Shown piece by piece: positions 1 through 64,000 of a stretch of DNA of 64,000 bases; position 1 is the first letter of the stretch; each line of letters opens with the position of its first letter. Location: NCBI RefSeq assembly GCF_020510705.1, contig NZ_CP075184.1, positions 2,294,001 through 2,358,000 of the forward strand, read 5' to 3'. This DNA comes from Acidovorax radicis (GTDB lineage: Bacteria; Pseudomonadota; Gammaproteobacteria; Burkholderiales; Burkholderiaceae_C). A program made the position numbers and the translations under genes. The notes beneath the pieces are model-generated. The model was not told the DNA's origin. It was given only the letters and a program-made list of their open reading frames with translations, and did not search any database.

Positions 1-204
1 CACCGCCATGGCGAGGCGCTGGGTTTGCGTCTCATGGCCATCAACGCTTCCAGCGTGCTGATGCCCATGTTGTTTGGAACCGCAGGCGCCGTGATCGGCG
101 TAGGGGGCTTGTTCTGGGTGGTGGGCGCCGCCGTGGGCGTCTGCACGCGGGCGGCTTGGCGGCTGGGCGGCACAGACGCAGAGCGCTGCAGAAAGCCTGT
201 GTGA
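1..204 (+). CDS. MFS transporter, C-terminal end (partial)
   Basis: The window opens inside an open frame that ends in TGA at 202-204. The 67 visible residues contain two hydrophobic helices separated by a short loop, with the pattern LGLRLMAINASSVLMPMLFG followed by a glycine-rich helix and a basic, polar tail. This is typical of the last two membrane helices of a major facilitator superfamily permease. The start and the substrate-determining part lie outside the window, so neither substrate nor operon can be stated. The next gene is convergent. Confidence 0.55.
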   Translation, partial: HRHGEALGLRLMAINASSVLMPMLFGTAGAVIGVGGLFWVVGAAVGVCTRAAWRLGGTDAERCRKPV

Positions 205-284
205 GCGCGCGCCTGCCTCGATGGTGGGTGGGGCCAGCCTGCGTTTGACGGGTGTGGCAGTGGCCCGCAGCCGGCGAGACGGCC

Positions 285-1148
285 TTACAGCTTGTAGAAC
301 GTGCGGATGAAGTCCCAGGCTTCCTGCGGGTCGTCCGTGGTGTGGAACAGCTGCAGGTCTTTGGCGGCGATGGTGCCTTCCTCGACCATCACGTCAAAGT
401 TGATGAGGCGCTTCCAGTAGTCCACGCCGAACAACACGATGGGCACCGGTTTGGCCTTGCCGGTCTGCACCAGGGTGAGCACTTCGAACAGTTCATCGAG
501 CGTGCCGAACCCGCCAGGGAAGGTCACCAGGGCCTTGGCGCGCATCATGAAGTGCATCTTGCGCAGCGCAAAGTAATGGAACTTGAAGCTCAGCGAGGGC
601 GAGATGAAGCGGTTGCCGCTTTGCTCGTGTGGCAGGCCGATGTTGAGGCCCACGTTCAGTGCGCCCGCCTCGTGGGCCCCCCGGTTGGCGGCCTCCATGA
701 TGCCGGGGCCGCCGCCTGTGCAGATGTAGATGCGGTCGGCAGGGCGCTGGCGCTCGCTGTAGGTGGCCACGAGGCCTGCGAATTGGCGCGCCAGGTCGTA
801 ATAGCGGGCGTTGCGCACGGCCTGGCGGGCGCGCTGCAGCTGTTCTGCATCGCCGCTGGCCTCGGCTTCGCTCAGCCGGGCTGCGGCCTCGTCGGGCGCC
901 ACAAAGCGGGCGCTGCCATACACCACCACCGTGTTCTCGATGCCTTGCTCGGCCTGGCCCAGGTCGGGTTTGAGCATCTCCAGCTGAAAGCGGATGCCCC
1001 GCGTTTCACGCCGGAACAGGAACTCGGGGTCGGCAAAGGCCAGCCGGTAAGCGTCGGCGTGCAGGGGGTTGTCGTTGTTGGCGTGGGCGTGCAGTTCGGC
1101 CCAGGCATCGGCCAGGCGGCGTTCGTTGAGTTGGGTGTTGGCTTCCAT
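285..1148 (-). CDS. LOG-family Rossmann-fold protein (nucleotide 5'-monophosphate phosphoribohydrolase-like)
   Basis: The 287-residue protein carries the two family signatures: GGGPGIME at residues 145-152 and PGGFGTLDE at 211-219, which form the nucleotide-phosphate binding and catalytic site of LOG enzymes (once misannotated as lysine decarboxylases). Characterised members release a free base from a nucleoside monophosphate, including cytokinin activation in plants. The protein is longer than minimal LOG proteins (about 190 residues), with an extra N-terminal helical region of about 70 residues. It is cytosolic, with no signal peptide. ATG at 1148 is the only start near the upstream end of the frame. 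The true substrate is not shown by the sequence. Confidence 0.85.
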   Translation of the reverse strand: MEANTQLNERRLADAWAELHAHANNDNPLHADAYRLAFADPEFLFRRETRGIRFQLEMLKPDLGQAEQGIENTVVVYGSARFVAPDEAAARLSEAEASGDAEQLQRARQAVRNARYYDLARQFAGLVATYSERQRPADRIYICTGGGPGIMEAANRGAHEAGALNVGLNIGLPHEQSGNRFISPSLSFKFHYFALRKMHFMMRAKALVTFPGGFGTLDELFEVLTLVQTGKAKPVPIVLFGVDYWKRLINFDVMVEEGTIAAKDLQLFHTTDDPQEAWDFIRTFYKL

Positions 1149-1540
1149 GGGGATTCCGGGCGCCGCGGCGCGAGGCCGGACGATGAATAAGAGGATGTGG
1201 CCGCGTCGCTCTTTGGCGGGCAGTCAGGTGGGGCCAAATTTTATGCCAAATCACTTGATTGCGATTGATGGATATGCGTTGCAAGCTATAAAAATCATAG
1301 TGATTCAGTGCGCTGGCAAAGCGGATCGGGACGTGCCCTCGTCATCGTCTGGCACGGTATGGCACGGCGCGGCGTTCGCTGGAGGGGGGGGAGGGGCTTG
1401 CCTGCAATCCCGCACTGGCAGCGCGGCCAGCACTTGGAGACCGGACCGTTGCGTGGCCATACTGCATGGGTCCGCGCAAAGCCCACTGCGGCAAGGCGCA
1501 TTCCCCGGCCTTTGGGGCCGCCTCGACCTTGCGATATTCC
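1149..1540. other. Intergenic region without a gene
   Basis: This 392-bp gap separates the divergent LOG-family gene and P450 gene, so promoters for both should lie here. It contains a partial copy of the family hairpin repeat near 1279-1303 (gcaagctataaaaatcatag) and a G-run at 1381-1400. I see no supported coding sequence; overlapping open frames are low-complexity shadows. Confidence 0.6.
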
Positions 1541-2698
1541 ATGAACCCACCTGCACACCAACCCGACTGGAATCCCCGGGCGGACGACGTTCAACACAAC
1601 CAGATCCGCGCCTACGACGAGGTGGCCGGGCGCTGTCCTGTCGCTTTCAGCGAGATGCTGCACTGGTCGGTGTTCCATCACGCGGATGTTATGCGCGTGT
1701 TGCTTGATCCCGTCACCTTCAGCAATGCCGTGTCGCGCCATGTGGCCGTCCCCAATGGCATGGACCCGCCCGAGCACACCGCCTACCGCCGGGCCATCGA
1801 ACCCTATTTTTCCGCGCAGCGGGTGGACGCTTTCGAGCCCGCATGCCGCGAGATCGCGGCTGCACTGGCCCAGGCGCTGGCGGGTGGCGGCGAGGTCGAG
1901 ATGATCGCCGCCTTTGCACTGCCCTTTGCCGTGCGTGCCCAGTGTGCGTTTTTGGGCTGGCCCGAAACGCTGCAGGCATCGCTGACGCAGTGGCTGCAAA
2001 AAAGCCAAGCAGCCACCCTGGCGCAGGACCGGCCCGCCCTGGCGGCGCTGGCGCTTGAGTTCGATGGCATCGTGGCGGGCTTGCTGCAGGCTCGCCAGCA
2101 GGCCGGTGCTGCGGCGCCGCGCGACCTGACCACTGCGCTGATGCATGAAACGGTCAACGGCGCGCGCATGAGCGCGGCCGACATCACCAGCATCCTGCGC
2201 AACTGGACGGTGGGGGAGATCGGCACCATCGCCGCTGCTGTGGGCATCCTGGCGCAGTGGCTGGCTGAGCACGGCGATGTGCAGGCCCAATTGCGCGAAA
2301 ACAGCGCGCTGGTGCCCGCTGCCATCGAGGAAATCCTGCGGATGCATGGCCCGCTGGCGACCAACCGGCGTGTGACCACTTGCCCGGTGGATTTGGGTGG
2401 CCGGTCCATCGGGGCGGGTGAGCGCGTGACGATCTACTGGACATCGGCCAATCGCGATGGCCATGTGTTCGAGCAGCCCGACACCTTTCGGCTGGACCGC
2501 GACCCGTCTGAGAACCTGCTGTATGGCGCCGGCATCCATGTGTGCCCCGGGGCGCCCCTGGCGCGCATGGAACTGCGCGTGGCGCTGCAGGCATTGCTAT
2601 CGGCCACCACGCAGTGGCAGCCCGCGGCTGGTGGCGGCGCAGTGCCGGCGGTGTACCCGGCGAGTGGGTTTTCCAGCCTGCGGCTGCTTGTGCAGTAG
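1541..2698 (+). CDS. Cytochrome P450
   Basis: The protein has 385 residues from the ATG at 1541; the open frame extends further upstream but without P450-like sequence. It has the K-helix ExxR motif (EILR in AAIEEILRMHGP) and the heme-binding loop YGAGIHVCPGAPLAR with the thiolate cysteine at about residue 335. The I-helix stretch lacks the canonical AGxxT and reads GEIGTIAAA instead. It is a soluble class I bacterial P450 that would need ferredoxin and reductase partners; none are adjacent. The substrate cannot be inferred. It is convergent with crcB. Confidence 0.9.
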   Translation: MNPPAHQPDWNPRADDVQHNQIRAYDEVAGRCPVAFSEMLHWSVFHHADVMRVLLDPVTFSNAVSRHVAVPNGMDPPEHTAYRRAIEPYFSAQRVDAFEPACREIAAALAQALAGGGEVEMIAAFALPFAVRAQCAFLGWPETLQASLTQWLQKSQAATLAQDRPALAALALEFDGIVAGLLQARQQAGAAAPRDLTTALMHETVNGARMSAADITSILRNWTVGEIGTIAAAVGILAQWLAEHGDVQAQLRENSALVPAAIEEILRMHGPLATNRRVTTCPVDLGGRSIGAGERVTIYWTSANRDGHVFEQPDTFRLDRDPSENLLYGAGIHVCPGAPLARMELRVALQALLSATTQWQPAAGGGAVPAVYPASGFSSLRLLVQ

Positions 2699-2735
2699 CG
2701 CTTCGCGGCGCCAGGGGGGCTCCGCCGTCAGGGGC
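2698..2735. repeat. GC-rich intergenic repeat, short copy
   Basis: The segment between the convergent P450 and crcB genes contains gcgccaggggggctccgccg. It resembles the ends of the longer GC-rich repeats at 21574-21722 and 31605-31699 (a G-run next to ccgc/cagggg). The short inverted symmetry could act in termination for either gene. The assignment to one repeat family is by eye. Confidence 0.35.
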
Positions 2736-3114
2736 GGGTGGACAGCGCCAGCGCCACGGTCTGCAGGCCCAGCACGGTCATGAGCAGGGACCCTCCCAGA
2801 TGCAGCACGGTGGTGCCTGAAGCCAGAAGGTAGCGCTGCTGCTGCAGCATGGTCACCACCTCTGCCGAGAAGCTGGAAAAAGTGGTCAGGGCACCCAGAA
2901 ACCCCGTGGCCAGCGCCAGCCGCCACACGGGGTCGATCTGGGGCAGCGCCTGGAAGGTCGCCATACACACGCCAATGAGGTAGCCGCCGACCAGATTGGC
3001 CACCAGCGTGCCCCATGGAAGCAGCGCACCGGAGCCGCTGAGCCACAGGCCCAGGCGCCACCGGGCCAGCGCGCCCAGGCAGGCGCCGATACAGATGGAG
3101 AGAACATTCAGCAT
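2728..3114 (-). CDS. crcB: Fluoride channel CrcB/FluC
   Basis: This is a small four-helix membrane protein of 128 residues from the ATG at 3114 (a second ATG lies 15 bp upstream). It has the hallmark GTLVANLVGGYLIG in helix 2 and TFSSFS in helix 3, which line the fluoride pore and the central sodium site in the FluC family. FluC works as an antiparallel dimer in the inner membrane and lets F- leave the cell. It starts only 37 bp after dctM on the same strand, and no fluoride riboswitch is visible upstream. Confidence 0.93.
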   Translation of the reverse strand: MLNVLSICIGACLGALARWRLGLWLSGSGALLPWGTLVANLVGGYLIGVCMATFQALPQIDPVWRLALATGFLGALTTFSSFSAEVVTMLQQQRYLLASGTTVLHLGGSLLMTVLGLQTVALALSTRP

Positions 3115-3151
3115 GGCGCGATTGTCCACATCCGGTGGCTACATCCGGGTT

Positions 3152-4456
3152 TCAGCGGGCAGACATCTGCTGCGGCAACCAGGTCACGATGCCGGGGAAG
3201 ACGTAGATCAGCGCCACGGCGCCGCACATGAGCAAGAACATGGGCATCGCCACCTTGGCGATCCAGGGCAGCTGGCGGCCCGTCATGCCCTGCAGCACGA
3301 ACAGGTTAAAACCCACGGGCGGTGTGATCTGCGCCATCTCGACCACCAGCACGATGAAGATGCCGAACCAGATGGGGTCGATGCCAGCGGCTTGCACTGT
3401 GGGCATGAGCACGCCCATGGTCAGCACCACCATCGAGATGCCGTCGAGGAAGCAGCCCAGGATGATGTAGAAAACCGCCAGCGCCACGATGAGCTGGGCC
3501 TGGTTCAGGCCCAGCGATGCAATCCACTCCGCCAGATGGCGCGGCAGGCCGATATAGCCCATGGCCAGCGTGAGGAACGCAGCGCCTGCCAGGATCAGCG
3601 CGATCATGCAGTACAGGCGCGTGGCGCCCATCAGCGAGTCCTTGAAGGTGCCCCAGGTCATCGAGCCCTGCACGGCCGACAGCACCAACGAGCCCACCAC
3701 GCCCACAGCCGCTGCTTCGGTGGCGGTGGCAAAGCCGGTGTAGATGGAGCCCAGCACGGCCGCGATCAGCAGCACCACGGGGATCAGGCTGCGCGATTCG
3801 GACAGCTTTTGCATGAAGGTCATGCGCACGTCGGCGGCAGGCACCTGCTCGGGGTGGCGCAGCGCCCAGACCATGATGTAGCCCGAGAACAAGGCCGCCA
3901 GCAAGATGCCCGGCAGCACGCCCGCGATGAACAGCTGCGAGATCGACACCTCGGCCGACACGCCGTAGACGATCATGATGATCGACGGCGGGATCAGCAG
4001 GCCCAGCGTGCTGGCCCCAGCCAGCGTGCCCACCACCATGTGCTCGGGGTAGCCGCGGCGCGTCAGCTCGGGCAGCGTCATTTTGCCGATGGTGGCGCAG
4101 GTGGCGGCACTCGACCCCGACACGGCGGCAAAGATCGTGCAGCCCACCACGTTGGTGTGCAGCAGCCGGCCCGGCAACGCCTGCACCCAGGGGGCCAGGC
4201 CCTTGAACATGTCTTGCGACAGCCGGGTGCGAAACAGGATTTCGCCCATCCAGATGAACAGCGGCAGGGCGGTCAGCGTCCAGCTGGAGGCGCTGCCCCA
4301 GATGGTCACCGCCATCGCATCGCCCGCCGGGCGCGCGGAAAACAGCTGCATGGCGATCCAGGCGACGCCGGAGAGGGTGAGCCCGATCCATACGCCGCTG
4401 CCCAGAATCAGGAACAGCGACAGCATGAGCAGGCCGGTTATGGTGAGATCACTCAT
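3152..4456 (-). CDS. dctM: TRAP transporter large permease, DctM subunit
   Basis: This 434-residue protein has about 12 hydrophobic helices and the DctM-type glycine/proline-rich pattern (VVGCTIFAAVSGSSAATCAT, then LLIPPSIIMIVYG and ITPPVGFNLFVLQG). It is the translocation subunit of a tripartite ATP-independent periplasmic transporter, driven by a sodium gradient. It is the third gene of a dctP-dctQ-dctM operon, 20 bp after dctQ. The substrate is set by the binding protein; TRAP systems usually carry organic acids. Confidence 0.93.
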   Translation of the reverse strand: MSDLTITGLLMLSLFLILGSGVWIGLTLSGVAWIAMQLFSARPAGDAMAVTIWGSASSWTLTALPLFIWMGEILFRTRLSQDMFKGLAPWVQALPGRLLHTNVVGCTIFAAVSGSSAATCATIGKMTLPELTRRGYPEHMVVGTLAGASTLGLLIPPSIIMIVYGVSAEVSISQLFIAGVLPGILLAALFSGYIMVWALRHPEQVPAADVRMTFMQKLSESRSLIPVVLLIAAVLGSIYTGFATATEAAAVGVVGSLVLSAVQGSMTWGTFKDSLMGATRLYCMIALILAGAAFLTLAMGYIGLPRHLAEWIASLGLNQAQLIVALAVFYIILGCFLDGISMVVLTMGVLMPTVQAAGIDPIWFGIFIVLVVEMAQITPPVGFNLFVLQGMTGRQLPWIAKVAMPMFLLMCGAVALIYVFPGIVTWLPQQMSAR

Positions 4457-4476
4457 GGTGGTGGGTCGTGTCTGGT

Positions 4477-4986
4477 TTATTCATTGCGCAATGCTTCACC
4501 GGATGAGGCCTCGACACGCTTGCCCATCATCTCCAGCACCAGCTCATCCAGGAATGCGATGGCCAGAATCACCGTGCCCAGGGCCATGGCGATTTGTGGA
4601 ATCCACAGCGGCGTGGCGTCGCTGCCGGTGGAGATGTCGTGAAACTCGTGCGACTGCCAGGCCAGCTTGCAGCTGTACACCGCAAACAGCAGCGCCAGCA
4701 GCGAGGCAATGGCCAGGGCCCAGATCTCAAAGGCCTTCTTGGCGCCGCCCTTCAGAAAGTTGAGCAGCAGCGTGACGCGGATGTGTTCGCCGCGCTTCAA
4801 GGTATGTGCCAGCGCCAGAAACCCGGCGGCGGCCATGAGGTAGCCCGCATAGGCATCGGTGCCTGGCACGTGGAAGTGGAACTGCCGACTGGCGATGGAC
4901 AGCAAAACCATCCCCAGCAGGCCGACCATAAAAAGCGCCGCCAGAGCGGCGGCACTGTTGTACAGAAAATCAAGCAGACGACGCAT
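4477..4986 (-). CDS. dctQ: TRAP transporter small permease, DctQ subunit
   Basis: The 169-residue protein from the ATG at 4986 (MRRLLDFLYN) has four predicted membrane helices, as in DctQ proteins. The frame continues upstream, but those residues are charged and not conserved in type, and they would overlap the space after dctP. DctQ pairs with DctM in the inner membrane. It lies between dctP (17 bp) and dctM (20 bp), so the three are very likely co-transcribed. Confidence 0.9.
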   Translation of the reverse strand: MRRLLDFLYNSAAALAALFMVGLLGMVLLSIASRQFHFHVPGTDAYAGYLMAAAGFLALAHTLKRGEHIRVTLLLNFLKGGAKKAFEIWALAIASLLALLFAVYSCKLAWQSHEFHDISTGSDATPLWIPQIAMALGTVILAIAFLDELVLEMMGKRVEASSGEALRNE

Positions 4987-5003
4987 GGGCTTGGGTGCCT
5001 TGT

Positions 5004-5987
5004 TTACTTGCGGTAGGCGTCGATCAGGGCCTTGCCTTCGGGGCCCGCCTTGTCGAGCCATTCCTTGAGCATGGTGTCGCCCACCTTGGCCATGTCGGCC
5101 TTCAGCGCGGCAGGCGGTGCTTCCACGTTCATGCCGTTGGCCTTGAGCTTGGCCACGGTGTCGGTATTGACCTTGGAGCTGTTGGCCCAGCCGCGCGCTT
5201 CGGCGTCGGCACCGGCTTTGAGCAGTGCTTGCTGCAGGGGTTTGTCCAGCGCTTCAAACGCCTTCTTGTTCATCAGCACCGCGTTCTTGGGCAGCCAGGC
5301 CTGGGTGTCGTAGTAATACTTGAGTTGCTCGTAGAGCTTGCTGTCCACACCGGTGGCGCCCGACGTCATCGTCGATTCGACCACGCCCGTGGCCAGGGCC
5401 TGCGAGAACTCGGCGGCCTGCACGGTGACCGGTTGCGCACCCACCAGCTCGGCGATGCGTGCGGTGGCGGGGCTGTAGGCGCGCCACTTGATGCCCTTGA
5501 GGTCGGCGGCGGAGGCCAGCGGCTTCTTGGTGTAGATGCCTTGCGGCGGCCAGGCCACGGCGTACAGCAGCATCATTCCCTGCTCCGCCAGCTTCTTTTC
5601 CAGGAAGGGCTTTTGCGCAGCGTAGAGCTTCTTGGAGGCGTCATAGCTGTCCGCCAGGAAGGGCAGGCCATCCACGCCGAACAGTTGCCATTCGTTCTGG
5701 AAGTTGGCGAGCAGGATTTCGCCCATCTGTGCCTGGCCACCTTGCACGGCGCGCTTGATTTCGGGCGCCTTGAACAACGCGGCGTTGGCATGCACGGTGA
5801 TCTTGAGCTTGCCGCCCGTGGCCTTGTCCACGTCACTTGCCAGTTGCACCATGTTTTCGGTGTGGAAGTTGGTGGCGGGGTAGGCCGCTGCCAGATCCCA
5901 CTTGGTCTGGGCAAACGCCGAGGTGACGGACAGGCCGGCCGCCAGTGCCAGGCCGAGTGCGGTGACGGGGAAGATTCGACGCTTCAT
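5004..5987 (-). CDS. dctP: TRAP transporter solute-binding protein, DctP family
   Basis: The 327-residue protein starts at the ATG at 5987, preceded by GGAG at a good distance and followed by a signal peptide (MKRRIFPVTALGLALAAGL, cleavage after AFAQ). The body matches DctP-type receptors: AAAYPATNFHTEN near the N terminus, WPPQGIYTKKPL and GIKWRAYSPATARI in the middle, and an arginine in the latter segment at the place that usually binds a substrate carboxylate. It is the first gene of the dctPQM operon, divergent from a MarR-type regulator that is its likely controller. Confidence 0.92.
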   Translation of the reverse strand: MKRRIFPVTALGLALAAGLSVTSAFAQTKWDLAAAYPATNFHTENMVQLASDVDKATGGKLKITVHANAALFKAPEIKRAVQGGQAQMGEILLANFQNEWQLFGVDGLPFLADSYDASKKLYAAQKPFLEKKLAEQGMMLLYAVAWPPQGIYTKKPLASAADLKGIKWRAYSPATARIAELVGAQPVTVQAAEFSQALATGVVESTMTSGATGVDSKLYEQLKYYYDTQAWLPKNAVLMNKKAFEALDKPLQQALLKAGADAEARGWANSSKVNTDTVAKLKANGMNVEAPPAALKADMAKVGDTMLKEWLDKAGPEGKALIDAYRK

Positions 5988-6181
5988 GAGATAGCTCCGC
6001 AGGTTGATGTATCTAGCTGTGTCTGACAAGGTGAGAGAAACGACTTTATCGGAAGCTCGCCAAAATACGCTAGGTGTTTTGCCTAAACGCTGACAATTTG
6101 CCAACAAATCATCATTGACTTACCTACAATGAACGCATGCACAACCCGTGCCAAGTGATCGTTCCGTGAAGGCTTCAGCCC
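5988..6181. promoter_or_regulatory. Divergent control region between dctP and a MarR-type regulator
   Basis: The 194-bp region serves both divergent genes. At 6071-6110 it holds taggtgtttt followed, 12 nt on, by gacaatttgccaacaaat. The latter contains the inverted repeat ATTTG-ccaa-CAAAT. The same pair of motifs in the same order lies in front of the paralogous regulator at 14111-14150. The shared block is the best candidate for the operator bound by both MarR-type proteins. A TACAAT -10-like hexamer lies at 6124-6129. Confidence 0.5.
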
Positions 6182-6712
6182 ATGAAATCTGCATCCAAGG
6201 GGTCCGGCGAGTCCGTGGCCATCGTGTCGTCTGCACACCTCGTGTCTGCGCAGAGTGCAGAGATGAGCGAGTTCGAGTTTGGCCTCATCGTTGCGGGCAA
6301 CGCGTTTCACCGCTGGGTAATGCACTGCATGTCTGCCTCGGGTTTGAAAGACCTGGCGCCGCTGGATGTACTGGTCTTGCACCACGTCACGCACCGGGCG
6401 CGCGACAAGCGGTTGGCCGACATTTGTTTCATCATGAACATGGAGGACACCCACCTTGTGAACTATTCGCTCAAGAAGCTGCAGACCTTGGGCGTGGTGG
6501 CTTCGCAAAAGAATGGCAAGGATGTCACCTACGCGGCCACCGACATGGGGCGCACCTATGTAGAACGGTACCGAGAGATTCGTGAGTCTTGCCTGATGGA
6601 TGCACTCAAGGCCGACGATGCACTCAATCGCGACATTGGCGAACTAGCGCGGCTGCTGCGTGTGCTGTCAGGTATGTATGACCAGGCGGCGCGCTCTGCG
6701 GCTTCGTTGTAG
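6182..6712 (+). CDS. MarR-type winged-helix transcriptional regulator (copy 1)
   Basis: The 176-residue protein has a central winged-helix region (APLDVLVLHHVTHRARDKRLADICFIMNMEDTHLV, written here in parts: recognition helix around DTHLVNYSLKKLQTLGVV) and a wing around SQKNGKDVTYAATD, followed by two long C-terminal helices for dimerisation. The last roughly 160 residues are nearly identical to the protein at 14222-14752. It is divergent from the dctPQM operon with a shared control region, so it probably controls that operon and itself. The ligand is unknown. Confidence 0.85.
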   Translation: MKSASKGSGESVAIVSSAHLVSAQSAEMSEFEFGLIVAGNAFHRWVMHCMSASGLKDLAPLDVLVLHHVTHRARDKRLADICFIMNMEDTHLVNYSLKKLQTLGVVASQKNGKDVTYAATDMGRTYVERYREIRESCLMDALKADDALNRDIGELARLLRVLSGMYDQAARSAASL

Positions 6713-6792
6713 ACGCTGAACGGCAGGCCGGACTCAAGGGCAGGGGGATGGCCAGCGTGCCGTGCGGTCGCTGATGACGTCGTTGCTGGATA

Positions 6793-8571
6793 TCAGCGTC
6801 GGCGGGCTAGCTTTTGCCAGGCCGCAGTGGCCGCCAGCACGGTGTGCATTTGCACCGTGTGCGCTTGGCGGAAGTCGTCGCCTTCAACGGTTTCGTCGGG
6901 GTACTCTGTGATCAGGGTGACCGGCGCGGAGTCGGGGTTGGCCGTTTCGGTCGCGGTGTAGGCCGTGCCGTGCAGCACGTCAAATTGAAGCTTGCCCGCG
7001 TGGCGCTCGTACAGCGCCATTTGCCGTGCGTTGAAGGCGGTAAGGCCCGGCACTTGGTCCAGCGCGGCGCACATCGCATGCAGCAATGCCATGGCTTCGC
7101 TTTGCCAGCCTGGGTGGTATCGCAGGATCAGAAAAAAGCCCTTGGGTATGGTCCATAGCTCAAAACCGCGCGGCATATAACCCGACAACGGGCGCGTCCA
7201 TTCGTGGGCCGGGTAGCCGTGCAGGTTGAGGTGCAGTTGCGCACCCGAGATGGAGAGGGCTTGCCGGCGGGCTGCGCGCTCATACAGAGGTGCCCCCTTG
7301 CGGTACTCGATGTCGTCGCCCAGGGCTGAATAGCGCGCGGCATGGTGCATGTGTTCCGCATTGTGGCTGCGCAGCTCGCGGTGCAGGGCGTAGCCGTCGG
7401 GGTTTTCCAGGGCCATCAGCGCAAAGTGGGCGCCAGCGTGGCTGTCCAGTGTTCGTGCTGCGCGCAAGGCGCCGACGATGCCAGAGGTTTCGTTGGCGTG
7501 CTGACCCCCACTGATGAATACCGGCGCGTCGGTGCCGTGGCGGTACAGGGCTTGCACCGCGCGGCCCTGGCGGCTGGCAGCGCCGAAGCGGTCTCCGGCT
7601 ATCCGCTGCATTTCGGAGGCGATGCGCTCGGGCGATGGCGCTGTGCCCAACGCGTCCAGTGGCTCATCCGTTGCCGGCAGCGCCGCTGCGCACAGGTCTT
7701 GGGCGGTCGTGTCAAAGGCTCGTTGTGCGATGCGCAGCCGTGGCGCCTGCAAGCTGGCACGCAGGTCGGGCACGATTTGTCCGGGTTGCAGACTGCGGTC
7801 GCCCGCAGGGCGGCCCGAGCGCCGCTGGAAAACCTCCAGCAGCGAAAAATAGATGTCCTCGTGCAGACCCTCAAGGCTGCTGATGGTCTCGTGACCGACG
7901 GGGAGCCGCTGCTCGATACCAGGCATGTCGATGCGGATATCGAGGCGCTCAAAGTAGGGCTCCTCGGCGCGCCACGGGTGGTTGGCCACGGTGTCCATTA
8001 CCGTGGCAAACAGCTGTTCGTAGTCGGTGACCCGGGCCATATCCAGCGCGGGCTGTGCGGCGGACTCAGGCGTTGCCCGCACCCACCCCGTGGGTGACAG
8101 CAGTTTGATGCCTTGCAAATCCGTGTGCATGCGGTTGGGCGCCCAGACGCGAGCCAGGAGCCGTGTGCCATCGCGATAGGTGCCTTCGATGCGGTAGTGC
8201 AGATCCTCCGTGCCTGGCACGAAGCTGAGTTGGCAATGCGTCAGCAGTGCCGCCAAGGGATAGGCTTCTTGTAAAAACCGCTGGGGCGACGCTTGCGGGT
8301 GCACCGGATAGTGGATGGTTACTTCAGCCAGCAGGCTGGCGTCGATGTCTTCGATGAAATAAAACACCAACGGCTTGTAGGCGCTGTGCAGGTGCGCTTG
8401 CACGCCCGCTGCGGCCAGTTGGCGTTCGGCCGCGCGGCGGGCCGCCACGCCTTCAAACAGCCAGGCCTGCACGCTGGCGCCACGCCAGGCGGGTTGGGTG
8501 AACTCTTGCACCCACACGTCCAGGGTGCGGGGGAAACGCTGGTCGAGAAGGACGGTGGTGGTGTTGCTCAT
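6793..8571 (-). CDS. M14-family zinc metallopeptidase
   Basis: The protein has 592 residues from the ATG at 8571, which overlaps the permease stop by one base (TGATG); a GTG lies one codon upstream. The C-terminal half carries the M14 zinc site: H358xxE361 in GGQHANETSG and H451 in LHLNLHGYPAHEW. The N-terminal half of about 330 residues has no recognised domain. It is probably a cytosolic peptidase or desuccinylase-like hydrolase acting on what the upstream ABC transporter imports. It is convergent with the MarR-type gene. Confidence 0.8.
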   Translation of the reverse strand: MSNTTTVLLDQRFPRTLDVWVQEFTQPAWRGASVQAWLFEGVAARRAAERQLAAAGVQAHLHSAYKPLVFYFIEDIDASLLAEVTIHYPVHPQASPQRFLQEAYPLAALLTHCQLSFVPGTEDLHYRIEGTYRDGTRLLARVWAPNRMHTDLQGIKLLSPTGWVRATPESAAQPALDMARVTDYEQLFATVMDTVANHPWRAEEPYFERLDIRIDMPGIEQRLPVGHETISSLEGLHEDIYFSLLEVFQRRSGRPAGDRSLQPGQIVPDLRASLQAPRLRIAQRAFDTTAQDLCAAALPATDEPLDALGTAPSPERIASEMQRIAGDRFGAASRQGRAVQALYRHGTDAPVFISGGQHANETSGIVGALRAARTLDSHAGAHFALMALENPDGYALHRELRSHNAEHMHHAARYSALGDDIEYRKGAPLYERAARRQALSISGAQLHLNLHGYPAHEWTRPLSGYMPRGFELWTIPKGFFLILRYHPGWQSEAMALLHAMCAALDQVPGLTAFNARQMALYERHAGKLQFDVLHGTAYTATETANPDSAPVTLITEYPDETVEGDDFRQAHTVQMHTVLAATAAWQKLARRR

Positions 8572-9449
8572 CACTGTTTTCCGGTTGGGTCGATGCGGTC
8601 ACGCAGCCAGTCACCCAGCAGATTCAAGCCCAACACGGTCAACATGATGGCCAGCCCCGGGAAGACGCTGATCCACCAAGCGGTCTGCATGTAGGTGCGG
8701 CCGTCGGCCAGCATGCCGCCCCAGCTGGGGATCAGTGGATCAACGCCCAGGCCCAGAAAGGTCAGGCTGGACTCCAGCAGGATGTTGTTGGCCACGTTGA
8801 GCGTCATCAAGATGATGACGGGGCCCATGATGTTGGGCAGGATATGGTGGTGCACCATGGCTAGATCCCGCACGCCAAAGGCCCGCGCAGCCTGGACGAA
8901 TTCACGCTCGCGCACCTGCAGCACCATGCCGCGCACCAGCCGCGCAAACTGCACCCACTGCGAGATCACCATGAAAACGATGATGTTGAACAGGCCGCCG
9001 CCCAGAATGGAAATGAACGTCAGCGCGATCAGGATGAAGGGAAGCGCCAGCTGGATGTCCACGCAGCGCATCAGCAGCATGTCCCAAAAGCCGCGGTAGT
9101 AGCCTGCAACCAGCCCGATCACGATTCCGAGCACCGAGGCACCCGCCACCGACGCGAAGCCCACCAGCAAGGAGATGCGACCGCCGACCAAGACGCGCGC
9201 CAAGACGTCGCGCCCCAGGGCGTCGGTGCCAAAGGGATGGGCCCAGTTGGTGAAGGGCGCGGTCAATCGGGCACTCAGATCCATGGCAGCGCCGCCGTCT
9301 GGAAAAATCCAGACCGAGCACAACACAAGCAGCAGCATCGAGCCCGTGAGCACAACGCCGAGTACAAATTCGAGCGAGCGCCAATGCATTGCGCGCAAGG
9401 GTTGAGCCGGAGCTGTCACCGGGGCCGTCGTAGAAGCGGTGGATTGCAT
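8571..9449 (-). CDS. Dipeptide/oligopeptide ABC transporter permease (DppC/OppC type)
   Basis: The 292-residue inner-membrane protein has an N-terminal OppC-type helix, the periplasmic LTAPFTNWAHPFGTDALGRD segment typical of DppC proteins, and the EAA loop (VQAARAFGVRDLAMVHHHIL) that contacts the ATPase. Six membrane helices are expected. It follows the DppB-type permease by 12 bp and overlaps the peptidase start by one base, so translation is probably coupled. Confidence 0.92.
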   Translation of the reverse strand: MQSTASTTAPVTAPAQPLRAMHWRSLEFVLGVVLTGSMLLLVLCSVWIFPDGGAAMDLSARLTAPFTNWAHPFGTDALGRDVLARVLVGGRISLLVGFASVAGASVLGIVIGLVAGYYRGFWDMLLMRCVDIQLALPFILIALTFISILGGGLFNIIVFMVISQWVQFARLVRGMVLQVREREFVQAARAFGVRDLAMVHHHILPNIMGPVIILMTLNVANNILLESSLTFLGLGVDPLIPSWGGMLADGRTYMQTAWWISVFPGLAIMLTVLGLNLLGDWLRDRIDPTGKQ

Positions 9450-9461
9450 GGTCTTGCAGTG

Positions 9462-10385
9462 TTATTTGGTGCGAATGCGGGGGTCGACCAGGCCGTAGGC
9501 AATGTCGACCAACAGATTGACGGCGACGATCAACACCGACAACACCGTGACCGTGCCTTGCAGCACCGGGTAGTCGCGGCTGGCAATCGCTTCAAACGCC
9601 AAGGTGCCTAAGCCGGGCCAGTTGAAAACGCGTTCGACCACCACCAGGCCGCCGACCAGATTGCCAAACTGCAGCCCGATGTAGGTGATCAGGGGAATGG
9701 CGCAGTTGCGCAGCGCATGTTTGTACAAAACAACGCGGTCTTTGAGCCCCTTGGCACGCGCCACCATGATGTATTGCGCAGACAAGGTCTCCAGCATGGC
9801 CGTGCGCACCAAACGCACATTGGTGGCTGACAGGATGATGGCCATGGTCAATGCCGGCATCACCAGACTAATGGGGCCGTCCCAGCCTGACGGCGGCAGC
9901 AGCGGGAAGGTGATGGACAGCAGCAGCACCAGCATGATGGCCAGCCAGAAGTTGGGGAACGACAAGCCCACCAGCGAAAGGATGCGGATGCATTGGTCCG
10001 TGCCCTTGCCCTTGTGCACCGCCGCCTGTATGCCCAGCGGCACCGACACCAGCACCGACAAAAACAACGACACCAGCGCCAGGGCCAGCGTGGCAGGCAA
10101 GGCGTCGGCGATCAGTCGCGACACGGGTGTGCCGCCCATGAAACTCTTGCCAAGATCGCCCACTACCGCGCCCCGAAGAAATTCGAAGTACTGCACCGCG
10201 AAAGGGCGCTCCAGCCCCAGCCCCTCGCGGATGTTGCGCAGATCTTCTTCGGTCACGCTACCGGCCCCCTGGGCCAGCATCAATGCGGGGTCTCCCGACA
10301 GTCGCACTGCATAGGCCACAAACAGGGTGACCACGAGCACGACGAAAATCGCCTGCAGCAGTCGTTTAATCAAAAATCCACTCAT
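9462..10385 (-). CDS. Dipeptide/oligopeptide ABC transporter permease (DppB/OppB type)
   Basis: The 307-residue membrane protein begins MSGFLIKRLLQAIFVVLVVT, a standard DppB start. It has the EAA motif (MVARAKGLKDRVVLYKHALR) and ends with VDIAYGLVDPRIR, as most DppB proteins do. It forms the pore with the downstream DppC-type subunit. It sits 40 bp after the binding-protein gene in the same operon. Confidence 0.93.
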   Translation of the reverse strand: MSGFLIKRLLQAIFVVLVVTLFVAYAVRLSGDPALMLAQGAGSVTEEDLRNIREGLGLERPFAVQYFEFLRGAVVGDLGKSFMGGTPVSRLIADALPATLALALVSLFLSVLVSVPLGIQAAVHKGKGTDQCIRILSLVGLSFPNFWLAIMLVLLLSITFPLLPPSGWDGPISLVMPALTMAIILSATNVRLVRTAMLETLSAQYIMVARAKGLKDRVVLYKHALRNCAIPLITYIGLQFGNLVGGLVVVERVFNWPGLGTLAFEAIASRDYPVLQGTVTVLSVLIVAVNLLVDIAYGLVDPRIRTK

Positions 10386-10425
10386 GGGGCTGGCGTGTCA
10401 GGTTAAAGGGCGAACGGTTGCAAGG

Positions 10426-11940
10426 TCAGTCGACCGAAGCGTCGACAAAACGGAAGCGGCCATCGGCTGGCAACGCCAGGTTTTTGGCGCGCTTGTTCAG
10501 GCCGTAGATGGTGTTCAGGCTGTACAGCGGCATTTCCAGCGCTTCGTCGGCGACGTAACGGGCAATTTGCTGCAGCGTGGTCTTGCGTGCAGCCTGGTCC
10601 CAGGTGTTGCGTTGGGTATGCAGCAAGGCGTTGAGCTTGGCGTCGTCGTCAAACGGGTTCCAGCGTTGCTTGGTGTAGTACATCGAATACGCGGTGTTGT
10701 CGTAGTCAAACGTCCAGCCGCCCCATTGGTTTTGCCACATCTCGCCGGTCTTGCCTGCGGGGATGATGTCGTTGAGCAGCACGTTGGTGTCGTAAGGCTT
10801 GAGGGACGCCACGATGCCTACGCCTTGTAGGTAACTGGCCACGGCCTGGGCCACTTCGCGGAAGTTGCTGTCCGAACCGCGGAAGTCGATCTGGATCTGT
10901 GTGCCGGGCTTGACACCTGCCTTGGCTAGCATGGCTTTGGCCTGCGCGGGGTTGAACGGCAGCGGCTTGAGGGCGGGGTCATTGCCAAACGACAACGCGC
11001 CCTGGAAGCTGGCGATAGGCTTGGCATTGCCCAGCAAGATCGATTTGATGATGGCGTCGCGGTCCACGGCCATGGTCAGGGCCTTGCGCACTTCCTTGTT
11101 TTTCATGATGCCGCGCTGCGTGTTGTAGCGCATGGCCAGGGCCACGGGGCCGTCCATGCTTTGCACGGCCAGCTTGCTGTCTTTTTTCAGCGTGTCGATC
11201 ATCGCCAGCGGGATCTGGTTGGCCACGTCGATGCGGCCTGCCTGCAATTCGGCGGCTTGTGTGGCGGGCTCGGTGATGAAGCGGTAGACCAGGTTGTCCA
11301 GCTTGGGCGCGCCGCCCCAATAGCTGGCATTGCGCTCAAACGAGAGGCTGACCTTGGGCTTGTACTCTGTGAACTTGAAGGGGCCGGTGCCGACGGGGTT
11401 GGCCCCAAAGTACGCGCTGCCCTTTTCGGTGATGTACTTGGGTGGAACGATCATGGCGCCGTAGCCAGCCAGTTTGGTCAGCAACACGGGGTCGGGGTTC
11501 TTCAGCAAGAAGTCCACGGTATGGGCGTTGACCACCACGACTTTTTCGATCGCGTTGTAGTTCGATTGTTGTGGGCCCTTTTTGCCCTCGTCGCCCAGCA
11601 GGCGGTCGAACGTGAACTTCACGGCGTCGGCGTTGAAGGGCTCGCCGTTATGGAACTTGACACCTTCGCGCAGCGTGAAGCGCAGCTTGGTGTTGTTGTC
11701 CAAAAACTCCCACTTGGTGGCCAGGCCCGGCACCAGTTTCATGTCAGGGGTGCGCATGATCAGGCCATCAAACACCTGGCTGCCCACGGCGCCCCAGGAC
11801 ACCAGGAAGGTCGCGATCGGGTCCCAGTTGCCCGGGTCCTGGTGGATGGCGACGTTCAGCGTGCCGGCGGCATGGGCGCCTGTGGTCAGAACGCTGGCAA
11901 GCGCGAAGCTGGTGGCGGCAACGAGGGTTTTCAGTTTCAT
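10426..11940 (-). CDS. ABC transporter substrate-binding protein, family 5 (peptide type)
   Basis: The 504-residue periplasmic protein starts at the ATG at 11940, which has AGGA at the right distance; the ATG 9 bp upstream does not. A signal peptide ends in AHAAG. Family 5 hallmarks include LEFLDNNTKLRFTLREGVKFHNGEPFNADAVKF (seen in parts) and the GTGPFKF loop. Members bind di/oligopeptides, nickel or opines. The gene lies between the fused ATPase gene (150 bp upstream) and the permeases. Confidence 0.92.
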   Translation of the reverse strand: MKLKTLVAATSFALASVLTTGAHAAGTLNVAIHQDPGNWDPIATFLVSWGAVGSQVFDGLIMRTPDMKLVPGLATKWEFLDNNTKLRFTLREGVKFHNGEPFNADAVKFTFDRLLGDEGKKGPQQSNYNAIEKVVVVNAHTVDFLLKNPDPVLLTKLAGYGAMIVPPKYITEKGSAYFGANPVGTGPFKFTEYKPKVSLSFERNASYWGGAPKLDNLVYRFITEPATQAAELQAGRIDVANQIPLAMIDTLKKDSKLAVQSMDGPVALAMRYNTQRGIMKNKEVRKALTMAVDRDAIIKSILLGNAKPIASFQGALSFGNDPALKPLPFNPAQAKAMLAKAGVKPGTQIQIDFRGSDSNFREVAQAVASYLQGVGIVASLKPYDTNVLLNDIIPAGKTGEMWQNQWGGWTFDYDNTAYSMYYTKQRWNPFDDDAKLNALLHTQRNTWDQAARKTTLQQIARYVADEALEMPLYSLNTIYGLNKRAKNLALPADGRFRFVDASVD

Positions 11941-12090
11941 GGTGTGCATCCTGGAAGTGAGTGGGTGACGGTCGTGGAGCGGCTGACTTTTTGCTTTTGA
12001 ACTGACGGAATGACTAACTAACTGATTAACGAACTTAACGAACTAACCAATCAATGAACTGGCTCTAGGTCGGTGGGCCTTGGGGTCGCT
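11941..12090. promoter_or_regulatory. Spacer before the binding-protein gene, with short AT-rich quasi-repeats
   Basis: The 150-bp gap between the fused ATPase gene and the binding-protein gene holds a low-GC run at about 11998-12062. It is built of variants of gaactaac/gaacttaac/aactaact, five or six in a row. It may set the higher expression usual for binding proteins, through a promoter or mRNA stability. That role is a guess; the repeats themselves are plain in the sequence. Confidence 0.35.
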
Positions 12091-13950
<1,860 letters not shown>

Positions 13951-14110
13951 CGTGGAAGGAAGGAGAGAAGCATCAATTCATGTGCGTTGAAGGCGAGCCG
14001 CAGGGCGATGGAAGTCGCCGCTCGATAAAAGCTGCTGCTCACCAGCCGTGCTCGATGGGGTGAAGCCAACGCAGGGTGACCAATGTACTGGACGGAGTTC
14101 TCTGTTCATC

Positions 14111-14150
14111 TAGGTGTTTGCCACAGTGTCGACAAATTATCAACAAATTA
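14111..14150. promoter_or_regulatory. Candidate operator upstream of the second MarR-type gene
   Basis: The block starts taggtgtttg and continues with gacaaattatcaacaaatta, matching the block at 6071-6110 in order and spacing. It lies in the 271-bp control region between the divergent fused-ATPase gene and the MarR-type gene. A CATAAT -10-like hexamer is at about 14165-14170. Operator function is inferred from conservation between two otherwise diverged control regions. Confidence 0.5.
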
Positions 14151-14221
14151 CCATCAAAGCGGCACCATAATATCCGCTTGCACATCCCGTGCCAGCTTTG
14201 TGTCCGGTCGGAATCCTCGCC

Positions 14222-14752
14222 ATGAACATCTCCGTTAAGCCAGCCACCGAAGCGCTCTCCATCGTTTCATCGGCGCACCTTGTCTCAGCCCAGAGCGCAG
14301 AGCTGAGCGAGTTCGAGTTTGGCCTCATCGTCGCGGGCAATGCGTTTCATCGCTGGGTGGTGCACTGCATGGCCGCTGCGGGGCTCAAGGACCTGACACC
14401 GCTCGACGTGGTGGTGTTGCACCATGTGTCCCACCGCGCACGCGACAAGCGCCTTGCGGACATCTGCTTCATCATGAATGTGGAAGACACGCACCTGGTG
14501 AACTACTCGCTCAAGAAGCTGCAGACCCTGGGCGTGGTGGCTTCGCAAAAGAATGGTAAGGATGTCACCTATGCCGCCACCGACTCGGGCCGCGCTTACG
14601 TGCAGCGCTACCGCGAGATTCGTGAAAGTTGCCTGATCAATGCGTTGAATGCCGACGATGCGCTGAACCGCGACATCGGCGAACTGGCCCGTTTGCTGCG
14701 TGTGCTCTCGGGCATGTATGACCAGGCTGCGCGCTCTGCGGCTTCGTTGTGA
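14222..14752 (+). CDS. MarR-type winged-helix transcriptional regulator (copy 2)
   Basis: This 176-residue protein from the ATG at 14222 differs from the regulator at 6182-6712 mainly in the first 12 residues and at scattered positions; by eye about nine in ten residues match from IVSSAHLVSAQSAE to the C terminus. It has the same winged helix and C-terminal dimerisation helices. It is divergent from the peptide ABC operon and 93 bp upstream of the 5-oxoprolinase gene, so it may control both. Two nearly identical regulators 8 kb apart imply a recent duplication and probably overlapping operator use. Confidence 0.85.
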   Translation: MNISVKPATEALSIVSSAHLVSAQSAELSEFEFGLIVAGNAFHRWVVHCMAAAGLKDLTPLDVVVLHHVSHRARDKRLADICFIMNVEDTHLVNYSLKKLQTLGVVASQKNGKDVTYAATDSGRAYVQRYREIRESCLINALNADDALNRDIGELARLLRVLSGMYDQAARSAASL

Positions 14753-14780
14753 CCGCTGCCGCCCCCGTTTCCTTAAATTT

Positions 14781-14838
14781 TGAATAAAAATGGCTCTGGC
14801 GCTTATCCATAAAGCGGTAGTAGCTATAAATTAAATAG
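14781..14838. repeat. Family hairpin repeat, degenerate copy
   Basis: The AT-rich segment contains aaaaatggctctggcgcttatccataaagcg in two pieces, then tagctataaa. This is the layout seen in the other copies at 18511, 27188, 30752 and 34863. It fills the space between the MarR-type gene and the 5-oxoprolinase start. The stem is imperfect here. Confidence 0.7.
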
Positions 14839-14845
14839 CATTTAT

Positions 14846-17800
14846 ATGTCCAATCAACCATCCTCTTTGTCCCGCTGGCAGTTCTGGATCGATCGAGGGG
14901 GCACCTTTACCGACGTGGTGGGCAAGCGGCCCCATCCAGACGGATCTTTCAGCCTGGTCACCCACAAGCTGTTGTCCGAGAACCCCGAGCAGTACAAGGA
15001 CGCCGCAGTGGCCGGCATTCGCCACCTGCTGGGTCTGAAGCCCGGCGAGGCCGTGACGCCCGAGCTGGTGGAGTGCGTGAAGATGGGCACCACCGTGGCC
15101 ACCAACGCGCTGCTGGAGCGCAAGGGCGAGCCCACGCTGCTCATCACCACCAAGGGCTTCAAGGACGCATTGCGCATTGCGTACCAGAACCGCCCGCGCA
15201 TTTTTGACCGCCACATCGTGCTGCCCGAGCTGTTGTACGAACGTGTGATCGAGGCGCAGGAGCGCATGGGCGCGCATGGCGACGTGATCGAGCCGCTGGA
15301 CGAGGCGCACCTGAAAGAGCGCCTGTGGGCCGCCTACGACGCCGGCCTGCGCAGCGCGGCCATTGTGTTCATGCATGGCTACCGCTACGCCGCGCATGAA
15401 GAGGCGGCGGCCCGCATCGCGCGCGAGGTGGGTTTTACGCAGGTGAGTGCATCACACGCCACCAGCCCGATGATGAAGCTGGTGAGCCGGGGCGACACCA
15501 CGGTGGTGGATGCGTATCTCTCGCCCATCCTGCGCCGCTATGTGAGCCAGGTGGCCAGCGAGATGCCGGGCGTCAAGCTGTTCTTCATGCAGTCGTCGGG
15601 CGGCCTCACGGATGCGCAGGTGTTCCAGGGCAAGGACGCGATCCTCTCTGGCCCCGCAGGCGGCATCGTCGGCATGGCACGCACTGCGGGCCTCGCGGGC
15701 CACGACAAGGTCATTGGTTTTGACATGGGCGGCACCAGCACCGACGTGAGCCACTACGCGGGCGAGTTCGAGCGCGAGTTCGAGACCCAGGTGGCGGGCG
15801 TGCGCATGCGCGCGCCCATGATGAGCATCCACACCGTGGCGGCGGGCGGCGGCTCCATCCTCGGTTTTGACGGCGCACGCTTTCGCGTCGGCCCCGAGAG
15901 CGCGGGGGCCAATCCTGGTCCCGCCAGCTACCGCCGGGGCGGCCCGCTGGCTGTGACGGATGCGAACGTGATGGTGGGCAAGATCCAGCCCGCGCATTTC
16001 CCCAAGGTGTTTGGCCACGGCGCCAACGAGACGCTGGATGGCGATGCGGTGGCGCAGAAGTTTGCAGACCTTGCACAGCAGACCGGCCGCACGGGCGAGG
16101 ACGTGGCCCACGGCTTCATCCAGATCGCCGTGCAGCAGATGGCCAATGCCATCAAGAAGATCAGCGTGGCGCGCGGCTATGACGTGACGCGCTACACGCT
16201 GCAGTGTTTTGGCGGCGCGGGCGGCCAGCATGCCTGCCTGGTGGCCGATGCGTTGGGCATGACGCGCGTGTTTGTGCACCCGCTCGCGGGTGTGCTCAGC
16301 GCCTATGGCATGGGCCTGGCCGACCAGAACGTGATCCGCGAGCAGGCGGTAGAGGCCAAGCTGGTGCCCGATGCGCTGGCCGGCATCGCAGCCTCGCTGG
16401 AGCAACTGGCCACCACCGCACGCACCGAGCTGGAGCGCCAGCAGGTGGGCGTGGGCACAGCCGTGGTGCACCGCCGCGTGCACGTGCGCTACGAGGGCAG
16501 CGACTCGGCGCTCATCGTTCCGTTCGGGTCGATGCCCGAGATCACCGCCGCGTTCGAGAACGCGTACCGCCAGCGTTTTGCCTTCCTCATGCAGGGCAAG
16601 GGCCTGGTGGTGGAGGCGGTATCCGTCGAGGCCGTGGTGCCTGGGGATGCGCCTGTGGAACCGCGCCACGCGCTGCCGCCTGCACGCGAGGTGCCGCGCC
16701 GCAGCACCGTGCGCATGTACACCGGTGGCGTAGATGGTGTGGCCGCCTGGCACGATGCCGCGCTGGTGGTGCGTGAAGACTTGCGCCCCGGCGACGTGAT
16801 TCCCGGCCCCGCCATCATTGCCGAAAAGAACGCCACCACCATCGTGGAGCCCGGCTGGGAGGCCGAGCTGACCGACCTGGACCACCTGCTGCTCAACCGC
16901 CGCGTGGCGCGCGCCGTGCAGCATGCTGTGGGCACCACGGTGGACCCGGTGCTGCTCGAAGTGTTCAACAACCTGTTCATGAACATCGCCGAGCAAATGG
17001 GGCTGCAGCTGCAGAACACCGCGTACTCGGTGAATATCAAGGAGCGGCTGGACTTCAGCTGCGCGCTGTTCGATGCCGAAGGCAACCTGATTGCCAACGC
17101 ACCCCACATGCCCGTGCACCTGGGCTCGATGGGCGAGAGCATCAAGACCGTGGTCCGCGAGAATGCGGGCAAGATGCAGCCAGGCGATGTGTACGTGCTC
17201 AACGACCCGTACCATGGCGGCACCCACCTGCCCGACATCACGGTCATCACGCCGGTGTATGTGTCTGACGAGGCCGAGCCTACGTTTTATGTGGGCAGCC
17301 GGGGCCACCATGCCGACGTGGGTGGCACCACACCGGGCTCGATGCCACCGTTCTCCACGCGCATTGAAGAAGAGGGCGTGCAGATCAACAACGTGAAGCT
17401 GGTGGAGCGCGGCGTGCTGCGTGAGGCGGAGATGATTGCGCTGCTCGAAAGCGGTGAGTACCCATCCCGCAACCCGCAGCAGAACATGGCCGATTTGCGC
17501 GCGCAGATCGCAGCGAATGAGAAGGGCCAGCAGGAGCTGCGCCGCATGGTGGCCGAATTTGGGCTTGACGTCGTTCAGGCCTACATGCGCCATGTGCAGG
17601 ACAACGCGGAAGAATCGGTGCGCCGCGTGATCACCCGCCTGAAGGACGGTGCATTCACTCTGCCGCTCGACAACGGCGCACAGATCAGCGTCGCGGTGAA
17701 GGTGGATGCAGCGAACCGCAGCGCCACCATCGACTTCACCGGCACCAGCCCGCAGCAAACCAACAACTTCAACGCGCCCACAGCGGTGTGCATGGCGGCG

Positions 17801-18508
17801 GTGCTGTATGTGTTCCGCACGCTGGTGGACGATGACATTCCGCTGAACGCGGGGTGCCTAAAGCCGCTCAAGGTCATCATCCCGCCCGGCAGCATGCTCA
17901 ACCCCAACCCGCCAGCGTCGGTGGTGGCGGGCAATGTGGAGACCTCCACCTGCATCACCAATGCGCTGTACGGCGCGCTCGGTTTGATGGCGGCGGGGCA
18001 GTGCACCATGAACAACTTCACCTTTGGCAGCACGCGCTACCAGTACTACGAGACCATCTCGGGTGGCAGTGGTGCGGGCGGCGTGTGGGATGCCACGGGG
18101 CAGCTCGCGGGCGGGTTTGCGGGCACGAGCGTGGTGCAGTGCCACATGACCAACTCGCGCCTGACCGATCCCGAGATCCTGGAGTTCCGCTTTCCGGTGC
18201 GGCTGGAGGGCTACGAGATCCGCAAGGGCTCAGGCGGGGCCGGGCAGTGGAAGGGCGGCGATGGCGGCATCCGCCGCGTGCGTTTTCTGGAGCCCATGAC
18301 GGCCAGCATCTTGTCGAACGGTCGCCACCATGGCGCCTTTGGTATGGCCGGCGGCAAGGCCGGTGCCGTGGGCATCAATAAGGTGGTGCGCAGCGATGGC
18401 CGGGTGGAGCTGCTGGACCACATTGGCCAGGCCGAGATGCTGCCGGGCGATGTGTTCGAGATCCACACGCCGGGCGGTGGCGGGTTTGGCGCGGCAGGCC
18501 AGAAATAA
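14846..18508 (+). CDS. oplAH: 5-oxoprolinase (fused HyuA-HyuB), ATP-hydrolysing
   Basis: The 1,220-residue protein joins a HyuA-type half (residues about 1-700, ATP site start [11 protein letters not shown] at 16-26, later [12 protein letters not shown]) and a HyuB-type half (about 705-1215, starting [12 protein letters not shown], with [15 protein letters not shown] and [14 protein letters not shown]). This full-length fusion is the form that cleaves 5-oxo-L-proline to glutamate with ATP; separated HyuA/HyuB pairs act on hydantoins or acetophenones. The neighbouring peptide importer and peptidase fit use of pyroglutamyl compounds, which is inference. The ATG at 14846 follows the repeat; no strong ribosome-binding site is visible. 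Confidence 0.88.
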
Positions 18509-18510
18509 TG

Positions 18511-18560
18511 ATGAAAATGGCCGCTAGCGCTTTATCCATAAGCGCTAGCAGCTATTAAAT
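18511..18560. repeat. Family hairpin repeat with perfect stem, between convergent genes
   Basis: It contains gctagcgctt and aagcgctagc as a perfect 10-bp inverted repeat around a 7-nt loop, flanked by aaaatgg on one side and agctattaaat on the other. It lies between the 5-oxoprolinase stop and the mnhG stop. It could serve as a bidirectional terminator for both. Confidence 0.8.
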
Positions 18561-18940
18561 CAGGAATCTTCGGGTGATTCCAGTGTGGGCCCGCTCGGGT
18601 TCAGGCTGGGGGGCACGTCCTGCCCGGCCTGGCGCGCGCGGAACAGGGCGGCGCGCATCAGAAAAACCGACATGACTGGCGCCGTGATCGCCACGAACAC
18701 GGCAATGAGCAAGGCGTGCAACGCGAGCGCCCCATCCACCACCGAAAAATAGATCACGGTGGCGTGCATGATCAGCCAGCAGCCCAGGGTGGCGATGATG
18801 GTGGGGGCATGCGCACGCTCAAAAAACGTGTGCAGCCGCAGCAGCCCGATGGAGCCCAAAAGCGCCAAGCCCGCGCCAGCCAGCACCAGCACGGCAATGA
18901 TGGCCTCCAGCCACAAGGGCAGTGCGGCGGCGCCGGTCAT
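18560..18940 (-). CDS. mnhG: Mrp/Mnh cation-proton antiporter subunit G
   Basis: The 126-residue protein starts at the ATG at 18940 inside ATGA with the mnhF stop. It has three membrane helices and the typical GLLRLHTFFERAHAPTIIATLG segment of MnhG/PhaG. The frame stays open far upstream, but that part is a shadow of mnhF. It is the last gene of the operon; the stop codon abuts a hairpin repeat. Confidence 0.92.
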   Translation of the reverse strand: MTGAAALPLWLEAIIAVLVLAGAGLALLGSIGLLRLHTFFERAHAPTIIATLGCWLIMHATVIYFSVVDGALALHALLIAVFVAITAPVMSVFLMRAALFRARQAGQDVPPSLNPSGPTLESPEDS

Positions 18941-19215
18941 TCGATGACCTCGCCGCGCAGCAAAAATTTGGCCATGGCCATCGAGCCCACAAAACTGAAA
19001 AGCGCCAGCAGCAGCGCCGCCTCGAAGTAGTTTTTGCTGCCATACAGCAGGCCCAGCACCAGCATCATGAGCATGCCGCTCAGATACATGCAGTCCAGCG
19101 CCAGCACGCGGTCTTGTGCCGACGGGCCTTTGAGCAGGCGAATCAGCGCGCATCCCATGGCCAGCGCCAGCATGAGCAGCGCCGCAGGCAAGGCCCAGTC
19201 GAGGATGGGGGTCAT
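18937..19215 (-). CDS. mnhF: Mrp/Mnh antiporter subunit F
   Basis: The 92-residue protein has three membrane helices and the conserved RLLKGPSAQDRVLALDCM loop of MnhF/PhaF. It overlaps mnhE and mnhG by 4 bp each (ATGA), which indicates translational coupling within the six-gene operon. Confidence 0.93.
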   Translation of the reverse strand: MTPILDWALPAALLMLALAMGCALIRLLKGPSAQDRVLALDCMYLSGMLMMLVLGLLYGSKNYFEAALLLALFSFVGSMAMAKFLLRGEVIE

Positions 19216-19835
19216 TCAAAAATCTCCATGAGGGGGCGTTCATAGCGGTGTTTGATATCGGCGACGACGGCAGCCGCATCATCGAGCTCCAGCAGATGCA
19301 CCAGCAGCATGCTGCGGTCCACCGACAGTTCGGCCCAGGCGCTACCGGGTGTCAGGCACACAATCATCGCCAATACTGCGAGGGCATTGGGGTCGCGCAC
19401 ATCCAGCGGCACATGGACAAAACCCGGAGGGTGGCGCCGGCTGCCCGGTGCCAGCAACAGGCGCGCCACGGCGATGTTGGAGCGTGTGGTGTCCGCCACC
19501 ACGGTGAGCGCCAGCCGCAACACCGCGCCGGGTTTGCGAACCCGCACAGGCAACGGTCGCAGCCCGGCGGTGAGCAGCGGTATGGCCAGGCCCAGCACGG
19601 CGCCCAGCACGATGTGGCCCGCGCTCAAAGAGCGGTTGAGCAGCAGCCACAGGCCCAGCAGCGCGAACGACAGCAGGGGCGCAGGCACCAGGCGCTTGAG
19701 CGGCGCCTGCCGTGGGGCGGTTGGGCGCGGCGCAGCGGACGCCACGGCGAGGGCCGCGCCAGCACTGCCACCGAACCTGTCGTCGGACGCAGCGTGGGGC
19801 GATGTTGCTTCGATCGGCGTGTCGGAGGGTTTCAT
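19212..19835 (-). CDS. mnhE: Mrp/Mnh antiporter subunit E
   Basis: The protein has 207 residues from the ATG at 19835, overlapping the mnhD stop by 4 bp. The first 60 residues are polar and alanine/proline-rich, followed by the MnhE core: two or three helices and VADTTRSNIAVARLLLAPG, then a cytoplasmic part with IVCLTPGSAWAELSVDRSML. The N-terminal extension is longer than in most MnhE proteins (about 160 residues), so a later start is possible. Confidence 0.9.
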   Translation of the reverse strand: MKPSDTPIEATSPHAASDDRFGGSAGAALAVASAAPRPTAPRQAPLKRLVPAPLLSFALLGLWLLLNRSLSAGHIVLGAVLGLAIPLLTAGLRPLPVRVRKPGAVLRLALTVVADTTRSNIAVARLLLAPGSRRHPPGFVHVPLDVRDPNALAVLAMIVCLTPGSAWAELSVDRSMLLVHLLELDDAAAVVADIKHRYERPLMEIFE

Positions 19836-21535
19836 GGCGCGCTGCTCCCAGTGCTTGTGGGGGTGCCTGTTTGGGGTGCACCCTGCCGGGGCGGGTTGGC
19901 CACGGGAGCGGCGGTCATCACGGCGCGTATATAGACGGCGGGCGCGTGCAGTGCATCTGCGGTGGCCTGCGTGTAGCGCATCACGGCACCCGCATGCCAC
20001 ACCAAGGCGATGCAGGCCACAAGCAGCAGGGCGATGGGCATGCCTTCAAGTACCAGCAGCTTCGGCGATGTCCGGTCGTGCGCCGCCCAGAAATGGCGAA
20101 CTCCCGCCCGTGTGAGCGCCAGCAGGGCGAGCAAGCCCGAACCCACGAGCAGAGCCACCAGCGCCCAGCCCGCCGTGCCCGGCTGAAATCCGTTCGACGC
20201 GCCCAGCCCGAGCGGGTTGAGTACCGCGTGAATCATGGCGAATTTGCCGACAAAACCCGGCAGCGGCGGCAAGCCGGTGATGATGAGTGTGCAGGCCATG
20301 AATGCCAGCCCCAAAAAGGCGGCCGCTGCCGGGATCACCTGGCCGATAGGGGCATCGTCCGCGTCGTCGAGGCTCATGCGTTCGTTGGGCACGAGGTCGG
20401 CAGAGAGGAATGGTGCATCGTCAGCCTGCTCATGAGGCGCCAGGTTGGAGCCATGGTTGCGCCAGCGGTCGATCAGGTCGGTGAGCAGGAACAGCGCGCT
20501 TACCGCCAGCGTGGAACCGATCATGTAATACAGCAAACCAGCGGTGAGTAGGGTCTGCCCAAAGCCCGTGGCCGCCAGCAGCGTGCCCGAAGACAGTATG
20601 GCCGCGTACCCCGCCAGGTGCCCCAGCCGCTGTGAGCCCAGCATGCCGATGGCGCCAAACGCCATCGTCACCATGCCTGCGCCCATGAGCCACTGGCTGC
20701 CAAACTGCGCCGACTCGCCCGCCTCGGCGCCAAAGATCAGCGTCCACAGGCGCAGCACGGTGTACACGCCCACCTTGGTCATGAGGGCAAACAGTGCGCC
20801 CACCGGCGCGGTGGCGGCGCTGTAGGCCGGCACCAGCCAGAAGTTCAGTGGCCACACGGCCGCCTTGATGAGAAACGCCACGGCCAGGATGGCGGCCGCC
20901 GCATGCAGCAGGCCCCGGTCTGCCACCGCCACGCCAGCGATGCTCCGCGCCAGGTCGGCCATGTTCAGCGTGCCAGTGATGCCATACAGCATCGACACAC
21001 CGATCAGAAACAGCGATGAAGCCGCCAGATTGATGGCGATGTAATGCATGCCCGCGGCCACGCGCTGTCGCCCCGAGCCATGCAGCAGCAGACCGTAAGA
21101 GGCCGCCAGCATGATTTCAAAAAACACGAACAGATTGAACAGATCGGCCGTGAGGAAGGCACCGGCCAGCCCCATGAGCTGGAACTGGAACAACGGGTGA
21201 AAGTGCACACCCGCGCGGTGCCAGCGTGCCGCCGAAAACACCACCGACGCCAGGGCCACGGTGCTGCACAGCACCAGCATCATGGCCGAGAGCCGGTCGA
21301 TGGCCAGCACGATGCCAAACGGCGCGGGCCAGTTGCCTGGCAGGTAGACGCCCAGACTGGTTTGCACGCCGGGGTCCTTGGCCTGGACCAGCAGCAGCAC
21401 GGCCACCACCAGCCCGACAAACGTCGCCGCGATGTTGAGCGCGACCTTGGTGCGCTGGCGTTCCTCGCGCAGCAGCAGCATGAGCCCTGCCGTCAGCAAT
21501 GGCAACGCGATGGGCGCCAGGATCAAATGCGGCAT
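19832..21535 (-). CDS. mnhD: Mrp/Mnh antiporter subunit D
   Basis: This 567-residue polytopic protein is related to the proton-pumping subunits of complex I (NuoM/N type). The start chosen is the ATG at 21535, with GGAG 7 nt upstream, rather than the ATG at 21568. It shows the PLNFWLVPAYSAATAPVGALFALMTKVGVY signature in parts. A 25-residue polar loop (about 385-410) separates late helices. It works with MnhA in ion translocation. Confidence 0.93.
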   Translation of the reverse strand: MPHLILAPIALPLLTAGLMLLLREERQRTKVALNIAATFVGLVVAVLLLVQAKDPGVQTSLGVYLPGNWPAPFGIVLAIDRLSAMMLVLCSTVALASVVFSAARWHRAGVHFHPLFQFQLMGLAGAFLTADLFNLFVFFEIMLAASYGLLLHGSGRQRVAAGMHYIAINLAASSLFLIGVSMLYGITGTLNMADLARSIAGVAVADRGLLHAAAAILAVAFLIKAAVWPLNFWLVPAYSAATAPVGALFALMTKVGVYTVLRLWTLIFGAEAGESAQFGSQWLMGAGMVTMAFGAIGMLGSQRLGHLAGYAAILSSGTLLAATGFGQTLLTAGLLYYMIGSTLAVSALFLLTDLIDRWRNHGSNLAPHEQADDAPFLSADLVPNERMSLDDADDAPIGQVIPAAAAFLGLAFMACTLIITGLPPLPGFVGKFAMIHAVLNPLGLGASNGFQPGTAGWALVALLVGSGLLALLALTRAGVRHFWAAHDRTSPKLLVLEGMPIALLLVACIALVWHAGAVMRYTQATADALHAPAVYIRAVMTAAPVANPPRQGAPQTGTPTSTGSSAP

Positions 21536-21573
21536 AAGCCGCTCCAGGATGAATCCCACGGATGTCATGTCAG

Positions 21574-21722
21574 TTGCCTAGCGCTACGCGTAAAACAGGC
21601 GCGATCTAGGCGAGAGCAGCCAAGCAAGGGCCGCCCCGCCGCGAGGGCTGCGTCCCCCCGCCCGCAGCGCGTAGCGCTGCGAGAGCGGAGGGAGGCGGCG
21701 AAGCCGCTCAGGGGGGTGTTCG
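21574..21722. repeat. GC-rich intergenic repeat inside the mnh operon
   Basis: The roughly 150-bp spacer between mnhC and mnhD is unusual in an operon whose other genes overlap. It holds ctagcgctacgcg, ccgccccgccgcgagggctg, cgcagcgcgtagcgctgcg (a perfect short palindrome) and ggcgaagccgctcagggggg. The last piece recurs in related form at 31670-31699 (ggcgactcagggggg). I read it as a family-specific repeat that entered the operon. Confidence 0.6.
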
Positions 21723-21725
21723 TGA

Positions 21726-22091
21726 TCACTGCATCTCCTGCGCATCCTTGGCGTGTGTGCCATCCACGTGGTCGGTGCCTGCCATGCCGCGCGAGGCCAG
21801 CAGCACCACCAGGAACAATGCGGTCATCGCAAACCCGATCACGATGGCGGTCAGGGTGAGGGCCTGCGGCATGGGGTCGGCATAGTGCGCCAGGTTCTGG
21901 GGCAGGCCCTGTTGCAGCACGGGTTCCTTGTCAATGGCCAGGCCCAGGCGGCCCATGCTGAAGATGAACAGGTTGACGGCATACGACAGCAGCGACAGCC
22001 CCATGATGATCTGGAACGTGCGCGGGCGCAGCAGCAGCCACACGCCCGAGCCGGTGAGCAGGCCGATGGCCAGGGCCAAAATCAGTTCCAT
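21726..22091 (-). CDS. mnhC: Mrp/Mnh antiporter subunit C
   Basis: The 121-residue NuoK-like protein has three helices and the conserved GLSLLSYAVNLFIFSMG and DPMPQALTLTAIVIGFAMTA segments. It overlaps the end of mnhAB by 10 bp. It is separated from mnhD by the repeat at 21574-21722. Confidence 0.95.
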   Translation of the reverse strand: MELILALAIGLLTGSGVWLLLRPRTFQIIMGLSLLSYAVNLFIFSMGRLGLAIDKEPVLQQGLPQNLAHYADPMPQALTLTAIVIGFAMTALFLVVLLASRGMAGTDHVDGTHAKDAQEMQ

Positions 22092-25027
22092 GGGCTTTCT
22101 CCCTGCGCAGCGGCCGCCGCCTGCGTCTCATCGGCAACGCGTGTGCTGTAGCGGCGGCTGCGCACCGACTGGTGGGCGATGCCGGTGAGGATGAGCATGG
22201 TCGAGCCCACCACCAGCGTGAACACGCCGATGTCAAAAAACATGGCGCTTGCAACGTGGACCTCTCCGACCCACGGCAGATCAAAATGGGCGGTGTGGCT
22301 GGTAAGGAATGGATATCCCCAGAACAGTGCCCCGAGCCCGGTGGCCAGCGCAACCAGCAGGCCGACACCAATCCAGCGGCGCGGATACAAAGGCAAGTGG
22401 GCCTCTACCCACGAGGTGCCCGAAACGATGTACTGCAGCAGCAGCGCCACAGAGAACACCAGCCCGGCCACAAACCCGCCGCCCGGTTCGTTGTGCCCTC
22501 GCATGAAAAGGTAGGCCGCCACCAGCGTGGCGAATGGCAGCAGCAGCCGCACCAGCACGGCCGGCACCATCAGGTAGCCCACGGCGGTGTCTGCGGTCTG
22601 GCGTGGGTTGGCCAGATCGGTGTGCACATCGGCAGGCAGCGCGCGCTGCTGGGGCGGCAGGTCCATCACTTCGCGCGCCGGACGAAATCGCCGCAGCAGG
22701 GCATACACCGTCAGGGCCACGATGCCCAGCACCACGATCTCGCCAAAGGTGTCAAAGCCGCGGAAGTCCACCAGCATCACGTTGACGACATTGGTGCCCC
22801 CGCCTCCCGTGAGCGCGTGCTCCAGAAAAAACGTCGAGGTGCTGTCAGGGAAGGGGCGGCTCATCATGGCAAATGACAGCAGCGCCATGCCCCCACCAGC
22901 GACCAGTGCCAGGGCCAGATCGCGGTAGCGGCGCAGTTGGGTGCGCCGCTCTTCGGCGAGGGTGGGGACTCGCAGGCTTTCGTCGCGCCGGGGCAGCCAG
23001 CGCAAACCCAGAAGAATCAGGATGGTAGTGACCGCTTCGACCACGATCTGCGTGAGAGCAAGGTCGGGCGCCGAGAACCACAAAAACGTTAGGCACACGC
23101 ACAGGCCGGAGCCGCCCAGCAGGGTCAGCGCGGCCAGCCGGTGGTATTTGGCTTGCCAGGCGGCGGCTACGGCGCAGACCGCGCCAAGCAGCCACAACAG
23201 CGCAAACGATGGTGACAAGGGCAGCTGCACGCGGTCACCCACCGGCAGGCCCCGTGCCCACAAGGGCAATATGCCGGCCAACAGCGCCGCACACACCAGC
23301 CACAACATCTGCCATTGCAATCGTGTGGTGCCCAGCGCGCGGCGGCCATGGCGCCCGGCCTGCGTGAGAGCGGCCAGTGTGCGTTCAAAAATGCGCTGGC
23401 CGCTCACGTGATGCATCAAAGGGGGCGCATCCACAACCCCCTTGTTGCGTTGCCGACGCAGCAGCGTATACAGCGCAATGCCGCCGCCCAGGGCCACCAG
23501 GCTCATTACGAAGGGGGTGTTGAACCCGTGCCACACGGCCAGGCTGTAGACGGGAAGCTCGCCACCCACCACGGGTCGCGCGGCCGCTGCCAGGTATGCG
23601 CCTACCGACCATGCAGGCAACACACCGACCACCAGGCACGCCAGCACCAGCAGCTCCACCGGCACCCGCATCCAGTGGGGAGGTTCATGGGGCGTTCGAG
23701 GCAGGTCGGTGGCCGGGGCGCCAAAGAACACGTCCACCGTGAAACGCAGGGAGTAGGCCACGCTGAAGATGCCAGCGATGGTCGCAGCCACGGGAAGCAG
23801 CCAGTCGAGCAGGGGCGTGGCGTTCACATACACCGTCTCGGCAAAGAACATTTCTTTGGACAAGAAGCCATTGAGCAGCGGCACGCCCGCCATGGCCGCA
23901 CTGGCCACCATGGCCAGCGTGGCGGTGACGGGCATCATGTGCCGCAGCCCCGACAGGCGCGTGATGTCGCGCGTGCCGCTTTCATGGTCCACGATGCCGA
24001 CCGCCATGAAAAGCGAGGCCTTGAACGTGGCGTGGTTCATGATGTGGAAAACGGCGGCCACGGCGGCCAGCGGGCTGTTCAGGCCCAGCAGCAGGGTGAT
24101 CAGCCCCAGGTGCGAGATGGTTGAATACGCCAGCAGGCCCTTGAGATCGTTTTGGAACATGGCCGCATAACCACCCACCAGCAACGTGGCAAGGCCCGCG
24201 CCACCCACCAGCCAGAACCACTGCTCTGTGCCTGCCAGGGCCGGCCACAGGCGCGCCAATAAAAAAACCCCCGCCTTGACCATGGTGGCCGAGTGCAGGT
24301 AGGCCGAGACCGGTGTGGGCGCTGCCATGGCGTGTGGCAGCCAGAAATGAAAGGGAAACTGGGCGCTTTTGGTGAGCGCCCCCAGCAGTATCAACACCAG
24401 CGCCGTGTTGTAGAGCGCATGGTCCTTGATGAGTTGGCCTGCGGCCAGCACATGGTCCAGGTCGTAGCTGCCCACGATGTGCCCCAGCACCAGCATGCCC
24501 GCGAACATGGCCAAGCCACCCGTGCCCGTCACCGTGAGAGCCATGCGCGCGCCGCGCCGGGCATCCTTGAGGTGGTGCCAATAGCCGATCAGCAAGAAGG
24601 AAAACAGGCTGGTCAGCTCCCAGAAGAAAGCAATCTGGATGAGGTTGCCCGACAGAACCACCCCGGTCATCGCCCCCATGAAGGCGAGGAAAAATGAAAA
24701 AAAGCGCGGCACCGGGTCGGCAGCCGACATGTAGTAGCGCGCGTACAGCACCACCAGGCTGCCTACGCCCAGCACCAGCATGCAAAACATCCACGCGAAA
24801 CCATCCATGCGGATGACAAGGTTCAGGCCCAGCGCGGGCAACCAGACAATTTCCTGGCGCAACACGCCGCCATCAGCGATGTCTGGAAAACACAGCGCCG
24901 TCTGAACGGTGCAAAACAGCGCAATCAGCCCCGCCAATGTGGACTCGGTATTGCGGGCGTTGGCAGGTAACACCGCCGCCAGCAGACTGCCGATAAAAGG
25001 GAGGAGGATGAGCGTGATAAGGGGCAT
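22082..25027 (-). CDS. mnhA: Mrp/Mnh antiporter fused subunit A-B
   Basis: The 981-residue protein carries the NuoL-like MnhA part (residues 1 to about 770, including HSATMVKAGVFLLARLWPAL and the lysine/glutamate residues typical of the proton path). It is followed by an MnhB domain (about 800-935, with RGHNEPGGGFVAGLVFSVAL in parts). Fusion of A and B marks group 2 Pha/Mrp systems with six genes. These complexes exchange Na+ or K+ for protons and support pH homeostasis. It is the first gene of the operon. Confidence 0.94.
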   Translation of the reverse strand: MPLITLILLPFIGSLLAAVLPANARNTESTLAGLIALFCTVQTALCFPDIADGGVLRQEIVWLPALGLNLVIRMDGFAWMFCMLVLGVGSLVVLYARYYMSAADPVPRFFSFFLAFMGAMTGVVLSGNLIQIAFFWELTSLFSFLLIGYWHHLKDARRGARMALTVTGTGGLAMFAGMLVLGHIVGSYDLDHVLAAGQLIKDHALYNTALVLILLGALTKSAQFPFHFWLPHAMAAPTPVSAYLHSATMVKAGVFLLARLWPALAGTEQWFWLVGGAGLATLLVGGYAAMFQNDLKGLLAYSTISHLGLITLLLGLNSPLAAVAAVFHIMNHATFKASLFMAVGIVDHESGTRDITRLSGLRHMMPVTATLAMVASAAMAGVPLLNGFLSKEMFFAETVYVNATPLLDWLLPVAATIAGIFSVAYSLRFTVDVFFGAPATDLPRTPHEPPHWMRVPVELLVLACLVVGVLPAWSVGAYLAAAARPVVGGELPVYSLAVWHGFNTPFVMSLVALGGGIALYTLLRRQRNKGVVDAPPLMHHVSGQRIFERTLAALTQAGRHGRRALGTTRLQWQMLWLVCAALLAGILPLWARGLPVGDRVQLPLSPSFALLWLLGAVCAVAAAWQAKYHRLAALTLLGGSGLCVCLTFLWFSAPDLALTQIVVEAVTTILILLGLRWLPRRDESLRVPTLAEERRTQLRRYRDLALALVAGGGMALLSFAMMSRPFPDSTSTFFLEHALTGGGGTNVVNVMLVDFRGFDTFGEIVVLGIVALTVYALLRRFRPAREVMDLPPQQRALPADVHTDLANPRQTADTAVGYLMVPAVLVRLLLPFATLVAAYLFMRGHNEPGGGFVAGLVFSVALLLQYIVSGTSWVEAHLPLYPRRWIGVGLLVALATGLGALFWGYPFLTSHTAHFDLPWVGEVHVASAMFFDIGVFTLVVGSTMLILTGIAHQSVRSRRYSTRVADETQAAAAAQGESPWN

Positions 25028-25116
25028 GCGTTACCAATTCTAGGGGGAGCACCTAAAAACCCTGCCCGAACATTGGCGTCGTATTGCGCCGGGCGTCATC
25101 GGTGACACAAACAACA

Positions 25117-25140
25117 AAGCCCGCCGAAGCGGGCTTGCAG
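25117..25140 (-). terminator. Rho-independent terminator after the comEA-like gene
   Basis: On the minus strand aagcccgc-ttcg-gcgggctt forms an 8-bp GC-rich stem with a UUCG-type tetraloop, followed by a T-rich run (tgttgtttgt). It lies 15 bp after the comEA stop codon. Confidence 0.85.
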
Positions 25141-25154
25141 TCTGTGAGCCGTGC

Positions 25155-25583
25155 TTATTTTTTGCTAGCGCTGGCGTCGCTGGCCGGCTGGGTCGCTGTG
25201 GCGGTGGGCGTGGCGGGTACTGCGCCAGCACCTGTGGTGGCGCTGTGTCCCGTCTTGCCCTCTGCCGAGGTCCCGCTTTGTTGGGTGTCTCGCGCCCGGG
25301 CCTTCGCGGCGGCCGCTGCCGTGTATTTCTTGCCGCTTACCGTGAGACCTTCCTTGGAGAAGTTGGCGGCAGACGTGTTGCCTACGCCACTCACGCGCCC
25401 AATGAAATCGTTCCAGTCGCGGAATTCACCGTTTTTGCGTTCCGCCAGAATTTTGCTCGACAGGCCTGGCCCAATGCCTTTAATGCCATCGAGTTCAGCC
25501 TCGGTGGCGGTGTTCACATCAACGGCTGCGAACGATGCGGCAGCAAACAGCAGGGCGATGAGGGTCAGCAGGCTTTTCAGCAT
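25155..25583 (-). CDS. comEA: ComEA-like helix-hairpin-helix protein, exported
   Basis: The 142-residue protein from the ATG at 25583 has a signal peptide (cleavage near SFAAVDV) and then the ComEA-type DNA-binding helix-hairpin-helix: VNTATEAELDGIKGIGPGLS and FRDWNDFIGRVSGVGNTSA. The C-terminal 60 residues are low-complexity Ala/Thr/Pro. Such proteins bind incoming DNA in the periplasm in competent bacteria; the gene alone does not prove competence. The open frame continues upstream into lapB antisense-like sequence and is not used. Confidence 0.85.
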   Translation of the reverse strand: MLKSLLTLIALLFAAASFAAVDVNTATEAELDGIKGIGPGLSSKILAERKNGEFRDWNDFIGRVSGVGNTSAANFSKEGLTVSGKKYTAAAAAKARARDTQQSGTSAEGKTGHSATTGAGAVPATPTATATQPASDASASKK

Positions 25584-25626
25584 GGCGGGGTTCCTTGTGG
25601 CAGAGCGGGGACAGATTCGGGCCGTG

Positions 25627-26784
25627 TCAGAGCTCCTCGACACGCCGCGCGGGGTAGCTGTCCCACGTCTGGCAACCCGGGCATTGCCAGAAGTGCTGGC
25701 GGGCCTCAAACCCACAGGCGGCGCAGCGGTAGCGTGTGAGCGGCTTTGCCGCTTGTTCCAGCGCCCGCTGGATTTGCGGGTGAAACTCTTCGTGCTCCAG
25801 TTTTTCGGCTGCGAGCCACTTGGTGGCAGCCACCAGCGAAGCTTCCTTGTCCAGATGCTGCACATAACGCTGGCGTGCTGTGCCACGTGTTGCTTCGTTG
25901 GCAGACTCGATACCCACCAGGCTTTCAAGTACATCCAGCGACGGTGTCAGCGTGTAGTGCGCCTGCAGCAGCGTCTGCACCTCGGGCACGCGCCCGGTAG
26001 CGACGGCGGCCTCTACCATCAGCGGGGCAGCCAGTGGCAGCGCGGCGGGAGTGCGTTCGCCCAGCGTCTTGAGCGTGGTGAGCACTGCCGCAGGTTGCCC
26101 CATCAGGCGCTGCAGCCGTGCCATTTCAATGCGCGCACGCGCGGCCTCGGGGGCCGCAGCCACGGCTTGTTCCAGCAGCGCCTGGGCGGCGGGCAGCTCG
26201 CCGTGTCCGGTCAGCGCAAGGGCTTGTTCGCACAGGTAGTGCGCCTGGCGGGTGCTGAAGTCGCCCTGGTCGGCATCGTGCATCTTGCGGGCGATGGCTG
26301 TTGCATGGGGCCAGTCGCGTGAGCGTTCGTAGATGGCCAGCAGCGCCAGACGGGCCTGCGCCTCGAACGGCGTGCCTTCCAGGCGGTGCAAGGCGTCTTC
26401 GGCACGATCGAGAAGGCCGGCCTTGAGGAAGTCGAGTGCCAGCGCGTGCTGGGCGCGCTCGCGGTCGGTGCGGCTCAGATCGCCGCGCGAGAGCAGGTGT
26501 TCGTGCACACGCACCGCGCGGTCGTATTCGCCCCGGCGGCGAAAAAGGTTGCCCAATGCAAAGTGCAGCTCGGACGTATCCGGGTCCTTCTGCACGGCCT
26601 CGATGAACGCGTCGATGGCCTGGTCCTGTTGCTCGTTGAGCAGGAAGTTCAGCCCCTTGAAGTAAGCCTTGGGGGCGCTGCGGTTTTCGGCACGCAACTG
26701 GCGCAGGTCAAACCGTGAAGCGACCCAGCCGAGCACAAACGCCACGGGCAGGCCCAGAAGAATCCAGGTCAGGTCAAATTCCAT
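25627..26784 (-). CDS. lapB: LapB/YciM, lipopolysaccharide assembly regulator
   Basis: The 385-residue protein from the ATG at 26784 has an N-terminal membrane anchor (LTWILLGLPVAFVLGWVASR), about nine TPR-like repeats (for example FKGLNFLLNEQQDQAIDAF) and a C-terminal rubredoxin-type zinc knuckle: CAAC and CPGC at about 354-375. In E. coli LapB brings LpxC to FtsH for proteolysis and so limits LPS synthesis. It overlaps lapA by 11 bp, the usual arrangement. Confidence 0.93.
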   Translation of the reverse strand: MEFDLTWILLGLPVAFVLGWVASRFDLRQLRAENRSAPKAYFKGLNFLLNEQQDQAIDAFIEAVQKDPDTSELHFALGNLFRRRGEYDRAVRVHEHLLSRGDLSRTDRERAQHALALDFLKAGLLDRAEDALHRLEGTPFEAQARLALLAIYERSRDWPHATAIARKMHDADQGDFSTRQAHYLCEQALALTGHGELPAAQALLEQAVAAAPEAARARIEMARLQRLMGQPAAVLTTLKTLGERTPAALPLAAPLMVEAAVATGRVPEVQTLLQAHYTLTPSLDVLESLVGIESANEATRGTARQRYVQHLDKEASLVAATKWLAAEKLEHEEFHPQIQRALEQAAKPLTRYRCAACGFEARQHFWQCPGCQTWDSYPARRVEEL

Positions 26785-27106
26785 GAATTGAAGGCAGGTC
26801 TGGAGGGGGAGGGGTGACGGCGTTGCTGTCGGCAACGGTGGACGTCTGCGTGGGCAACGGCGTGCTTGCGGGCGCGGAGGCTTGGGCGCGGCGGGCTGCT
26901 GTACGGTGGCGCCACCAGCGCGGCACCATGCCGAGCACGCCCACGACCAGGCCGGCTGAAAATGCCGTCAAAACGACCAGCACCAGGGGCGCGCGCCATT
27001 GCGTGCCGAAGAAAAAATGCACGGTGGCGTCTTGCTGGTTGTTCAGAGCAAAAGCGAACAGCGTAAAAAAAATGGCTGCCTTAAGCAGCCACAGGAGGTA
27101 TTTCAT
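26774..27106 (-). CDS. lapA: LapA-domain membrane protein
   Basis: The 110-residue protein from the ATG at 27106 is preceded by AGGAGG. It has two membrane helices (YLLWLLKAAIFFTLFAFAL and APLVLVVLTAFSAGLVVGVL) framing the ALNNQQDATVHFFFG motif of LapA/DUF1049 proteins. The tail is proline- and threonine-rich. It is coupled to lapB and acts with it in LPS assembly control. Confidence 0.9.
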   Translation of the reverse strand: MKYLLWLLKAAIFFTLFAFALNNQQDATVHFFFGTQWRAPLVLVVLTAFSAGLVVGVLGMVPRWWRHRTAARRAQASAPASTPLPTQTSTVADSNAVTPPPPDLPSIHGI

Positions 27107-27187
27107 CAGGCTCCCCGGTGGTGGGGCGATTCTAAGAGGTGTGCAGGCCCGTGCAGGCTTGTGAGCCGGTAAATCTGCGGCCAATCG

Positions 27188-27236
27188 GCTGCTGGCGCTT
27201 GATTATCAAGCGCTTTTAGCTATCAAATTTGATTCA
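27188..27236. repeat. Family hairpin repeat overlapping the 3' end of ihfB
   Basis: The copy reads ggctgctggcgcttgat-ta-tcaagcgc, then ttttagctatcaaatttgattc. It has an 8-bp perfect stem (gcgcttga/tcaagcgc). The ihfB stop codon (27206-27208) and the last nine sense codons fall inside it, so this copy contributes coding sequence. Confidence 0.85.
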
Positions 27237-27556
27237 CCTGCCACTATGGATTCGGTGGTGATTTCCATTTCGGCGGTGCGCTTGTCGACTGCTTCACGCA
27301 AGGCCTTGCCGGGCTTGAAGTGGGGCACACGTTTTTCCGGAATGGCCACGGCTTCGCCGCTGCGCGGATTGCGGCCCATGCGGGGAGGGCGGTGGTTGAC
27401 CGAGAAGCTGCCAAAGCCCCGGATCTCGATGCGGTGCCCGCGCACCAGTGCGTCGCCTACGGCGTCCAGAATGGTCTTTACGGCGTATTCGGCATCGCGG
27501 TGCGTGAGCTGGCCAAAGCGCGCGGCCAGTTCTTCAACGAGGTCTGAGCGGGTCAT
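27206..27556 (-). CDS. ihfB: Integration host factor beta subunit
   Basis: The 116-residue protein from the ATG at 27556 ([20 protein letters not shown]; an alternative ATG lies 15 bp upstream) has the IHF/HU fold and the beta-arm with [20 protein letters not shown], including the intercalating proline in NPRSG. IHF bends DNA and is needed in replication, transcription and phage recombination. The C terminus extends about 20 residues past the normal end ([22 protein letters not shown]); the last nine come from the hairpin repeat. Confidence 0.94.
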
Positions 27557-27576
27557 GGAGTCTTGGGGCATAGGCG

Positions 27577-27616
27577 GCTTGCTAAAAGAAGAGCGGGCGC
27601 ACAAGGCGCCCGCTGT
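27577..27616 (-). terminator. Hairpin between rpsA and ihfB
   Basis: The sequence agcgggcgc-cttgt-gcgcccgct (minus strand) is a perfect 9-bp GC stem, followed by cttctttt. It lies 25 bp after rpsA and just before ihfB. It fits a terminator or attenuator that lowers read-through from the highly expressed rpsA into ihfB. Confidence 0.75.
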
Positions 27617-27640
27617 CTGACCGTTTAACGGGTCAGTGCT

Positions 27641-29326
27641 TTACTTTTCGGAATTGTCCAGCTTGGCGCGCAGCAGGGCGCCCAGGCTGGTCGTGCCGGC
27701 ACTTTCGCGGCTCGATTGTTGGCTCAGGTTGGCCATGGCGCCTTGTTCGTCGATCATGTCCTTTTGCTTGATCGACAACTGGATGTTGCGGGTCTTGCGA
27801 TCCACATTGACCACCACAGCAGTGACTTCGTCGCCTTCCTTGAGCACGTTGCGGGCATCTTCCACGCGGTCGCGGGAGATTTCCGAAGCGCGCAGGTAGC
27901 CCACGATGTCTTCGCCGAGGTCGATTTCAGCGCCACGGGCGTCCACGGTCTTGACCTTGCCGGTCACCGTCTGGCCCTTGTCGTTCACGGTCACGAAGGT
28001 CGTGAATGGGTCGCCATCCAACTGCTTGATGCCCAGCGAGATGCGTTCGCGGTCCACGTCCACAGCCAACACGATGGCTTCGACTTCCTGGCCCTTCTTG
28101 TAGTTGCGAACAGCGGCTTCACCGGCTTCGTTCCACGAGAGGTCGGACAGGTGCACCAGGCCGTCGATACCGGCAGCCAGGCCCACGAACACGCCGAAGT
28201 CGGTGATCGACTTGATAGGGCCCTTCACGCGGTCGCCGCGCTTGGTTTCCTGGGCGAATTCTTGCCATGGGTTGGCCTTGCACTGCTTCATGCCCAGGCT
28301 GATACGGCGCTTGTCTTCGTCGATTTCGAGGACCATGACTTCGACTTCGTCACCCAGCGACACGAGCTTGGCGGGAGCGATGTTCTTGTTGGTCCAGTCC
28401 ATTTCAGACACGTGCACCAGGCCTTCGATGCCGGGTTCGAGTTCGACGAATGCGCCGTAGTCGGCAATGTTCGTGATCTTGCCGAACAGGCGGGTCGATT
28501 GTGGGTAGCGGCGGTTCACGCCCATCCATGGGTCGTCACCCATTTGCTTCAGACCCAGCGAGACACGGTTCTTTTCGGTGTCGAACTTCAGGATCTTGGC
28601 CGTGATTTCCTGGCCAGCTGTCACCACTTCGGAAGGGTGACGCACGCGACGCCATGCCATGTCGGTGATGTGCAGCAGGCCGTCGATACCGCCCAGGTCC
28701 ACGAACGCACCGTATTCGGTGATGTTCTTGACCACGCCTTGAACGATGGAGCCTTCCTTCAGGGTTTCCATCAGCTTGGCGCGCTCTTCGCCCATGGAGG
28801 CTTCCACCACAGCGCGGCGGCTCAGCACCACGTTGTTGCGCTTGCGGTCGAGCTTGATGACCTTGAATTCCATGGTCTTGTTCTCGTACGGCGTCAGATC
28901 CTTGATCGGACGGGTATCGATCAGCGAACCGGGCAGGAATGCGCGGATGCCGTTGACCAGAACGGTCAGACCGCCCTTGACCTTGCCGCTGGTCGTACCA
29001 GTGACGAATTCGCCGGATTCCAGGGCCTTTTCCAGGCTCATCCAGGAAGCCAGACGCTTGGCGGTGTCGCGCGACAGGATGGTGTCGCCGTAGCCGTTTT
29101 CGATGGAGCCAATGGCCACCGACACGAAGTCACCCACTTGGACTTCGACTTCGCCCTTGTCGTTCTTGAACTCTTCCAGCGGCACGTAGGCTTCGGATTT
29201 GAGGCCGGCGTTCACGACCACGAAGTTGTGCTCAACGCGCACGACTTCAGCGGTGATGACTTCGCCTGGGCGCATTTCCGTGCGCTGCAAGGATTCTTCA
29301 AAAAGGGCGGCAAAAGATTCGGACAT
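27641..29326 (-). CDS. rpsA: 30S ribosomal protein S1
   Basis: The 561-residue protein from the ATG at 29326 is preceded by AAGGAAA (the ATG 15 bp upstream lacks this). It has six S1 RNA-binding domains; domains 3-6 show the repeated pattern G.V..I.DFG.FV.L..GI.GLVH.S.. S1 binds the mRNA leader and the ribosome to start translation. Its place after aroA-cmk and before ihfB is conserved in beta-proteobacteria. Confidence 0.97.
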
Positions 29327-29523
29327 GTATTTCCTTGCCACAAACAGGATTCCAGGAGCACTATTGCTACTGTTTTTATAGCTGCTTGCGGTAGTTTTTT
29401 GCGGCAGAGCCGCGGGTTAGGTTATTGATCCACACAACCTGTGCGCTGGCGCGCGAGAGGGGTTGCGTGGGCCTGTTGCCAGGCCTTTCGGCCTGACCTG
29501 GGAGCCTTGCGGCCCCACACTGC
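29327..29523. promoter_or_regulatory. aroA-cmk to rpsA spacer
   Basis: The 197-bp gap holds a partial family repeat near 29366-29392 (tttttatagctgcttgcgg), close to the rpsA ribosome-binding site. A hairpin caggcctttcggcctg at 29480-29495 without a T-run may be a weak terminator or part of the rpsA leader. The rpsA promoter must lie here; I cannot pick it out with certainty. Confidence 0.4.
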
Positions 29524-31566
29524 TCAGCCTTGCGCAGAGACTGCGAACGGCTGCCGCTCCTGCCACCAGACCAACACTTGTTCGACGGCTTCATCAATCG
29601 TCAAGGTGGAGTTGTCCAGGACCAGAGCATCCAGCGCGGGCTTCAAAGGCGCGACGCTGCGGGTACTGTCCCGGGCATCGCGTGCTTCAAGGTCCGCACG
29701 GAGGTCTTCGATACTAGCTGAAAAACCCTTTGAAATCAACTGTTTATAACGGCGCTCAGCGCGGCACGTGGCGCTGGCTGTCAAATAGACTTTCAAGGGG
29801 GCGTTGGGAAAGATCACGGTGCCCATGTCCCGGCCATCGGCCACTAGGCCGGGCAGCTGCTGAAAGCTGTGTTGCAAGGCGACCAGCGCCGTGCGCACGG
29901 TGGGCAAAGCCGACACGCGCGAGGCGTTCATGCCGGCTTCTTCGGTGCGAATGGCCTCGGTGACATCGTCGTTGGCCAGCCACACTCGCCCGTCTTCAAA
30001 ACGAACGGGCAGTGTCTGGGCCATAGATGCGATGCGTGGCTCGTGGGCAGTGTCGATGGAGAGGCCCGCGCGCAGCGCCGCCAGGGCCGTGATGCGGTAA
30101 ATCGCACCCGAATCCAGAAACCGGTAGCCCAGCCGCTGCGCCACGGCGGCAGCCACCGTGCCCTTGCCAGAGGCCGTAGGGCCGTCGATGCAGATCACCG
30201 GGATGCTGTCGATTGCAACCCGGGACACCGAAAACAGCATCTCGAAGTAATCGGGGAAGGTCTTGGCCACGCACTTGGGATCTTCAATGCGCACGGGCAA
30301 CCGGGCTGGATTGAAGGCCGCCAGCGAGAAGCACATGGCCACGCGGTGGTCGTCATAGGTGTGGATGCTGGCCGCCTTCCAGTCCCCGGTTTGTGCGGGG
30401 GGCGTGATACGAATGAAGTCGGCGCCGTCCTCCACCGTGGCGCCGAGTTTGCGCAGCTCTTTGGCCATGGCGGCGATGCGATCGGTTTCCTTTACCCGCC
30501 AGCTGGCAATGTTGCGCAGTGTGGTGGTGCCTTGCGCATACAGCGCCATCACCGCCAGTGTCATGGCGGCATCGGGAACGTGGTTGCAGTCGAGGTCAAT
30601 GGCCTTGAGGGGCCAGCCCACACCGGGTGCGCCACGTTCTATGTGCAGCCAGTTGGGGCCACCTGTGACCATGGCACCCATGGCGCGTGCGGCCTCTACA
30701 AAGCGAATGTCCCCCTGGATCGAGTCCAGGCCTACGCCTTGAATTTTTATGCCTTTTTGGCCGCTAGCGCTTGATGCTATTGCGCCAAGTGCTATGAAAT
30801 AACTAGCTGAGGACGCGTCGGCCTCGACGTGGATGCTGCCAGGCGACTGGTAACGGCTGCCCGCCGCAATCGTGAACCGTTGCCAGTTGTCGTGCTGGAC
30901 GACGATGCCAAAACGCGCCAAAAGCGCCAAGGTGATGGCGATGTAGGGCTTGGAAATCAGCTCGCCCACCACCTCGATCACGATGGCCTGCGTGGCAGCC
31001 GCCAATGGCAAGGCCATGAGCAGCGCCGTCAGGAACTGGCTGGACACATCGCCTCGCACCTGAATCGGCCGGGCCAATGCCAAGGGCGGAACGCCTTGGG
31101 TATGCGCAATCCGCAGGGGGGGGTAGCCGTCATTGCCGAGGTAGTCGATCTGGCAGCCCAATTGACGCAGGGCGGCAACCAGGTCGCCGATGGGGCGCTC
31201 GTGCATGCGCGGCACGCCCGCAAGCTCAAACTCGCCGCCGAGCAGCGCCAGCGCTGCCGTGAGTGGCCGCATGGCGGTGCCAGCGTTGCCCAAAAAGAGC
31301 TGTGCTGGGGATTGGGGCGAGCGCCCACCCAGCCCGGTGATGTGCACGGTGTTGCCGGTTTCGTCGATGCTGCAGCCGATCTGGCGCAGGGCATCGAGCA
31401 TGACGCGGGTGTCGTCTGACGCCAGCAGATCGTGCACGATGGTGGTGCCGTGGCTCAGCGCGGCCAGCAGCAACACACGGTTGGAAATGCTCTTGGAGCC
31501 TGGAAGGTGGACTTCGCCCGCAGCGGATTGCAAGGGCGGCAGATCGAGGAATTCGGTGGTGTACAT
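29524..31566 (-). CDS. aroA-cmk: Fused 3-phosphoshikimate 1-carboxyvinyltransferase / cytidylate kinase
   Basis: The 680-residue protein joins EPSP synthase (residues 1 to about 445; [41 protein letters not shown]-type segment [13 protein letters not shown]) to CMP kinase (from about 456; [20 protein letters not shown] with the P-loop, then [15 protein letters not shown] and [10 protein letters not shown]). AroA makes EPSP in the shikimate pathway and Cmk phosphorylates CMP/dCMP. The two are neighbours in most proteobacteria and fused here. A hairpin repeat lies within the aroA part (30752-30798), giving the stretch SSASGQKG. Confidence 0.94.
30752..30798. repeat. Family hairpin repeat inside the aroA coding region
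   Basis: The plus strand reads cctttttggccgctagcgct, then tgatgctattgcgccaagtg, then ctatgaaat. This order of blocks matches the intergenic copies (tggccgctagcgctt at 18518, agctat at 18549). The reading frame stays open through it and gives codons rich in ATA, AGT and AAA that are rare in the surrounding gene. Confidence 0.65.
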
Positions 31567-31604
31567 CAGTATCTTTCGTCCATTTGCACCAGTGCCCGAC
31601 GCAA

Positions 31605-31699
31605 CTGGCGCGTCCTAGGCCAGTGCCACCGTGGAGCTGGCTTTGCCAGGCCACTGGTGGCGTCCCCTTGGGGGAAGGCGCCGAAGGCGACTCAGGGGG
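31605..31699. repeat. GC-rich intergenic repeat between tyrA and aroA-cmk
   Basis: The 135-bp gap contains two inverted halves, ggccagtgccaccgtgg...ccactggtggc, and ends with gggggaaggcgccgaaggcg followed by actcagggggg. The end is related to the repeat at 21574-21722. Function is unknown. Confidence 0.5.
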
Positions 31700-31701
31700 G
31701 G

Positions 31702-32574
31702 TTACTTCCGCTTTGCGCCCATGCGCCAGTGGGCGCGGGTCTCGCTGGCCAGGGTGAGCATGTCCTCCAGACTCTGCGCCTGGCTTTTTTCCATGGCCTG
31801 CTCGATGTTGGCCAATGCCTGGCGAAACAGCTTGGACTGGGCGATGAGTTCTTCCCGGTTGGACAGCAGGATGTCACGCCACATCTTGGGGTCGCTGGCG
31901 GCAATGCGCGTGAAGTCCCGGAACCCGGGGCCGGCCAGCGACAGAAATTCGTCGCCGTGTGATTGCCCTGTGATGCTGTTCATCATTGCAAAAGCCAGCA
32001 CGTGGGGCAGGTGGCTGACAGCCGCGAAGGCGGCGTCGTGGGACTCTGGCGACATGCTGCTCACGCGGCAGCCCAGGGCGTTCCATATCGTTTCGGCCCG
32101 TTGCAGCTGAACAGTCAGCGTGCGTTCGGTGGGTGTCAGGATGACCTGGCGCCCACTGTAGAGATCTGCCTCGGCATGTTCCACACCCGAGACCTCGCGC
32201 CCCGTGATCGGGTGTGCCGGCACGAATGAGCCCACCTGGTCGCGCAGCGCGCGCTGCGCGGCCTGCACCACGTCTGCCTTGGTTGAGCCCACATCCATGA
32301 TGAGCATCTGGGGCGTGACCAGATGCTTGATGGCCTTGAGCGTTGCTTCGGTGGCCGCGACGGGCACGGCCACCAGCACCACATCGGCACCCGCGACGGC
32401 GAGCAATGCGGACGGTGCCTCGACGTCAATCACACCAAGCTGGCGCGCGCGATCCGTCGTGGAAGGCGACTTGCTGTACCCCACCACGCGTTTGACCAGC
32501 CCCGCTTTTTTCATGGCCAGCGCAAACGATCCACCCATGAGCCCGCAGCCAATCAGCCCCAATTGTTCAAACAT
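31702..32574 (-). CDS. tyrA: Prephenate dehydrogenase
   Basis: The 290-residue protein starts with a dinucleotide-binding fold, GLIGCGLMGGSFALAMKKAG at residues 6-25. It has the conserved HPITGREVSGVEHA segment around the catalytic histidine and SHLPHVLAFAMMN. It converts prephenate to 4-hydroxyphenylpyruvate for tyrosine synthesis. It lies 12 bp after pheA, and no hisC copy separates them as in some relatives. Confidence 0.94.
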   Translation of the reverse strand: MFEQLGLIGCGLMGGSFALAMKKAGLVKRVVGYSKSPSTTDRARQLGVIDVEAPSALLAVAGADVVLVAVPVAATEATLKAIKHLVTPQMLIMDVGSTKADVVQAAQRALRDQVGSFVPAHPITGREVSGVEHAEADLYSGRQVILTPTERTLTVQLQRAETIWNALGCRVSSMSPESHDAAFAAVSHLPHVLAFAMMNSITGQSHGDEFLSLAGPGFRDFTRIAASDPKMWRDILLSNREELIAQSKLFRQALANIEQAMEKSQAQSLEDMLTLASETRAHWRMGAKRK

Positions 32575-32586
32575 GGCGATGGCTCC

Positions 32587-33684
32587 TTACGCAGAAACGG
32601 GGTAGGTCCCCAGGACCTTGTAGAACGCGCACAGGCTGCGCAGTTCTTCCAGCGCCCGCGCGACGTGTGGTTGGGCGGGGTGACCATCCAGGTCGATGTA
32701 GAAGTAGTACTCCCATTGGCCGGTGCGTGCCGGGCGCGATTCAAAACGAGTCATGGAGACGCCGTTGGTCTTCAGCGGCACGAGCAGGTCATGCACGGCG
32801 CCGGGACGGTTGGGCACGGACACCACCAGGCTGGTGCAGTCCTTGCCGCTCGGTGGCGGCGTTTGCAGTGTGTGGGGCAGACAGATGATGGCAAACCGCG
32901 TGCGGTTGTAGGCGTCATCCTGAATGGCGTGCGAGACGATGTGCAGGCCAAACTGGGTGGCCGCCCGATCGCTGGACAACGCAGCCCATGCGGGGTTGGT
33001 GGTGGCCAGGCGCGCACCTTCCGCGTTGCTGGAGACGGGCCTGCGTTCAGCATGTGGCAAGTGCTTGGACAACCAGGCCTGGCACTGAGCCAGCGCTTGT
33101 GGGTGCGCCAACACGACCTCAATGCCTTCTGCAGAATTGCTGGTGCGCAGCAGGTTGTGGCGAACCAGCAGGCTTACCTCGCCCACCACATGCGTGGGAG
33201 TGTGCAGAAACAGATCCAGTGAGCGGGTGACCACACCTTCGGTGGAGTTTTCAACGCCCACCACACCGTACTGCGCGCTGCCAGCTGCGGTGGAGTGGAA
33301 CACTTCGTCGAAATTCGCGCAGTACATCAGGTCGGCTGCGCCACCAAAAAATTCAATCGCCGCCTGTTCACAGAACGTACCTTCGGGGCCGAGAACGGCA
33401 ACCCGTTGGGGCGATTCGAGCGCCAGACAGGCGGACATGATCTCGCGCCAGATAGCAGCCACATGCGGGCCCTTGAGCGGCCCGGGATTGGCGTGGGTGA
33501 TCTTGTCGATGACCTGGGCCACGCGGTCGGGGCGAAAGAAAGGGGTGCCTTCGCGTTTTTTGATCTCGCCCACCCGTTCGGCCACCAGAGCACGCTGGTT
33601 CAGCAGCGTGAGCAGTTGCTGGTCAATGCTGTCAATCTGCACGCGCAGGCTGGCGAGTTCGGGTGAGGCTTGCGGAGTGTTCAT
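32587..33684 (-). CDS. pheA: Chorismate mutase / prephenate dehydratase
   Basis: The 365-residue bifunctional enzyme has an N-terminal chorismate mutase domain (about 1-90; IDSIDQQLLTLLNQRALVAE), a prephenate dehydratase domain (about 95-275; LGPEGTFCEQAA, NSTEGVVTRSLD and TRFAIICLP) and a C-terminal ACT domain (about 285-360) with an ESRPARTGQWEYYFYIDLDGH motif that binds phenylalanine. It makes phenylpyruvate and is normally feedback-inhibited. Confidence 0.95.
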   Translation of the reverse strand: MNTPQASPELASLRVQIDSIDQQLLTLLNQRALVAERVGEIKKREGTPFFRPDRVAQVIDKITHANPGPLKGPHVAAIWREIMSACLALESPQRVAVLGPEGTFCEQAAIEFFGGAADLMYCANFDEVFHSTAAGSAQYGVVGVENSTEGVVTRSLDLFLHTPTHVVGEVSLLVRHNLLRTSNSAEGIEVVLAHPQALAQCQAWLSKHLPHAERRPVSSNAEGARLATTNPAWAALSSDRAATQFGLHIVSHAIQDDAYNRTRFAIICLPHTLQTPPPSGKDCTSLVVSVPNRPGAVHDLLVPLKTNGVSMTRFESRPARTGQWEYYFYIDLDGHPAQPHVARALEELRSLCAFYKVLGTYPVSA

Positions 33685-33743
33685 GAGTGGCTGATGTGTC
33701 GATGCGGCGCTGGAACGAGTGCAGGCCTGTGTTCCCTGAAGGC

Positions 33744-34853
33744 TCAGGCGTGTTTCTGCTCAAATTCTCGCATGTAGTCCACCAGCGCCTGCACGCCCGC
33801 CAGCGGCATAGCGTTGTAGACACTGGCACGCATGCCCCCCACCGATTTGTGGCCCTTGAGTTGCAGCAACCCGCGCTCCTTGGCGCCTGCCAGGAACGCC
33901 TCGTTGCGCGATTCGTCACGCAGGAAGAAGGGAATGTTCATGCGCGACCGTGCATTGACGGCCACCTTGTTCACGTAGAACTGGGACTGGTCAATGGCGC
34001 TGTACAACAACTGCGCCTTGGCCATGTTGCGTTGTTCCATTGCGGCCACGCCGCTGGCCGCACCTTCGCGCTGGCGCTTGAGCCATTGAAAGGTCAGGCC
34101 TGCCATGTAGATACCCCAGGTGGGGGGCGTGTTGAACATGGACTGGTTCTCGGCCACGATTTTGTAGTCAAAAGCGCTTGGGCAGGCGGGAAGGGCCTGC
34201 CCCAACAGGTCTTCGCGCACCACCACCAACGTGAGGCCGGCGGGCCCCAGGTTTTTCTGTGCGCCACCAAAGGCCAGCCCAACGCGTGACCAGTCCACCG
34301 GGCGCGACGCCACGTGGGACGAAAAATCAATCACCAGGGGGGCATCGCTGCCCAGCGCCTGCAGGTCGGGCAGTGTGTGGAACTCAATGCCGTGGATGGT
34401 TTCGTTGCTGCAAAGGTGCACATAACTGGCGCCGCGGCTCAGCTGCCAGGTAGACGGATCGGGCACGGTGGTGAAGTGGCTGTCTTCGCCAGAAGCCACC
34501 ACACGCACTTCGGAGGCGTATTTGCGTGCTTCCTTTTGCGATTTCTGGCTCCAGCTGCCGGTGATCACGAAGTCCACCGTGGCGGCGCGCGAGAGGTTCA
34601 GCGGCACGATGGCGTTCTCGGCCAGACCGCCACCCTGCATGAACAGGATCTTGAAGTGGGCCGGCACGGCCAGCAGTTCACGCAGGTCAGCCTCCGCGTT
34701 CTCGTAGATCGAGATGAATTCCTTGCCGCGGTGGCTCATTTCCATCACACCCATGCCGCTGCCGTGCCAGTCCAGCATTTCTGCAGCGGCTTGTTCCAGG
34801 ACTTCGGCAGGAATGGCAGCGGGGCCAGCGGAGAAGTTGTACGGGCGATTCAT
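33744..34853 (-). CDS. serC: Phosphoserine aminotransferase
   Basis: The 369-residue PLP enzyme has the SerC start ([20 protein letters not shown]) and the PLP lysine in [11 protein letters not shown] at about residue 198. It serves serine and pyridoxal 5'-phosphate biosynthesis. The gyrA-serC-pheA order is conserved in the family. Confidence 0.96.
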
Positions 34854-34862
34854 GGGTAAGTG

Positions 34863-34915
34863 TCAAATAGGCATGTGGCGCTTATTCCACAAGCGCAAGC
34901 AGCTATTGTTTTCGT
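34863..34915. repeat. Family hairpin repeat between gyrA and serC
   Basis: The copy reads tgtggcgctt-attccac-aagcgcaagc, then agctattgttttcgtagcg, matching the layout of the other copies. The stem gcgctt/aagcgc is 6 bp plus partial extension. It occupies most of the 104-bp gap. Confidence 0.8.
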
Positions 34916-34957
34916 AGCGAATGTGCCCCGTGGAATGGGGCTCCTTCGGCGGGGGCA

Positions 34958-37624
34958 TCAAGCGTCGGTGGGGGGCAGGTCTGGCGCATCGGCGCCAGGT
35001 GGGCTGGTGTCGTCAACTTGCGCATCTGTGTCGGGCATGTTGGCGTCGTTTTCGACGATGCGCTGCAGACCGCTGAGCTTGGAACCCTCGTCCAACGCGA
35101 TCAAGGTGACCCCTTGCGTCGCGCGGCCCAGTTCGCGGATTTCAGCGACCCGTGTGCGCACGAGCACGCCCTTGTCGGTGATGAGCATGATTTCATCGTC
35201 GGCATGCACCAGCGTGGCGGCCACGACCTTGCCGTTGCGCTCTGTTTGCTGGATGGCGATCATGCCCTTGGTGCCACGGCCGTGGCGCGTGTATTCGACG
35301 ATGCTGGTGCGTTTGCCGTAGCCGTTTTCGGTGGCGGTGAGCACGCTCTGGGTTTCGTTCTCGGCCACCAGCATGGCGATCACGCTCTGGCCGTCTTCCA
35401 GCATCATGCCGCGCACGCCGCGGGCCTGGCGGCCCAGGGGGCGCACGTCGTTCTCGTCAAAGCGCACGGCCTTGCCGCCGTCGCTGAACAGCATCACATC
35501 GTGCTGGCCGTCGGTGAGGGCGGCGCCGATCAGGTAGTCGCCGTCATCCAGGTTGACGGCAATGATGCCGCCCTTGCGCGGGTTGCTGAACTCGTCCAGC
35601 GCCGTCTTCTTCACGGTGCCCATGCTGGTGCCCATGAAGACATAGCGGTCGGCCGGGAAGGTGCGCATGTCGCCTGTGAGCGGCAGCACGACATTGATCT
35701 TTTCGCCGTCCTGCAGCGGGAACATGTTGACGATGGGGCGGCCGCGCGAACCACGTGATCCCGCAGGCACCTCCCACACCTTGAGCCAGTACAGGCGGCC
35801 CCGGTTGGAGAAGCACAGGATGTAGTCGTGCGTGTTGGCGATGAACAGCTGGTCGATCCAGTCGTCTTCTTTGGTCGCCGTGGCCTGTTTGCCGCGTCCG
35901 CCGCGTTTTTGCGCGCGGTATTCGGACAGGGGCTGGCTCTTGATGTAGCCGGTGTGGCTGAGCGTCACGACCATGTCGGTCGGAGTGATCAGGTCCTCGG
36001 TAGACAGGTCTTGTGCGCTGTATTCGACGATGCTTCGGCGTGCGCCCAGCTTGTGCTGGCCGAACTCCTGCTTGATGGAGGTTAGCTCGTCACCAATGAT
36101 GGTGGAGACGCGCTCGGGCTTGGCCAGGATGTCCAGCAGGTCTTCGATGACTGCCATGACTTCCTTGTACTCGGCCACGATCTTGTCCTGCTCCAGGCCG
36201 GTCAGGCGCTGCAGTCGCATCTGCAGGATTTCCTGGGCTTGCGTTTCCGACAGGCGGTAGAGGCCGTCCTGGCCCATGCCAAGTTCTTTTTCCAGCCCGT
36301 CGGGCCGGTAGTCGTCGGCATTGACCACGCCGCCGTCGGCCCGCGTGCGGGTGAGCATCTCGCGCACCAGCTTGCTGTCCCACGGGCGGGCCATCAGCTC
36401 GGCCTTGGCCACCGGTGGGGTGGGGGCGTTGCGGATGATGGCGATGAAGTCATCAATGTTGGCCAGGGCCACGGCCAGGCCTTCGAGCACATGGCCACGA
36501 TCACGCGCCTTGCGCAGCTCGAACACCGTGCGGCGGGTGACCACCTCGCGGCGGTGCTGCAGGAAGACGCTGATCAGGTCGCGCAGGTTGCACAGGCGGG
36601 GCTGGCCGTCGATCAGCGCCACCATGTTCATGCCGAACGTGTCCTGCAGTTGCGTCTGCTTGTACAGGTTGTTGAGCACCACCTCGGGCACTTCGCCGCG
36701 CTTGAGTTCGATCACCAGGCGCATGCCCGACTTGTCGGACTCGTCCTGGATGTGGCTGATGCCTTCGATCTTCTTCTCATGCACCAGCTCGGCCATGCGC
36801 TCTTGCAACGTCTTCTTGTTGACCTGGTAGGGCAACTCGTCAACGATGATCGCCTGGCGCTGGCCTTTGTCGATGTCCTCAAAGTGGCACTTGGCGCGCA
36901 TGATCACGCGGCCGCGCCCGGTGCGGTATCCGTCCTTGACGCCGTTGATGCCGTAGATGATGCCGGCCGTGGGAAAGTCGGGTGCCGGGATGATCTCCAT
37001 CAATTCGTCGATGGTGACATCCGGGTTGCGCAGCATGTGCAGGCAGGCGTCCACCACCTCGTTCAGATTGTGGGGTGGAATATTGGTGGCCATGCCCACG
37101 GCAATGCCGGATGAGCCGTTGACCAGCAGATTGGGCAACTTGCTGGGCAGCACGATGGGCTCAGTCAAGCTACCGTCGTAATTCGGGCCAAAGTCGACGG
37201 TTTCTTTGTCGATGTCGGCCAACATTTCGTGGGCGATCTTGTCCAGGCGGATTTCGGTGTACCGCATGGCTGCGGCGTTGTCGCCATCGACCGAGCCGAA
37301 ATTGCCCTGGCCATCAATCAACGGATGGCGCAAACTGAATGGCTGCGCCATGCGCACGATCGTGTCGTAGATGGCAGAGTCCCCGTGGGGGTGGTACTTA
37401 CCCATCGTCTCGCCAACCGCCTGAGCACTCTTTCGGTACTTGCTGTTGTAGTTGTTGCCCATCTCGTGCATGGCATACAACACGCGCCGATGTACCGGCT
37501 TCAAGCCGTCTCGCGCGTCGGGCAGAGCCCGCCCCACGATCACACTCATCGCGTAATCAAGGTAACTGCGCCGCATCTCCTCTTCGAGGCTGATCGGCAG
37601 GGTTTCTTTGGCAAACTGGGTCAT
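34958..37624 (-). CDS. gyrA: DNA gyrase subunit A
   Basis: The 888-residue protein has the breakage-reunion domain with catalytic tyrosine in [14 protein letters not shown] and the quinolone-resistance region [17 protein letters not shown], where serine and aspartate stand at the positions of E. coli S83 and D87 (the susceptible form). The C-terminal beta-pinwheel carries the GyrA box QKRGGRGK. It makes negative supercoils with GyrB. Confidence 0.97.
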
Positions 37625-37848
37625 TGGGGACGGCGGTGGCGGCGAAGGAGAACCATTTTAGAGGTAAGACCGTGTAGCGACCACGCAACATATCAAAGCA
37701 ATTCCGGTTTTGTCCTACGGCCCCCAGGTGGGTGCCCCCGCTTTTGCCCTGTTACGTATGGCACAATCGTTTGAACGCTTTGGGTGATGGTCACTCCAAG
37801 CGTCCTGATTCGCAGCGCGGCTGCGGCTTTTTCCCCAAGAGGAGAACC
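37625..37848. promoter_or_regulatory. Divergent control region gyrA / ompA-family gene
   Basis: The 224-bp region must hold promoters for both genes. A CACAAT -10-like hexamer is at about 37760-37766. The leader of the plus-strand gene contains gcagcgcggctgcggctttt, which can form a short hairpin, followed by AGGAGA just before the ATG. No regulator site is recognised. Confidence 0.35.
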
Positions 37849-38484
37849 ATGAAGAAACTGAACAAAGTGGCGATGTTGTTTGCCTCTGCAGCGCTCGCAA
37901 CCGCCGCTGGCGCACAAACTGTTGACAACTGGAGAGACGCTTCTGGCCAACTGGTCTGGAAGAACGGCACCAATGAGTACTGCTGGCGCGATTCCAACTG
38001 GACGCCTGCAACGGCTGCTCCTGGCTGCGACGGCGCTATCGCTGCTGCGGCTCCAGCTGCTGCAGCACCTGCTGCTGCCCCAGCACCTGCTGCTGCGCCC
38101 GCTGCTAAGCCGGCTCCAGCCGTCGCTACCAAGGTGACTTACGCTGCTGACGCATTCTTCGACTTCGACAAGTCGGTGCTCAAGCCAGAAGGCAAAGCCA
38201 AGCTGGACGACCTGGTTTCCAAGGTCAAGGGCATCAACCTGGAAGTGATCATTGCTGTGGGTCATACCGACTCCGTGGGCTCTGATGCATACAACCAGAA
38301 GCTGTCGGTGCGCCGTTCCGAAGCCGTCAAGGCTTACTTGGTGTCCAAGGGCATCGAAAAGAACCGCGTTTACACCGAAGGCAAGGGCGAAAAGCAACCT
38401 GTTGCAGACAACAAGACTGCCGAAGGCCGTGCAAAGAACCGCCGCGTGGAAATCGAAGTGGTTGGCACTCGCGCCGCTCAGTAA
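37849..38484 (+). CDS. OmpA-family outer membrane / peptidoglycan-associated protein
   Basis: The 211-residue protein starts at the ATG at 37849 after AGGAGA. A signal peptide (cleavage at AGAQT) is followed by a short mature domain with two cysteines, an Ala/Pro linker (about residues 63-95), and a C-terminal OmpA-like domain with GHTDSVGSDAYNQKLSVRRS and NRRVEIEV, which binds peptidoglycan. There is no large beta-barrel, so it resembles the small beta-proteobacterial OmpA proteins. It ends in a strong terminator. Confidence 0.9.
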   Translation: MKKLNKVAMLFASAALATAAGAQTVDNWRDASGQLVWKNGTNEYCWRDSNWTPATAAPGCDGAIAAAAPAAAAPAAAPAPAAAPAAKPAPAVATKVTYAADAFFDFDKSVLKPEGKAKLDDLVSKVKGINLEVIIAVGHTDSVGSDAYNQKLSVRRSEAVKAYLVSKGIEKNRVYTEGKGEKQPVADNKTAEGRAKNRRVEIEVVGTRAAQ

Positions 38485-38501
38485 TCTCTGGATTACTCCT
38501 C

Positions 38502-38533
38502 AAAAAAGCCCCGGTGACGGGGCTTTTTTGCGT
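38502..38533 (+). terminator. Rho-independent terminator
   Basis: The sequence aaaaaagcccc-ggtga-cggggctttttt forms a GC-rich stem with a run of six T, 17 bp after the ompA-family stop codon. The A-run on the left side makes it able to work on the opposite strand too. Confidence 0.93.
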
Positions 38534-38578
38534 TTGGCTTCTTCTGAATTTTGTGTTTCTTGGGGGACAATCAGCTTC

Positions 38579-39289
38579 ATGAGTGACACCGTCAACGCAG
38601 ATCCGGCCGAATTGGCCAAGTTTTCAGAGCTGGCCCATCGCTGGTGGGATCCCGAGAGCGAATTCCGCCCCTTGCATCAAATCAATCCTTTGCGGCTCGA
38701 CTGGATCAATGCTTTGTGTCCACTATCTGGAAAGAGGGTGCTGGACGTAGGCTGTGGCGGGGGAATACTGGCGGATTCGATGGCTCATAAAGGTGCAGAG
38801 GTGCTGGGCGTGGATCTGGCATCAAAAGCCTTGCGCGTGGCGCAGCTACACGCGCTTGAAACCGGTACGCAGAATATTCAATACAGGGAAGTCAGCGTTG
38901 AACGGCTCGCACAAGAGCAGCCGGCCAGTTTTGATGTGGTCACCTGTATGGAGATGCTTGAGCATGTCCCGGACCCGGGTTCTGTGGTTCGCGCCTGCGC
39001 GCAATTGGTGAAACCGGGAGGCTGGGTGTTTTTCTCCACCATTAACCGCAATGCCAAGGCGTTCATGTTGGCCGTTGTCGGTGCCGAGTATGTGCTGAAC
39101 ATGTTGCCACGCGGAACACACGAATACGCCAAAATGATTCGCCCTAGCGAGCTGGCTGCCAGTTGCCGTGACGCGGGGCTTGAAGTTCTGCAAACAAAGG
39201 GGCTGGAATATAACCCCCTCACGCGACGATATTGGCTCAGCTGGAACACCAGTGTGAACTACCTGTTTGCCACTCAGCGTATTGTGTAA
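38579..39289 (+). CDS. ubiG: Ubiquinone biosynthesis O-methyltransferase UbiG
   Basis: The 236-residue SAM-dependent methyltransferase starts at the ATG at 38579. It has the UbiG start (FSELAHRWWDPESEFRPLH), the SAM site VLDVGCGGGILADSMA, TCMEMLEHVPDPGSVVRACA and the late NYLFATQR motif. It carries out both O-methylations in ubiquinone synthesis. gph follows by about 10 bp, a conserved pair. Confidence 0.96.
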   Translation: MSDTVNADPAELAKFSELAHRWWDPESEFRPLHQINPLRLDWINALCPLSGKRVLDVGCGGGILADSMAHKGAEVLGVDLASKALRVAQLHALETGTQNIQYREVSVERLAQEQPASFDVVTCMEMLEHVPDPGSVVRACAQLVKPGGWVFFSTINRNAKAFMLAVVGAEYVLNMLPRGTHEYAKMIRPSELAASCRDAGLEVLQTKGLEYNPLTRRYWLSWNTSVNYLFATQRIV

Positions 39290-39299
39290 GGCCCGCCCA

Positions 39300-39959
39300 G
39301 TGTTTCACGATATTCGTGCTGTTTTGTTCGATCTGGATGGAACTCTCATTGATAGCGCGCCGGATCTGGGCGCAGCCGCTGACCAAATGCGCACCGATCG
39401 CGGGTTGCCCTCTTTGCCAATGGCTCGTTATCGCCCCATGGCCGGTGCGGGTGCTCGCGGTATGTTGGGCGAGGCTTTTGGCATTGGGCCTGAACACCCG
39501 GAATTTGCCAGCCTGCGAGAAGAGTTCTTTGAGAACTATGAGTCGCGTATGACCCAACGCACTACAATTTTTGAGGGCATACCTGATCTCATCGACCATA
39601 TTTTGCAGCGCAATTTGGTGTGGGGTGTCGTCACGAACAAGGCCGCACGTTTCACGGAGCCCCTGACACGAGCCATCAGTCTGTTTGCAACAGCTGGAGC
39701 CGTTATCAGCGGAGACACGGCATCCCATCCCAAACCTCATCCGGCGCCGTTGTTGGAGGCGGCCTCGCGCTTGCAATTGCGCCCTGAGCAGTGCATTTAT
39801 GTGGGAGATGATGAGCGAGATATTGTGGCGGGGCTTGCTGCCAACATGGGAACGGTAGCTGCTGCGTATGGATATTTGGGCGCAAAAGTGGATCCCAAAG
39901 CCTGGGGCGCGCACGCCACAATTAAATATCCCAAGGAGCTCTTGCAATTGCTCGCATAA
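39300..39959 (+). CDS. gph: Phosphoglycolate phosphatase (HAD family)
   Basis: The 219-residue protein has the HAD motifs DLDGTLIDSAPDLG (motif I), a TNKAARF threonine/lysine region (II/III) and VGDDERDI (IV). The start chosen is the GTG at 39300 just after the ubiG stop; the ATG at 39267 would overlap ubiG by 23 bp. It hydrolyses 2-phosphoglycolate. Its 3' end contains the ssrA promoter. Confidence 0.9.
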   Translation: MFHDIRAVLFDLDGTLIDSAPDLGAAADQMRTDRGLPSLPMARYRPMAGAGARGMLGEAFGIGPEHPEFASLREEFFENYESRMTQRTTIFEGIPDLIDHILQRNLVWGVVTNKAARFTEPLTRAISLFATAGAVISGDTASHPKPHPAPLLEAASRLQLRPEQCIYVGDDERDIVAGLAANMGTVAAAYGYLGAKVDPKAWGAHATIKYPKELLQLLA

Positions 39960-39968
39960 GACTAAAAT
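39942..39968 (+). promoter_or_regulatory. Promoter of ssrA inside the end of gph
   Basis: TTGCAA at 39942-39947 and TAAAAT at 39963-39968 are separated by 15 bp. The -10 box ends 9 bp before the first base of the tmRNA. The spacing is slightly short, but both hexamers are close to the sigma-70 consensus. Confidence 0.6.
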
Positions 39969-39977
39969 AGATGTCTT

Positions 39978-40364
39978 GGGGCTGTCCTGGTTTCGACGTG
40001 GGTTCGGAGTCGGTGTGGTGCATGTCGAGCTTGAGTCACGCTCGTAAATCTCGATTTAAAAAACTAACTGCAAACGACGAACGTTTCGCACTCGCTGCTT
40101 AATTGCCAGTGAGCCTTGCAACAGTTGGCCGATGGGCTGGGCAAGGGGGTTCTGAGTAATCAGTTCCTCCCGGCTGCAAGGATAATTACATGGGCTGGCC
40201 CTGATCCGGGTACCTTGGCTTGGGGTAAGAAAAAAGGGTGCTGGCTGGTGGTGTAGCGTGCGACTGCGCGACAACATTGGCGAGATTTAAATCAGACCGC
40301 TAAGCATGTAGATCTGCCCGATAAAGGCTTGCGGACGCGGGTTCAATTCCCGCCAGCTCCACCA
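39978..40364 (+). ncRNA. ssrA: Transfer-messenger RNA
   Basis: The 387-nt gene starts ggggctgtcctggtttcgac and ends in the tRNA-like T-arm and agctccACCA, which pairs with the 5' end. The tag frame begins at the resume codon GCA at about 40070 and encodes ANDERFALAA before TAA. tmRNA with SmpB rescues stalled ribosomes. The 3' end is the integration site of the prophage that follows; the CCA end is intact at this junction. Confidence 0.97.
40331..40357. other. attL core
   Basis: These 27 bases in the tmRNA T-arm region recur exactly at 63527-63553. The left copy is followed by tccacca, which completes the tmRNA. Confidence 0.9.
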
Positions 40365-40372
40365 TCTAAGAC

Positions 40373-40415
40373 ACCGCCACACACTGGAAACCCCAGTCTG
40401 TGGCGGTTTTTCTTT
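40373..40415 (+). terminator. Rho-independent terminator for ssrA, on the prophage side of attL
   Basis: The arms accgccaca and tgtggcggt enclose a second short stem (actgg/ccagt) and are followed by ttttctttg. It lies 9 bp past the tmRNA end. Because it is inside the prophage, the host RNA now depends on an element-borne terminator. Confidence 0.9.
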
Positions 40416-40445
40416 GTCCGTCGGGGTCTGGTGGTGTCCTGAAAA

Positions 40446-40477
40446 TCGCACCGATTTCGCACGTAAATCGCACCGAT
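40446..40477. other. Candidate integrase arm-type sites, left
   Basis: Two direct copies of tcgcaccgat (40446-40455 and 40468-40477) flank a ttcgcac. The 17-mer tcgcaccgatttcgcac here is identical to 63480-63496 near attR. Such arm sites are bound by the N-terminal domain of tyrosine integrases. Confidence 0.6.
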
Positions 40478-41658
40478 CAGATTGATCCCACGATGCGCAA
40501 TTCAGCCTTGGGCTTTTGGTAGTCCTCGCGGATGAACTTGCCATAGGTGCGAAACACCATTTCTACGTCCTCGTGCCCCAGTTGCTGGGCGACATACCAA
40601 GGGTTCTGACCAGCCGTCAGCAGGCTTGATGCGTAGGTGTGCCGTACCTGATACGGGTTGCGGTAGGGCACCTTTGAGCGCTTCATAAGTGGCATCCACA
40701 GCGTCTTGCGCACCTGAGCATCTGTTTCCCAAGGCTGCAGGCTGCTTGGGTTGAGCCACACCCTGGGGCCGCGCATCAGACTGATTACTTTCTGTGCTGT
40801 CAGGGCTGCCATGGCTTCGGCGTTGAGTTCCAGATCGCGGATGCCGGCTGCCGTTTTTGGCGCCTTGATTACCCCCGCCACCTGGTTGAGTTCAATGCGT
40901 GCGATGTGCCGCTCCCAGTCGATGTGGCCCCACTCCAGCGCCTGCAGCTCGCCCGGCCGGAGTCCCGAGTGAAACCAGAACTGCACCATCGGCCGCTCAT
41001 CCGGCCGGCAGGCTTCAAGGATCGCGCCACGTTCATCGGCCGTGAAAGGCTGAATCACGTAGTCGCTGGCCTTGGCGGTCTGCCTGATGAGCTTGGTCAG
41101 AGCGATGCGGTCGAATGGGTTGAAGTCGATCAGCTCATCGTTCAAGGCGTCTTCGAAGATGCTGCGCAAGGGAATCAAAGTATTTCTGATGGTCTTGCTG
41201 GTGCAGTCCATCACGCTGATCCATTCGCGCAGGGCGCTGGGGGCCACTTCGCGCACAGTCAGTCCATGCCAGCGGCGCATTCTCTCCCCTGTGATGGCTT
41301 TGGCGTACCCTCGATAGGAAGACTTGGCCATCTGGCCGTTCTGCACTTGCTTCTCGTAGGTTTCTAGCTGGCGTTGCAGCAGCACTTCCATAAGCAGGGC
41401 GTCCTTGACGTTCGCCTTGGCCCTGGGGCTGTCCGGGAAGTAGTCCGCATAGACAAACGTCCCTTCACCGACCTTGCGGCGCACCTCTTCACGAAGCACG
41501 GATGCGCGCTGGATACTCGACTTGTTGATGGGGCAGGGAGGCAGCAGCTCCCGGCATTCCTGGTCGTTCCAGGTGAAAGCCACCTGGATGCGGTCACCGG
41601 CAACGAATTGCCGGATCTTCACGCCCGGCGGGGTTGGGGGAGTTGGTCGTTTATCCAC
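40477..41658 (-). CDS. int: Tyrosine recombinase, prophage integrase
   Basis: The 393-residue protein has an N-terminal DUF3596-like/arm-binding part, a SAM-like core-binding domain and a C-terminal catalytic domain with the arginine in SGLRPGELQALEWG, the HxxR-type box YQVRHTYASSLL, LGHEDVEM and the nucleophile tyrosine in FRTYGKF. The stop codon lies at the arm sites next to attL. It overlaps the excisionase-like gene by 40 bp. All catalytic residues are present, so it may still be active. Confidence 0.93.
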   Translation of the reverse strand: MDKRPTPPTPPGVKIRQFVAGDRIQVAFTWNDQECRELLPPCPINKSSIQRASVLREEVRRKVGEGTFVYADYFPDSPRAKANVKDALLMEVLLQRQLETYEKQVQNGQMAKSSYRGYAKAITGERMRRWHGLTVREVAPSALREWISVMDCTSKTIRNTLIPLRSIFEDALNDELIDFNPFDRIALTKLIRQTAKASDYVIQPFTADERGAILEACRPDERPMVQFWFHSGLRPGELQALEWGHIDWERHIARIELNQVAGVIKAPKTAAGIRDLELNAEAMAALTAQKVISLMRGPRVWLNPSSLQPWETDAQVRKTLWMPLMKRSKVPYRNPYQVRHTYASSLLTAGQNPWYVAQQLGHEDVEMVFRTYGKFIREDYQKPKAELRIVGSI

Positions 41659-41894
41659 TGGTCAGCCGCTTTGATGTTGACGTACAGACGCCTGGCGATG
41701 ACGGCAACCTGTTGCCCCTCTTTCCAGACGCCGCTCTTTTTGCGCTGTTTCACCGTTTCTTTGGTGATGCCCGTCATGTCCTGGAACTTGCTGGCCAGGA
41801 CCCATTCGGGCTGCGGCGCGACTGTGCTGCCGTCCTGCTCAGGCTCTGTAACAAAGCGTGAATCGTTATCTGCCTGTTTTTTGGAGCTGTTCAT
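41619..41894 (-). CDS. Excisionase-like DNA-binding protein
   Basis: The 91-residue protein has a polar N-terminal tail and a helix-turn-helix with wing: WVLASKFQDMTGITKETVKQ, RKKSGVWKEGQQVAVIARRL and YVNIKAADQWIN. This is the form of phage excisionases and AlpA-like proteins that set integrase direction. It overlaps int by 40 bp and the upstream gene by 4 bp (ATGA). Confidence 0.75.
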   Translation of the reverse strand: MNSSKKQADNDSRFVTEPEQDGSTVAPQPEWVLASKFQDMTGITKETVKQRKKSGVWKEGQQVAVIARRLYVNIKAADQWINDQLPQPRRA

Positions 41895-42094
41895 GCTGTG
41901 GTTCTCCTATGTTCTCGTTCCAGCCGCTTGGCCAAGCGTTCGACTCGTTCAGCGGGCCACGGGTCATTGCGGTCGTAGCCTTCGAGGGCCCGGCGAGCGT
42001 CAATGACATCGCGGGCGTGAGCACGGCAAGCCGCGCGCAGGGTGAACCAGCGCCGGCTGCCGCCGTAGTAGATGCGTGCGATTCCGATCTTCAT
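41891..42094 (-). CDS. Small basic phage protein, function unknown
   Basis: The 67-residue protein is rich in arginine and tyrosine (KIGIARIYYGGSRRWFTLRA) with a C-terminal helix, WPAERVERLAKRLEREH. It overlaps both neighbours by 4 bp (ATGA), which supports it as a real gene in a tightly coupled early operon. I recognise no domain. Confidence 0.7.
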   Translation of the reverse strand: MKIGIARIYYGGSRRWFTLRAACRAHARDVIDARRALEGYDRNDPWPAERVERLAKRLEREHRRTTA

Positions 42095-42543
42095 GGTGTG
42101 TTTCCTCCTGGTGCCGGAAGCAGGCCCACCTTGCGCGCCTGCTCCAGTACCGTGCTGCCGGTTGGCAGCAGGATCTGCCCCAGGAATGCGCCCTCAAAGG
42201 TGAGAACCCCTGTTTCGATGGCCACCACCTGGCCCTTGATCCAGTCGCGGAGCACGCTGCAGACGCTGATCTCGGCCTGCTTCATCGCTTTGCGCTCGTG
42301 GTCCACCCTGGTGCCGCGCATGCGCGTGGTGTAAGGGTGCTCTTTCAGCCAAGCAGCCGCGTAGCCCCGGTAGCTAGCGCGCGCGGTCACATCCATGCCG
42401 CGATAGCTGAACTGCACGATCAACTCGCCGGCCTCGGTGTCTGTCATCGTGCCGAATCGGGCGCAGCCAAATTTGGTGAGCACCTTGCGGATCTCGCCCA
42501 GTGCAGCGTCGCCGCTGGTGGCGTTCTCATAGGGTAGGGTCAT
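42091..42543 (-). CDS. Phage protein of unknown function
   Basis: The 150-residue protein begins MTLPYENATSGDAALGEIRK and has the segment FGTMTDTEAGELIVQFSYRG, a mixed alpha/beta look, and a conserved-looking C-terminal third with FEGAFLGQILLPTG. No signal peptide or membrane segment is seen. It overlaps its neighbours by 4 bp on each side. Function is unknown. Confidence 0.7.
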   Translation of the reverse strand: MTLPYENATSGDAALGEIRKVLTKFGCARFGTMTDTEAGELIVQFSYRGMDVTARASYRGYAAAWLKEHPYTTRMRGTRVDHERKAMKQAEISVCSVLRDWIKGQVVAIETGVLTFEGAFLGQILLPTGSTVLEQARKVGLLPAPGGNTP

Positions 42544-42713
42544 GTTTTCTTTCCTCCCTGCCGCTTTCGCAGCCAGGTGAAGTGCAGCGGATCACCCGCC
42601 TGTTGATACAGATCCGACAGCTCCTGCCTTGCTGGGCAGCCCTCCCGGCTTCCCGGGGCTATTCGAGCGGCGCAACTGGTGTGGGGGTTGGCCTTCCGGC
42701 ACTTGCGCTCCAC
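42540..42713 (-). CDS. Small cysteine-containing phage protein
   Basis: A 57-codon frame starts at GTG (42713) and ends in TGA overlapping the next ATG (ATGA), as do the genes after it. The product contains three cysteines (VERKCRKANPHTSCAAR, then GCPARQELSDLY) and ends HFTWLRKRQGGKKT. The shared 4-bp overlap pattern is the main support. The start is uncertain. Confidence 0.55.
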   Translation of the reverse strand: MERKCRKANPHTSCAARIAPGSREGCPARQELSDLYQQAGDPLHFTWLRKRQGGKKT

Positions 42714-42717
42714 AAAC

Positions 42718-42826
42718 TCAGGGGGCGCGGCTGGTCAGCAGCACCAGGCGGTCGGTTACGCCCCGGCGCTCGGGGCTAGTGAACTTGTAGTTTTGGCGAC
42801 CCGCGACTTGCACTCGCGCAACGAGC
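42718..42826 (-). pseudogene. Remnant of a VRR-NUC-type nuclease gene
   Basis: Between two stop codons the minus strand reads about 36 codons containing NYKFTSPERRGVTDRLVLL. This resembles the active-site core of VRR-NUC nucleases, which typically read KFTSPGRRGVPDRLVLLP. The rest of the domain is missing on both sides. It marks loss of phage DNA in this area. Confidence 0.4.
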
Positions 42827-42878
42827 TCTTAATTCAAGGGACTCTCGCGGATAGACTTTCGCCATATGGAGTGGGCAT

Positions 42879-43227
42879 ATGCGGGATTCGAAACTGAGTT
42901 GGGTCGAGAGGTTGTTTGTTGCGTGGGCTCTGGTCATCGCCTCGGTAGGGGTGTTGGCCGTCCTGGTTGGCCTTGGGGTGTGGATCAGCGACAACTCCAG
43001 CAACGTGGCTAGTTGGGTTCAAGCTGTGGGGGCCATCGTCGCAATTGCCGCCGGTGCTGTCGCGGTGAACTGGCAGGTGCGGACTCAGGCACGTCACGCA
43101 GAAGAGCTGCGGCTGGAGCGTGTAAAGGCGGTTGCAAACGCGCTTTTCAATTGCCGCCTTGCGCTCATCGCTTTTTTGCACACCACCCTCGGTTGGAAAG
43201 ACGCGACTCGCCACCCGCTGCGCGACC
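42879..43227 (+). pseudogene. Truncated two-helix membrane protein gene at a deletion junction
   Basis: From the ATG at 42879 about 100 residues make sense: two hydrophobic helices (WALVIASVGVLAVLVGLGVW and VQAVGAIVAIAAGAVAVNW) and a charged helix. After about LIAFLH (near 43190) the frame becomes low-complexity and runs as the wrong frame of the next tail gene until 43406. This is best explained by a deletion that fused this gene out of frame to the virion gene. Confidence 0.55.
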
Positions 43228-45111
43228 GTGGCGCACAAAAAAGTGGAGTCGTGGGTTTGGGTGTGGACCAAGACCAATGCGGGCGACCCATTCGGCCCTT
43301 ACTACCTGGTGGACGGCAAGCCGCTGATGCCGGATGCCCATTTCAACAACCTCTACACCACGCAGAACGCTGGCAACGGTTACCAAAACTCGGCGCCTGG
43401 CCGTGAAGCGGATGGCTCATTTCGCGCAGATCCAGACGGCGACGGCTGGGCCTACCGCCGCGTGCGTGAGTACCGCCTGCCTCGCAAATTCGGAGAGCAG
43501 ACATTTGCCCGCGCATACCTGATCGACGGCGTGCTGGTGGGGTGTTCGCAGGAGGCGGGTTTCAATCCCGTCGTGGGCGGCAGCACCAAGGACTGGAAGG
43601 CAGTGCCCAGCCCGGAGAACTACGAGCCCGCATTCACCTACCTGCCGGGCCTGCTGGAGCTGGGCATTACGGTGACGGCGACCAGCGAGAGCGACCCTTA
43701 CGCCTTCGATGTGACGTTTGATGTGCTCCAAAGCGAGTTCTACGACGCCACCAGCGAGCGCCCCAAGCGGTACTTTGTGGACGCCGCCTACTACGTGGCC
43801 ACGCCCCGCACCAAGGAGCAGGACGCGGTGGACGGCCTCGCGGACGATGACCTGGTGGTGGCCGAGGTGGAGGTGTATTTCACACCGGGGCAGGGCGTGA
43901 CGGACGAGGGGACCGGGTTCCCCACGGATCCTGTGGGCGGCAACACCTGGCGTTACCTGACGGCGGGCGTGCAGTACGCCCAGGGCGGCCGGCATCTTCG
44001 CGGGATCGTGGGGCCGCCAGGCTTTGCGAGCGGGCGGCGATACCACGACCACATTGACGAGCCCTACCTGGAAAGCGCGCTGACCGGGCAGTTCCGGGCC
44101 GATGGCGTCCATGCGTACTACATGGTGCGCAACCAGCGGACGCAGGCCATGGTGCAGCGCCTGTGCCTGGTGCACAACGAGCGGTGGGAGTTCGACGGCC
44201 TGGACGTGCTCACGGAGTTCTTCTACGCGGGCCCGGACACCGACCGCGCATTCGAGCAGGAGAACGGTGAAACCGTGGGCTACCCCGGGCGGGTGTTCAT
44301 GCCGCTGACCACCAGCACCACATCCCCGCAGTTCGAGATCGGGCTGGCTCGCGCCAAATACCTGAGCGAGAACCACATGCCGGCCACCTTTGTGACGCAC
44401 ATTGACGTGGCCGACCTGCGGTTTTTGAACTTCATCACCCGCACGTATCAGCGCAACAGGGCCACGGCATCCAGCTATGAGCGGCTGGTGGTGGACGATC
44501 CCAGCCCGCATCTGGAGTGGAACGCAGCGCGCGCCAGCCGCCGATTCGGCAGCCAGGTGTATCCCAACCACCATCTGCGCATCCGAGGCCAGGCGGTGCG
44601 CTCCATCCTGTACCAGCCTGACATTCCAGAGTTTGGGCCAGACCCTGCAGTGACCATGGCCACGCCAGCGGATGCAGTGCGCCTGCCAAGCATCCCACGC
44701 GGTGAGGCGCCCTGCGGCAATGAGGGCGCCGCCCTGGCCATGCAGCAGGAATTCGCAGCTCGCTTCATCACCCCCAGTCTGCTGCCGGGCAACAGTATCC
44801 CTGCCCACCCGGGCGGGCACTGGGCCGCATGCATCAACCGCACACAGGGCGAAATTCGTTTCGATGGCCCCGAAGAAATCCCCACAGCTACCGGCGAGCT
44901 GATCTCCCCCCTGTCGGGTTCGACAGAGGGTGCCCTGAACTGGTTTGATGCCATCCATGTCCACGGCAAGCAGGACACCACGCACAAAGCGGTGTTCAAC
45001 GCAGCCTTTGGGCAGGACCGCGACTACAGCTATTGGGGCGACCCCGACGGCGTTGACGATGAAGAAGAGTTCGGCGGCTTCATGTCTGGCGCGCTCTGGG
45101 TAAAAAACTGA
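43228..45111 (+). CDS. Phage virion (tail) protein, 5' end uncertain
   Basis: The frame is open from 43132, but phage-like sequence begins near the GTG at 43228 (VAHKKVESWVWVWTKTNAG). The roughly 627-residue product is acidic, rich in aromatic residues and has no signal peptide. It begins the block of co-directional virion genes. No clear ribosome-binding site precedes 43228, and the deletion junction lies just upstream, so the true N terminus may be lost. I do not recognise a named family. Confidence 0.6.
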   Translation: MAHKKVESWVWVWTKTNAGDPFGPYYLVDGKPLMPDAHFNNLYTTQNAGNGYQNSAPGREADGSFRADPDGDGWAYRRVREYRLPRKFGEQTFARAYLIDGVLVGCSQEAGFNPVVGGSTKDWKAVPSPENYEPAFTYLPGLLELGITVTATSESDPYAFDVTFDVLQSEFYDATSERPKRYFVDAAYYVATPRTKEQDAVDGLADDDLVVAEVEVYFTPGQGVTDEGTGFPTDPVGGNTWRYLTAGVQYAQGGRHLRGIVGPPGFASGRRYHDHIDEPYLESALTGQFRADGVHAYYMVRNQRTQAMVQRLCLVHNERWEFDGLDVLTEFFYAGPDTDRAFEQENGETVGYPGRVFMPLTTSTTSPQFEIGLARAKYLSENHMPATFVTHIDVADLRFLNFITRTYQRNRATASSYERLVVDDPSPHLEWNAARASRRFGSQVYPNHHLRIRGQAVRSILYQPDIPEFGPDPAVTMATPADAVRLPSIPRGEAPCGNEGAALAMQQEFAARFITPSLLPGNSIPAHPGGHWAACINRTQGEIRFDGPEEIPTATGELISPLSGSTEGALNWFDAIHVHGKQDTTHKAVFNAAFGQDRDYSYWGDPDGVDDEEEFGGFMSGALWVKN

Positions 45112-45132
45112 ATCACAGCAAAGGGAATCATC

Positions 45133-45573
45133 ATGACCTACAAAACCTCTTCTGGCCTGCGCAACTACATGCAGGTCACTGGTAGCGCGCGTGCTGCGCT
45201 GGCAGGCGGCAAGATCCGCATCTTCAGCGGCCCAGAGCCCGTAAGCGCCGATGCGGCCGAGACTGGCACACTGCTGTGCGTCATAGACAAAGACGGTGCG
45301 GGCGCTGGCTTCACGCTGGACACCACTGCTGTCGATGGCATCGTGTCCAAGGTAGTTTCGGACGTGCTCAAGGGCACCATTATCGCCACGGGCATCGCTG
45401 GCTACTACCGCTATGTGGGGGCAGCCGACACCGGTGTCGTGTCTACCACTGAGCCTCGCGTGCAAGGGCGCGTCAGCAAATCCGGAGCAGAAATGAACCT
45501 CGGCAGCACGGCGTTCGAGTCTGGCATCGAGCAGCCCCTGTACGAATTCAGCATCAACCTGCCTACGTTCTAA
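45133..45573 (+). CDS. Small phage structural protein
   Basis: The 146-residue protein (MTYKTSSGLRNYMQVTGSAR) contains KIRIFSGPEPVSADAAETGT followed by a glycine-rich beta-type region. The same layout is seen in the protein at 53147-53551 (KLQIRTGAAPANCAAADSGT), so the two look like diverged paralogues. It lies 21 bp after the previous virion gene with AAAGGGAA before the ATG. Confidence 0.65.
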   Translation: MTYKTSSGLRNYMQVTGSARAALAGGKIRIFSGPEPVSADAAETGTLLCVIDKDGAGAGFTLDTTAVDGIVSKVVSDVLKGTIIATGIAGYYRYVGAADTGVVSTTEPRVQGRVSKSGAEMNLGSTAFESGIEQPLYEFSINLPTF

Positions 45574-45576
45574 GCC

Positions 45577-46194
45577 ATGGCGACGCTCGCTGGGTACGCC
45601 TATTTCAGCCGGGCGGAGAACTACAGCTACATCCCGTCAGGCAATGTGTACGGGGCGCCGTGGGATGCGCCGTTGCGCGCGTATGCGATCTATGACGACG
45701 GCGCCGTTACGTTCCTTGGCGCGGGCACGTACTCAGCATCTCAGGCGGATTCCACTGGGCAGCGGTTTGGCTATTACCCAGCCAACGAGATCACGGATGC
45801 CAACCCGGACATCGCTGCTTTGTACGCGATCACCCCTGGTGATATCCGGTTTGTCCAGCCGCTGGATGGGACGGTGCGTGCATTCGACGTGCGAATCATC
45901 GACGGAGACGGCCTGCTCTATCCGGGGAGTTTCGATCTGTCCGCTTTGGCGCCTGGTGCTGTGGTCAGCGGGACAAATTACATTGCGGTTGCTGTATGGC
46001 AAGCGCCCGAGCTATCTGACCCGAGGGTGATCGTTGCTGTCGCCGTGGCGGCGGACCCGTCGTATTGGTCTGGGATTACGACGATCAGCGACAGCGACCG
46101 GTTCTCGGTTGCGATCTCTGCATTCACCAGCCCTGAGCCACCAACTACTCCTGCTTTCTGGACGAGTTTGTCTGGCACAAAGGAAATCCCGTGA
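45577..46194 (+). CDS. Phage virion protein of unknown function
   Basis: The 205-residue protein is rich in beta-prone, aromatic and small residues (LAGYAYFSRAENYSYIPSG, TPAFWTSLSGTKEIP). There is no signal or membrane segment. It follows its neighbour after 3 bp and overlaps the next gene by 4 bp, so it belongs to the same structural operon. Confidence 0.6.
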   Translation: MATLAGYAYFSRAENYSYIPSGNVYGAPWDAPLRAYAIYDDGAVTFLGAGTYSASQADSTGQRFGYYPANEITDANPDIAALYAITPGDIRFVQPLDGTVRAFDVRIIDGDGLLYPGSFDLSALAPGAVVSGTNYIAVAVWQAPELSDPRVIVAVAVAADPSYWSGITTISDSDRFSVAISAFTSPEPPTTPAFWTSLSGTKEIP

Positions 46195-48131
46195 CCAACA
46201 CCCTCAAAAAAGTCACGAATGTAGTGGTGCTGCCCGAGCGTGCGGCTTCGGCAGCAATCCCCTACATGCCCGCGCGCCCGGCGTACACGGCAACAGAGAC
46301 AAAGCAGTTCTGCCGCCTCGTCACAAGGACAACTGGGGGAACGGCCCCGTCACTGACCAAAGTGGTCACCATTGTGGACGGCAAGGCGGTGGTGACCTTT
46401 GTGCAGATCCCGGGCTCTCCAGGCGTCACGACAACAACCCGCGTATGCGAGGACGTACAGGTTTCAGTTTTCTACCCTGCGCGCCCGGAACAAAAGGCTC
46501 AGGAAGCCGTGACCTACCGCCCACGCACCGTGGTGCAGGAATTTGGCATCGGGTGGAATGCAGGGGCCAGGTCCATCGCCGAGCTGTCGGGCAACGGCGC
46601 CGCGACTTTCTTGGTTCCGAGCGCCAGCGGCGCAGTGGTGGGCTTCAATGATGTGGATGAAGACTCTGGCTATCTGAGCATCGAGCACGGGCTCTATTTC
46701 CAGAATGAGACGTTCCGGGTGATCGAGCTTGGAGTGCTGAAAGGGTCAGATGCAACGTTCCTAAAGACCGACACGTTCAAGATTGAGCGTGTGGGCGACC
46801 AGGTGCGCTACTACCAAAACGATGCACTGATTTACACCAGCCTGGAGCCCAGCACGCGCCCTGTGTTCCTTGACGTGTCGTTGTATTCGGGCGGTGACAT
46901 CGTTGACGCACCGACTCTCATCGGGACCACGGGCGGTTATTCCAATGCCTCCATGCGGCCCATGAGCGGCTTCGCCTCGGAAACATCTGGGTGGAGCTTT
47001 TCGCACGCCTCTATGGCGCAGATGACTGGTGCAGCCAGCGATTTGTGGCCTCGGTCCAACGCGGTCATGCGCCCGATGACTGGGATGGCCACTGACAAGA
47101 AGTATGGTGAGTCACACGCCTCCATGCGGCCCATGAGCGGCAGTGCATCGGCGGGCATGCTCGCCCCAACATATGCAGTGAGCGCCGCCCAGATGATGCC
47201 GATGTACGGCGCCGCCTATGGGCCAGAAGTGCGGTACGGCACGTCCAACGCTGTGATGCGGCCCATGACAGGCATGGCTGTTGACAAGAAATATGGCGAG
47301 TCACACGCCGAGATGGCCCCGATGCAGGGCTACGCCTCCGACCAGCCGCCCGCGATCATGGGCATCCTGGGCGGGGAGATCAGCCACTTTGCGATTGTCA
47401 CCCTGGCTACAGCACCCCTTGTTGGCCTGCTGTCTGGCAGCTTCACAGGATCTGCGAGCACCAGCATCCTGCAGACTGAGCCCATCATCGGCGTGCTGGG
47501 CGGCGGCTTCACCCCTTACGCTGAAATCACGCTGACCACCGCGGATATGCGTGGCATCCTGGGCGGCAGCCTGAGCGCGCTGGCGGATGTGGTGCTGCAG
47601 ACTGAAGCCATGCACCTGGTGCTGGGCGGCGAACTGGGGGCGCTCTCGCGCTTGATGGAGGTGTTCGCAATGAACATCACCAGTGGCAAGGTGGGCGGCA
47701 CCACGCAGTACGAGAACTACCCGTTCAACAGTGTCGCCAAGATCGGCGGTCGCTACTACGGCGCGACCGACGAAGGCCTGTTCTTGCTGGAGGGCGAGGA
47801 CGACGCTGGCGATCCCATCGTGTCGGTGTTTGGCCTGGGCCAGATGAATTTCGGCAATCCGCAGGTCAAGACCGTGACCCACTGCTACCTGGGCGCGGCG
47901 GCCGGCGCGATGCGGCTGGAGGTGGATGCGCTGGTGCGCGGCGTGCCGGCCAGATATTCCTACCAAGCCCGGGTGTATGGAAGCACCATGCGCGAAATGC
48001 GCTTCGACCTGGGCAAGGGCATGCAGAGCACCTACCTGACGCCCACTTTCTACAACGACAGCGGCACGCCCTTTGAGGTGGATGCCGTGCGCTTTCTCAT
48101 TGCCGAATCGGCCCGGAGGATCGGAACATGA
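46191..48131 (+). CDS. Phage tail/fibre protein with two classes of tandem repeats
   Basis: The 646-residue protein starts at GTG (46191), overlapping the preceding TGA. Residues about 30-240 hold a beta-rich domain (TETKQFCRLVTRTTGG; FGIGWNAGARSIAEL). Residues about 245-390 hold seven repeats of the type S-[NH]-A-x-M-x-P-M-[ST]-G-x-A-x-D. Residues about 390-495 hold five repeats of about 21 residues with the core G-x-L-G-G-x-[FLI] and alternating T. The C-terminal 150 residues form another domain. It overlaps the next gene by ATGA. Confidence 0.75.
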   Translation: MTNTLKKVTNVVVLPERAASAAIPYMPARPAYTATETKQFCRLVTRTTGGTAPSLTKVVTIVDGKAVVTFVQIPGSPGVTTTTRVCEDVQVSVFYPARPEQKAQEAVTYRPRTVVQEFGIGWNAGARSIAELSGNGAATFLVPSASGAVVGFNDVDEDSGYLSIEHGLYFQNETFRVIELGVLKGSDATFLKTDTFKIERVGDQVRYYQNDALIYTSLEPSTRPVFLDVSLYSGGDIVDAPTLIGTTGGYSNASMRPMSGFASETSGWSFSHASMAQMTGAASDLWPRSNAVMRPMTGMATDKKYGESHASMRPMSGSASAGMLAPTYAVSAAQMMPMYGAAYGPEVRYGTSNAVMRPMTGMAVDKKYGESHAEMAPMQGYASDQPPAIMGILGGEISHFAIVTLATAPLVGLLSGSFTGSASTSILQTEPIIGVLGGGFTPYAEITLTTADMRGILGGSLSALADVVLQTEAMHLVLGGELGALSRLMEVFAMNITSGKVGGTTQYENYPFNSVAKIGGRYYGATDEGLFLLEGEDDAGDPIVSVFGLGQMNFGNPQVKTVTHCYLGAAAGAMRLEVDALVRGVPARYSYQARVYGSTMREMRFDLGKGMQSTYLTPTFYNDSGTPFEVDAVRFLIAESARRIGT

Positions 48132-49138
48132 CCGATATTGTGACCATTCCCAGCGGGGTGACAGGTCCAGCCCTGCAGACCACGCAGATCATCAACGCCA
48201 AGTGGAACAACGCCCAGGAGTGGTTCGAGCGGGCGTTTGCGTTTGGCGACGGTATCAAGGGCGATGTTGGCACCGCCGCGCAGATCCCGCTGCCTTCCCT
48301 GAGCACAGCGCTGGAGCAGATCGCGCCCCCGGATGGCCTGCAGTTTGACGACCCGAACAGTGCGTTCGCCTTCTTTGACGAGAAAAATGCAGAGCTTTCT
48401 GCCCTGGTGGAAGACGCTTTCAACAAGATGGTGGGCATTGCCTTCCCCGACATGACCCTGCTTGCAGACGCCATGCGTTGGTGCAAGCGGGCGATCAATG
48501 AGGGCGGCACGGGTATCAATCCGGCGGTGGAAACGGCGCTCTGGGAGCGCGGGCGTGCGCGCGTCCTGAAACAGGCCGCCCGGGATACCGCCGGCGTGAC
48601 CGAGAAGTACGCCCGCGCGGGCTGGCCGCTGCCGCCCGGCGCCATGCTGAACGACATTGCCATGATCCGCCAGGACAGCCGGGACAAGCTGGCCGAGCAG
48701 AGCCGGGACATTGCCATCAAGAGCTTCGACACCGAGGTGGAGAACGTTCGCTTTGCCATCACCACGGCGGGCAACCTGTTCACGCAGGCGCTGCAGGCGG
48801 TGAGCGACTATGTGCGCACGGTAATGCTCGCGCCCCAGACCGCCGCGCAGCTGGCCACCTCACTGAGCGGGCTCAAGAACGACGCGGCGCGCACGCTGGT
48901 GTCGCTTTACCAGGCCGAGAGCGCTGCCCTGGAGCCATTTCTGCGGCTGGAAATCACCGATGCGGAGCTGAAAGAGCGGGCCAACGAGGCCAATCTGCGC
49001 GCCAAGATGGAAACGGCCAAGCTGCGGGCAGATGCCTCGGTGGCCAATTTGAAGATGCTTGGTGATTCCGTCGGAGCAAGCCTGAACGCTATCGGCGTCA
49101 ATGTTGGAAACACCATTTCTTCCAACGTGTCGCTGTAA
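48128..49138 (+). CDS. Coiled-coil phage virion protein
   Basis: The 336-residue protein is mostly helical. It has long charged heptad-like stretches (LRLEITDAELKERANEANLR, AKMETAKLRADASVANLK) and a small-residue C terminus (GASLNAIGVNVGNTISSNVS) of the type that can insert in membranes. It is adjacent to the giant protein, suggesting a role in DNA ejection. This is inferred from composition and place only. Confidence 0.6.
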   Translation: MTDIVTIPSGVTGPALQTTQIINAKWNNAQEWFERAFAFGDGIKGDVGTAAQIPLPSLSTALEQIAPPDGLQFDDPNSAFAFFDEKNAELSALVEDAFNKMVGIAFPDMTLLADAMRWCKRAINEGGTGINPAVETALWERGRARVLKQAARDTAGVTEKYARAGWPLPPGAMLNDIAMIRQDSRDKLAEQSRDIAIKSFDTEVENVRFAITTAGNLFTQALQAVSDYVRTVMLAPQTAAQLATSLSGLKNDAARTLVSLYQAESAALEPFLRLEITDAELKERANEANLRAKMETAKLRADASVANLKMLGDSVGASLNAIGVNVGNTISSNVSL

Positions 49139-49213
49139 CCACCACCCCTGTCGGGTTTGTTCGATAGGCAGGGCACCGCAAGAATCAAAAAAACGCGACT
49201 CAAAGGATGCGCC

Positions 49214-52200
49214 ATGTACGGCTTCCAACCAAAATCCGCACGGAACAAGACCGTGCCCCAGCTCGCTGATGGCGGATCTGTACCGTTCGGTTCGCGCGGT
49301 GTCGCGGGCGTCCGTGACCTGATCCCCCGGATGCAGGCCATGGGATTTCAACCTGCGCAACCAGCCGACACATCCAATACCGCACGCCTGCGCGCCATGA
49401 TCCCCCAGATGGAGGCCATGGGCTACAAGCAGCAGCCTCAAGCCCTGGCCGATGGCGGTATCGTGGATACGATCAAGGGGATGGTGGGACTGCGCCCAAA
49501 GACCCGCGAGGAACTGCTGGCGGCAGATGCCAAAAATCAGGAGCGCAATCGGGAGGCGGCGGCCCGTGTCGCCGCTCGCCAAACCCCAGCTCCAGCCGCT
49601 CCTGCTGCGCCAGCTCCGCAGGCAGCTATCACGGACTATGCGGGCATGAGCGCCATGCAGCGCCGTGAAAAGGAGCAGGGCCTGAAAAACGGCGGCGCGG
49701 TCAAGCCGCACGGGTTCAAGGCAGGCGGCCTGATCCGTGGGCCAGGCACTGGGACCAGCGACTCCATCGAAACGGAGAAGCGCCCCGGCACCTTCATCAT
49801 GCCGGCCGATAGCACGCAGGCCTTTGGACCTGAAATGCTGGAAGAACTGGGCGAGCCCGAGGAAATGGGTGAAGCAGCTGAAGGCATGGAAGAGCAGAGC
49901 CAGGGCGGCGAGTCTGGTGAGGGCGAGGAAGTGCCCGTGCGCTTGCAGACCCTGCTGGACCAGGCCGCAAACCTGAACGCCGAGCAAAAGGCGCAGCGCC
50001 TTCTGCGCAACAACAAGATCAGTGAGGGCATGCTGAAAGCCTGGCAGGGCCTGCCCCTGGACCAGTACACCGCAAACGTGGATTCCCGCTACGAGTCGCA
50101 GATGCTGCAGGCCGGTGTGGTGTGGACGCCCGCCGAGCTGAAATCCCTGTTCAAGCTGACCGACGCCCAAGTGGACCTGTACCAAGAGTTCCGCGCCGCG
50201 ACAGACCGCAGCCTGGATACCATGGCCCGCGCCGACATGCTGCGCTACGGCGGCAAGGACGTGGCCGAGCTGCGCGACATGGTGATGGATGCCAAGGACG
50301 CACAGGATGCCGCGCAGATCCTGCGTAAACACCTGCAGATGCTGGCCAAGGAGAATCCCGACCGCGCAGGCGAAATCGGCCAGGTGTCGAACGGAATGCT
50401 GGACCGTGCCGCCCGCGTGCAGGAGCTGCAGGAGCAGGGCTATGCACCGCTGTCGCGCTTCGGCCAGTACACGGTGGACGTGGTGGACGAGAATGGCGAG
50501 CGCCAATACTTCGGCCTGTTCGAGACTGCCCGCGAGGCCAATCTGATGGCCATCAAGATGCGCAAGGAGTTCGGGCAGGACGCCGTGACCCAGGGCACGC
50601 TGTCAAACGACGAGTTCAAGCTGCTGGCCGGCATAACGCCCGAGTCGCTTGAGCTGTTCGGGAACATGCTGGGCCTTGAATCCGATGGCGATCAGGCCAA
50701 GGACCAGGCTTTCCAAGAGTACCTGCGCCGCACCAAGACCAACCGCAGCGCCATGCGCCGCCTGATTCACCGCCAGGGCATCGCGGGTTACAGCGAGGAT
50801 GTGGGCCGGGTGCTGGCCAGCTTCCTCTACAGCAACTCCCGCCAGACTTCGGCCGGGCTGCACATGGGCGAGCTGGGCGAGGCGATCACGGCGATTCCCA
50901 AGCAGCAGGGCGAGCTGAAAGACGCAGCGATCCAGCTCTCGGAATACGTGAAGAACCCCCAGGAGGAAGCCCAGGCCGTGCGCGGACTGTTGTTTGCCCA
51001 GTACCTGGGTGGTTCCATCGCTTCGGCTTTTGTGAACATGAGCCAGCCTGCTGCCGTCACATTCCCGTGGCTGTCGCAGTTCGGTGGCGCCAAACAGGCC
51101 GCAGCTGAGCTGGGCCGCGCAGCCAAGAACCTGGCCAGCCGTAGCCACCGCTACGAGGCCGACCTGGCCGCCGCCCTCAAGCAGGCCGAGGAAGAAGGCA
51201 CCGTGAGCCCGCAGGAGGTGCACCAGCTCATGGCACAGGCCCGGGGGTCCGGCTCGTTGCGCCCTGGCGATGGCACGCGCGCCGGGGATGCGCGCGCCGC
51301 AGCGAGTAATGCGCTCACCCGCCTGTCACTGGCCTGGGGCAAGGTGTTCGGCGCGGCAGAGCAGGTGAACCGCCGCATGACCTTCATTGCCGCGTACCGC
51401 GTGGCCAAGGCGCAAGGCATGGCCAACCCGGCCGCCTTCGCCAAGAAGGCCGTGATTGAAACCCAGTTCACCTACAGCAAGGCGAACAAGATGAAGTGGG
51501 GCCGCGGGGCAGTGGGCGCCACCGCGATGACCTTCAAGACCTACTCCATTGCCTATCTGGAGCTGCTGGGCCGGATGTGGACGCAGGGCGGCCCCGAGGG
51601 CAAAAAGGCCGTGCTCCTGGCGCTGGGCATGCTCATGCTGATGGGTGGTGCGGGCGGCCTGCCGTTTGCCGAGGATGCCGAGGATTTGGTGGATGGTCTG
51701 GCGCAGCTGGCAGGCTACAACTTCAATAGCAAGAAGGCCAAGCAGGAATTGCTCGAAAGCCTGTTCGGTGAGGCTGGCGCAGGCTTCATTGAGCGCGGTA
51801 TCACCGGCCTGCCAGGTATGCCTCTGGACGTGTCCGGGCGCCTTGGCATGGGGAACCTGCTGCCGGCCACTGGCCTGTTCAAGGAAAAGACCGACTACAC
51901 CCGCGACGTGCTGGAAGTGGTGGGCCCAGTGGGCGACCTGGCCAAGCGCGTGGCGTCGGGTACGCGCTCCATCCTGGCGGGCGATGTGGGCGCCGGGCTT
52001 CTGCAGATGGCGCCTGCCGCCGTGCGCAACGCAGTCAAGGGCGCCGACATGGCCGCCACCGGCATGTACCGCGACGACAAGGGCTACAAGGTTCTGGACA
52101 CCAGCCCCGCCGAGGCGGCCATGAAGGCCATCGGCTTCCAACCCGCCAGTGTGTCCAAGGTGCAAGAGGCCAATTTCATCAACCAGCAGGCCAAGAACTT

Positions 52201-52468
52201 CTACAACCAGCAGGCGCAGGAAATCCGCGCCAAGTGGGCAAAGGGGATCTTTGAGAAAGACCCTGGCCTGGTTGCAGAAGCTCGTGCGGATCTGGAGGAC
52301 TGGAATCGCAAGAACCCAGACCAGCGCATTGTGGTGAGCATGCCAGCCGTGCTCAAGCGCGTGCGAGAAATGGGCAAGACCAAGGACCAGCGGATTGCCG
52401 ACACTGCGCCCAAGGCGATGCGCCAGCAGCTGCGGGAAGAAGCGGCGAAGGCGCGTGCCACTTTGTAG
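49214..52468 (+). CDS. Large phage ejection-type (polyvalent) protein
   Basis: The 1,084-residue protein starts at the ATG at 49214 after AAAGGA. The N-terminal 200 residues are low-complexity, with the motif LADGG twice, a repeated IP[RQ]M[QE]AMG[FY] segment, and GLIRGPGTGTSDSI followed by FIMPADSTQAFG, the 'GP(G)GPTSDSIPA' pattern of phage tape-measure and polyvalent proteins. The body is helical (NRRMTFIAAYRVAKAQGMAN; KWGRGAVGATAMTFKTYSIA) with a membrane-like segment near LLALGMLMLMGGAGGLPF. It fits internal virion proteins of podoviruses. Confidence 0.7.
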   Translation: MYGFQPKSARNKTVPQLADGGSVPFGSRGVAGVRDLIPRMQAMGFQPAQPADTSNTARLRAMIPQMEAMGYKQQPQALADGGIVDTIKGMVGLRPKTREELLAADAKNQERNREAAARVAARQTPAPAAPAAPAPQAAITDYAGMSAMQRREKEQGLKNGGAVKPHGFKAGGLIRGPGTGTSDSIETEKRPGTFIMPADSTQAFGPEMLEELGEPEEMGEAAEGMEEQSQGGESGEGEEVPVRLQTLLDQAANLNAEQKAQRLLRNNKISEGMLKAWQGLPLDQYTANVDSRYESQMLQAGVVWTPAELKSLFKLTDAQVDLYQEFRAATDRSLDTMARADMLRYGGKDVAELRDMVMDAKDAQDAAQILRKHLQMLAKENPDRAGEIGQVSNGMLDRAARVQELQEQGYAPLSRFGQYTVDVVDENGERQYFGLFETAREANLMAIKMRKEFGQDAVTQGTLSNDEFKLLAGITPESLELFGNMLGLESDGDQAKDQAFQEYLRRTKTNRSAMRRLIHRQGIAGYSEDVGRVLASFLYSNSRQTSAGLHMGELGEAITAIPKQQGELKDAAIQLSEYVKNPQEEAQAVRGLLFAQYLGGSIASAFVNMSQPAAVTFPWLSQFGGAKQAAAELGRAAKNLASRSHRYEADLAAALKQAEEEGTVSPQEVHQLMAQARGSGSLRPGDGTRAGDARAAASNALTRLSLAWGKVFGAAEQVNRRMTFIAAYRVAKAQGMANPAAFAKKAVIETQFTYSKANKMKWGRGAVGATAMTFKTYSIAYLELLGRMWTQGGPEGKKAVLLALGMLMLMGGAGGLPFAEDAEDLVDGLAQLAGYNFNSKKAKQELLESLFGEAGAGFIERGITGLPGMPLDVSGRLGMGNLLPATGLFKEKTDYTRDVLEVVGPVGDLAKRVASGTRSILAGDVGAGLLQMAPAAVRNAVKGADMAATGMYRDDKGYKVLDTSPAEAAMKAIGFQPASVSKVQEANFINQQAKNFYNQQAQEIRAKWAKGIFEKDPGLVAEARADLEDWNRKNPDQRIVVSMPAVLKRVREMGKTKDQRIADTAPKAMRQQLREEAAKARATL

Positions 52469-52518
52469 CCCCCCAGTCTGGTTTTACCCCATGCCCAGCA
52501 GCCGGAAAACTGCAGGGC

Positions 52519-53136
52519 ATGGCAGCAGCACTACAGCACGACATTGAACTCCGCCGAGGGGCAACCTTCGTCCTGCCCGTGCGGTGGGAGACAACGCCCT
52601 GGCTGTATGCGGCCATCGCCAGCATTTCGCTCACCGCGCCGGTAGCCATCACGTCGGCCGCTCACACCATCCCCGATGGCTGGAATGTGGCTGTCGTGGA
52701 CGCCAAGGGCCTCACCCAGCTCAACGCCAAAAGCAATCCACCCAAGGCTTCGGACATGCGCCGCGCCACCGTGGTGAGCGCAACGCAGATCCAGTTCAAC
52801 GAGATCAGCGCCGCAGCATTCAGCAAGCACCAGGCCGGCACGGGCTATCTGGCATGGCTCACACCGCACAGCCTCGACGGCTACAAGGCGCGCATGCAGA
52901 TCAAGGACCGCGTGGGCGGCACCGTGCTGCTGGAGTTGACTACCGAGAACGGCGGCATCGCGCTGGATGACGGAACCAAGGTCATCGAAATCTCAATCAC
53001 GGCGGAGCAGGCCGAGGCCTTCACGAAAACCGCAGGCGTGTACGACCTCGAGCTTGTTTCCCCTGGCGGCGTGGTCACGGCGCTGATGGAGGGTGCCGTC
53101 GCCATCGACACCGAAGTAACCACCCCTATTGTTTGA
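52519..53136 (+). CDS. Phage baseplate/fibre-associated protein
   Basis: The 205-residue protein (MAAALQHDIELRRGATFVLP) is beta-rich. The opening 'DIELRRGATF' and the later TTENGGIALDDGTKVIEISI resemble the N-terminal domains of phage proteins that attach fibres to the baseplate (BppU-like or similar). It is followed by the small structural protein and the LamG fibre. Confidence 0.6.
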   Translation: MAAALQHDIELRRGATFVLPVRWETTPWLYAAIASISLTAPVAITSAAHTIPDGWNVAVVDAKGLTQLNAKSNPPKASDMRRATVVSATQIQFNEISAAAFSKHQAGTGYLAWLTPHSLDGYKARMQIKDRVGGTVLLELTTENGGIALDDGTKVIEISITAEQAEAFTKTAGVYDLELVSPGGVVTALMEGAVAIDTEVTTPIV

Positions 53137-53146
53137 AGGAGCCCAC

Positions 53147-53551
53147 ATGGCCGCCCAATTTTCCACCGCTGTGCGCAATGCGTTCTTGGACAGCATCGAA
53201 ACCACTATCGGTACATCCCCAAAGCTGCAGATTCGCACCGGCGCAGCGCCCGCCAACTGCGCAGCCGCTGACAGCGGCACGCTGCTCGCCGAAATCACCT
53301 GCCCAGCAGATTGGATGGGCGCTGCATCCGCTGGCGCCAAGGCGCTCGCTGGCTCCTGGACCGTCGCGGCCGGTGCCGCCGGTACGGCCGGTCACTACCG
53401 CTTGAAGGACAACTCCGCAACGACTTGCCACGAGCAGGGCTCCATCACAGCCACGGGCGGCGGTGGCGACATGACCCTGGACAACACCAGCATCGCCTCC
53501 GGGCAGACTGTGACCATCACTGCCAAGACGCTGACTGCTGGCGGGGCATAA
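53147..53551 (+). CDS. Small phage structural protein, paralogue of 45133-45573
   Basis: The 134-residue protein starts at the ATG at 53147 after GAAGGAG. It shares the core I-R-x-G-x-x-P-x-[NS]-x-A-A-[AE]-[DT]-[ST]-G-T-L-L with the protein at 45133. Its C terminus is rich in T and G (MTLDNTSIASGQTVTITAKT). It is 8 bp upstream of the fibre gene. Confidence 0.65.
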   Translation: MAAQFSTAVRNAFLDSIETTIGTSPKLQIRTGAAPANCAAADSGTLLAEITCPADWMGAASAGAKALAGSWTVAAGAAGTAGHYRLKDNSATTCHEQGSITATGGGGDMTLDNTSIASGQTVTITAKTLTAGGA

Positions 53552-53559
53552 AGCAGCCC

Positions 53560-55086
53560 ATGGCTGGAGACGCAGATTTCAGTAAAGTCGTCCTGCTGCT
53601 GAAAGGCGACGGGGCGAACAACTCCACGACCGTCGTAGACAGCAGCAGTTTCGGGAAAACGATCTCAGTCGGCGGGAACGCCAAGATAAGCACCACACAA
53701 AGCAAATTTGGTGGGGCCAGCCTACGGGCCGATGGATCGGCTTCGACCCGTTTTTTTTCCGGGGCTGATGCAGATTTTGACCTTGGTTCGATCACCTCGT
53801 CGTCAAACTACACCATAGAGCTTTGGGTTCGGCTTGACGGTGTTGGGGGGGAAGCTCAAAACCTCATCTCCCACGCGCTGCCTGGTAGCGGCGGAAGTGG
53901 TCGTGGTGGATGGTCTCTGTATTCCACGTCCGGCAACCTCGCCCTACAGATTTCAGGGATATCCTCCGCCACAAATCCTTGGATTTTTGGCATGACCACG
54001 ACCACTGCCGTACTTAGCGCAGCGACTTGGGCGCATGTGGCGATCGTCCTCCAGAACGGGGTTCCGAAGATCTACGTTAATGGCGTGGCGGCGACCACTA
54101 CGGTGACGAGCGGGGCTATCTGGGCAACCACACCAATAGGTCTGAATAGCACAAAGACAGACTATGGCGTCAGCATCGGTGCGACGGGGACAGACTCGAA
54201 TAACCCCAGCCCTCTGCAGTTGCTGTCGGGCTATATCGATGAGGTCCGAATCACGAAAGGGCTCGCCAGGTACACGGCGAACTTCACTCCACCGACGGCG
54301 GGATTCCCAACTTTCGGGGCGGACGCTGAGCTTTCCGCGTCAGCGGCTGTTGGCGTTACATCTTCGTCGTCTGCCTCGGTATCAAATTCTGGCGCCGCAG
54401 CGGCCAACGTCTCAGTAGCCTCCACGGCGGCGGGCGGTATCGCAGTCGATGGTTCGGCCGCCACGACTGTGGCTGTCACCTCGGCAGCGGCTGGCGAGCT
54501 GGGCATCCCAGAAGCTGTTCTGTCCGGGGCAGCCACGGTAGGAGTCTCGTCAACCGCATCCGGCGCCGCCATTGTGCAGGGCGCAGGATCTACGGCCATC
54601 AACGTCACTTCCAGCGCGGACGCCACGGTGCGGTCGGGCGCGGAACTGTCCGGAAGTACGGTGGTAGACGTTGCTTCGGCTGGATCTGCTGCAGTGCGCG
54701 CGGCGGGGCAGGGGGCATCGGAAGTCACGGTTTTGTCGGTGGCGTCCGGGTCTGTGCCAGTGCGTGGCCAGGCCAGCGCTTCGGTGGCTGTCAGCTCTGC
54801 GGCTGCCGGTGCAGTGCCTATTGCAGCCTTCTCGGACAACACGGTGCAGGTGGGCTCTGTAGCCGCCGGGGCCGTCGCCGTTACCGGGCAAGCCGCTGCG
54901 GTTGTGAACATCACCAGCGCGACAAGAATCCGCGGGGGTACGCGTGATTTCACTCGAGACGTATCTGTGGCCACCATGCTGCGCGAGATCAGCGCGCGAA
55001 CCGCTCCGCTCTCCGTGGTGGCCATCTCCGCACCGGGACAAGTTACTGTGACCACGCGACAGCGGGAAATCTCCGTTCTGGCTTGA
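53560..55086 (+). CDS. LamG-domain phage fibre protein with Ala/Val/Ser repeats
   Basis: The 508-residue protein starts at the ATG at 53560. Residues about 5-250 form a LamG/concanavalin-like lectin domain (VVLLLKGDGANNSTTVVDSS; YTIELWVRL; GYIDEVRITKGLARYTANF). Residues about 258-450 contain some ten imperfect repeats of 18-24 residues with a V-x-V-x-S-x-A-[AS]-G core. The C-terminal 50 residues are basic and threonine-rich. It is a candidate receptor-binding fibre. Confidence 0.75.
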   Translation: MAGDADFSKVVLLLKGDGANNSTTVVDSSSFGKTISVGGNAKISTTQSKFGGASLRADGSASTRFFSGADADFDLGSITSSSNYTIELWVRLDGVGGEAQNLISHALPGSGGSGRGGWSLYSTSGNLALQISGISSATNPWIFGMTTTTAVLSAATWAHVAIVLQNGVPKIYVNGVAATTTVTSGAIWATTPIGLNSTKTDYGVSIGATGTDSNNPSPLQLLSGYIDEVRITKGLARYTANFTPPTAGFPTFGADAELSASAAVGVTSSSSASVSNSGAAAANVSVASTAAGGIAVDGSAATTVAVTSAAAGELGIPEAVLSGAATVGVSSTASGAAIVQGAGSTAINVTSSADATVRSGAELSGSTVVDVASAGSAAVRAAGQGASEVTVLSVASGSVPVRGQASASVAVSSAAAGAVPIAAFSDNTVQVGSVAAGAVAVTGQAAAVVNITSATRIRGGTRDFTRDVSVATMLREISARTAPLSVVAISAPGQVTVTTRQREISVLA

Positions 55087-55140
55087 TTCCCCCCCAGTAG
55101 GGTTCGACCTGTTGCGCTATGCCCGGAACACTCCGGGCTC

Positions 55141-55464
55141 ATGAAGACAGAAACCCTTGAAGCCATCGGCGCAGCCGGAAACAAAGCAACGATTGTCGGC
55201 GGCGCCGTTGCGGTGGCCGGGAAGTGGACTGCAACGGAAATTGCCACGTACATCGGTGCAGCGGTGGCCGTGATTGGCTTGATCGTCACTTGGTACTACA
55301 AGCGCGAAGCCAACAAGCGCCAAGCTGCCGATGATCGACGCCGCGAGGCTGAGCACCAGCGCCGGGAAACCGAGCGCGACATGCGCATGCAGTTAATGCG
55401 TACATCAGGCCTGCCGGTGTTCCATCGGGACACGGACCTTGGCGAACTTGCGGCGGACGAATGA
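55141..55464 (+). CDS. Holin
   Basis: The 107-residue protein has one or two membrane helices (TIVGGAVAVAG and ATYIGAAVAVIGLIVTWYYK) and a strongly charged tail rich in R, E and Q (RQAADDRRREAEHQRRETER), which is typical of HP1/P2-type holins. It overlaps the endolysin gene by 4 bp. It makes the inner-membrane lesion or depolarises the membrane at lysis. Confidence 0.8.
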   Translation: MKTETLEAIGAAGNKATIVGGAVAVAGKWTATEIATYIGAAVAVIGLIVTWYYKREANKRQAADDRRREAEHQRRETERDMRMQLMRTSGLPVFHRDTDLGELAADE

Positions 55465-56033
55465 GCGACTCCAAGATTCAGCCGAAGGTGATCTGGGTCG
55501 CGGCCCTCGGCGGCTTCGTCACGCTGCTGTCACCGATGCTGATAGACCACCTCCAGCAGTGGGAAAGCGGCAAGGCCCGCGTGCTGGTGGTCTATGCCGA
55601 CAAGCTGGCCGGCAACATCCCCACCGTCTGCAATGGCCTTACACGTCACGTCACCACCACCCCGATCATCGTCGGCGAGCGCTGGACCGAAGAGAAGTGT
55701 GTAGTAGAGGAATCCAACGCACTGGAACGCGTGCAGCGCGCCGTGCTCTCTTGCTTCAAACGTCTGCCACCGCCAAGCGTGCTCGACATGGCCAGCAGCC
55801 ACGCATGGAACCTCGGAGCCAGCGCCACCTGTGGCAGCGGTGCCATGGCCGCATGGAACCGTGGCGAGTGGGAGCGCGGTTGCCAGCGCATCAGCCGTGG
55901 CGATGACGGGACTCTGGTGTGGAGTTTCACCAGTCACATCGACCCCAAGACCGGTAAGAAGGTTTACACGTTCGTTCAAGGGCTTGCCAACCGACGTGCG
56001 GACGAAACCGCGAAGTGCGAGGTGGGCGCGTGA
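55461..56033 (+). CDS. SAR endolysin, GH24 lysozyme
   Basis: The 190-residue protein has an uncleaved N-terminal hydrophobic segment (VIWVAALGGFVTLLSPMLI), as in signal-anchor-release endolysins. A GH24 core follows: E35 in WESGKARV, D47 in YADKLAG and T55 in PTVCNG, then SSHAWNLGASATCGS. It cleaves peptidoglycan glycan chains after release from the membrane. Several cysteines may give disulphide control. It overlaps Rz by 4 bp. Confidence 0.85.
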   Translation: MSDSKIQPKVIWVAALGGFVTLLSPMLIDHLQQWESGKARVLVVYADKLAGNIPTVCNGLTRHVTTTPIIVGERWTEEKCVVEESNALERVQRAVLSCFKRLPPPSVLDMASSHAWNLGASATCGSGAMAAWNRGEWERGCQRISRGDDGTLVWSFTSHIDPKTGKKVYTFVQGLANRRADETAKCEVGA

Positions 56034-56509
56034 ACCTCACTCTCATCACCCATCTGATTGCTGCCACCGTGGCCGCCGCTGGCGTGTGGGTCTTTCAAGA
56101 CGCCCGCATGGATGCCGCCGTGGCCGAGGTCCGGCTGGAGCAGACGAATGAGCGCCTGGGCGCAGTGAGCCAGGCCCGCGCCGACGAGCGTGCCATCACC
56201 TCGACCTACCAAGGAGCCCTGAATGCTGCCCGCACCCGTGAAGCGCTTTTGCGCACTGAAATTGACCATCTGCACCGTGTTTCTGACGGGCTGCGGGACC
56301 AAAACGCCGGTGCCGCCCGCAGCCTCGCTGCAGCTCCCCCCGCCGCCGTCCTTGAGTACGCCCTTGCCGTCAACGCCGTATTCGACGACTGCCGTGCCGC
56401 TTATGCAGGCATGGTTGAAAAAGCTGATGGGCACGCAAGTGATGTCCGAACCCACCGTGAAGCCTGGCCAGTAATCCCGCCCCGGCCGGATGCCGGGTCA
56501 ACTCCCTGA
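56030..56509 (+). CDS. Rz: Rz-type spanin, inner-membrane subunit
   Basis: The 159-residue protein starts at GTG (56030), overlapping the endolysin stop. It has an N-terminal anchor (LITHLIAATVAAAGVWVF) and a long periplasmic coiled coil (AVAEVRLEQTNERLGAVSQA). It pairs with Rz1 to fuse the inner and outer membranes in the last step of lysis. Confidence 0.85.
   Translation: MNLTLITHLIAATVAAAGVWVFQDARMDAAVAEVRLEQTNERLGAVSQARADERAITSTYQGALNAARTREALLRTEIDHLHRVSDGLRDQNAGAARSLAAAPPAAVLEYALAVNAVFDDCRAAYAGMVEKADGHASDVRTHREAWPVIPPRPDAGSTP
56223..56474 (+). CDS. Rz1: Rz1-type spanin, outer-membrane lipoprotein, nested in Rz
   Basis: The 83-residue frame lies wholly inside Rz in another frame. It has a signal peptide with a lipobox (VFLTGC, cysteine at about residue 24), followed by a proline-rich mature part (TKTPVPPAASLQLPPPPSLS). 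Nested Rz1 genes are well known in lambda-like phages. Confidence 0.82.
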   Translation: MLPAPVKRFCALKLTICTVFLTGCGTKTPVPPAASLQLPPPPSLSTPLPSTPYSTTAVPLMQAWLKKLMGTQVMSEPTVKPGQ

Positions 56510-56516
56510 GAACACC

Positions 56517-57161
56517 ATGACCTCTACTGTCATCAAGCCCACCGTGGGCCGCAAAGTTTGGTTTCGCCCCAATGGCACTACTGATCTGCAGAAGCCCGGC
56601 ACTACCGAACGCGGCCGCCTGAACGAACTTCATGGGCAACCGCTGGACGCCACCGTGACCTATGTGTGGAGCGAACGCATGGTGAACCTGTCGGTGCTCG
56701 ATCACTACGGCAACCCGTTCATCGCAACCAGCGTCAATCTGCTGCAACCCGGTGACTCGACACCCGCGACCGGCTTCTACGCCGAATGGATGCCCTACCA
56801 GCAGGGGCAGGCGGCAAAAGCGGAGTCTGCATCGGCCGCCATGGCATCTGGGATTGTGATCCCGCCGATTGGTGCGCCAAGTGTGGGCACCACTTCCGCG
56901 AGTTTACAGCTCCCCGTCATCGATCCCGGCCCCGACTCTCTGGAGCGCGAGATCCAGGCCAAGGCTCTGCCGCCTCACCAACAGCGCGTGCTGGACGAGA
57001 AGCGAGAACTGGACGAGCGCCTGTCAAAGCTGGATGCCTTCGTTCTGGACAACCCGCTTTTCCTGAAGCTGCCCAGCGCCGAACAGGAGCGTCTGTCTCG
57101 CCAGTCGAAGGCCATGGCCGTTTACTCCGGCATCTTGGACGAGCGGATCGCCTGCTTCTGA
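56517..57161 (+). CDS. Phage accessory protein with C-terminal helical domain
   Basis: The 214-residue protein starts at the ATG at 56517. The N-terminal half (KVWFRPNGTTDLQKPGTTER; TYVWSERMVNLSVLDHYGN) is a small beta domain. The C-terminal half (LPPHQQRVLDEKRELDERLS; PSAEQERLSRQSKAMAVYSG) matches a widespread phage helical domain of unknown role that also occurs alone. The gene follows the lysis cassette. Confidence 0.65.
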   Translation: MTSTVIKPTVGRKVWFRPNGTTDLQKPGTTERGRLNELHGQPLDATVTYVWSERMVNLSVLDHYGNPFIATSVNLLQPGDSTPATGFYAEWMPYQQGQAAKAESASAAMASGIVIPPIGAPSVGTTSASLQLPVIDPGPDSLEREIQAKALPPHQQRVLDEKRELDERLSKLDAFVLDNPLFLKLPSAEQERLSRQSKAMAVYSGILDERIACF

Positions 57162-57291
57162 TTACGTCGGCAAGGCCCGCCCCGGTGCGCCGGGATGGCC
57201 AAGTGGTTCGCCAGCCTGGCCGACACCCATTCCCCGCCACGGCAAGGGGCCCTTCGCCGGTAGCCACGGCACCACCTTTTGGAGATTCACC
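57162..57291. other. Non-coding spacer after the accessory phage gene
   Basis: The 130-bp gap has a short GC stem near 57176-57194 (cccgccccggtgcgccgggat) without a T-run, and a GGAGA before the next ATG. Nothing else is seen. Confidence 0.4.
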
Positions 57292-57567
57292 ATGTACCGT
57301 TCGTCCCGCCTCGTTTCCCTGGTTGCCGTGGCTTTCATGGCTGCCGCCTCTGCCATTTCCGTCGCCGCTGACCGCGTTGTGTCCGCCGTGAGCTACGGGG
57401 TTGTCCGCCTGCTCACTGCCTGGGTGGAACCCTTTCAGCCGCAGGTCAAGCCGCCCAGCCAAGAGAAACCGCGCGTGGCGCTGGTAGCGGCGAAATCCTT
57501 CGTGGCGCGCGTGCTCAAGCGACGGCCCTCGGTACATCCTTCCTGGCGGATGTGCCCATCGACTTGA
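57292..57567 (+). CDS. Small exported phage protein, function unknown
   Basis: The 91-residue protein has a signal-like or membrane segment (LVSLVAVAFMAAASAISVAA) and a basic C-terminal half (VALVAAKSFVARVLKRRPSV). GGAGA precedes the ATG. It is the last prophage gene before the inverted-repeat island, which starts 28 bp later, so transcription downstream has been cut off. Confidence 0.55.
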   Translation: MYRSSRLVSLVAVAFMAAASAISVAADRVVSAVSYGVVRLLTAWVEPFQPQVKPPSQEKPRVALVAAKSFVARVLKRRPSVHPSWRMCPST

Positions 57568-57594
57568 TACCGCTGCTCAGGTTTGAGCAGTAGC

Positions 57595-57684
57595 TGCGCA
57601 TTCCGGTGATGATGACCGGTCAGTCCAGCAGCATGAACACCCTTAGCAGGTATCCTCGGTCACCGGCTGCAATCGGCCAGAAGC
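57595..57684. repeat. Inverted repeat of the cassette island, left copy
   Basis: 84 bp (57595-57678) match the reverse complement of 63091-63174 with two mismatches; six further bases match the sequence on the far side of the IS at 61405-61410. The outer end is TGCGCATTCCGGTGATGATG. The outermost bases TG...CA and the CCGGTGAT-type motif recall IS21-family ends, from memory. An extra hairpin (ctgctcaggtttgagcag) sits just outside. Confidence 0.85.
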
Positions 57685-57711
57685 AGCAGCTCACCGCAAA
57701 TGGAAGCGGAC

Positions 57712-57778
57712 GTTCAACGTTCGAATTGAGCGGCCTGCGCGGCTTTTCGCGCAGGTCCGCTCGAAAGAAGGGTTGGGC
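57712..57778 (-). other. attC site of cassette C
   Basis: Core sites GCCCAAC (R'') and GTTGAAC (R') bound a 67-bp imperfect palindrome with the arms gcggacctgcgcg / cgcgcaggccgc, in which one A is extrahelical. R'' is complementary to the start of cassette C (GTTGGGC, from 58352). The core seen to its left begins a cassette now missing, cut by the island end. Confidence 0.8.
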
Positions 57779-57799
57779 GCCATTGCCACATGGCGGCAC

Positions 57800-58336
57800 T
57801 TAGGAACTGGCGCTGCATTTTTTGCATTTCACTTCCGGGAATAACCCGTTCGGGTTCGGAATGACACCAAATAGCGCCTCGGCGTTCTCCTGAAAGAAGT
57901 GGTGACAGTAGGCAAATACGCCCTCTATGTTTAACCCAGCCACGCCTTTGTTCTTTGGATCATCAAGGTGGTGCACCAGCTCATTGGCATGTTCTCTGAG
58001 CACCTTCAGCGTGGGAAACAGGCGCTCTCTGATGATGTTTACGCCAACAGATGCTTCCTTGCACCCACGGCAATCAGTCGATAATTTCGCGGCCAAGTCT
58101 TCTTGGATTAGCTTCATAACAACTGTGTCCGCCGAGCGGGTTGCGAGCGCCACCACGTAAGCTTTAGACAACTCCTCCATCCAGTCACGACCTTTGCCAA
58201 AGCTGCTGTATGCGCGCAAAGCAGTTGTTCGCTGGATGATGGCTAAGGCTACTTGAACGTTCGGCCCTTCGCCCGCTCTGATGCCCACTGCATCGATTGG
58301 TTTAGGAACAAACTTCAGAAAGTCGTTCGTGCTCAC
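57800..58336 (-). CDS. Gene cassette C protein, unknown, with two CxxC pairs
   Basis: The 178-residue protein starts at GTG (58336); a TTG 15 bp upstream falls in the attC core. It is helical, with two CxxC pairs (CRGC near residue 95 and CKKC near the C terminus) that could bind a metal. It contains LREHANELVHHLDDPKNKGV. Its GC content is lower than that of the phage genes. The cassette spans 57718-58351 and ends in its own attC. I do not recognise a family. Confidence 0.6.
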   Translation of the reverse strand: MSTNDFLKFVPKPIDAVGIRAGEGPNVQVALAIIQRTTALRAYSSFGKGRDWMEELSKAYVVALATRSADTVVMKLIQEDLAAKLSTDCRGCKEASVGVNIIRERLFPTLKVLREHANELVHHLDDPKNKGVAGLNIEGVFAYCHHFFQENAEALFGVIPNPNGLFPEVKCKKCSASS

Positions 58337-58345
58337 GCCTATGAC

Positions 58346-58433
58346 GCCCAACGTGAAAATGACCGGACCACCACCCTTTGCGGCGAAGCCGCCTCCTGCA
58401 GGTCTGGGTCCGTGTCGATTGTCATGTTAGAGC
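58346..58433 (-). other. attC site of cassette B
   Basis: R'' GCTCTAAC (58426-58433) and R' GTTGGGC (58346-58352) enclose an 88-bp palindromic region (atgac...cggacc / ggtccg-gtcat, with a ggcggcttcgccgc hairpin inside). R'' is complementary to the start of cassette B. The cassette B stop codon TAA lies in R''. Confidence 0.78.
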
Positions 58434-58912
58434 TCCGGTGGTGTGGTGCGCTTCAAACGCCACTTAAATTTTTGAAGAGTTGAGTAGGTCTTTGAGGAAA
58501 CCTCGTCCACCGAACGACCTGCCATGATATTCATAGTGTCCTGATAAACCCGAAGACGCATTGCGTCCTGGAAACTTTCCTCCGAGAACGACCTGAAGGG
58601 AACGTAGCACTGGACCATCTCGGCCTTGACTTGAGCGAAATACTCTGCGAAAGGAAGTTGGTTCCAACTTCTCGCCTGGCGATTCCCAAAGAAGTGCCAT
58701 AGACCATCGCGGATGTTCGTAGGGAGCGCCTCAGTTTCAAACGGACCGTGCCGAATGTAGATAGGCTTCGTCGTGGCGTGCTCACCATCCGAATGTCTGC
58801 GACAGATGCGGTTGACGGTGCGTGAAAACTCGGCGCTCAAGGTTCCCTGAGGGTATGCATACGCATACTCGATGCAGATGTCGACGTACGGCGATGTGGA
58901 TGTGAAGTTCAC
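58427..58912 (-). CDS. Gene cassette B protein, unknown
   Basis: The 161-residue protein starts at the ATG at 58912 (MNFTSTSPYVDICIEYAYAY) and ends with the TAA in the attC core. It is a mixed alpha/beta soluble protein with no signal peptide; GLWHFFGNRQARSWNQLPFA and TYSTLQKFKWRL are notable. Cassette B spans 58352-58940. No known domain is recognised. AT-richer codon use than in the host genes fits a cassette origin. Confidence 0.6.
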   Translation of the reverse strand: MNFTSTSPYVDICIEYAYAYPQGTLSAEFSRTVNRICRRHSDGEHATTKPIYIRHGPFETEALPTNIRDGLWHFFGNRQARSWNQLPFAEYFAQVKAEMVQCYVPFRSFSEESFQDAMRLRVYQDTMNIMAGRSVDEVSSKTYSTLQKFKWRLKRTTPPEL

Positions 58913-58933
58913 GGCGTCCGATCGGGCCTGAGA

Positions 58934-59000
58934 GCTCTAACGTGGAGTTGAGGCGCCTGCGCGGCTTTTCGCGCAGGTCGCCTCGAACGCCGGGTTATGC
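58934..59000 (-). other. attC site of cassette A
   Basis: R'' GCATAAC (58994-59000) and R' GTTAGAGC (58934-58941) bound a 67-bp palindrome with gaggcg-A-cctgcgcg / cgcgcaggcgcctc arms and the same loop core as the attC at 57712. R'' pairs with the start of cassette A (GTTATGC at 59529). The two sites are clearly related. Confidence 0.8.
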
Positions 59001-59001
59001 C

Positions 59002-59508
59002 TCATAGCGGCTGTACCGCGATAGTGTTCCCGACGCGCGACAAAGAGAATTTCTTCCCTGACCAGAAATAGTCTCGATATGCCATACCGAAACCATTGGA
59101 GATGATGTCGTCGGTCGACAGGAAGCCCAGATCTTTGTAGAAGCGATCAAGCTGAGGGATCTTCTGTTGCTCCACGGCGACTTGAATGAATCCTTTGTCT
59201 TGGACCATTTGCTTCGCAGTATTGACGAGATGCTTTCCGAGGCCCGCGCCTCTGAACGCAGGGAAGACATAGAGGCACGAAAGAACGAACTGAAACTGTT
59301 TATGCTGAAAGCCCATGAAATATCGCTGTTGCTTTGCGAAATCCGGATTGAGAACGTGAGCGTTCTTTGATGACCGAGGATCTGTTAGCAGATTGCCGCC
59401 CATATCCGAGATGGCGTCGCCGTACCCCTGGAGCAACGGGGCCAGAAGATGCGGTTCATCGGATAGCCATTCAGAAAACTCTTCCTGCTGGACGAATAGA
59501 TCAGGCAT
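59002..59508 (-). CDS. Gene cassette A protein: GNAT-family N-acetyltransferase
   Basis: The 168-residue protein starts at the ATG at 59508 after AAGGAG. The acetyl-CoA loop is FRGAGLGKHLVNTAKQM at about residues 95-111, preceded by the beta-strand LSCLYVFPAF; the later LDRFYKDLGF is the usual GNAT C-terminal motif. The substrate is unknown; resistance or small-molecule acetylation are typical cassette roles. The cassette spans 58941-59528. Confidence 0.78.
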   Translation of the reverse strand: MPDLFVQQEEFSEWLSDEPHLLAPLLQGYGDAISDMGGNLLTDPRSSKNAHVLNPDFAKQQRYFMGFQHKQFQFVLSCLYVFPAFRGAGLGKHLVNTAKQMVQDKGFIQVAVEQQKIPQLDRFYKDLGFLSTDDIISNGFGMAYRDYFWSGKKFSLSRVGNTIAVQPL

Positions 59509-59836
59509 TGATACTCCTTGAGGCATAACGTAATTTAGACCGCAAAACCTGCGGGATAAACTGGACCGTGCGGGATATTCTGGGCACTGATTTCTCCTGG
59601 AGGCCGCTTGCAGCATAGCTTTTCAAGCGATGAGCTGTTCAAACGTACAGGTATAAAAATTCCATGAAACCCGGTACGCTTTAAGTCAGCAAACTATAGC
59701 TTGCCGTAGGCAAACACAGGGATTTCCAGCAACCGCGACAGCAAGTCAATGGCGGCTTCCAGGCGGCACTACTGAGCGGCGGCTTTGGGCCCAAAGCGGA
59801 AGTCAAGAGCGTAGCCGAGACAAAAAAGTTTGCCCC
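59509..59836. other. Spacer upstream of cassette A, remnant DNA
   Basis: The 328-bp gap starts with the cassette A boundary (GCATAAC at 59523-59529). The next 35 bp contain a weak palindrome (ccgcaaaacctgcggg) but no clear second core, so it may be an attI or a truncated attC. On the minus strand 59694-59767 a short frame ends AIDLLSRLLEIPVFAYGKL and looks like the C terminus of a lost gene. A piece gggcccaaagc at 59788 recurs at 60152. Confidence 0.45.
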
Positions 59837-60094
59837 TTAGTTGCTCGTTGCCTTGATGATGTTCAGAACGATCAGCTGGGGCAGGAGTGCAGTCATTCCA
59901 ATAGCAATCCACCACCAGCCCTTCCTACGTAGGCTCTGCACTTCGGCATCACCCTCTTTGCCAAGCTGAATGATTTGATATGCATTCAGGTGTCCGAGCC
60001 GCTTCATCAGCTTCAGCTTTTGGGGAAGGAGCCAGACTGCTCCGACAACTATCCAAAGAACCACCGAAGCGAAAAAAATGGATACGAGCGTCAT
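59837..60094 (-). CDS. Small two-helix membrane protein
   Basis: The 85-residue protein (MTLVSIFFASVVLWIVVGAV) has two membrane helices separated by a polar loop (GHLNAYQIIQLGKEGDAEVQ) and an AT-rich coding sequence. It may be a former cassette gene, but no attC adjoins it. Function is unknown. Confidence 0.5.
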   Translation of the reverse strand: MTLVSIFFASVVLWIVVGAVWLLPQKLKLMKRLGHLNAYQIIQLGKEGDAEVQSLRRKGWWWIAIGMTALLPQLIVLNIIKATSN

Positions 60095-60243
60095 AAAGAA
60101 TGCGAAGGTCTGCTATTAGCCGGATTCTGCCCCACGGCGAGGGGCACTACCGGGCCCAAAGCAGCCGTACACCTTTCCCGTAAGCAGACGTCAGTAAATC
60201 ACCGAGCTACAAGCTAATAGCCCGGATTGATACACAGGCCATC

Positions 60244-61314
60244 TCAATGCGGATGTGCATGCCCATGGCGGTGATGAATGTCCGGGTAATGCGGGTGCTT
60301 GTGCGTCAACACCTCATGCCGGTGGGCATGCGTGTGCGGTTCCGTGGCGTTCCAGGCAAAGGCATGCGCGTGCTGGTGGTGCTCGTCATGCGAATGCCTG
60401 TGGCTGTGCTCCAGCGGCTCATGGCTGTGTTCGTGTTCATGCCGCTCGCGGACATGCAACCAGATGCCAACGGCCATCAGCGCGGCGGCCGTCCAGAAGA
60501 GTGGGCCCGGCACGTCGGGCCATAACGCCAAAGAAATGGCCACGCCAAACAGCGGTGCTACCGAAAAATAAGCCCCCGTCCGGGCCGTGCCCAGCGTCCG
60601 CAGAGCCACCACGAACAAGGTCAAACTCAATCCATAGCCGATAAATCCCACGACGAGGCTCCCACCCAGCGTGGTCATCGATGGCAGCGCGGCGCCATTG
60701 AGAAGCGCCAGGGCGGTATTGCTGACCCCGGCAAGTAATCCCTTCAACCCGGCGACCAGCATGGCATCGTTCGTCGAAACCTTGCGGGTCAGGTTGTTGT
60801 CCACTGCCCAGCACAGGCATGCCCCAACAATGAGCAACGCACCTGACGAAAATCTCACAGCGCCTGGCTGCCAGGACAGCAGGAGACCGGCAAGAACGAT
60901 GACCACCATACCCAATACGATGTGGCGGTCCGCATTCTCCTTGAACACCCACCAGGCGATGAGCGCAGTCAACACGCCTTCGACATTCAGCAGCAGCGAT
61001 GCCGAGGCGCCGCTGGTCTGGGTCAGTCCGAGCATCAGCAGCGCTGGGCCGAGTACGCCGCCAAACACGATGGCGCTCAGCAGCCAGGGCAGTTCGGCCC
61101 GTGGAATACGCAGAGCATCGGGAGTGTGCTCACCTTCTTTTTTCCTCAGCTGGCGCAGCGCCAGCAACAGACACAGGCCAAGTCCGCTGCCCAGGTAGAG
61201 CAGCCCGGCCAATAGCAAAGGTGTCACATTGCCGAGCAGCAGCTTGGCAAATGGCGTGCTCGCGCCAAACAACAGGGCGGCGGCGAGTGCGGGTGCAGCG
61301 GAACGTATAGACAT
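60244..61314 (-). CDS. EamA/DMT-family transporter with histidine-rich tail
   Basis: The 356-residue protein from the ATG at 61314 has ten membrane helices in two EamA repeats (ALLFGASTPFAKLLLGNVTP; GWAVDNN-type segment LCWAVDNNLTRKVSTNDAML). The C-terminal 70 residues are rich in histidine (HEHEHSHEP, HRHSHDEHH, HGHAHPH), about 28 in total, suggesting binding of a divalent metal such as nickel, cobalt or zinc. EamA proteins export metabolites, and this tail points to metal handling. Confidence 0.82.
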   Translation of the reverse strand: MSIRSAAPALAAALLFGASTPFAKLLLGNVTPLLLAGLLYLGSGLGLCLLLALRQLRKKEGEHTPDALRIPRAELPWLLSAIVFGGVLGPALLMLGLTQTSGASASLLLNVEGVLTALIAWWVFKENADRHIVLGMVVIVLAGLLLSWQPGAVRFSSGALLIVGACLCWAVDNNLTRKVSTNDAMLVAGLKGLLAGVSNTALALLNGAALPSMTTLGGSLVVGFIGYGLSLTLFVVALRTLGTARTGAYFSVAPLFGVAISLALWPDVPGPLFWTAAALMAVGIWLHVRERHEHEHSHEPLEHSHRHSHDEHHQHAHAFAWNATEPHTHAHRHEVLTHKHPHYPDIHHRHGHAHPH

Positions 61315-61414
61315 GGAGAAAGTAAAACACACCTGCAAAGGCAATGATGCACGTTGAGCCGTTAGCTAAGGATGTTGCGTGCTGAAGTTTGACCGGCAAT
61401 GTCCGCTTCTGGCC

Positions 61415-63090
61415 GAGGCTGTGTGGAAACGCGCAGCGAGTGAACGGGCGAATCCCTTCCTGCCTAACTGGGCCGTATTTTCGGCCTCCGCGTTTTTGAG
61501 CGCACCCCTGGGGCTGATGAGTCGATCTGAAGCGCGGATGTGCTTGTAGAGGCCAAGAAAGGCCTCATGCCTTGACCATCCTCATCGCCTGCATCGTCCC
61601 CGCGATGCCCAGCACGCCGATCACCCGCTTGAGGTTGTAGGCCAGCACATGCAGGCTCATCTCGGTGCTGACATGCTTGAGGGTCTTCATCAGGAAGTGC
61701 GTCGAGCCCATCCAGTGCTTGAGAGTGCCGAAGACATGTTCCACGGTGGACCTGCGCAAGGTCATGGCGTCCGGCTTGCGGTCCAGCCGCTGCTGCACAC
61801 GCTCAAGAACTTCTTCGTGTTCCCAACGCCGGATGCGTCTGTTGCGGCTGGTCGTGCACTCAGCCTTGAGGGCGCATCCCGGGCATGCACTGCTCCAGTA
61901 GACACGCGCATTGAGACCGCTCTTCTCCAGCGTGCTGAACCGGTAGATGGCTCGCTTGCCCGCAGGGCACTGGTATTCATCATCCTCCGCGATGTAGATG
62001 AAGTCGGCCTTGTCGAAGCGCCCCTCGGCCTTCGCGTTGGAGGTCATAGGCTTGGGTACGAATGCCGTGATGCTGGCGTCTTCGCAGGCCTTGAGCTGCG
62101 GGCCACTGAAGTAGCCGCGGTCGGCGAAGGCCTGTAGGCCCTGAGTTCCCATCGTCTGGCCTGCGGCGCAGGCCATCTTGTGCAGTTGTGCACGGTCGTT
62201 GCCGACATTCGTGACCTCGTGCGCGACGATCAGATGGTGCTCGGCATCGACGGCCGTCTGCACGTTGTAGCCCACCAGACCCGATCCCTTGGCCTGGGTA
62301 GTCATCGAGCGTGCATCGGGATCGGTGAGTGATATCTGTCCGTCAGGTAGGTCCTTTAGCTGCTCTCTCAAGCTATCGAGCCGCCGCATCTGCTCGCGTA
62401 ACTTCTTGATCTTCTCCTGCAAGCGTTCTGTCTTAGCCTCGACTTCCGCGGGCTGCGTGCGGTCAGCGGTCTCCAGCGCGTCGAGGTAACGCTGGATGCT
62501 TTGTTCGATTTGCTCCTGGCGCCTGTCGATCTTGCCCGGGGTGAAGTTGCGGTCGCGGCTGTTGACCGCCTTGAACTTGCTGCCATCGATCGCCACTATG
62601 GCCTGCGAGAAGAGCTTGAACTGCCGGCACATGGCGATGAAGCGCTTGCAGACGTTGCGGATGCCCGGGCCGCTGTTGCGGCGGAAGTCGGCAATGGTCT
62701 TGAAGTCCGGCGCGAGACGGCCGGTCAGCCACATCAGCTCGACATTGCGCTGGGCTTCACGCTCCAAACGACGGCTCGATTGGATGCGGTTGAGATACCC
62801 GTAGATGTAGAGCTTGAGCAGTACGGCAGGGTGATACGCCGGCCGACCGGTGGCAGCAGGATTGACGCCATCGAAGCCGATCGACTGGAGATCGAGCTCC
62901 TCGACAAAGGCATCTACTACTCGTACCGGGTTGTCCTCGCCGATGTAGTCGTCCAGGCACTCCGGCAGCAGCGTGACCTGTCTTCGGTCCTCGCCTTCGA
63001 TGAATCTCTTCATGGGTCACCTCGATCGCAACGGGGTGGCATGATTTTATTTGCGATGGTCCGAATGGCGAAGTGTTTTCACACAGCCTC
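61415..63090 (-). mobile_element. IS1182-like insertion sequence
   Basis: The element is 1,676 bp with terminal inverted repeats (gaggctgtgtggaaacgc at the left; gaggctgtgtgaaaacac read inward from the right), flanked by ggcc on both sides (61411-61414 and 63091-63094), the likely 4-bp target duplication. It carries one transposase gene. It lies inside the right copy of the 84-bp inverted repeat. Confidence 0.85.
61565..63013 (-). CDS. IS1182-family transposase
   Basis: The 482-residue DDE transposase starts at the ATG at 63013 (MKRFIEGEDRRQVTLLPECL). It has the catalytic aspartates in AIVAIDGSKFKAVNSRD and AFADRGYFSG and the glutamate in STVEHVFGTLKHWMGS. There is a coiled region in the middle (EKIKKLREQMRRLDSLREQL) and a cysteine cluster (CPAGKRAIY; CPGCALKAEC). 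The gene is intact, so the IS may be active. Confidence 0.95.
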   Translation of the reverse strand: MKRFIEGEDRRQVTLLPECLDDYIGEDNPVRVVDAFVEELDLQSIGFDGVNPAATGRPAYHPAVLLKLYIYGYLNRIQSSRRLEREAQRNVELMWLTGRLAPDFKTIADFRRNSGPGIRNVCKRFIAMCRQFKLFSQAIVAIDGSKFKAVNSRDRNFTPGKIDRRQEQIEQSIQRYLDALETADRTQPAEVEAKTERLQEKIKKLREQMRRLDSLREQLKDLPDGQISLTDPDARSMTTQAKGSGLVGYNVQTAVDAEHHLIVAHEVTNVGNDRAQLHKMACAAGQTMGTQGLQAFADRGYFSGPQLKACEDASITAFVPKPMTSNAKAEGRFDKADFIYIAEDDEYQCPAGKRAIYRFSTLEKSGLNARVYWSSACPGCALKAECTTSRNRRIRRWEHEEVLERVQQRLDRKPDAMTLRRSTVEHVFGTLKHWMGSTHFLMKTLKHVSTEMSLHVLAYNLKRVIGVLGIAGTMQAMRMVKA

Positions 63091-63174
63091 GGCCGATTGC
63101 GGCCGGTGGCCGAGGATACCTGCTAAGGGTGTTCATGCTGCTGGACTGACCGGTCATCATCACCGGAATGCGCA
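63091..63174. repeat. Inverted repeat of the cassette island, right copy
   Basis: Matches 57595-57678 in reverse complement with two mismatches. The IS interrupts it at the inner end; the last bases (cttct) continue at 61406-61410 on the other side. The outer end reads ccggaatgcgca. Confidence 0.85.
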
Positions 63175-63389
63175 CCAGGCGCTGAGTCGTCTACTTCCAG
63201 CTTCACGCCCATGAATTTGGTTTGATCGTCCACGTCATTGCCTGTGACGGCCTTCCTTGTGGATGAGGGGTCGTTTTTGAGCTTCGCGAATTCAGAGGAA
63301 GAAATTACGAACTTTTTGGGGTGGGCGTTGTTGTGTGCCTTCTAATGGGTCTTGAGCGCGGAGAGCAGCTTTTCGTAGATATGGGCCAT
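63123..63389 (-). pseudogene. Broken prophage gene at the right end
   Basis: From ATG at 63389 the frame reads MAHIYEKLLSALKTH, a TAG at codon 16, then KAHNNAHPKKFVISSSEFAK and LEVDDSAPGA, after which it enters the inverted repeat (GAHSGDDDRSVQQHEHP) to a TAG at 63123. The sense looks phage-like, with an in-frame nonsense codon and a foreign 3' end. It would be a gene cut by the island. Confidence 0.4.
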
Positions 63390-63479
63390 GGCGTGGAATT
63401 TTGCCCGGAATGGCGACCAGTTCAGTTTCAATTTCTAACAATTGTCGGTGTCCAGTGGTGTCGGGTGCGTCGCAGAAAT

Positions 63480-63500
63480 TCGCACCGATTTCGCACCGAT
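63480..63500. other. Candidate integrase arm-type sites, right
   Basis: Two adjacent direct copies of tcgcaccgat (63480-63489, 63491-63500). The left copy with its flank is identical to 40446-40462 over 17 bases. It lies 26 bp inside attR. Confidence 0.6.
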
Positions 63501-63526
63501 TGATGGCATCTGGCGTGGAACAAGGC

Positions 63527-63553
63527 GCGGACGCGGGTTCAATTCCCGCCAGC
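63527..63553. other. attR core
   Basis: The exact 27-bp copy of the tmRNA 3' segment at 40331-40357. It is followed by gcttgatgc, not by the tmRNA end tccacca, so the host's displaced 3' end is not preserved in full. Confidence 0.88.
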
Positions 63554-63698
63554 GCTTGATGCTTTTTTCGATCAATTTTTCTCTTTGGAGTGACTCGCGC
63601 AGATACGCTGCTTTGGCATATTGTTCCCGTGTGTATCAGTTCTTGAAGGTCGTTTTGTGTCGCATTCAGAATGCACGTTCGTTCAAGCCGGAGGTGGT

Positions 63699-63971
63699 AT
63701 GCCAATGAGATATTTGTTGGAACTTTCGCAGGATGAACTGCCCCTGATCGAGTCGGATGTAGAGAACATTGACACGTTGCGGGTGTTGCATGCTGCGGGC
63801 TTGGTCGAGGTCCGGTTTTCATCGGTCGATGCAGATGTGCAGACCGCACAGGTGCTGTTCATCACCGGGCTGGGTGCTGCCACGCTGCGAGCCTGCGGTG
63901 GTGCGACTGCTCATGTTCCACGCGCAGTCCTGTCTGAGTCTGAGTGTGATCTCGAGCCTTCTTTCGATTGA
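63699..63971 (+). CDS. Host hypothetical protein after the prophage
   Basis: The 90-residue protein starts at the ATG at 63699 with GGAGG just upstream (a second ATG at 63705 has better spacing). It is acidic and mixed alpha/beta (YLLELSQDELPLIESDVENI; VLFITGLGAATLRACGG), with no signal peptide or known domain. It begins the host DNA beyond attR. Confidence 0.55.
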   Translation: MPMRYLLELSQDELPLIESDVENIDTLRVLHAAGLVEVRFSSVDADVQTAQVLFITGLGAATLRACGGATAHVPRAVLSESECDLEPSFD

Positions 63972-64000
63972 TTCTGGCGCAGCAACGCTGATGGCAGCAC

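Follow-up and report, generated by a model that had tools for sequence, protein, structure and literature searches.

The 5.6-kb framed segment at the right end of a prophage integrated at ssrA in the window (the whole 64,000-nucleotide stretch of DNA analysed) was found to belong to a genus-wide family of integron platforms that lack an integrase gene. This assignment was based on the homology of its attI-like site, the dispersal of that site in Acidovorax, a conserved distal end (here termed DIST) and the drop in identity at the crossover. These platforms are more of the story than the inverted repeat (here termed END) that frames the island. In the reading we favour, with slightly more belief than doubt, the island is an integrase-less platform plus a transporter gene, its cassettes supplied by IntI in trans, that transposed into the prophage as an END-bounded unit. 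The platform would comprise three cassettes between a leader that contains an attI-like site and the conserved distal end, enclosed together with the transporter gene by two inverted END copies (Table 1). A sequence-only reading had recognised the frame and its cassettes, which stand, but had overlooked the attI-like site, the missing intI and the family of platforms.

Table 1. Features of the island and prophage ends, in window coordinates (a dot marks no assigned strand).
Feature	Position	Strand	Remarks
Left att repeat, 3' end of tmRNA gene	40331..40357	+	
END, left arm	57595..57684	+	84 bp as reported; ~90 bp if the right-arm IS is read across
DIST, conserved distal end of platform	57673..57719	-	last attC GTT to TGGCCG
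attC of cassette 3, last in array	57712..57778	-	attC-like hairpin
Cassette 3, 183-aa protein	57800..58351	-	no family
attC of cassette 2	58346..58432	-	attC-like hairpin, weak fold score
Cassette 2, 161-aa protein	58427..58912	-	no family
attC of cassette 1	58935..59000 (about)	-	attC-like hairpin
Cassette 1, GNAT acetyltransferase	59002..59508	-	PF13673 E 1.1e-7; ORF listed up to 59616, in-cassette start set at 59508
Conserved platform leader, attI-like site included	59519..59799	-	~280 bp
attI-like site	59521..59685	-	crossover GTT at 59529-59527; 80% over 157 bp to L069
LexA-box-like CTGT-N8-ACAG in leader	59635..59650	-	position read from the sequence
Small membrane-like ORF, 85 aa	59837..60094	-	no family
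Connector-like sequence GGATTCTGCCCCACGGCGAGG...GGGCCC	60111..60175	.	by eye; elsewhere links one platform to the next
EamA-family transporter gene, His-rich tail	60244..61344	-	PF00892 E 3.5e-25; no attC recognised
IS1182-family IS inside right arm	61415..63090	-	transposase ORF 61565-63013; GGCC duplication 61411-61414 and 63091-63094
END, right arm	63091..63174	-	resumes at 61405-61410 past the IS
Right att repeat	63527..63553	+	

Comparison with a complete integron indicated that the island has, to judge from homology, an attI site. The attI-like sequence directly precedes the three cassettes and aligned with the sequence upstream of a complete intI in another genome of the genus (L069). 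It matched the attI profile at E 3e-50, the window itself being a seed of that profile. Cassettes with attC are also present: of the three attC-like sites, two fold strongly and the other weakly (z of -6.3, -2.2 and -5.0 for cassettes 3, 2 and 1, respectively; + strand, single-base shuffles). A tblastn search with IntI of the genus identified no intI in the island at E <= 1e-3. No defence role was indicated for the cassette genes, as five proteins tested gave no PADLOC match. The stretch spanning the small membrane-like ORF (59780-60173) and a locus in G033 share 98% identity.

A candidate source of IntI lies elsewhere in the same genome (C1:3523244-3524188). This gene is open over its full length with no stops, scored 444.4 bits against a cut-off of 265 and is followed by attI and DIST; its product is of the matching clade and 75% identical to the L069 IntI. 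Half of the 12 genomes with IntI over the cut-off (G012, G030, G046, G004, G024 and G043) hold an other-clade or broken IntI, 44-57% identical with the exception of one short stretch.

The attI-like sequence is dispersed in the genus, with at least 105 matches in at least 35 of 47 Acidovorax genomes. Among the 59 attI sites in the loci read, 51 had no adjacent intI, and DIST was located downstream in convergent orientation at 39 of these 51; the other 12 were without DIST, some for want of contig. Over all 59 sites, DIST was convergent at 42 versus in the same orientation at two. Across 43 solo leaders, the attI core had an identity of 0.825, the outer leader one of 0.578 and the sequence past the crossover one of 0.29. 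Cassettes have been exchanged at the crossover, and the same architecture recurs at many other places. A strict attC finder returned few sites and a loose one gave noise over whole loci, for which reason attC was scored where the array meets DIST, with shuffles for comparison. A strict rule there recognised attC at only 13 of 39 sites. At 20 of 31 sites an attC-like hairpin finished at the GTT of DIST, versus 3.8 in shuffles, a count that leaves out eight further sites without GTT there.

A LexA box was present in six of seven intI-linked sites versus six of 43 solo sites; because so few solo leaders retain it, a LexA-controlled cassette promoter was rejected as a general feature. The leader had no match in plasmid or phage collections.

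The loss of the box from the remaining 37 solo leaders is one of several observations expected if the platforms were no more than inert relics. On this view an ancestral integron with its intI would have been copied and the copies would have lost intI, leader and distal end being alike through shared ancestry or through homologous recombination among the copies, and the island would be a relic that END later enclosed. In keeping with this, IntI over the family cut-off is missing from 26 of the 35 genomes that have attI-like sites, a decayed intI was found at an END locus (L044), and G010 and G033 have one occupied platform site in common, which indicates that some platforms are old. The right flank in G011 is the same as at that shared site, with a similar edge. 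When the flanks of 37 platforms were compared with genus loci, no empty site was found among the matches listed. Against the relic reading, the attI core is better conserved than the outer leader, the cassettes diverge right past the crossover, and no IntI similarity remains within 1.5 kb upstream of the 43 solo sites. We regard it as possible, with the greater share of belief against it.

The inverted-repeat frame proposed around the cassettes in the prophage was confirmed. Both arms (57595-57678 and 63091-63174) are 84 nt long, 98% complementary with two mismatches, and separated by a spacer of 5412 nt; their outer ends were likewise seen to be TG...CA. The right arm is split at its inner edge by an element with the family transposase (NF033551, 456.9 bits versus a cut-off of 270), terminal repeats and short duplication of IS1182, GGCC flanking it on both sides. 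As the repeat extends six more bases when read across this IS, the arm was originally about 90 bp. The two arms would be able to pair, and recombination between them could flip the island and change its expression. We think such an invertible segment highly improbable, given that there was a single orientation in the data, that no recombinase gene was recognised adjoining the arms, and that an IS occupies one of them.

Copies of END at E <= 1e-6 were identified in at least 12 of the 47 Acidovorax genomes, more than expected by chance. A pattern scan for outer END (up to three mismatches) found it in three of 399 genomes of the family, all of the same genus, and a broader search of the family with the END consensus, which scored two candidates per genome, found it in at least four of 399, a lower bound and not a rate. 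A search of phages produced no match to END. The concern that the repeat might be a common and unrelated one was partly justified, as END is dispersed and many copies stand alone with no recognised integron part, but other copies touch integron parts, seven of 23 reaching DIST.

That contact raises the question of whether END is the original outer continuation of the integron distal end, copied with it, the inverted pair having arisen by local duplication and inversion. Four of the seven copies are seeds of the DIST profile, and the inner edge of END (GGCCAGGAGC) is identical to the outermost DIST bases, which the right arm of the island also has. We nevertheless consider this origin unlikely, because in END-free platforms the flank past TGGCCG varies by place and because END occurs alone in many loci. 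In addition, comparison at one site showed a sharp outer limit of END: in G010 and G022 it begins inside a terminator arm, where 13 relatives continue without it.

Two 22-bp end units mark the IS21 family, and the outer ends of the frame had been likened to its termini. A weak likeness was seen: for two adjoining 22-bp units, picked by eye from the END consensus, just nine of 5000 shuffled pairs reached the alignment score. In other respects the island differs from IS21: no istA or istB lies inside the frame, no IS21 protein was identified among ten window proteins scanned with Pfam, and no target duplication common to the flanks at 57594 and 63175 was seen by eye. The best END match among 27 of the 30 istB loci retrieved was E 0.2, and since these loci cover about 1.5 kb per side an IS21-like end could have been missed. 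A sequence close to an istB fragment was similar to END at E 0.44. END thus weakly resembles IS21-family ends, and its ancestor may have been an IS21-type terminus. No transposase flanked by END at each side was found. A Tn7-like parent, considered based on tnsA/tnsB-like genes near the Acidovorax carolinensis plasmid copies and the G039 pair, was not adopted because those genes lie outside END.

The prophage is bounded by the tmRNA gene (39978-40364) and a 27-bp word common to its two att repeats. The match to prophage relatives in G034, G006 and G031 extends to 57568; past this point they lack END and have their own terminator, for which reason the exact target of END insertion was not recovered. 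Relatives with the prophage and no junction had been named as an argument against the proposed frame; such relatives do exist, but their lack of END fits insertion into the studied copy. A flank search around a third END copy in the same genome matched related genes and revealed no junction.

Returning to the integrase-less, END-framed platform, we infer the following sequence of events. The cassettes would have entered at attI via an IntI encoded at another place in the genome, for which the matching-clade gene is the candidate. The END-bounded segment, non-autonomous and moved by a transposase acting in trans, would have reached the right end of the prophage, and the IS1182 element would have cut into the right arm afterwards; inversion would be a further, conjectural event. 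The platform family is perhaps served in trans by IntI more generally. Several findings weigh against this reading: the genomes that have attI-like sites but no IntI over the cut-off, or an IntI that is broken or of another clade; the scarcity of the LexA box at solo sites; the solo sites lacking DIST; the low attC yield under the strict rule; the END copies apart from integron parts; the weak IS21 link; and the failure to find an END-flanked transposase, a target duplication or, among the matches listed, an empty platform site. We speculate, tentatively and with more doubt than belief, that Acidovorax has a distributed integron, in which an IntI of the right clade, where present, serves many scattered attI platforms, each with one or a few cassettes behind a conserved leader of its own, several sites swap and express cassettes simultaneously, and some platforms ride END-bounded units into prophages. 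If integrase-less platforms are live, the expressed cassette pool of the genome is larger than annotation shows, and they would provide a natural system in which to study whether a single IntI acts on many attI sites per cell and by what route cassettes arrive in phages.

Integrons have been described as one platform carrying its own integrase. By our own attC rules the island is a CALIN (at least two attC sites and no neighbouring integron integrase), its attC sites being predicted ones. As described, IntegronFinder 2.0 by default calls CALINs from two attC sites upward and seeks attI for class 1 alone (PMC9024848). CALINs and SALINs, the latter single scattered cassettes of which 115 were counted in Shewanella (PMC9229058), resemble the island in having cassettes with attC and no intI nearby, but in the accounts available they are not set, as the island cassettes are, between a conserved attI-like leader and distal end at many places in a genus. 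The Shewanella prophage M16-3 holds a CALIN with its own attI (PMC9892861). There too attI heads an integrase-less array, in an inactive prophage, but it is a single case beside a complete integron, and the available text describes for it no END frame and no genus-wide family. The attI-type gene cassettes of mobile integrons, in which attI takes the place of attC at the cassette end (PMC12901181), likewise have attI away from the integrase gene, but the attI of the island heads the array. It is in its frame that the island approaches a further class. Integron mobilization units have a short repeat on either side of their integron material, which may be mobilised in trans. The integrons framed by MITEs of 439 bp (PMC3934969), as reported, differ from the island in that the latter has an END of about 90 bp, a platform without intI and no known helper, but they share with it two repeat copies around integron material that may be mobilised in trans; outside the two END copies no duplicated target was seen.

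The frame described in the sequence-only reading was confirmed, as inverted arms of 84 nt and 98% complementarity were found at both places claimed. Read along the minus strand, the island consists of one copy of the dispersed repeat END, an IS1182-family element, an EamA transporter gene, a small membrane-like open reading frame, a conserved leader, three cassettes, a conserved distal end (DIST, from the last attC GTT to TGGCCG) and the second END. The IS1182 element (transposase score 456.9 bits) lies at the inner edge of the right arm with GGCC on either side, and the repeat of that arm resumes for six bases past the element, which argues that the arm was originally about 90 bp long and that the frame is earlier than the IS1182 insertion.

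Positions of features in the window and in compared loci
Feature	Position	Remark
tmRNA gene	39978-40364	left bound of prophage
27-bp copy of tmRNA gene 3' end	63527-63553	other bound of prophage
Left END arm	57595-57678	
Right END arm	63091-63174	
attC-like hairpin	57712-57778	fold
attC-like hairpin, middle	58346-58432	fold, weak
attC-like hairpin	~58935-59000	fold
Small membrane-gene stretch	59780-60173	98% identical to G033:C205:5054-5446
Connector (GAATTCTGCCCCACGGCGAGGGACGCTAGCGGGCCC-like)	60111-60175	also in L257, L265, L271
Transporter region	60152-61351	81% identical copy in own genome, G000:C1:1214460-1215659
IntI of own genome	C1:3523244-3524188	
Second attI-like site, L084 (G040)	13879-14027	
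Second end-like sequence	L056 ~13200-13260; L267 ~4192-4255	similar units
Repeat with GTCTGTTTGCGATCTC edge	L054 ~6830-6950; L056 ~12890-13180	also in L050, L243
tnsA, tnsB, tniB-like genes	L004 1-3460; L005 1-1461; L053 11985-14685	near but outside END

Of the three cassettes, one codes for a GNAT acetyltransferase; searches of Pfam, NCBIfam and PADLOC, at the limits used, assigned no family to the proteins of the other two. The stretch with the small membrane gene matches another Acidovorax species at an identity far above that of the remaining island. The connector, which elsewhere links the DIST of one platform (leader, cassettes and DIST) to the leader of the next, is present in the island too.

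The last prophage genes were matched in seven of the 47 genomes searched, and the proposed junction at the left arm held up in the three of these that were compared (G034, G006 and G031), where similarity stops at 57568 and the sequence beyond has no END. This indicates that the island is an addition to the phage.

The island sequence ahead of the first cassette is 80% identical over 157 bases to the region directly upstream of the complete intI of another Acidovorax genome (L069), and 66% identical to that upstream of the L068 intI. A profile seeded with these sequences and five solo sites (attI without an adjacent intI), and called at E <= 1e-3, found intI-adjacent attI in eight places: six of the 15 fetched intI loci, including that of the own genome, plus L044 and L276. 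L080, also one of the 15, scored 0.025, and the remaining intI loci carried either broken copies or an integrase from a different clade, sharing 54-57% identity with the L069 enzyme. The own genome's IntI belongs to the matching clade and is open along its full length. Loci L072-L076 represent a second integron clade of the genus with regular 60-bp attC arrays, and the profile had no match at their intI. In L084, the array of an integron with a broken intI is followed by a second attI-like site.

Within the genus, attI-like sequence gave at least 105 matches in at least 35 of 47 genomes, and intI exceeded the family cut-off in 12; nine genomes had both, 26 only attI, three only intI and nine neither. 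Outside the genus, 118 other genomes of the family were searched, and 11 had a weaker match. In addition to the END and intI loci, 40 further places were fetched: 38 were picked chiefly for the strength of their attI match, and two on account of other parts of the island. Among the 59 attI sites in the scanned loci, 51 lacked an intI in the 1.5 kb upstream. With a DIST profile built from four END-bearing copies, 39 of the 51 were seen to have a convergent DIST no more than 6 kb downstream. Around all 59 sites, DIST was convergent in 42 cases versus two in the same orientation downstream, and in six and 14, respectively, upstream; part of the 14 were platform pairs whose attI-like leaders stand head-to-head (L245, L267, L269 and L273). 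In L267, the outer leader parts join around a GGGCCC palindrome. The attI-DIST distances spanned 364-4733 bp; their median, near 0.95 kb, is about one cassette length. The flanks past TGGCCG were mostly unlike between places. The DIST GTT was absent at eight of the 39 sites; an attC-like hairpin ended exactly at it in 20 of the 31 others, versus 3.8 in shuffled sequence, and a strict attC rule gave 13 of 39 versus 2.0. A second end-like sequence, unlike END, was seen beyond DIST in two genomes.

Among 43 solo leaders, mean pairwise identity was 0.578 for the outer leader and 0.763 for the promoter-like part, with 0.664 between the two; it reached 0.825 for the attI core and fell to 0.29 immediately after the crossover. 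The drop past the crossover indicates that the site is kept while the cassettes change. Against function, a LexA box was present in six of seven intI-linked sites versus six of 43 solo sites (that of the window among them), and 26 of the 35 genomes with attI-like sites had no intI above the cut-off.

The search for the repeat in the genus bore out the frame in part: END copies at E <= 1e-6 occurred in at least 12 of 47 genomes, but only some adjoin integron parts. Of 23 copies in the loci examined (Acidovorax carolinensis plasmids counted once), seven extend into DIST (window left, L043, L044, L046, L048, L052 and L261), including the four profile seeds, and three are proximal to an attI (window right, L054 and L056); no integron part was recognised at the others in these loci. 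In L044, the END/DIST orientation is at odds with the nearby attI. Inverted END pairs were found twice, in the island and in G039, where the pair spans 2.7 kb with genes judged by eye to be LysR-like and cupin-like. In 13 relatives, the sequence at the L054/L056 site continues unbroken into the next gene; G010 and G022 carry END there, and it begins within a terminator hairpin, on the descending arm. The other boundary of this insert is lost, and its right flank is replaced by a dispersed repeat whose edge is GTCTGTTTGCGATCTC. Transposition genes were also seen near some END copies. As to the suggested likeness to IS21-family termini, two 22-bp units do lie in the first 48 bases of END (9 of 5000 shuffles) and resemble such termini, but the istB loci scanned gave no convincing match; END may descend from an IS21-type terminus.

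Most likely, the island is a solo-attI platform, at which IntI acting from elsewhere would have placed the cassettes, and platform and transporter gene would have been carried into the prophage between two END copies. The proposed capture step is based on the comparison across the genus, and the proposed carriage on one sharp END boundary and the frame itself.

Among the matches listed from open-licence literature on integrase-less attI and on integrons in Acidovorax and Comamonadaceae, there was no description of a dispersed attI-cassette-end family; as the search covered open-licence papers, an earlier description may exist in the betaproteobacterial chromosomal-integron literature. Several of its elements have counterparts in published work: CALINs and SALINs (PMC9229058, PMC9024848), a CALIN with its own attI in a Shewanella prophage (PMC9892861), integrons framed by MITEs (PMC3934969) and attI as a component of cassettes (PMC12901181).
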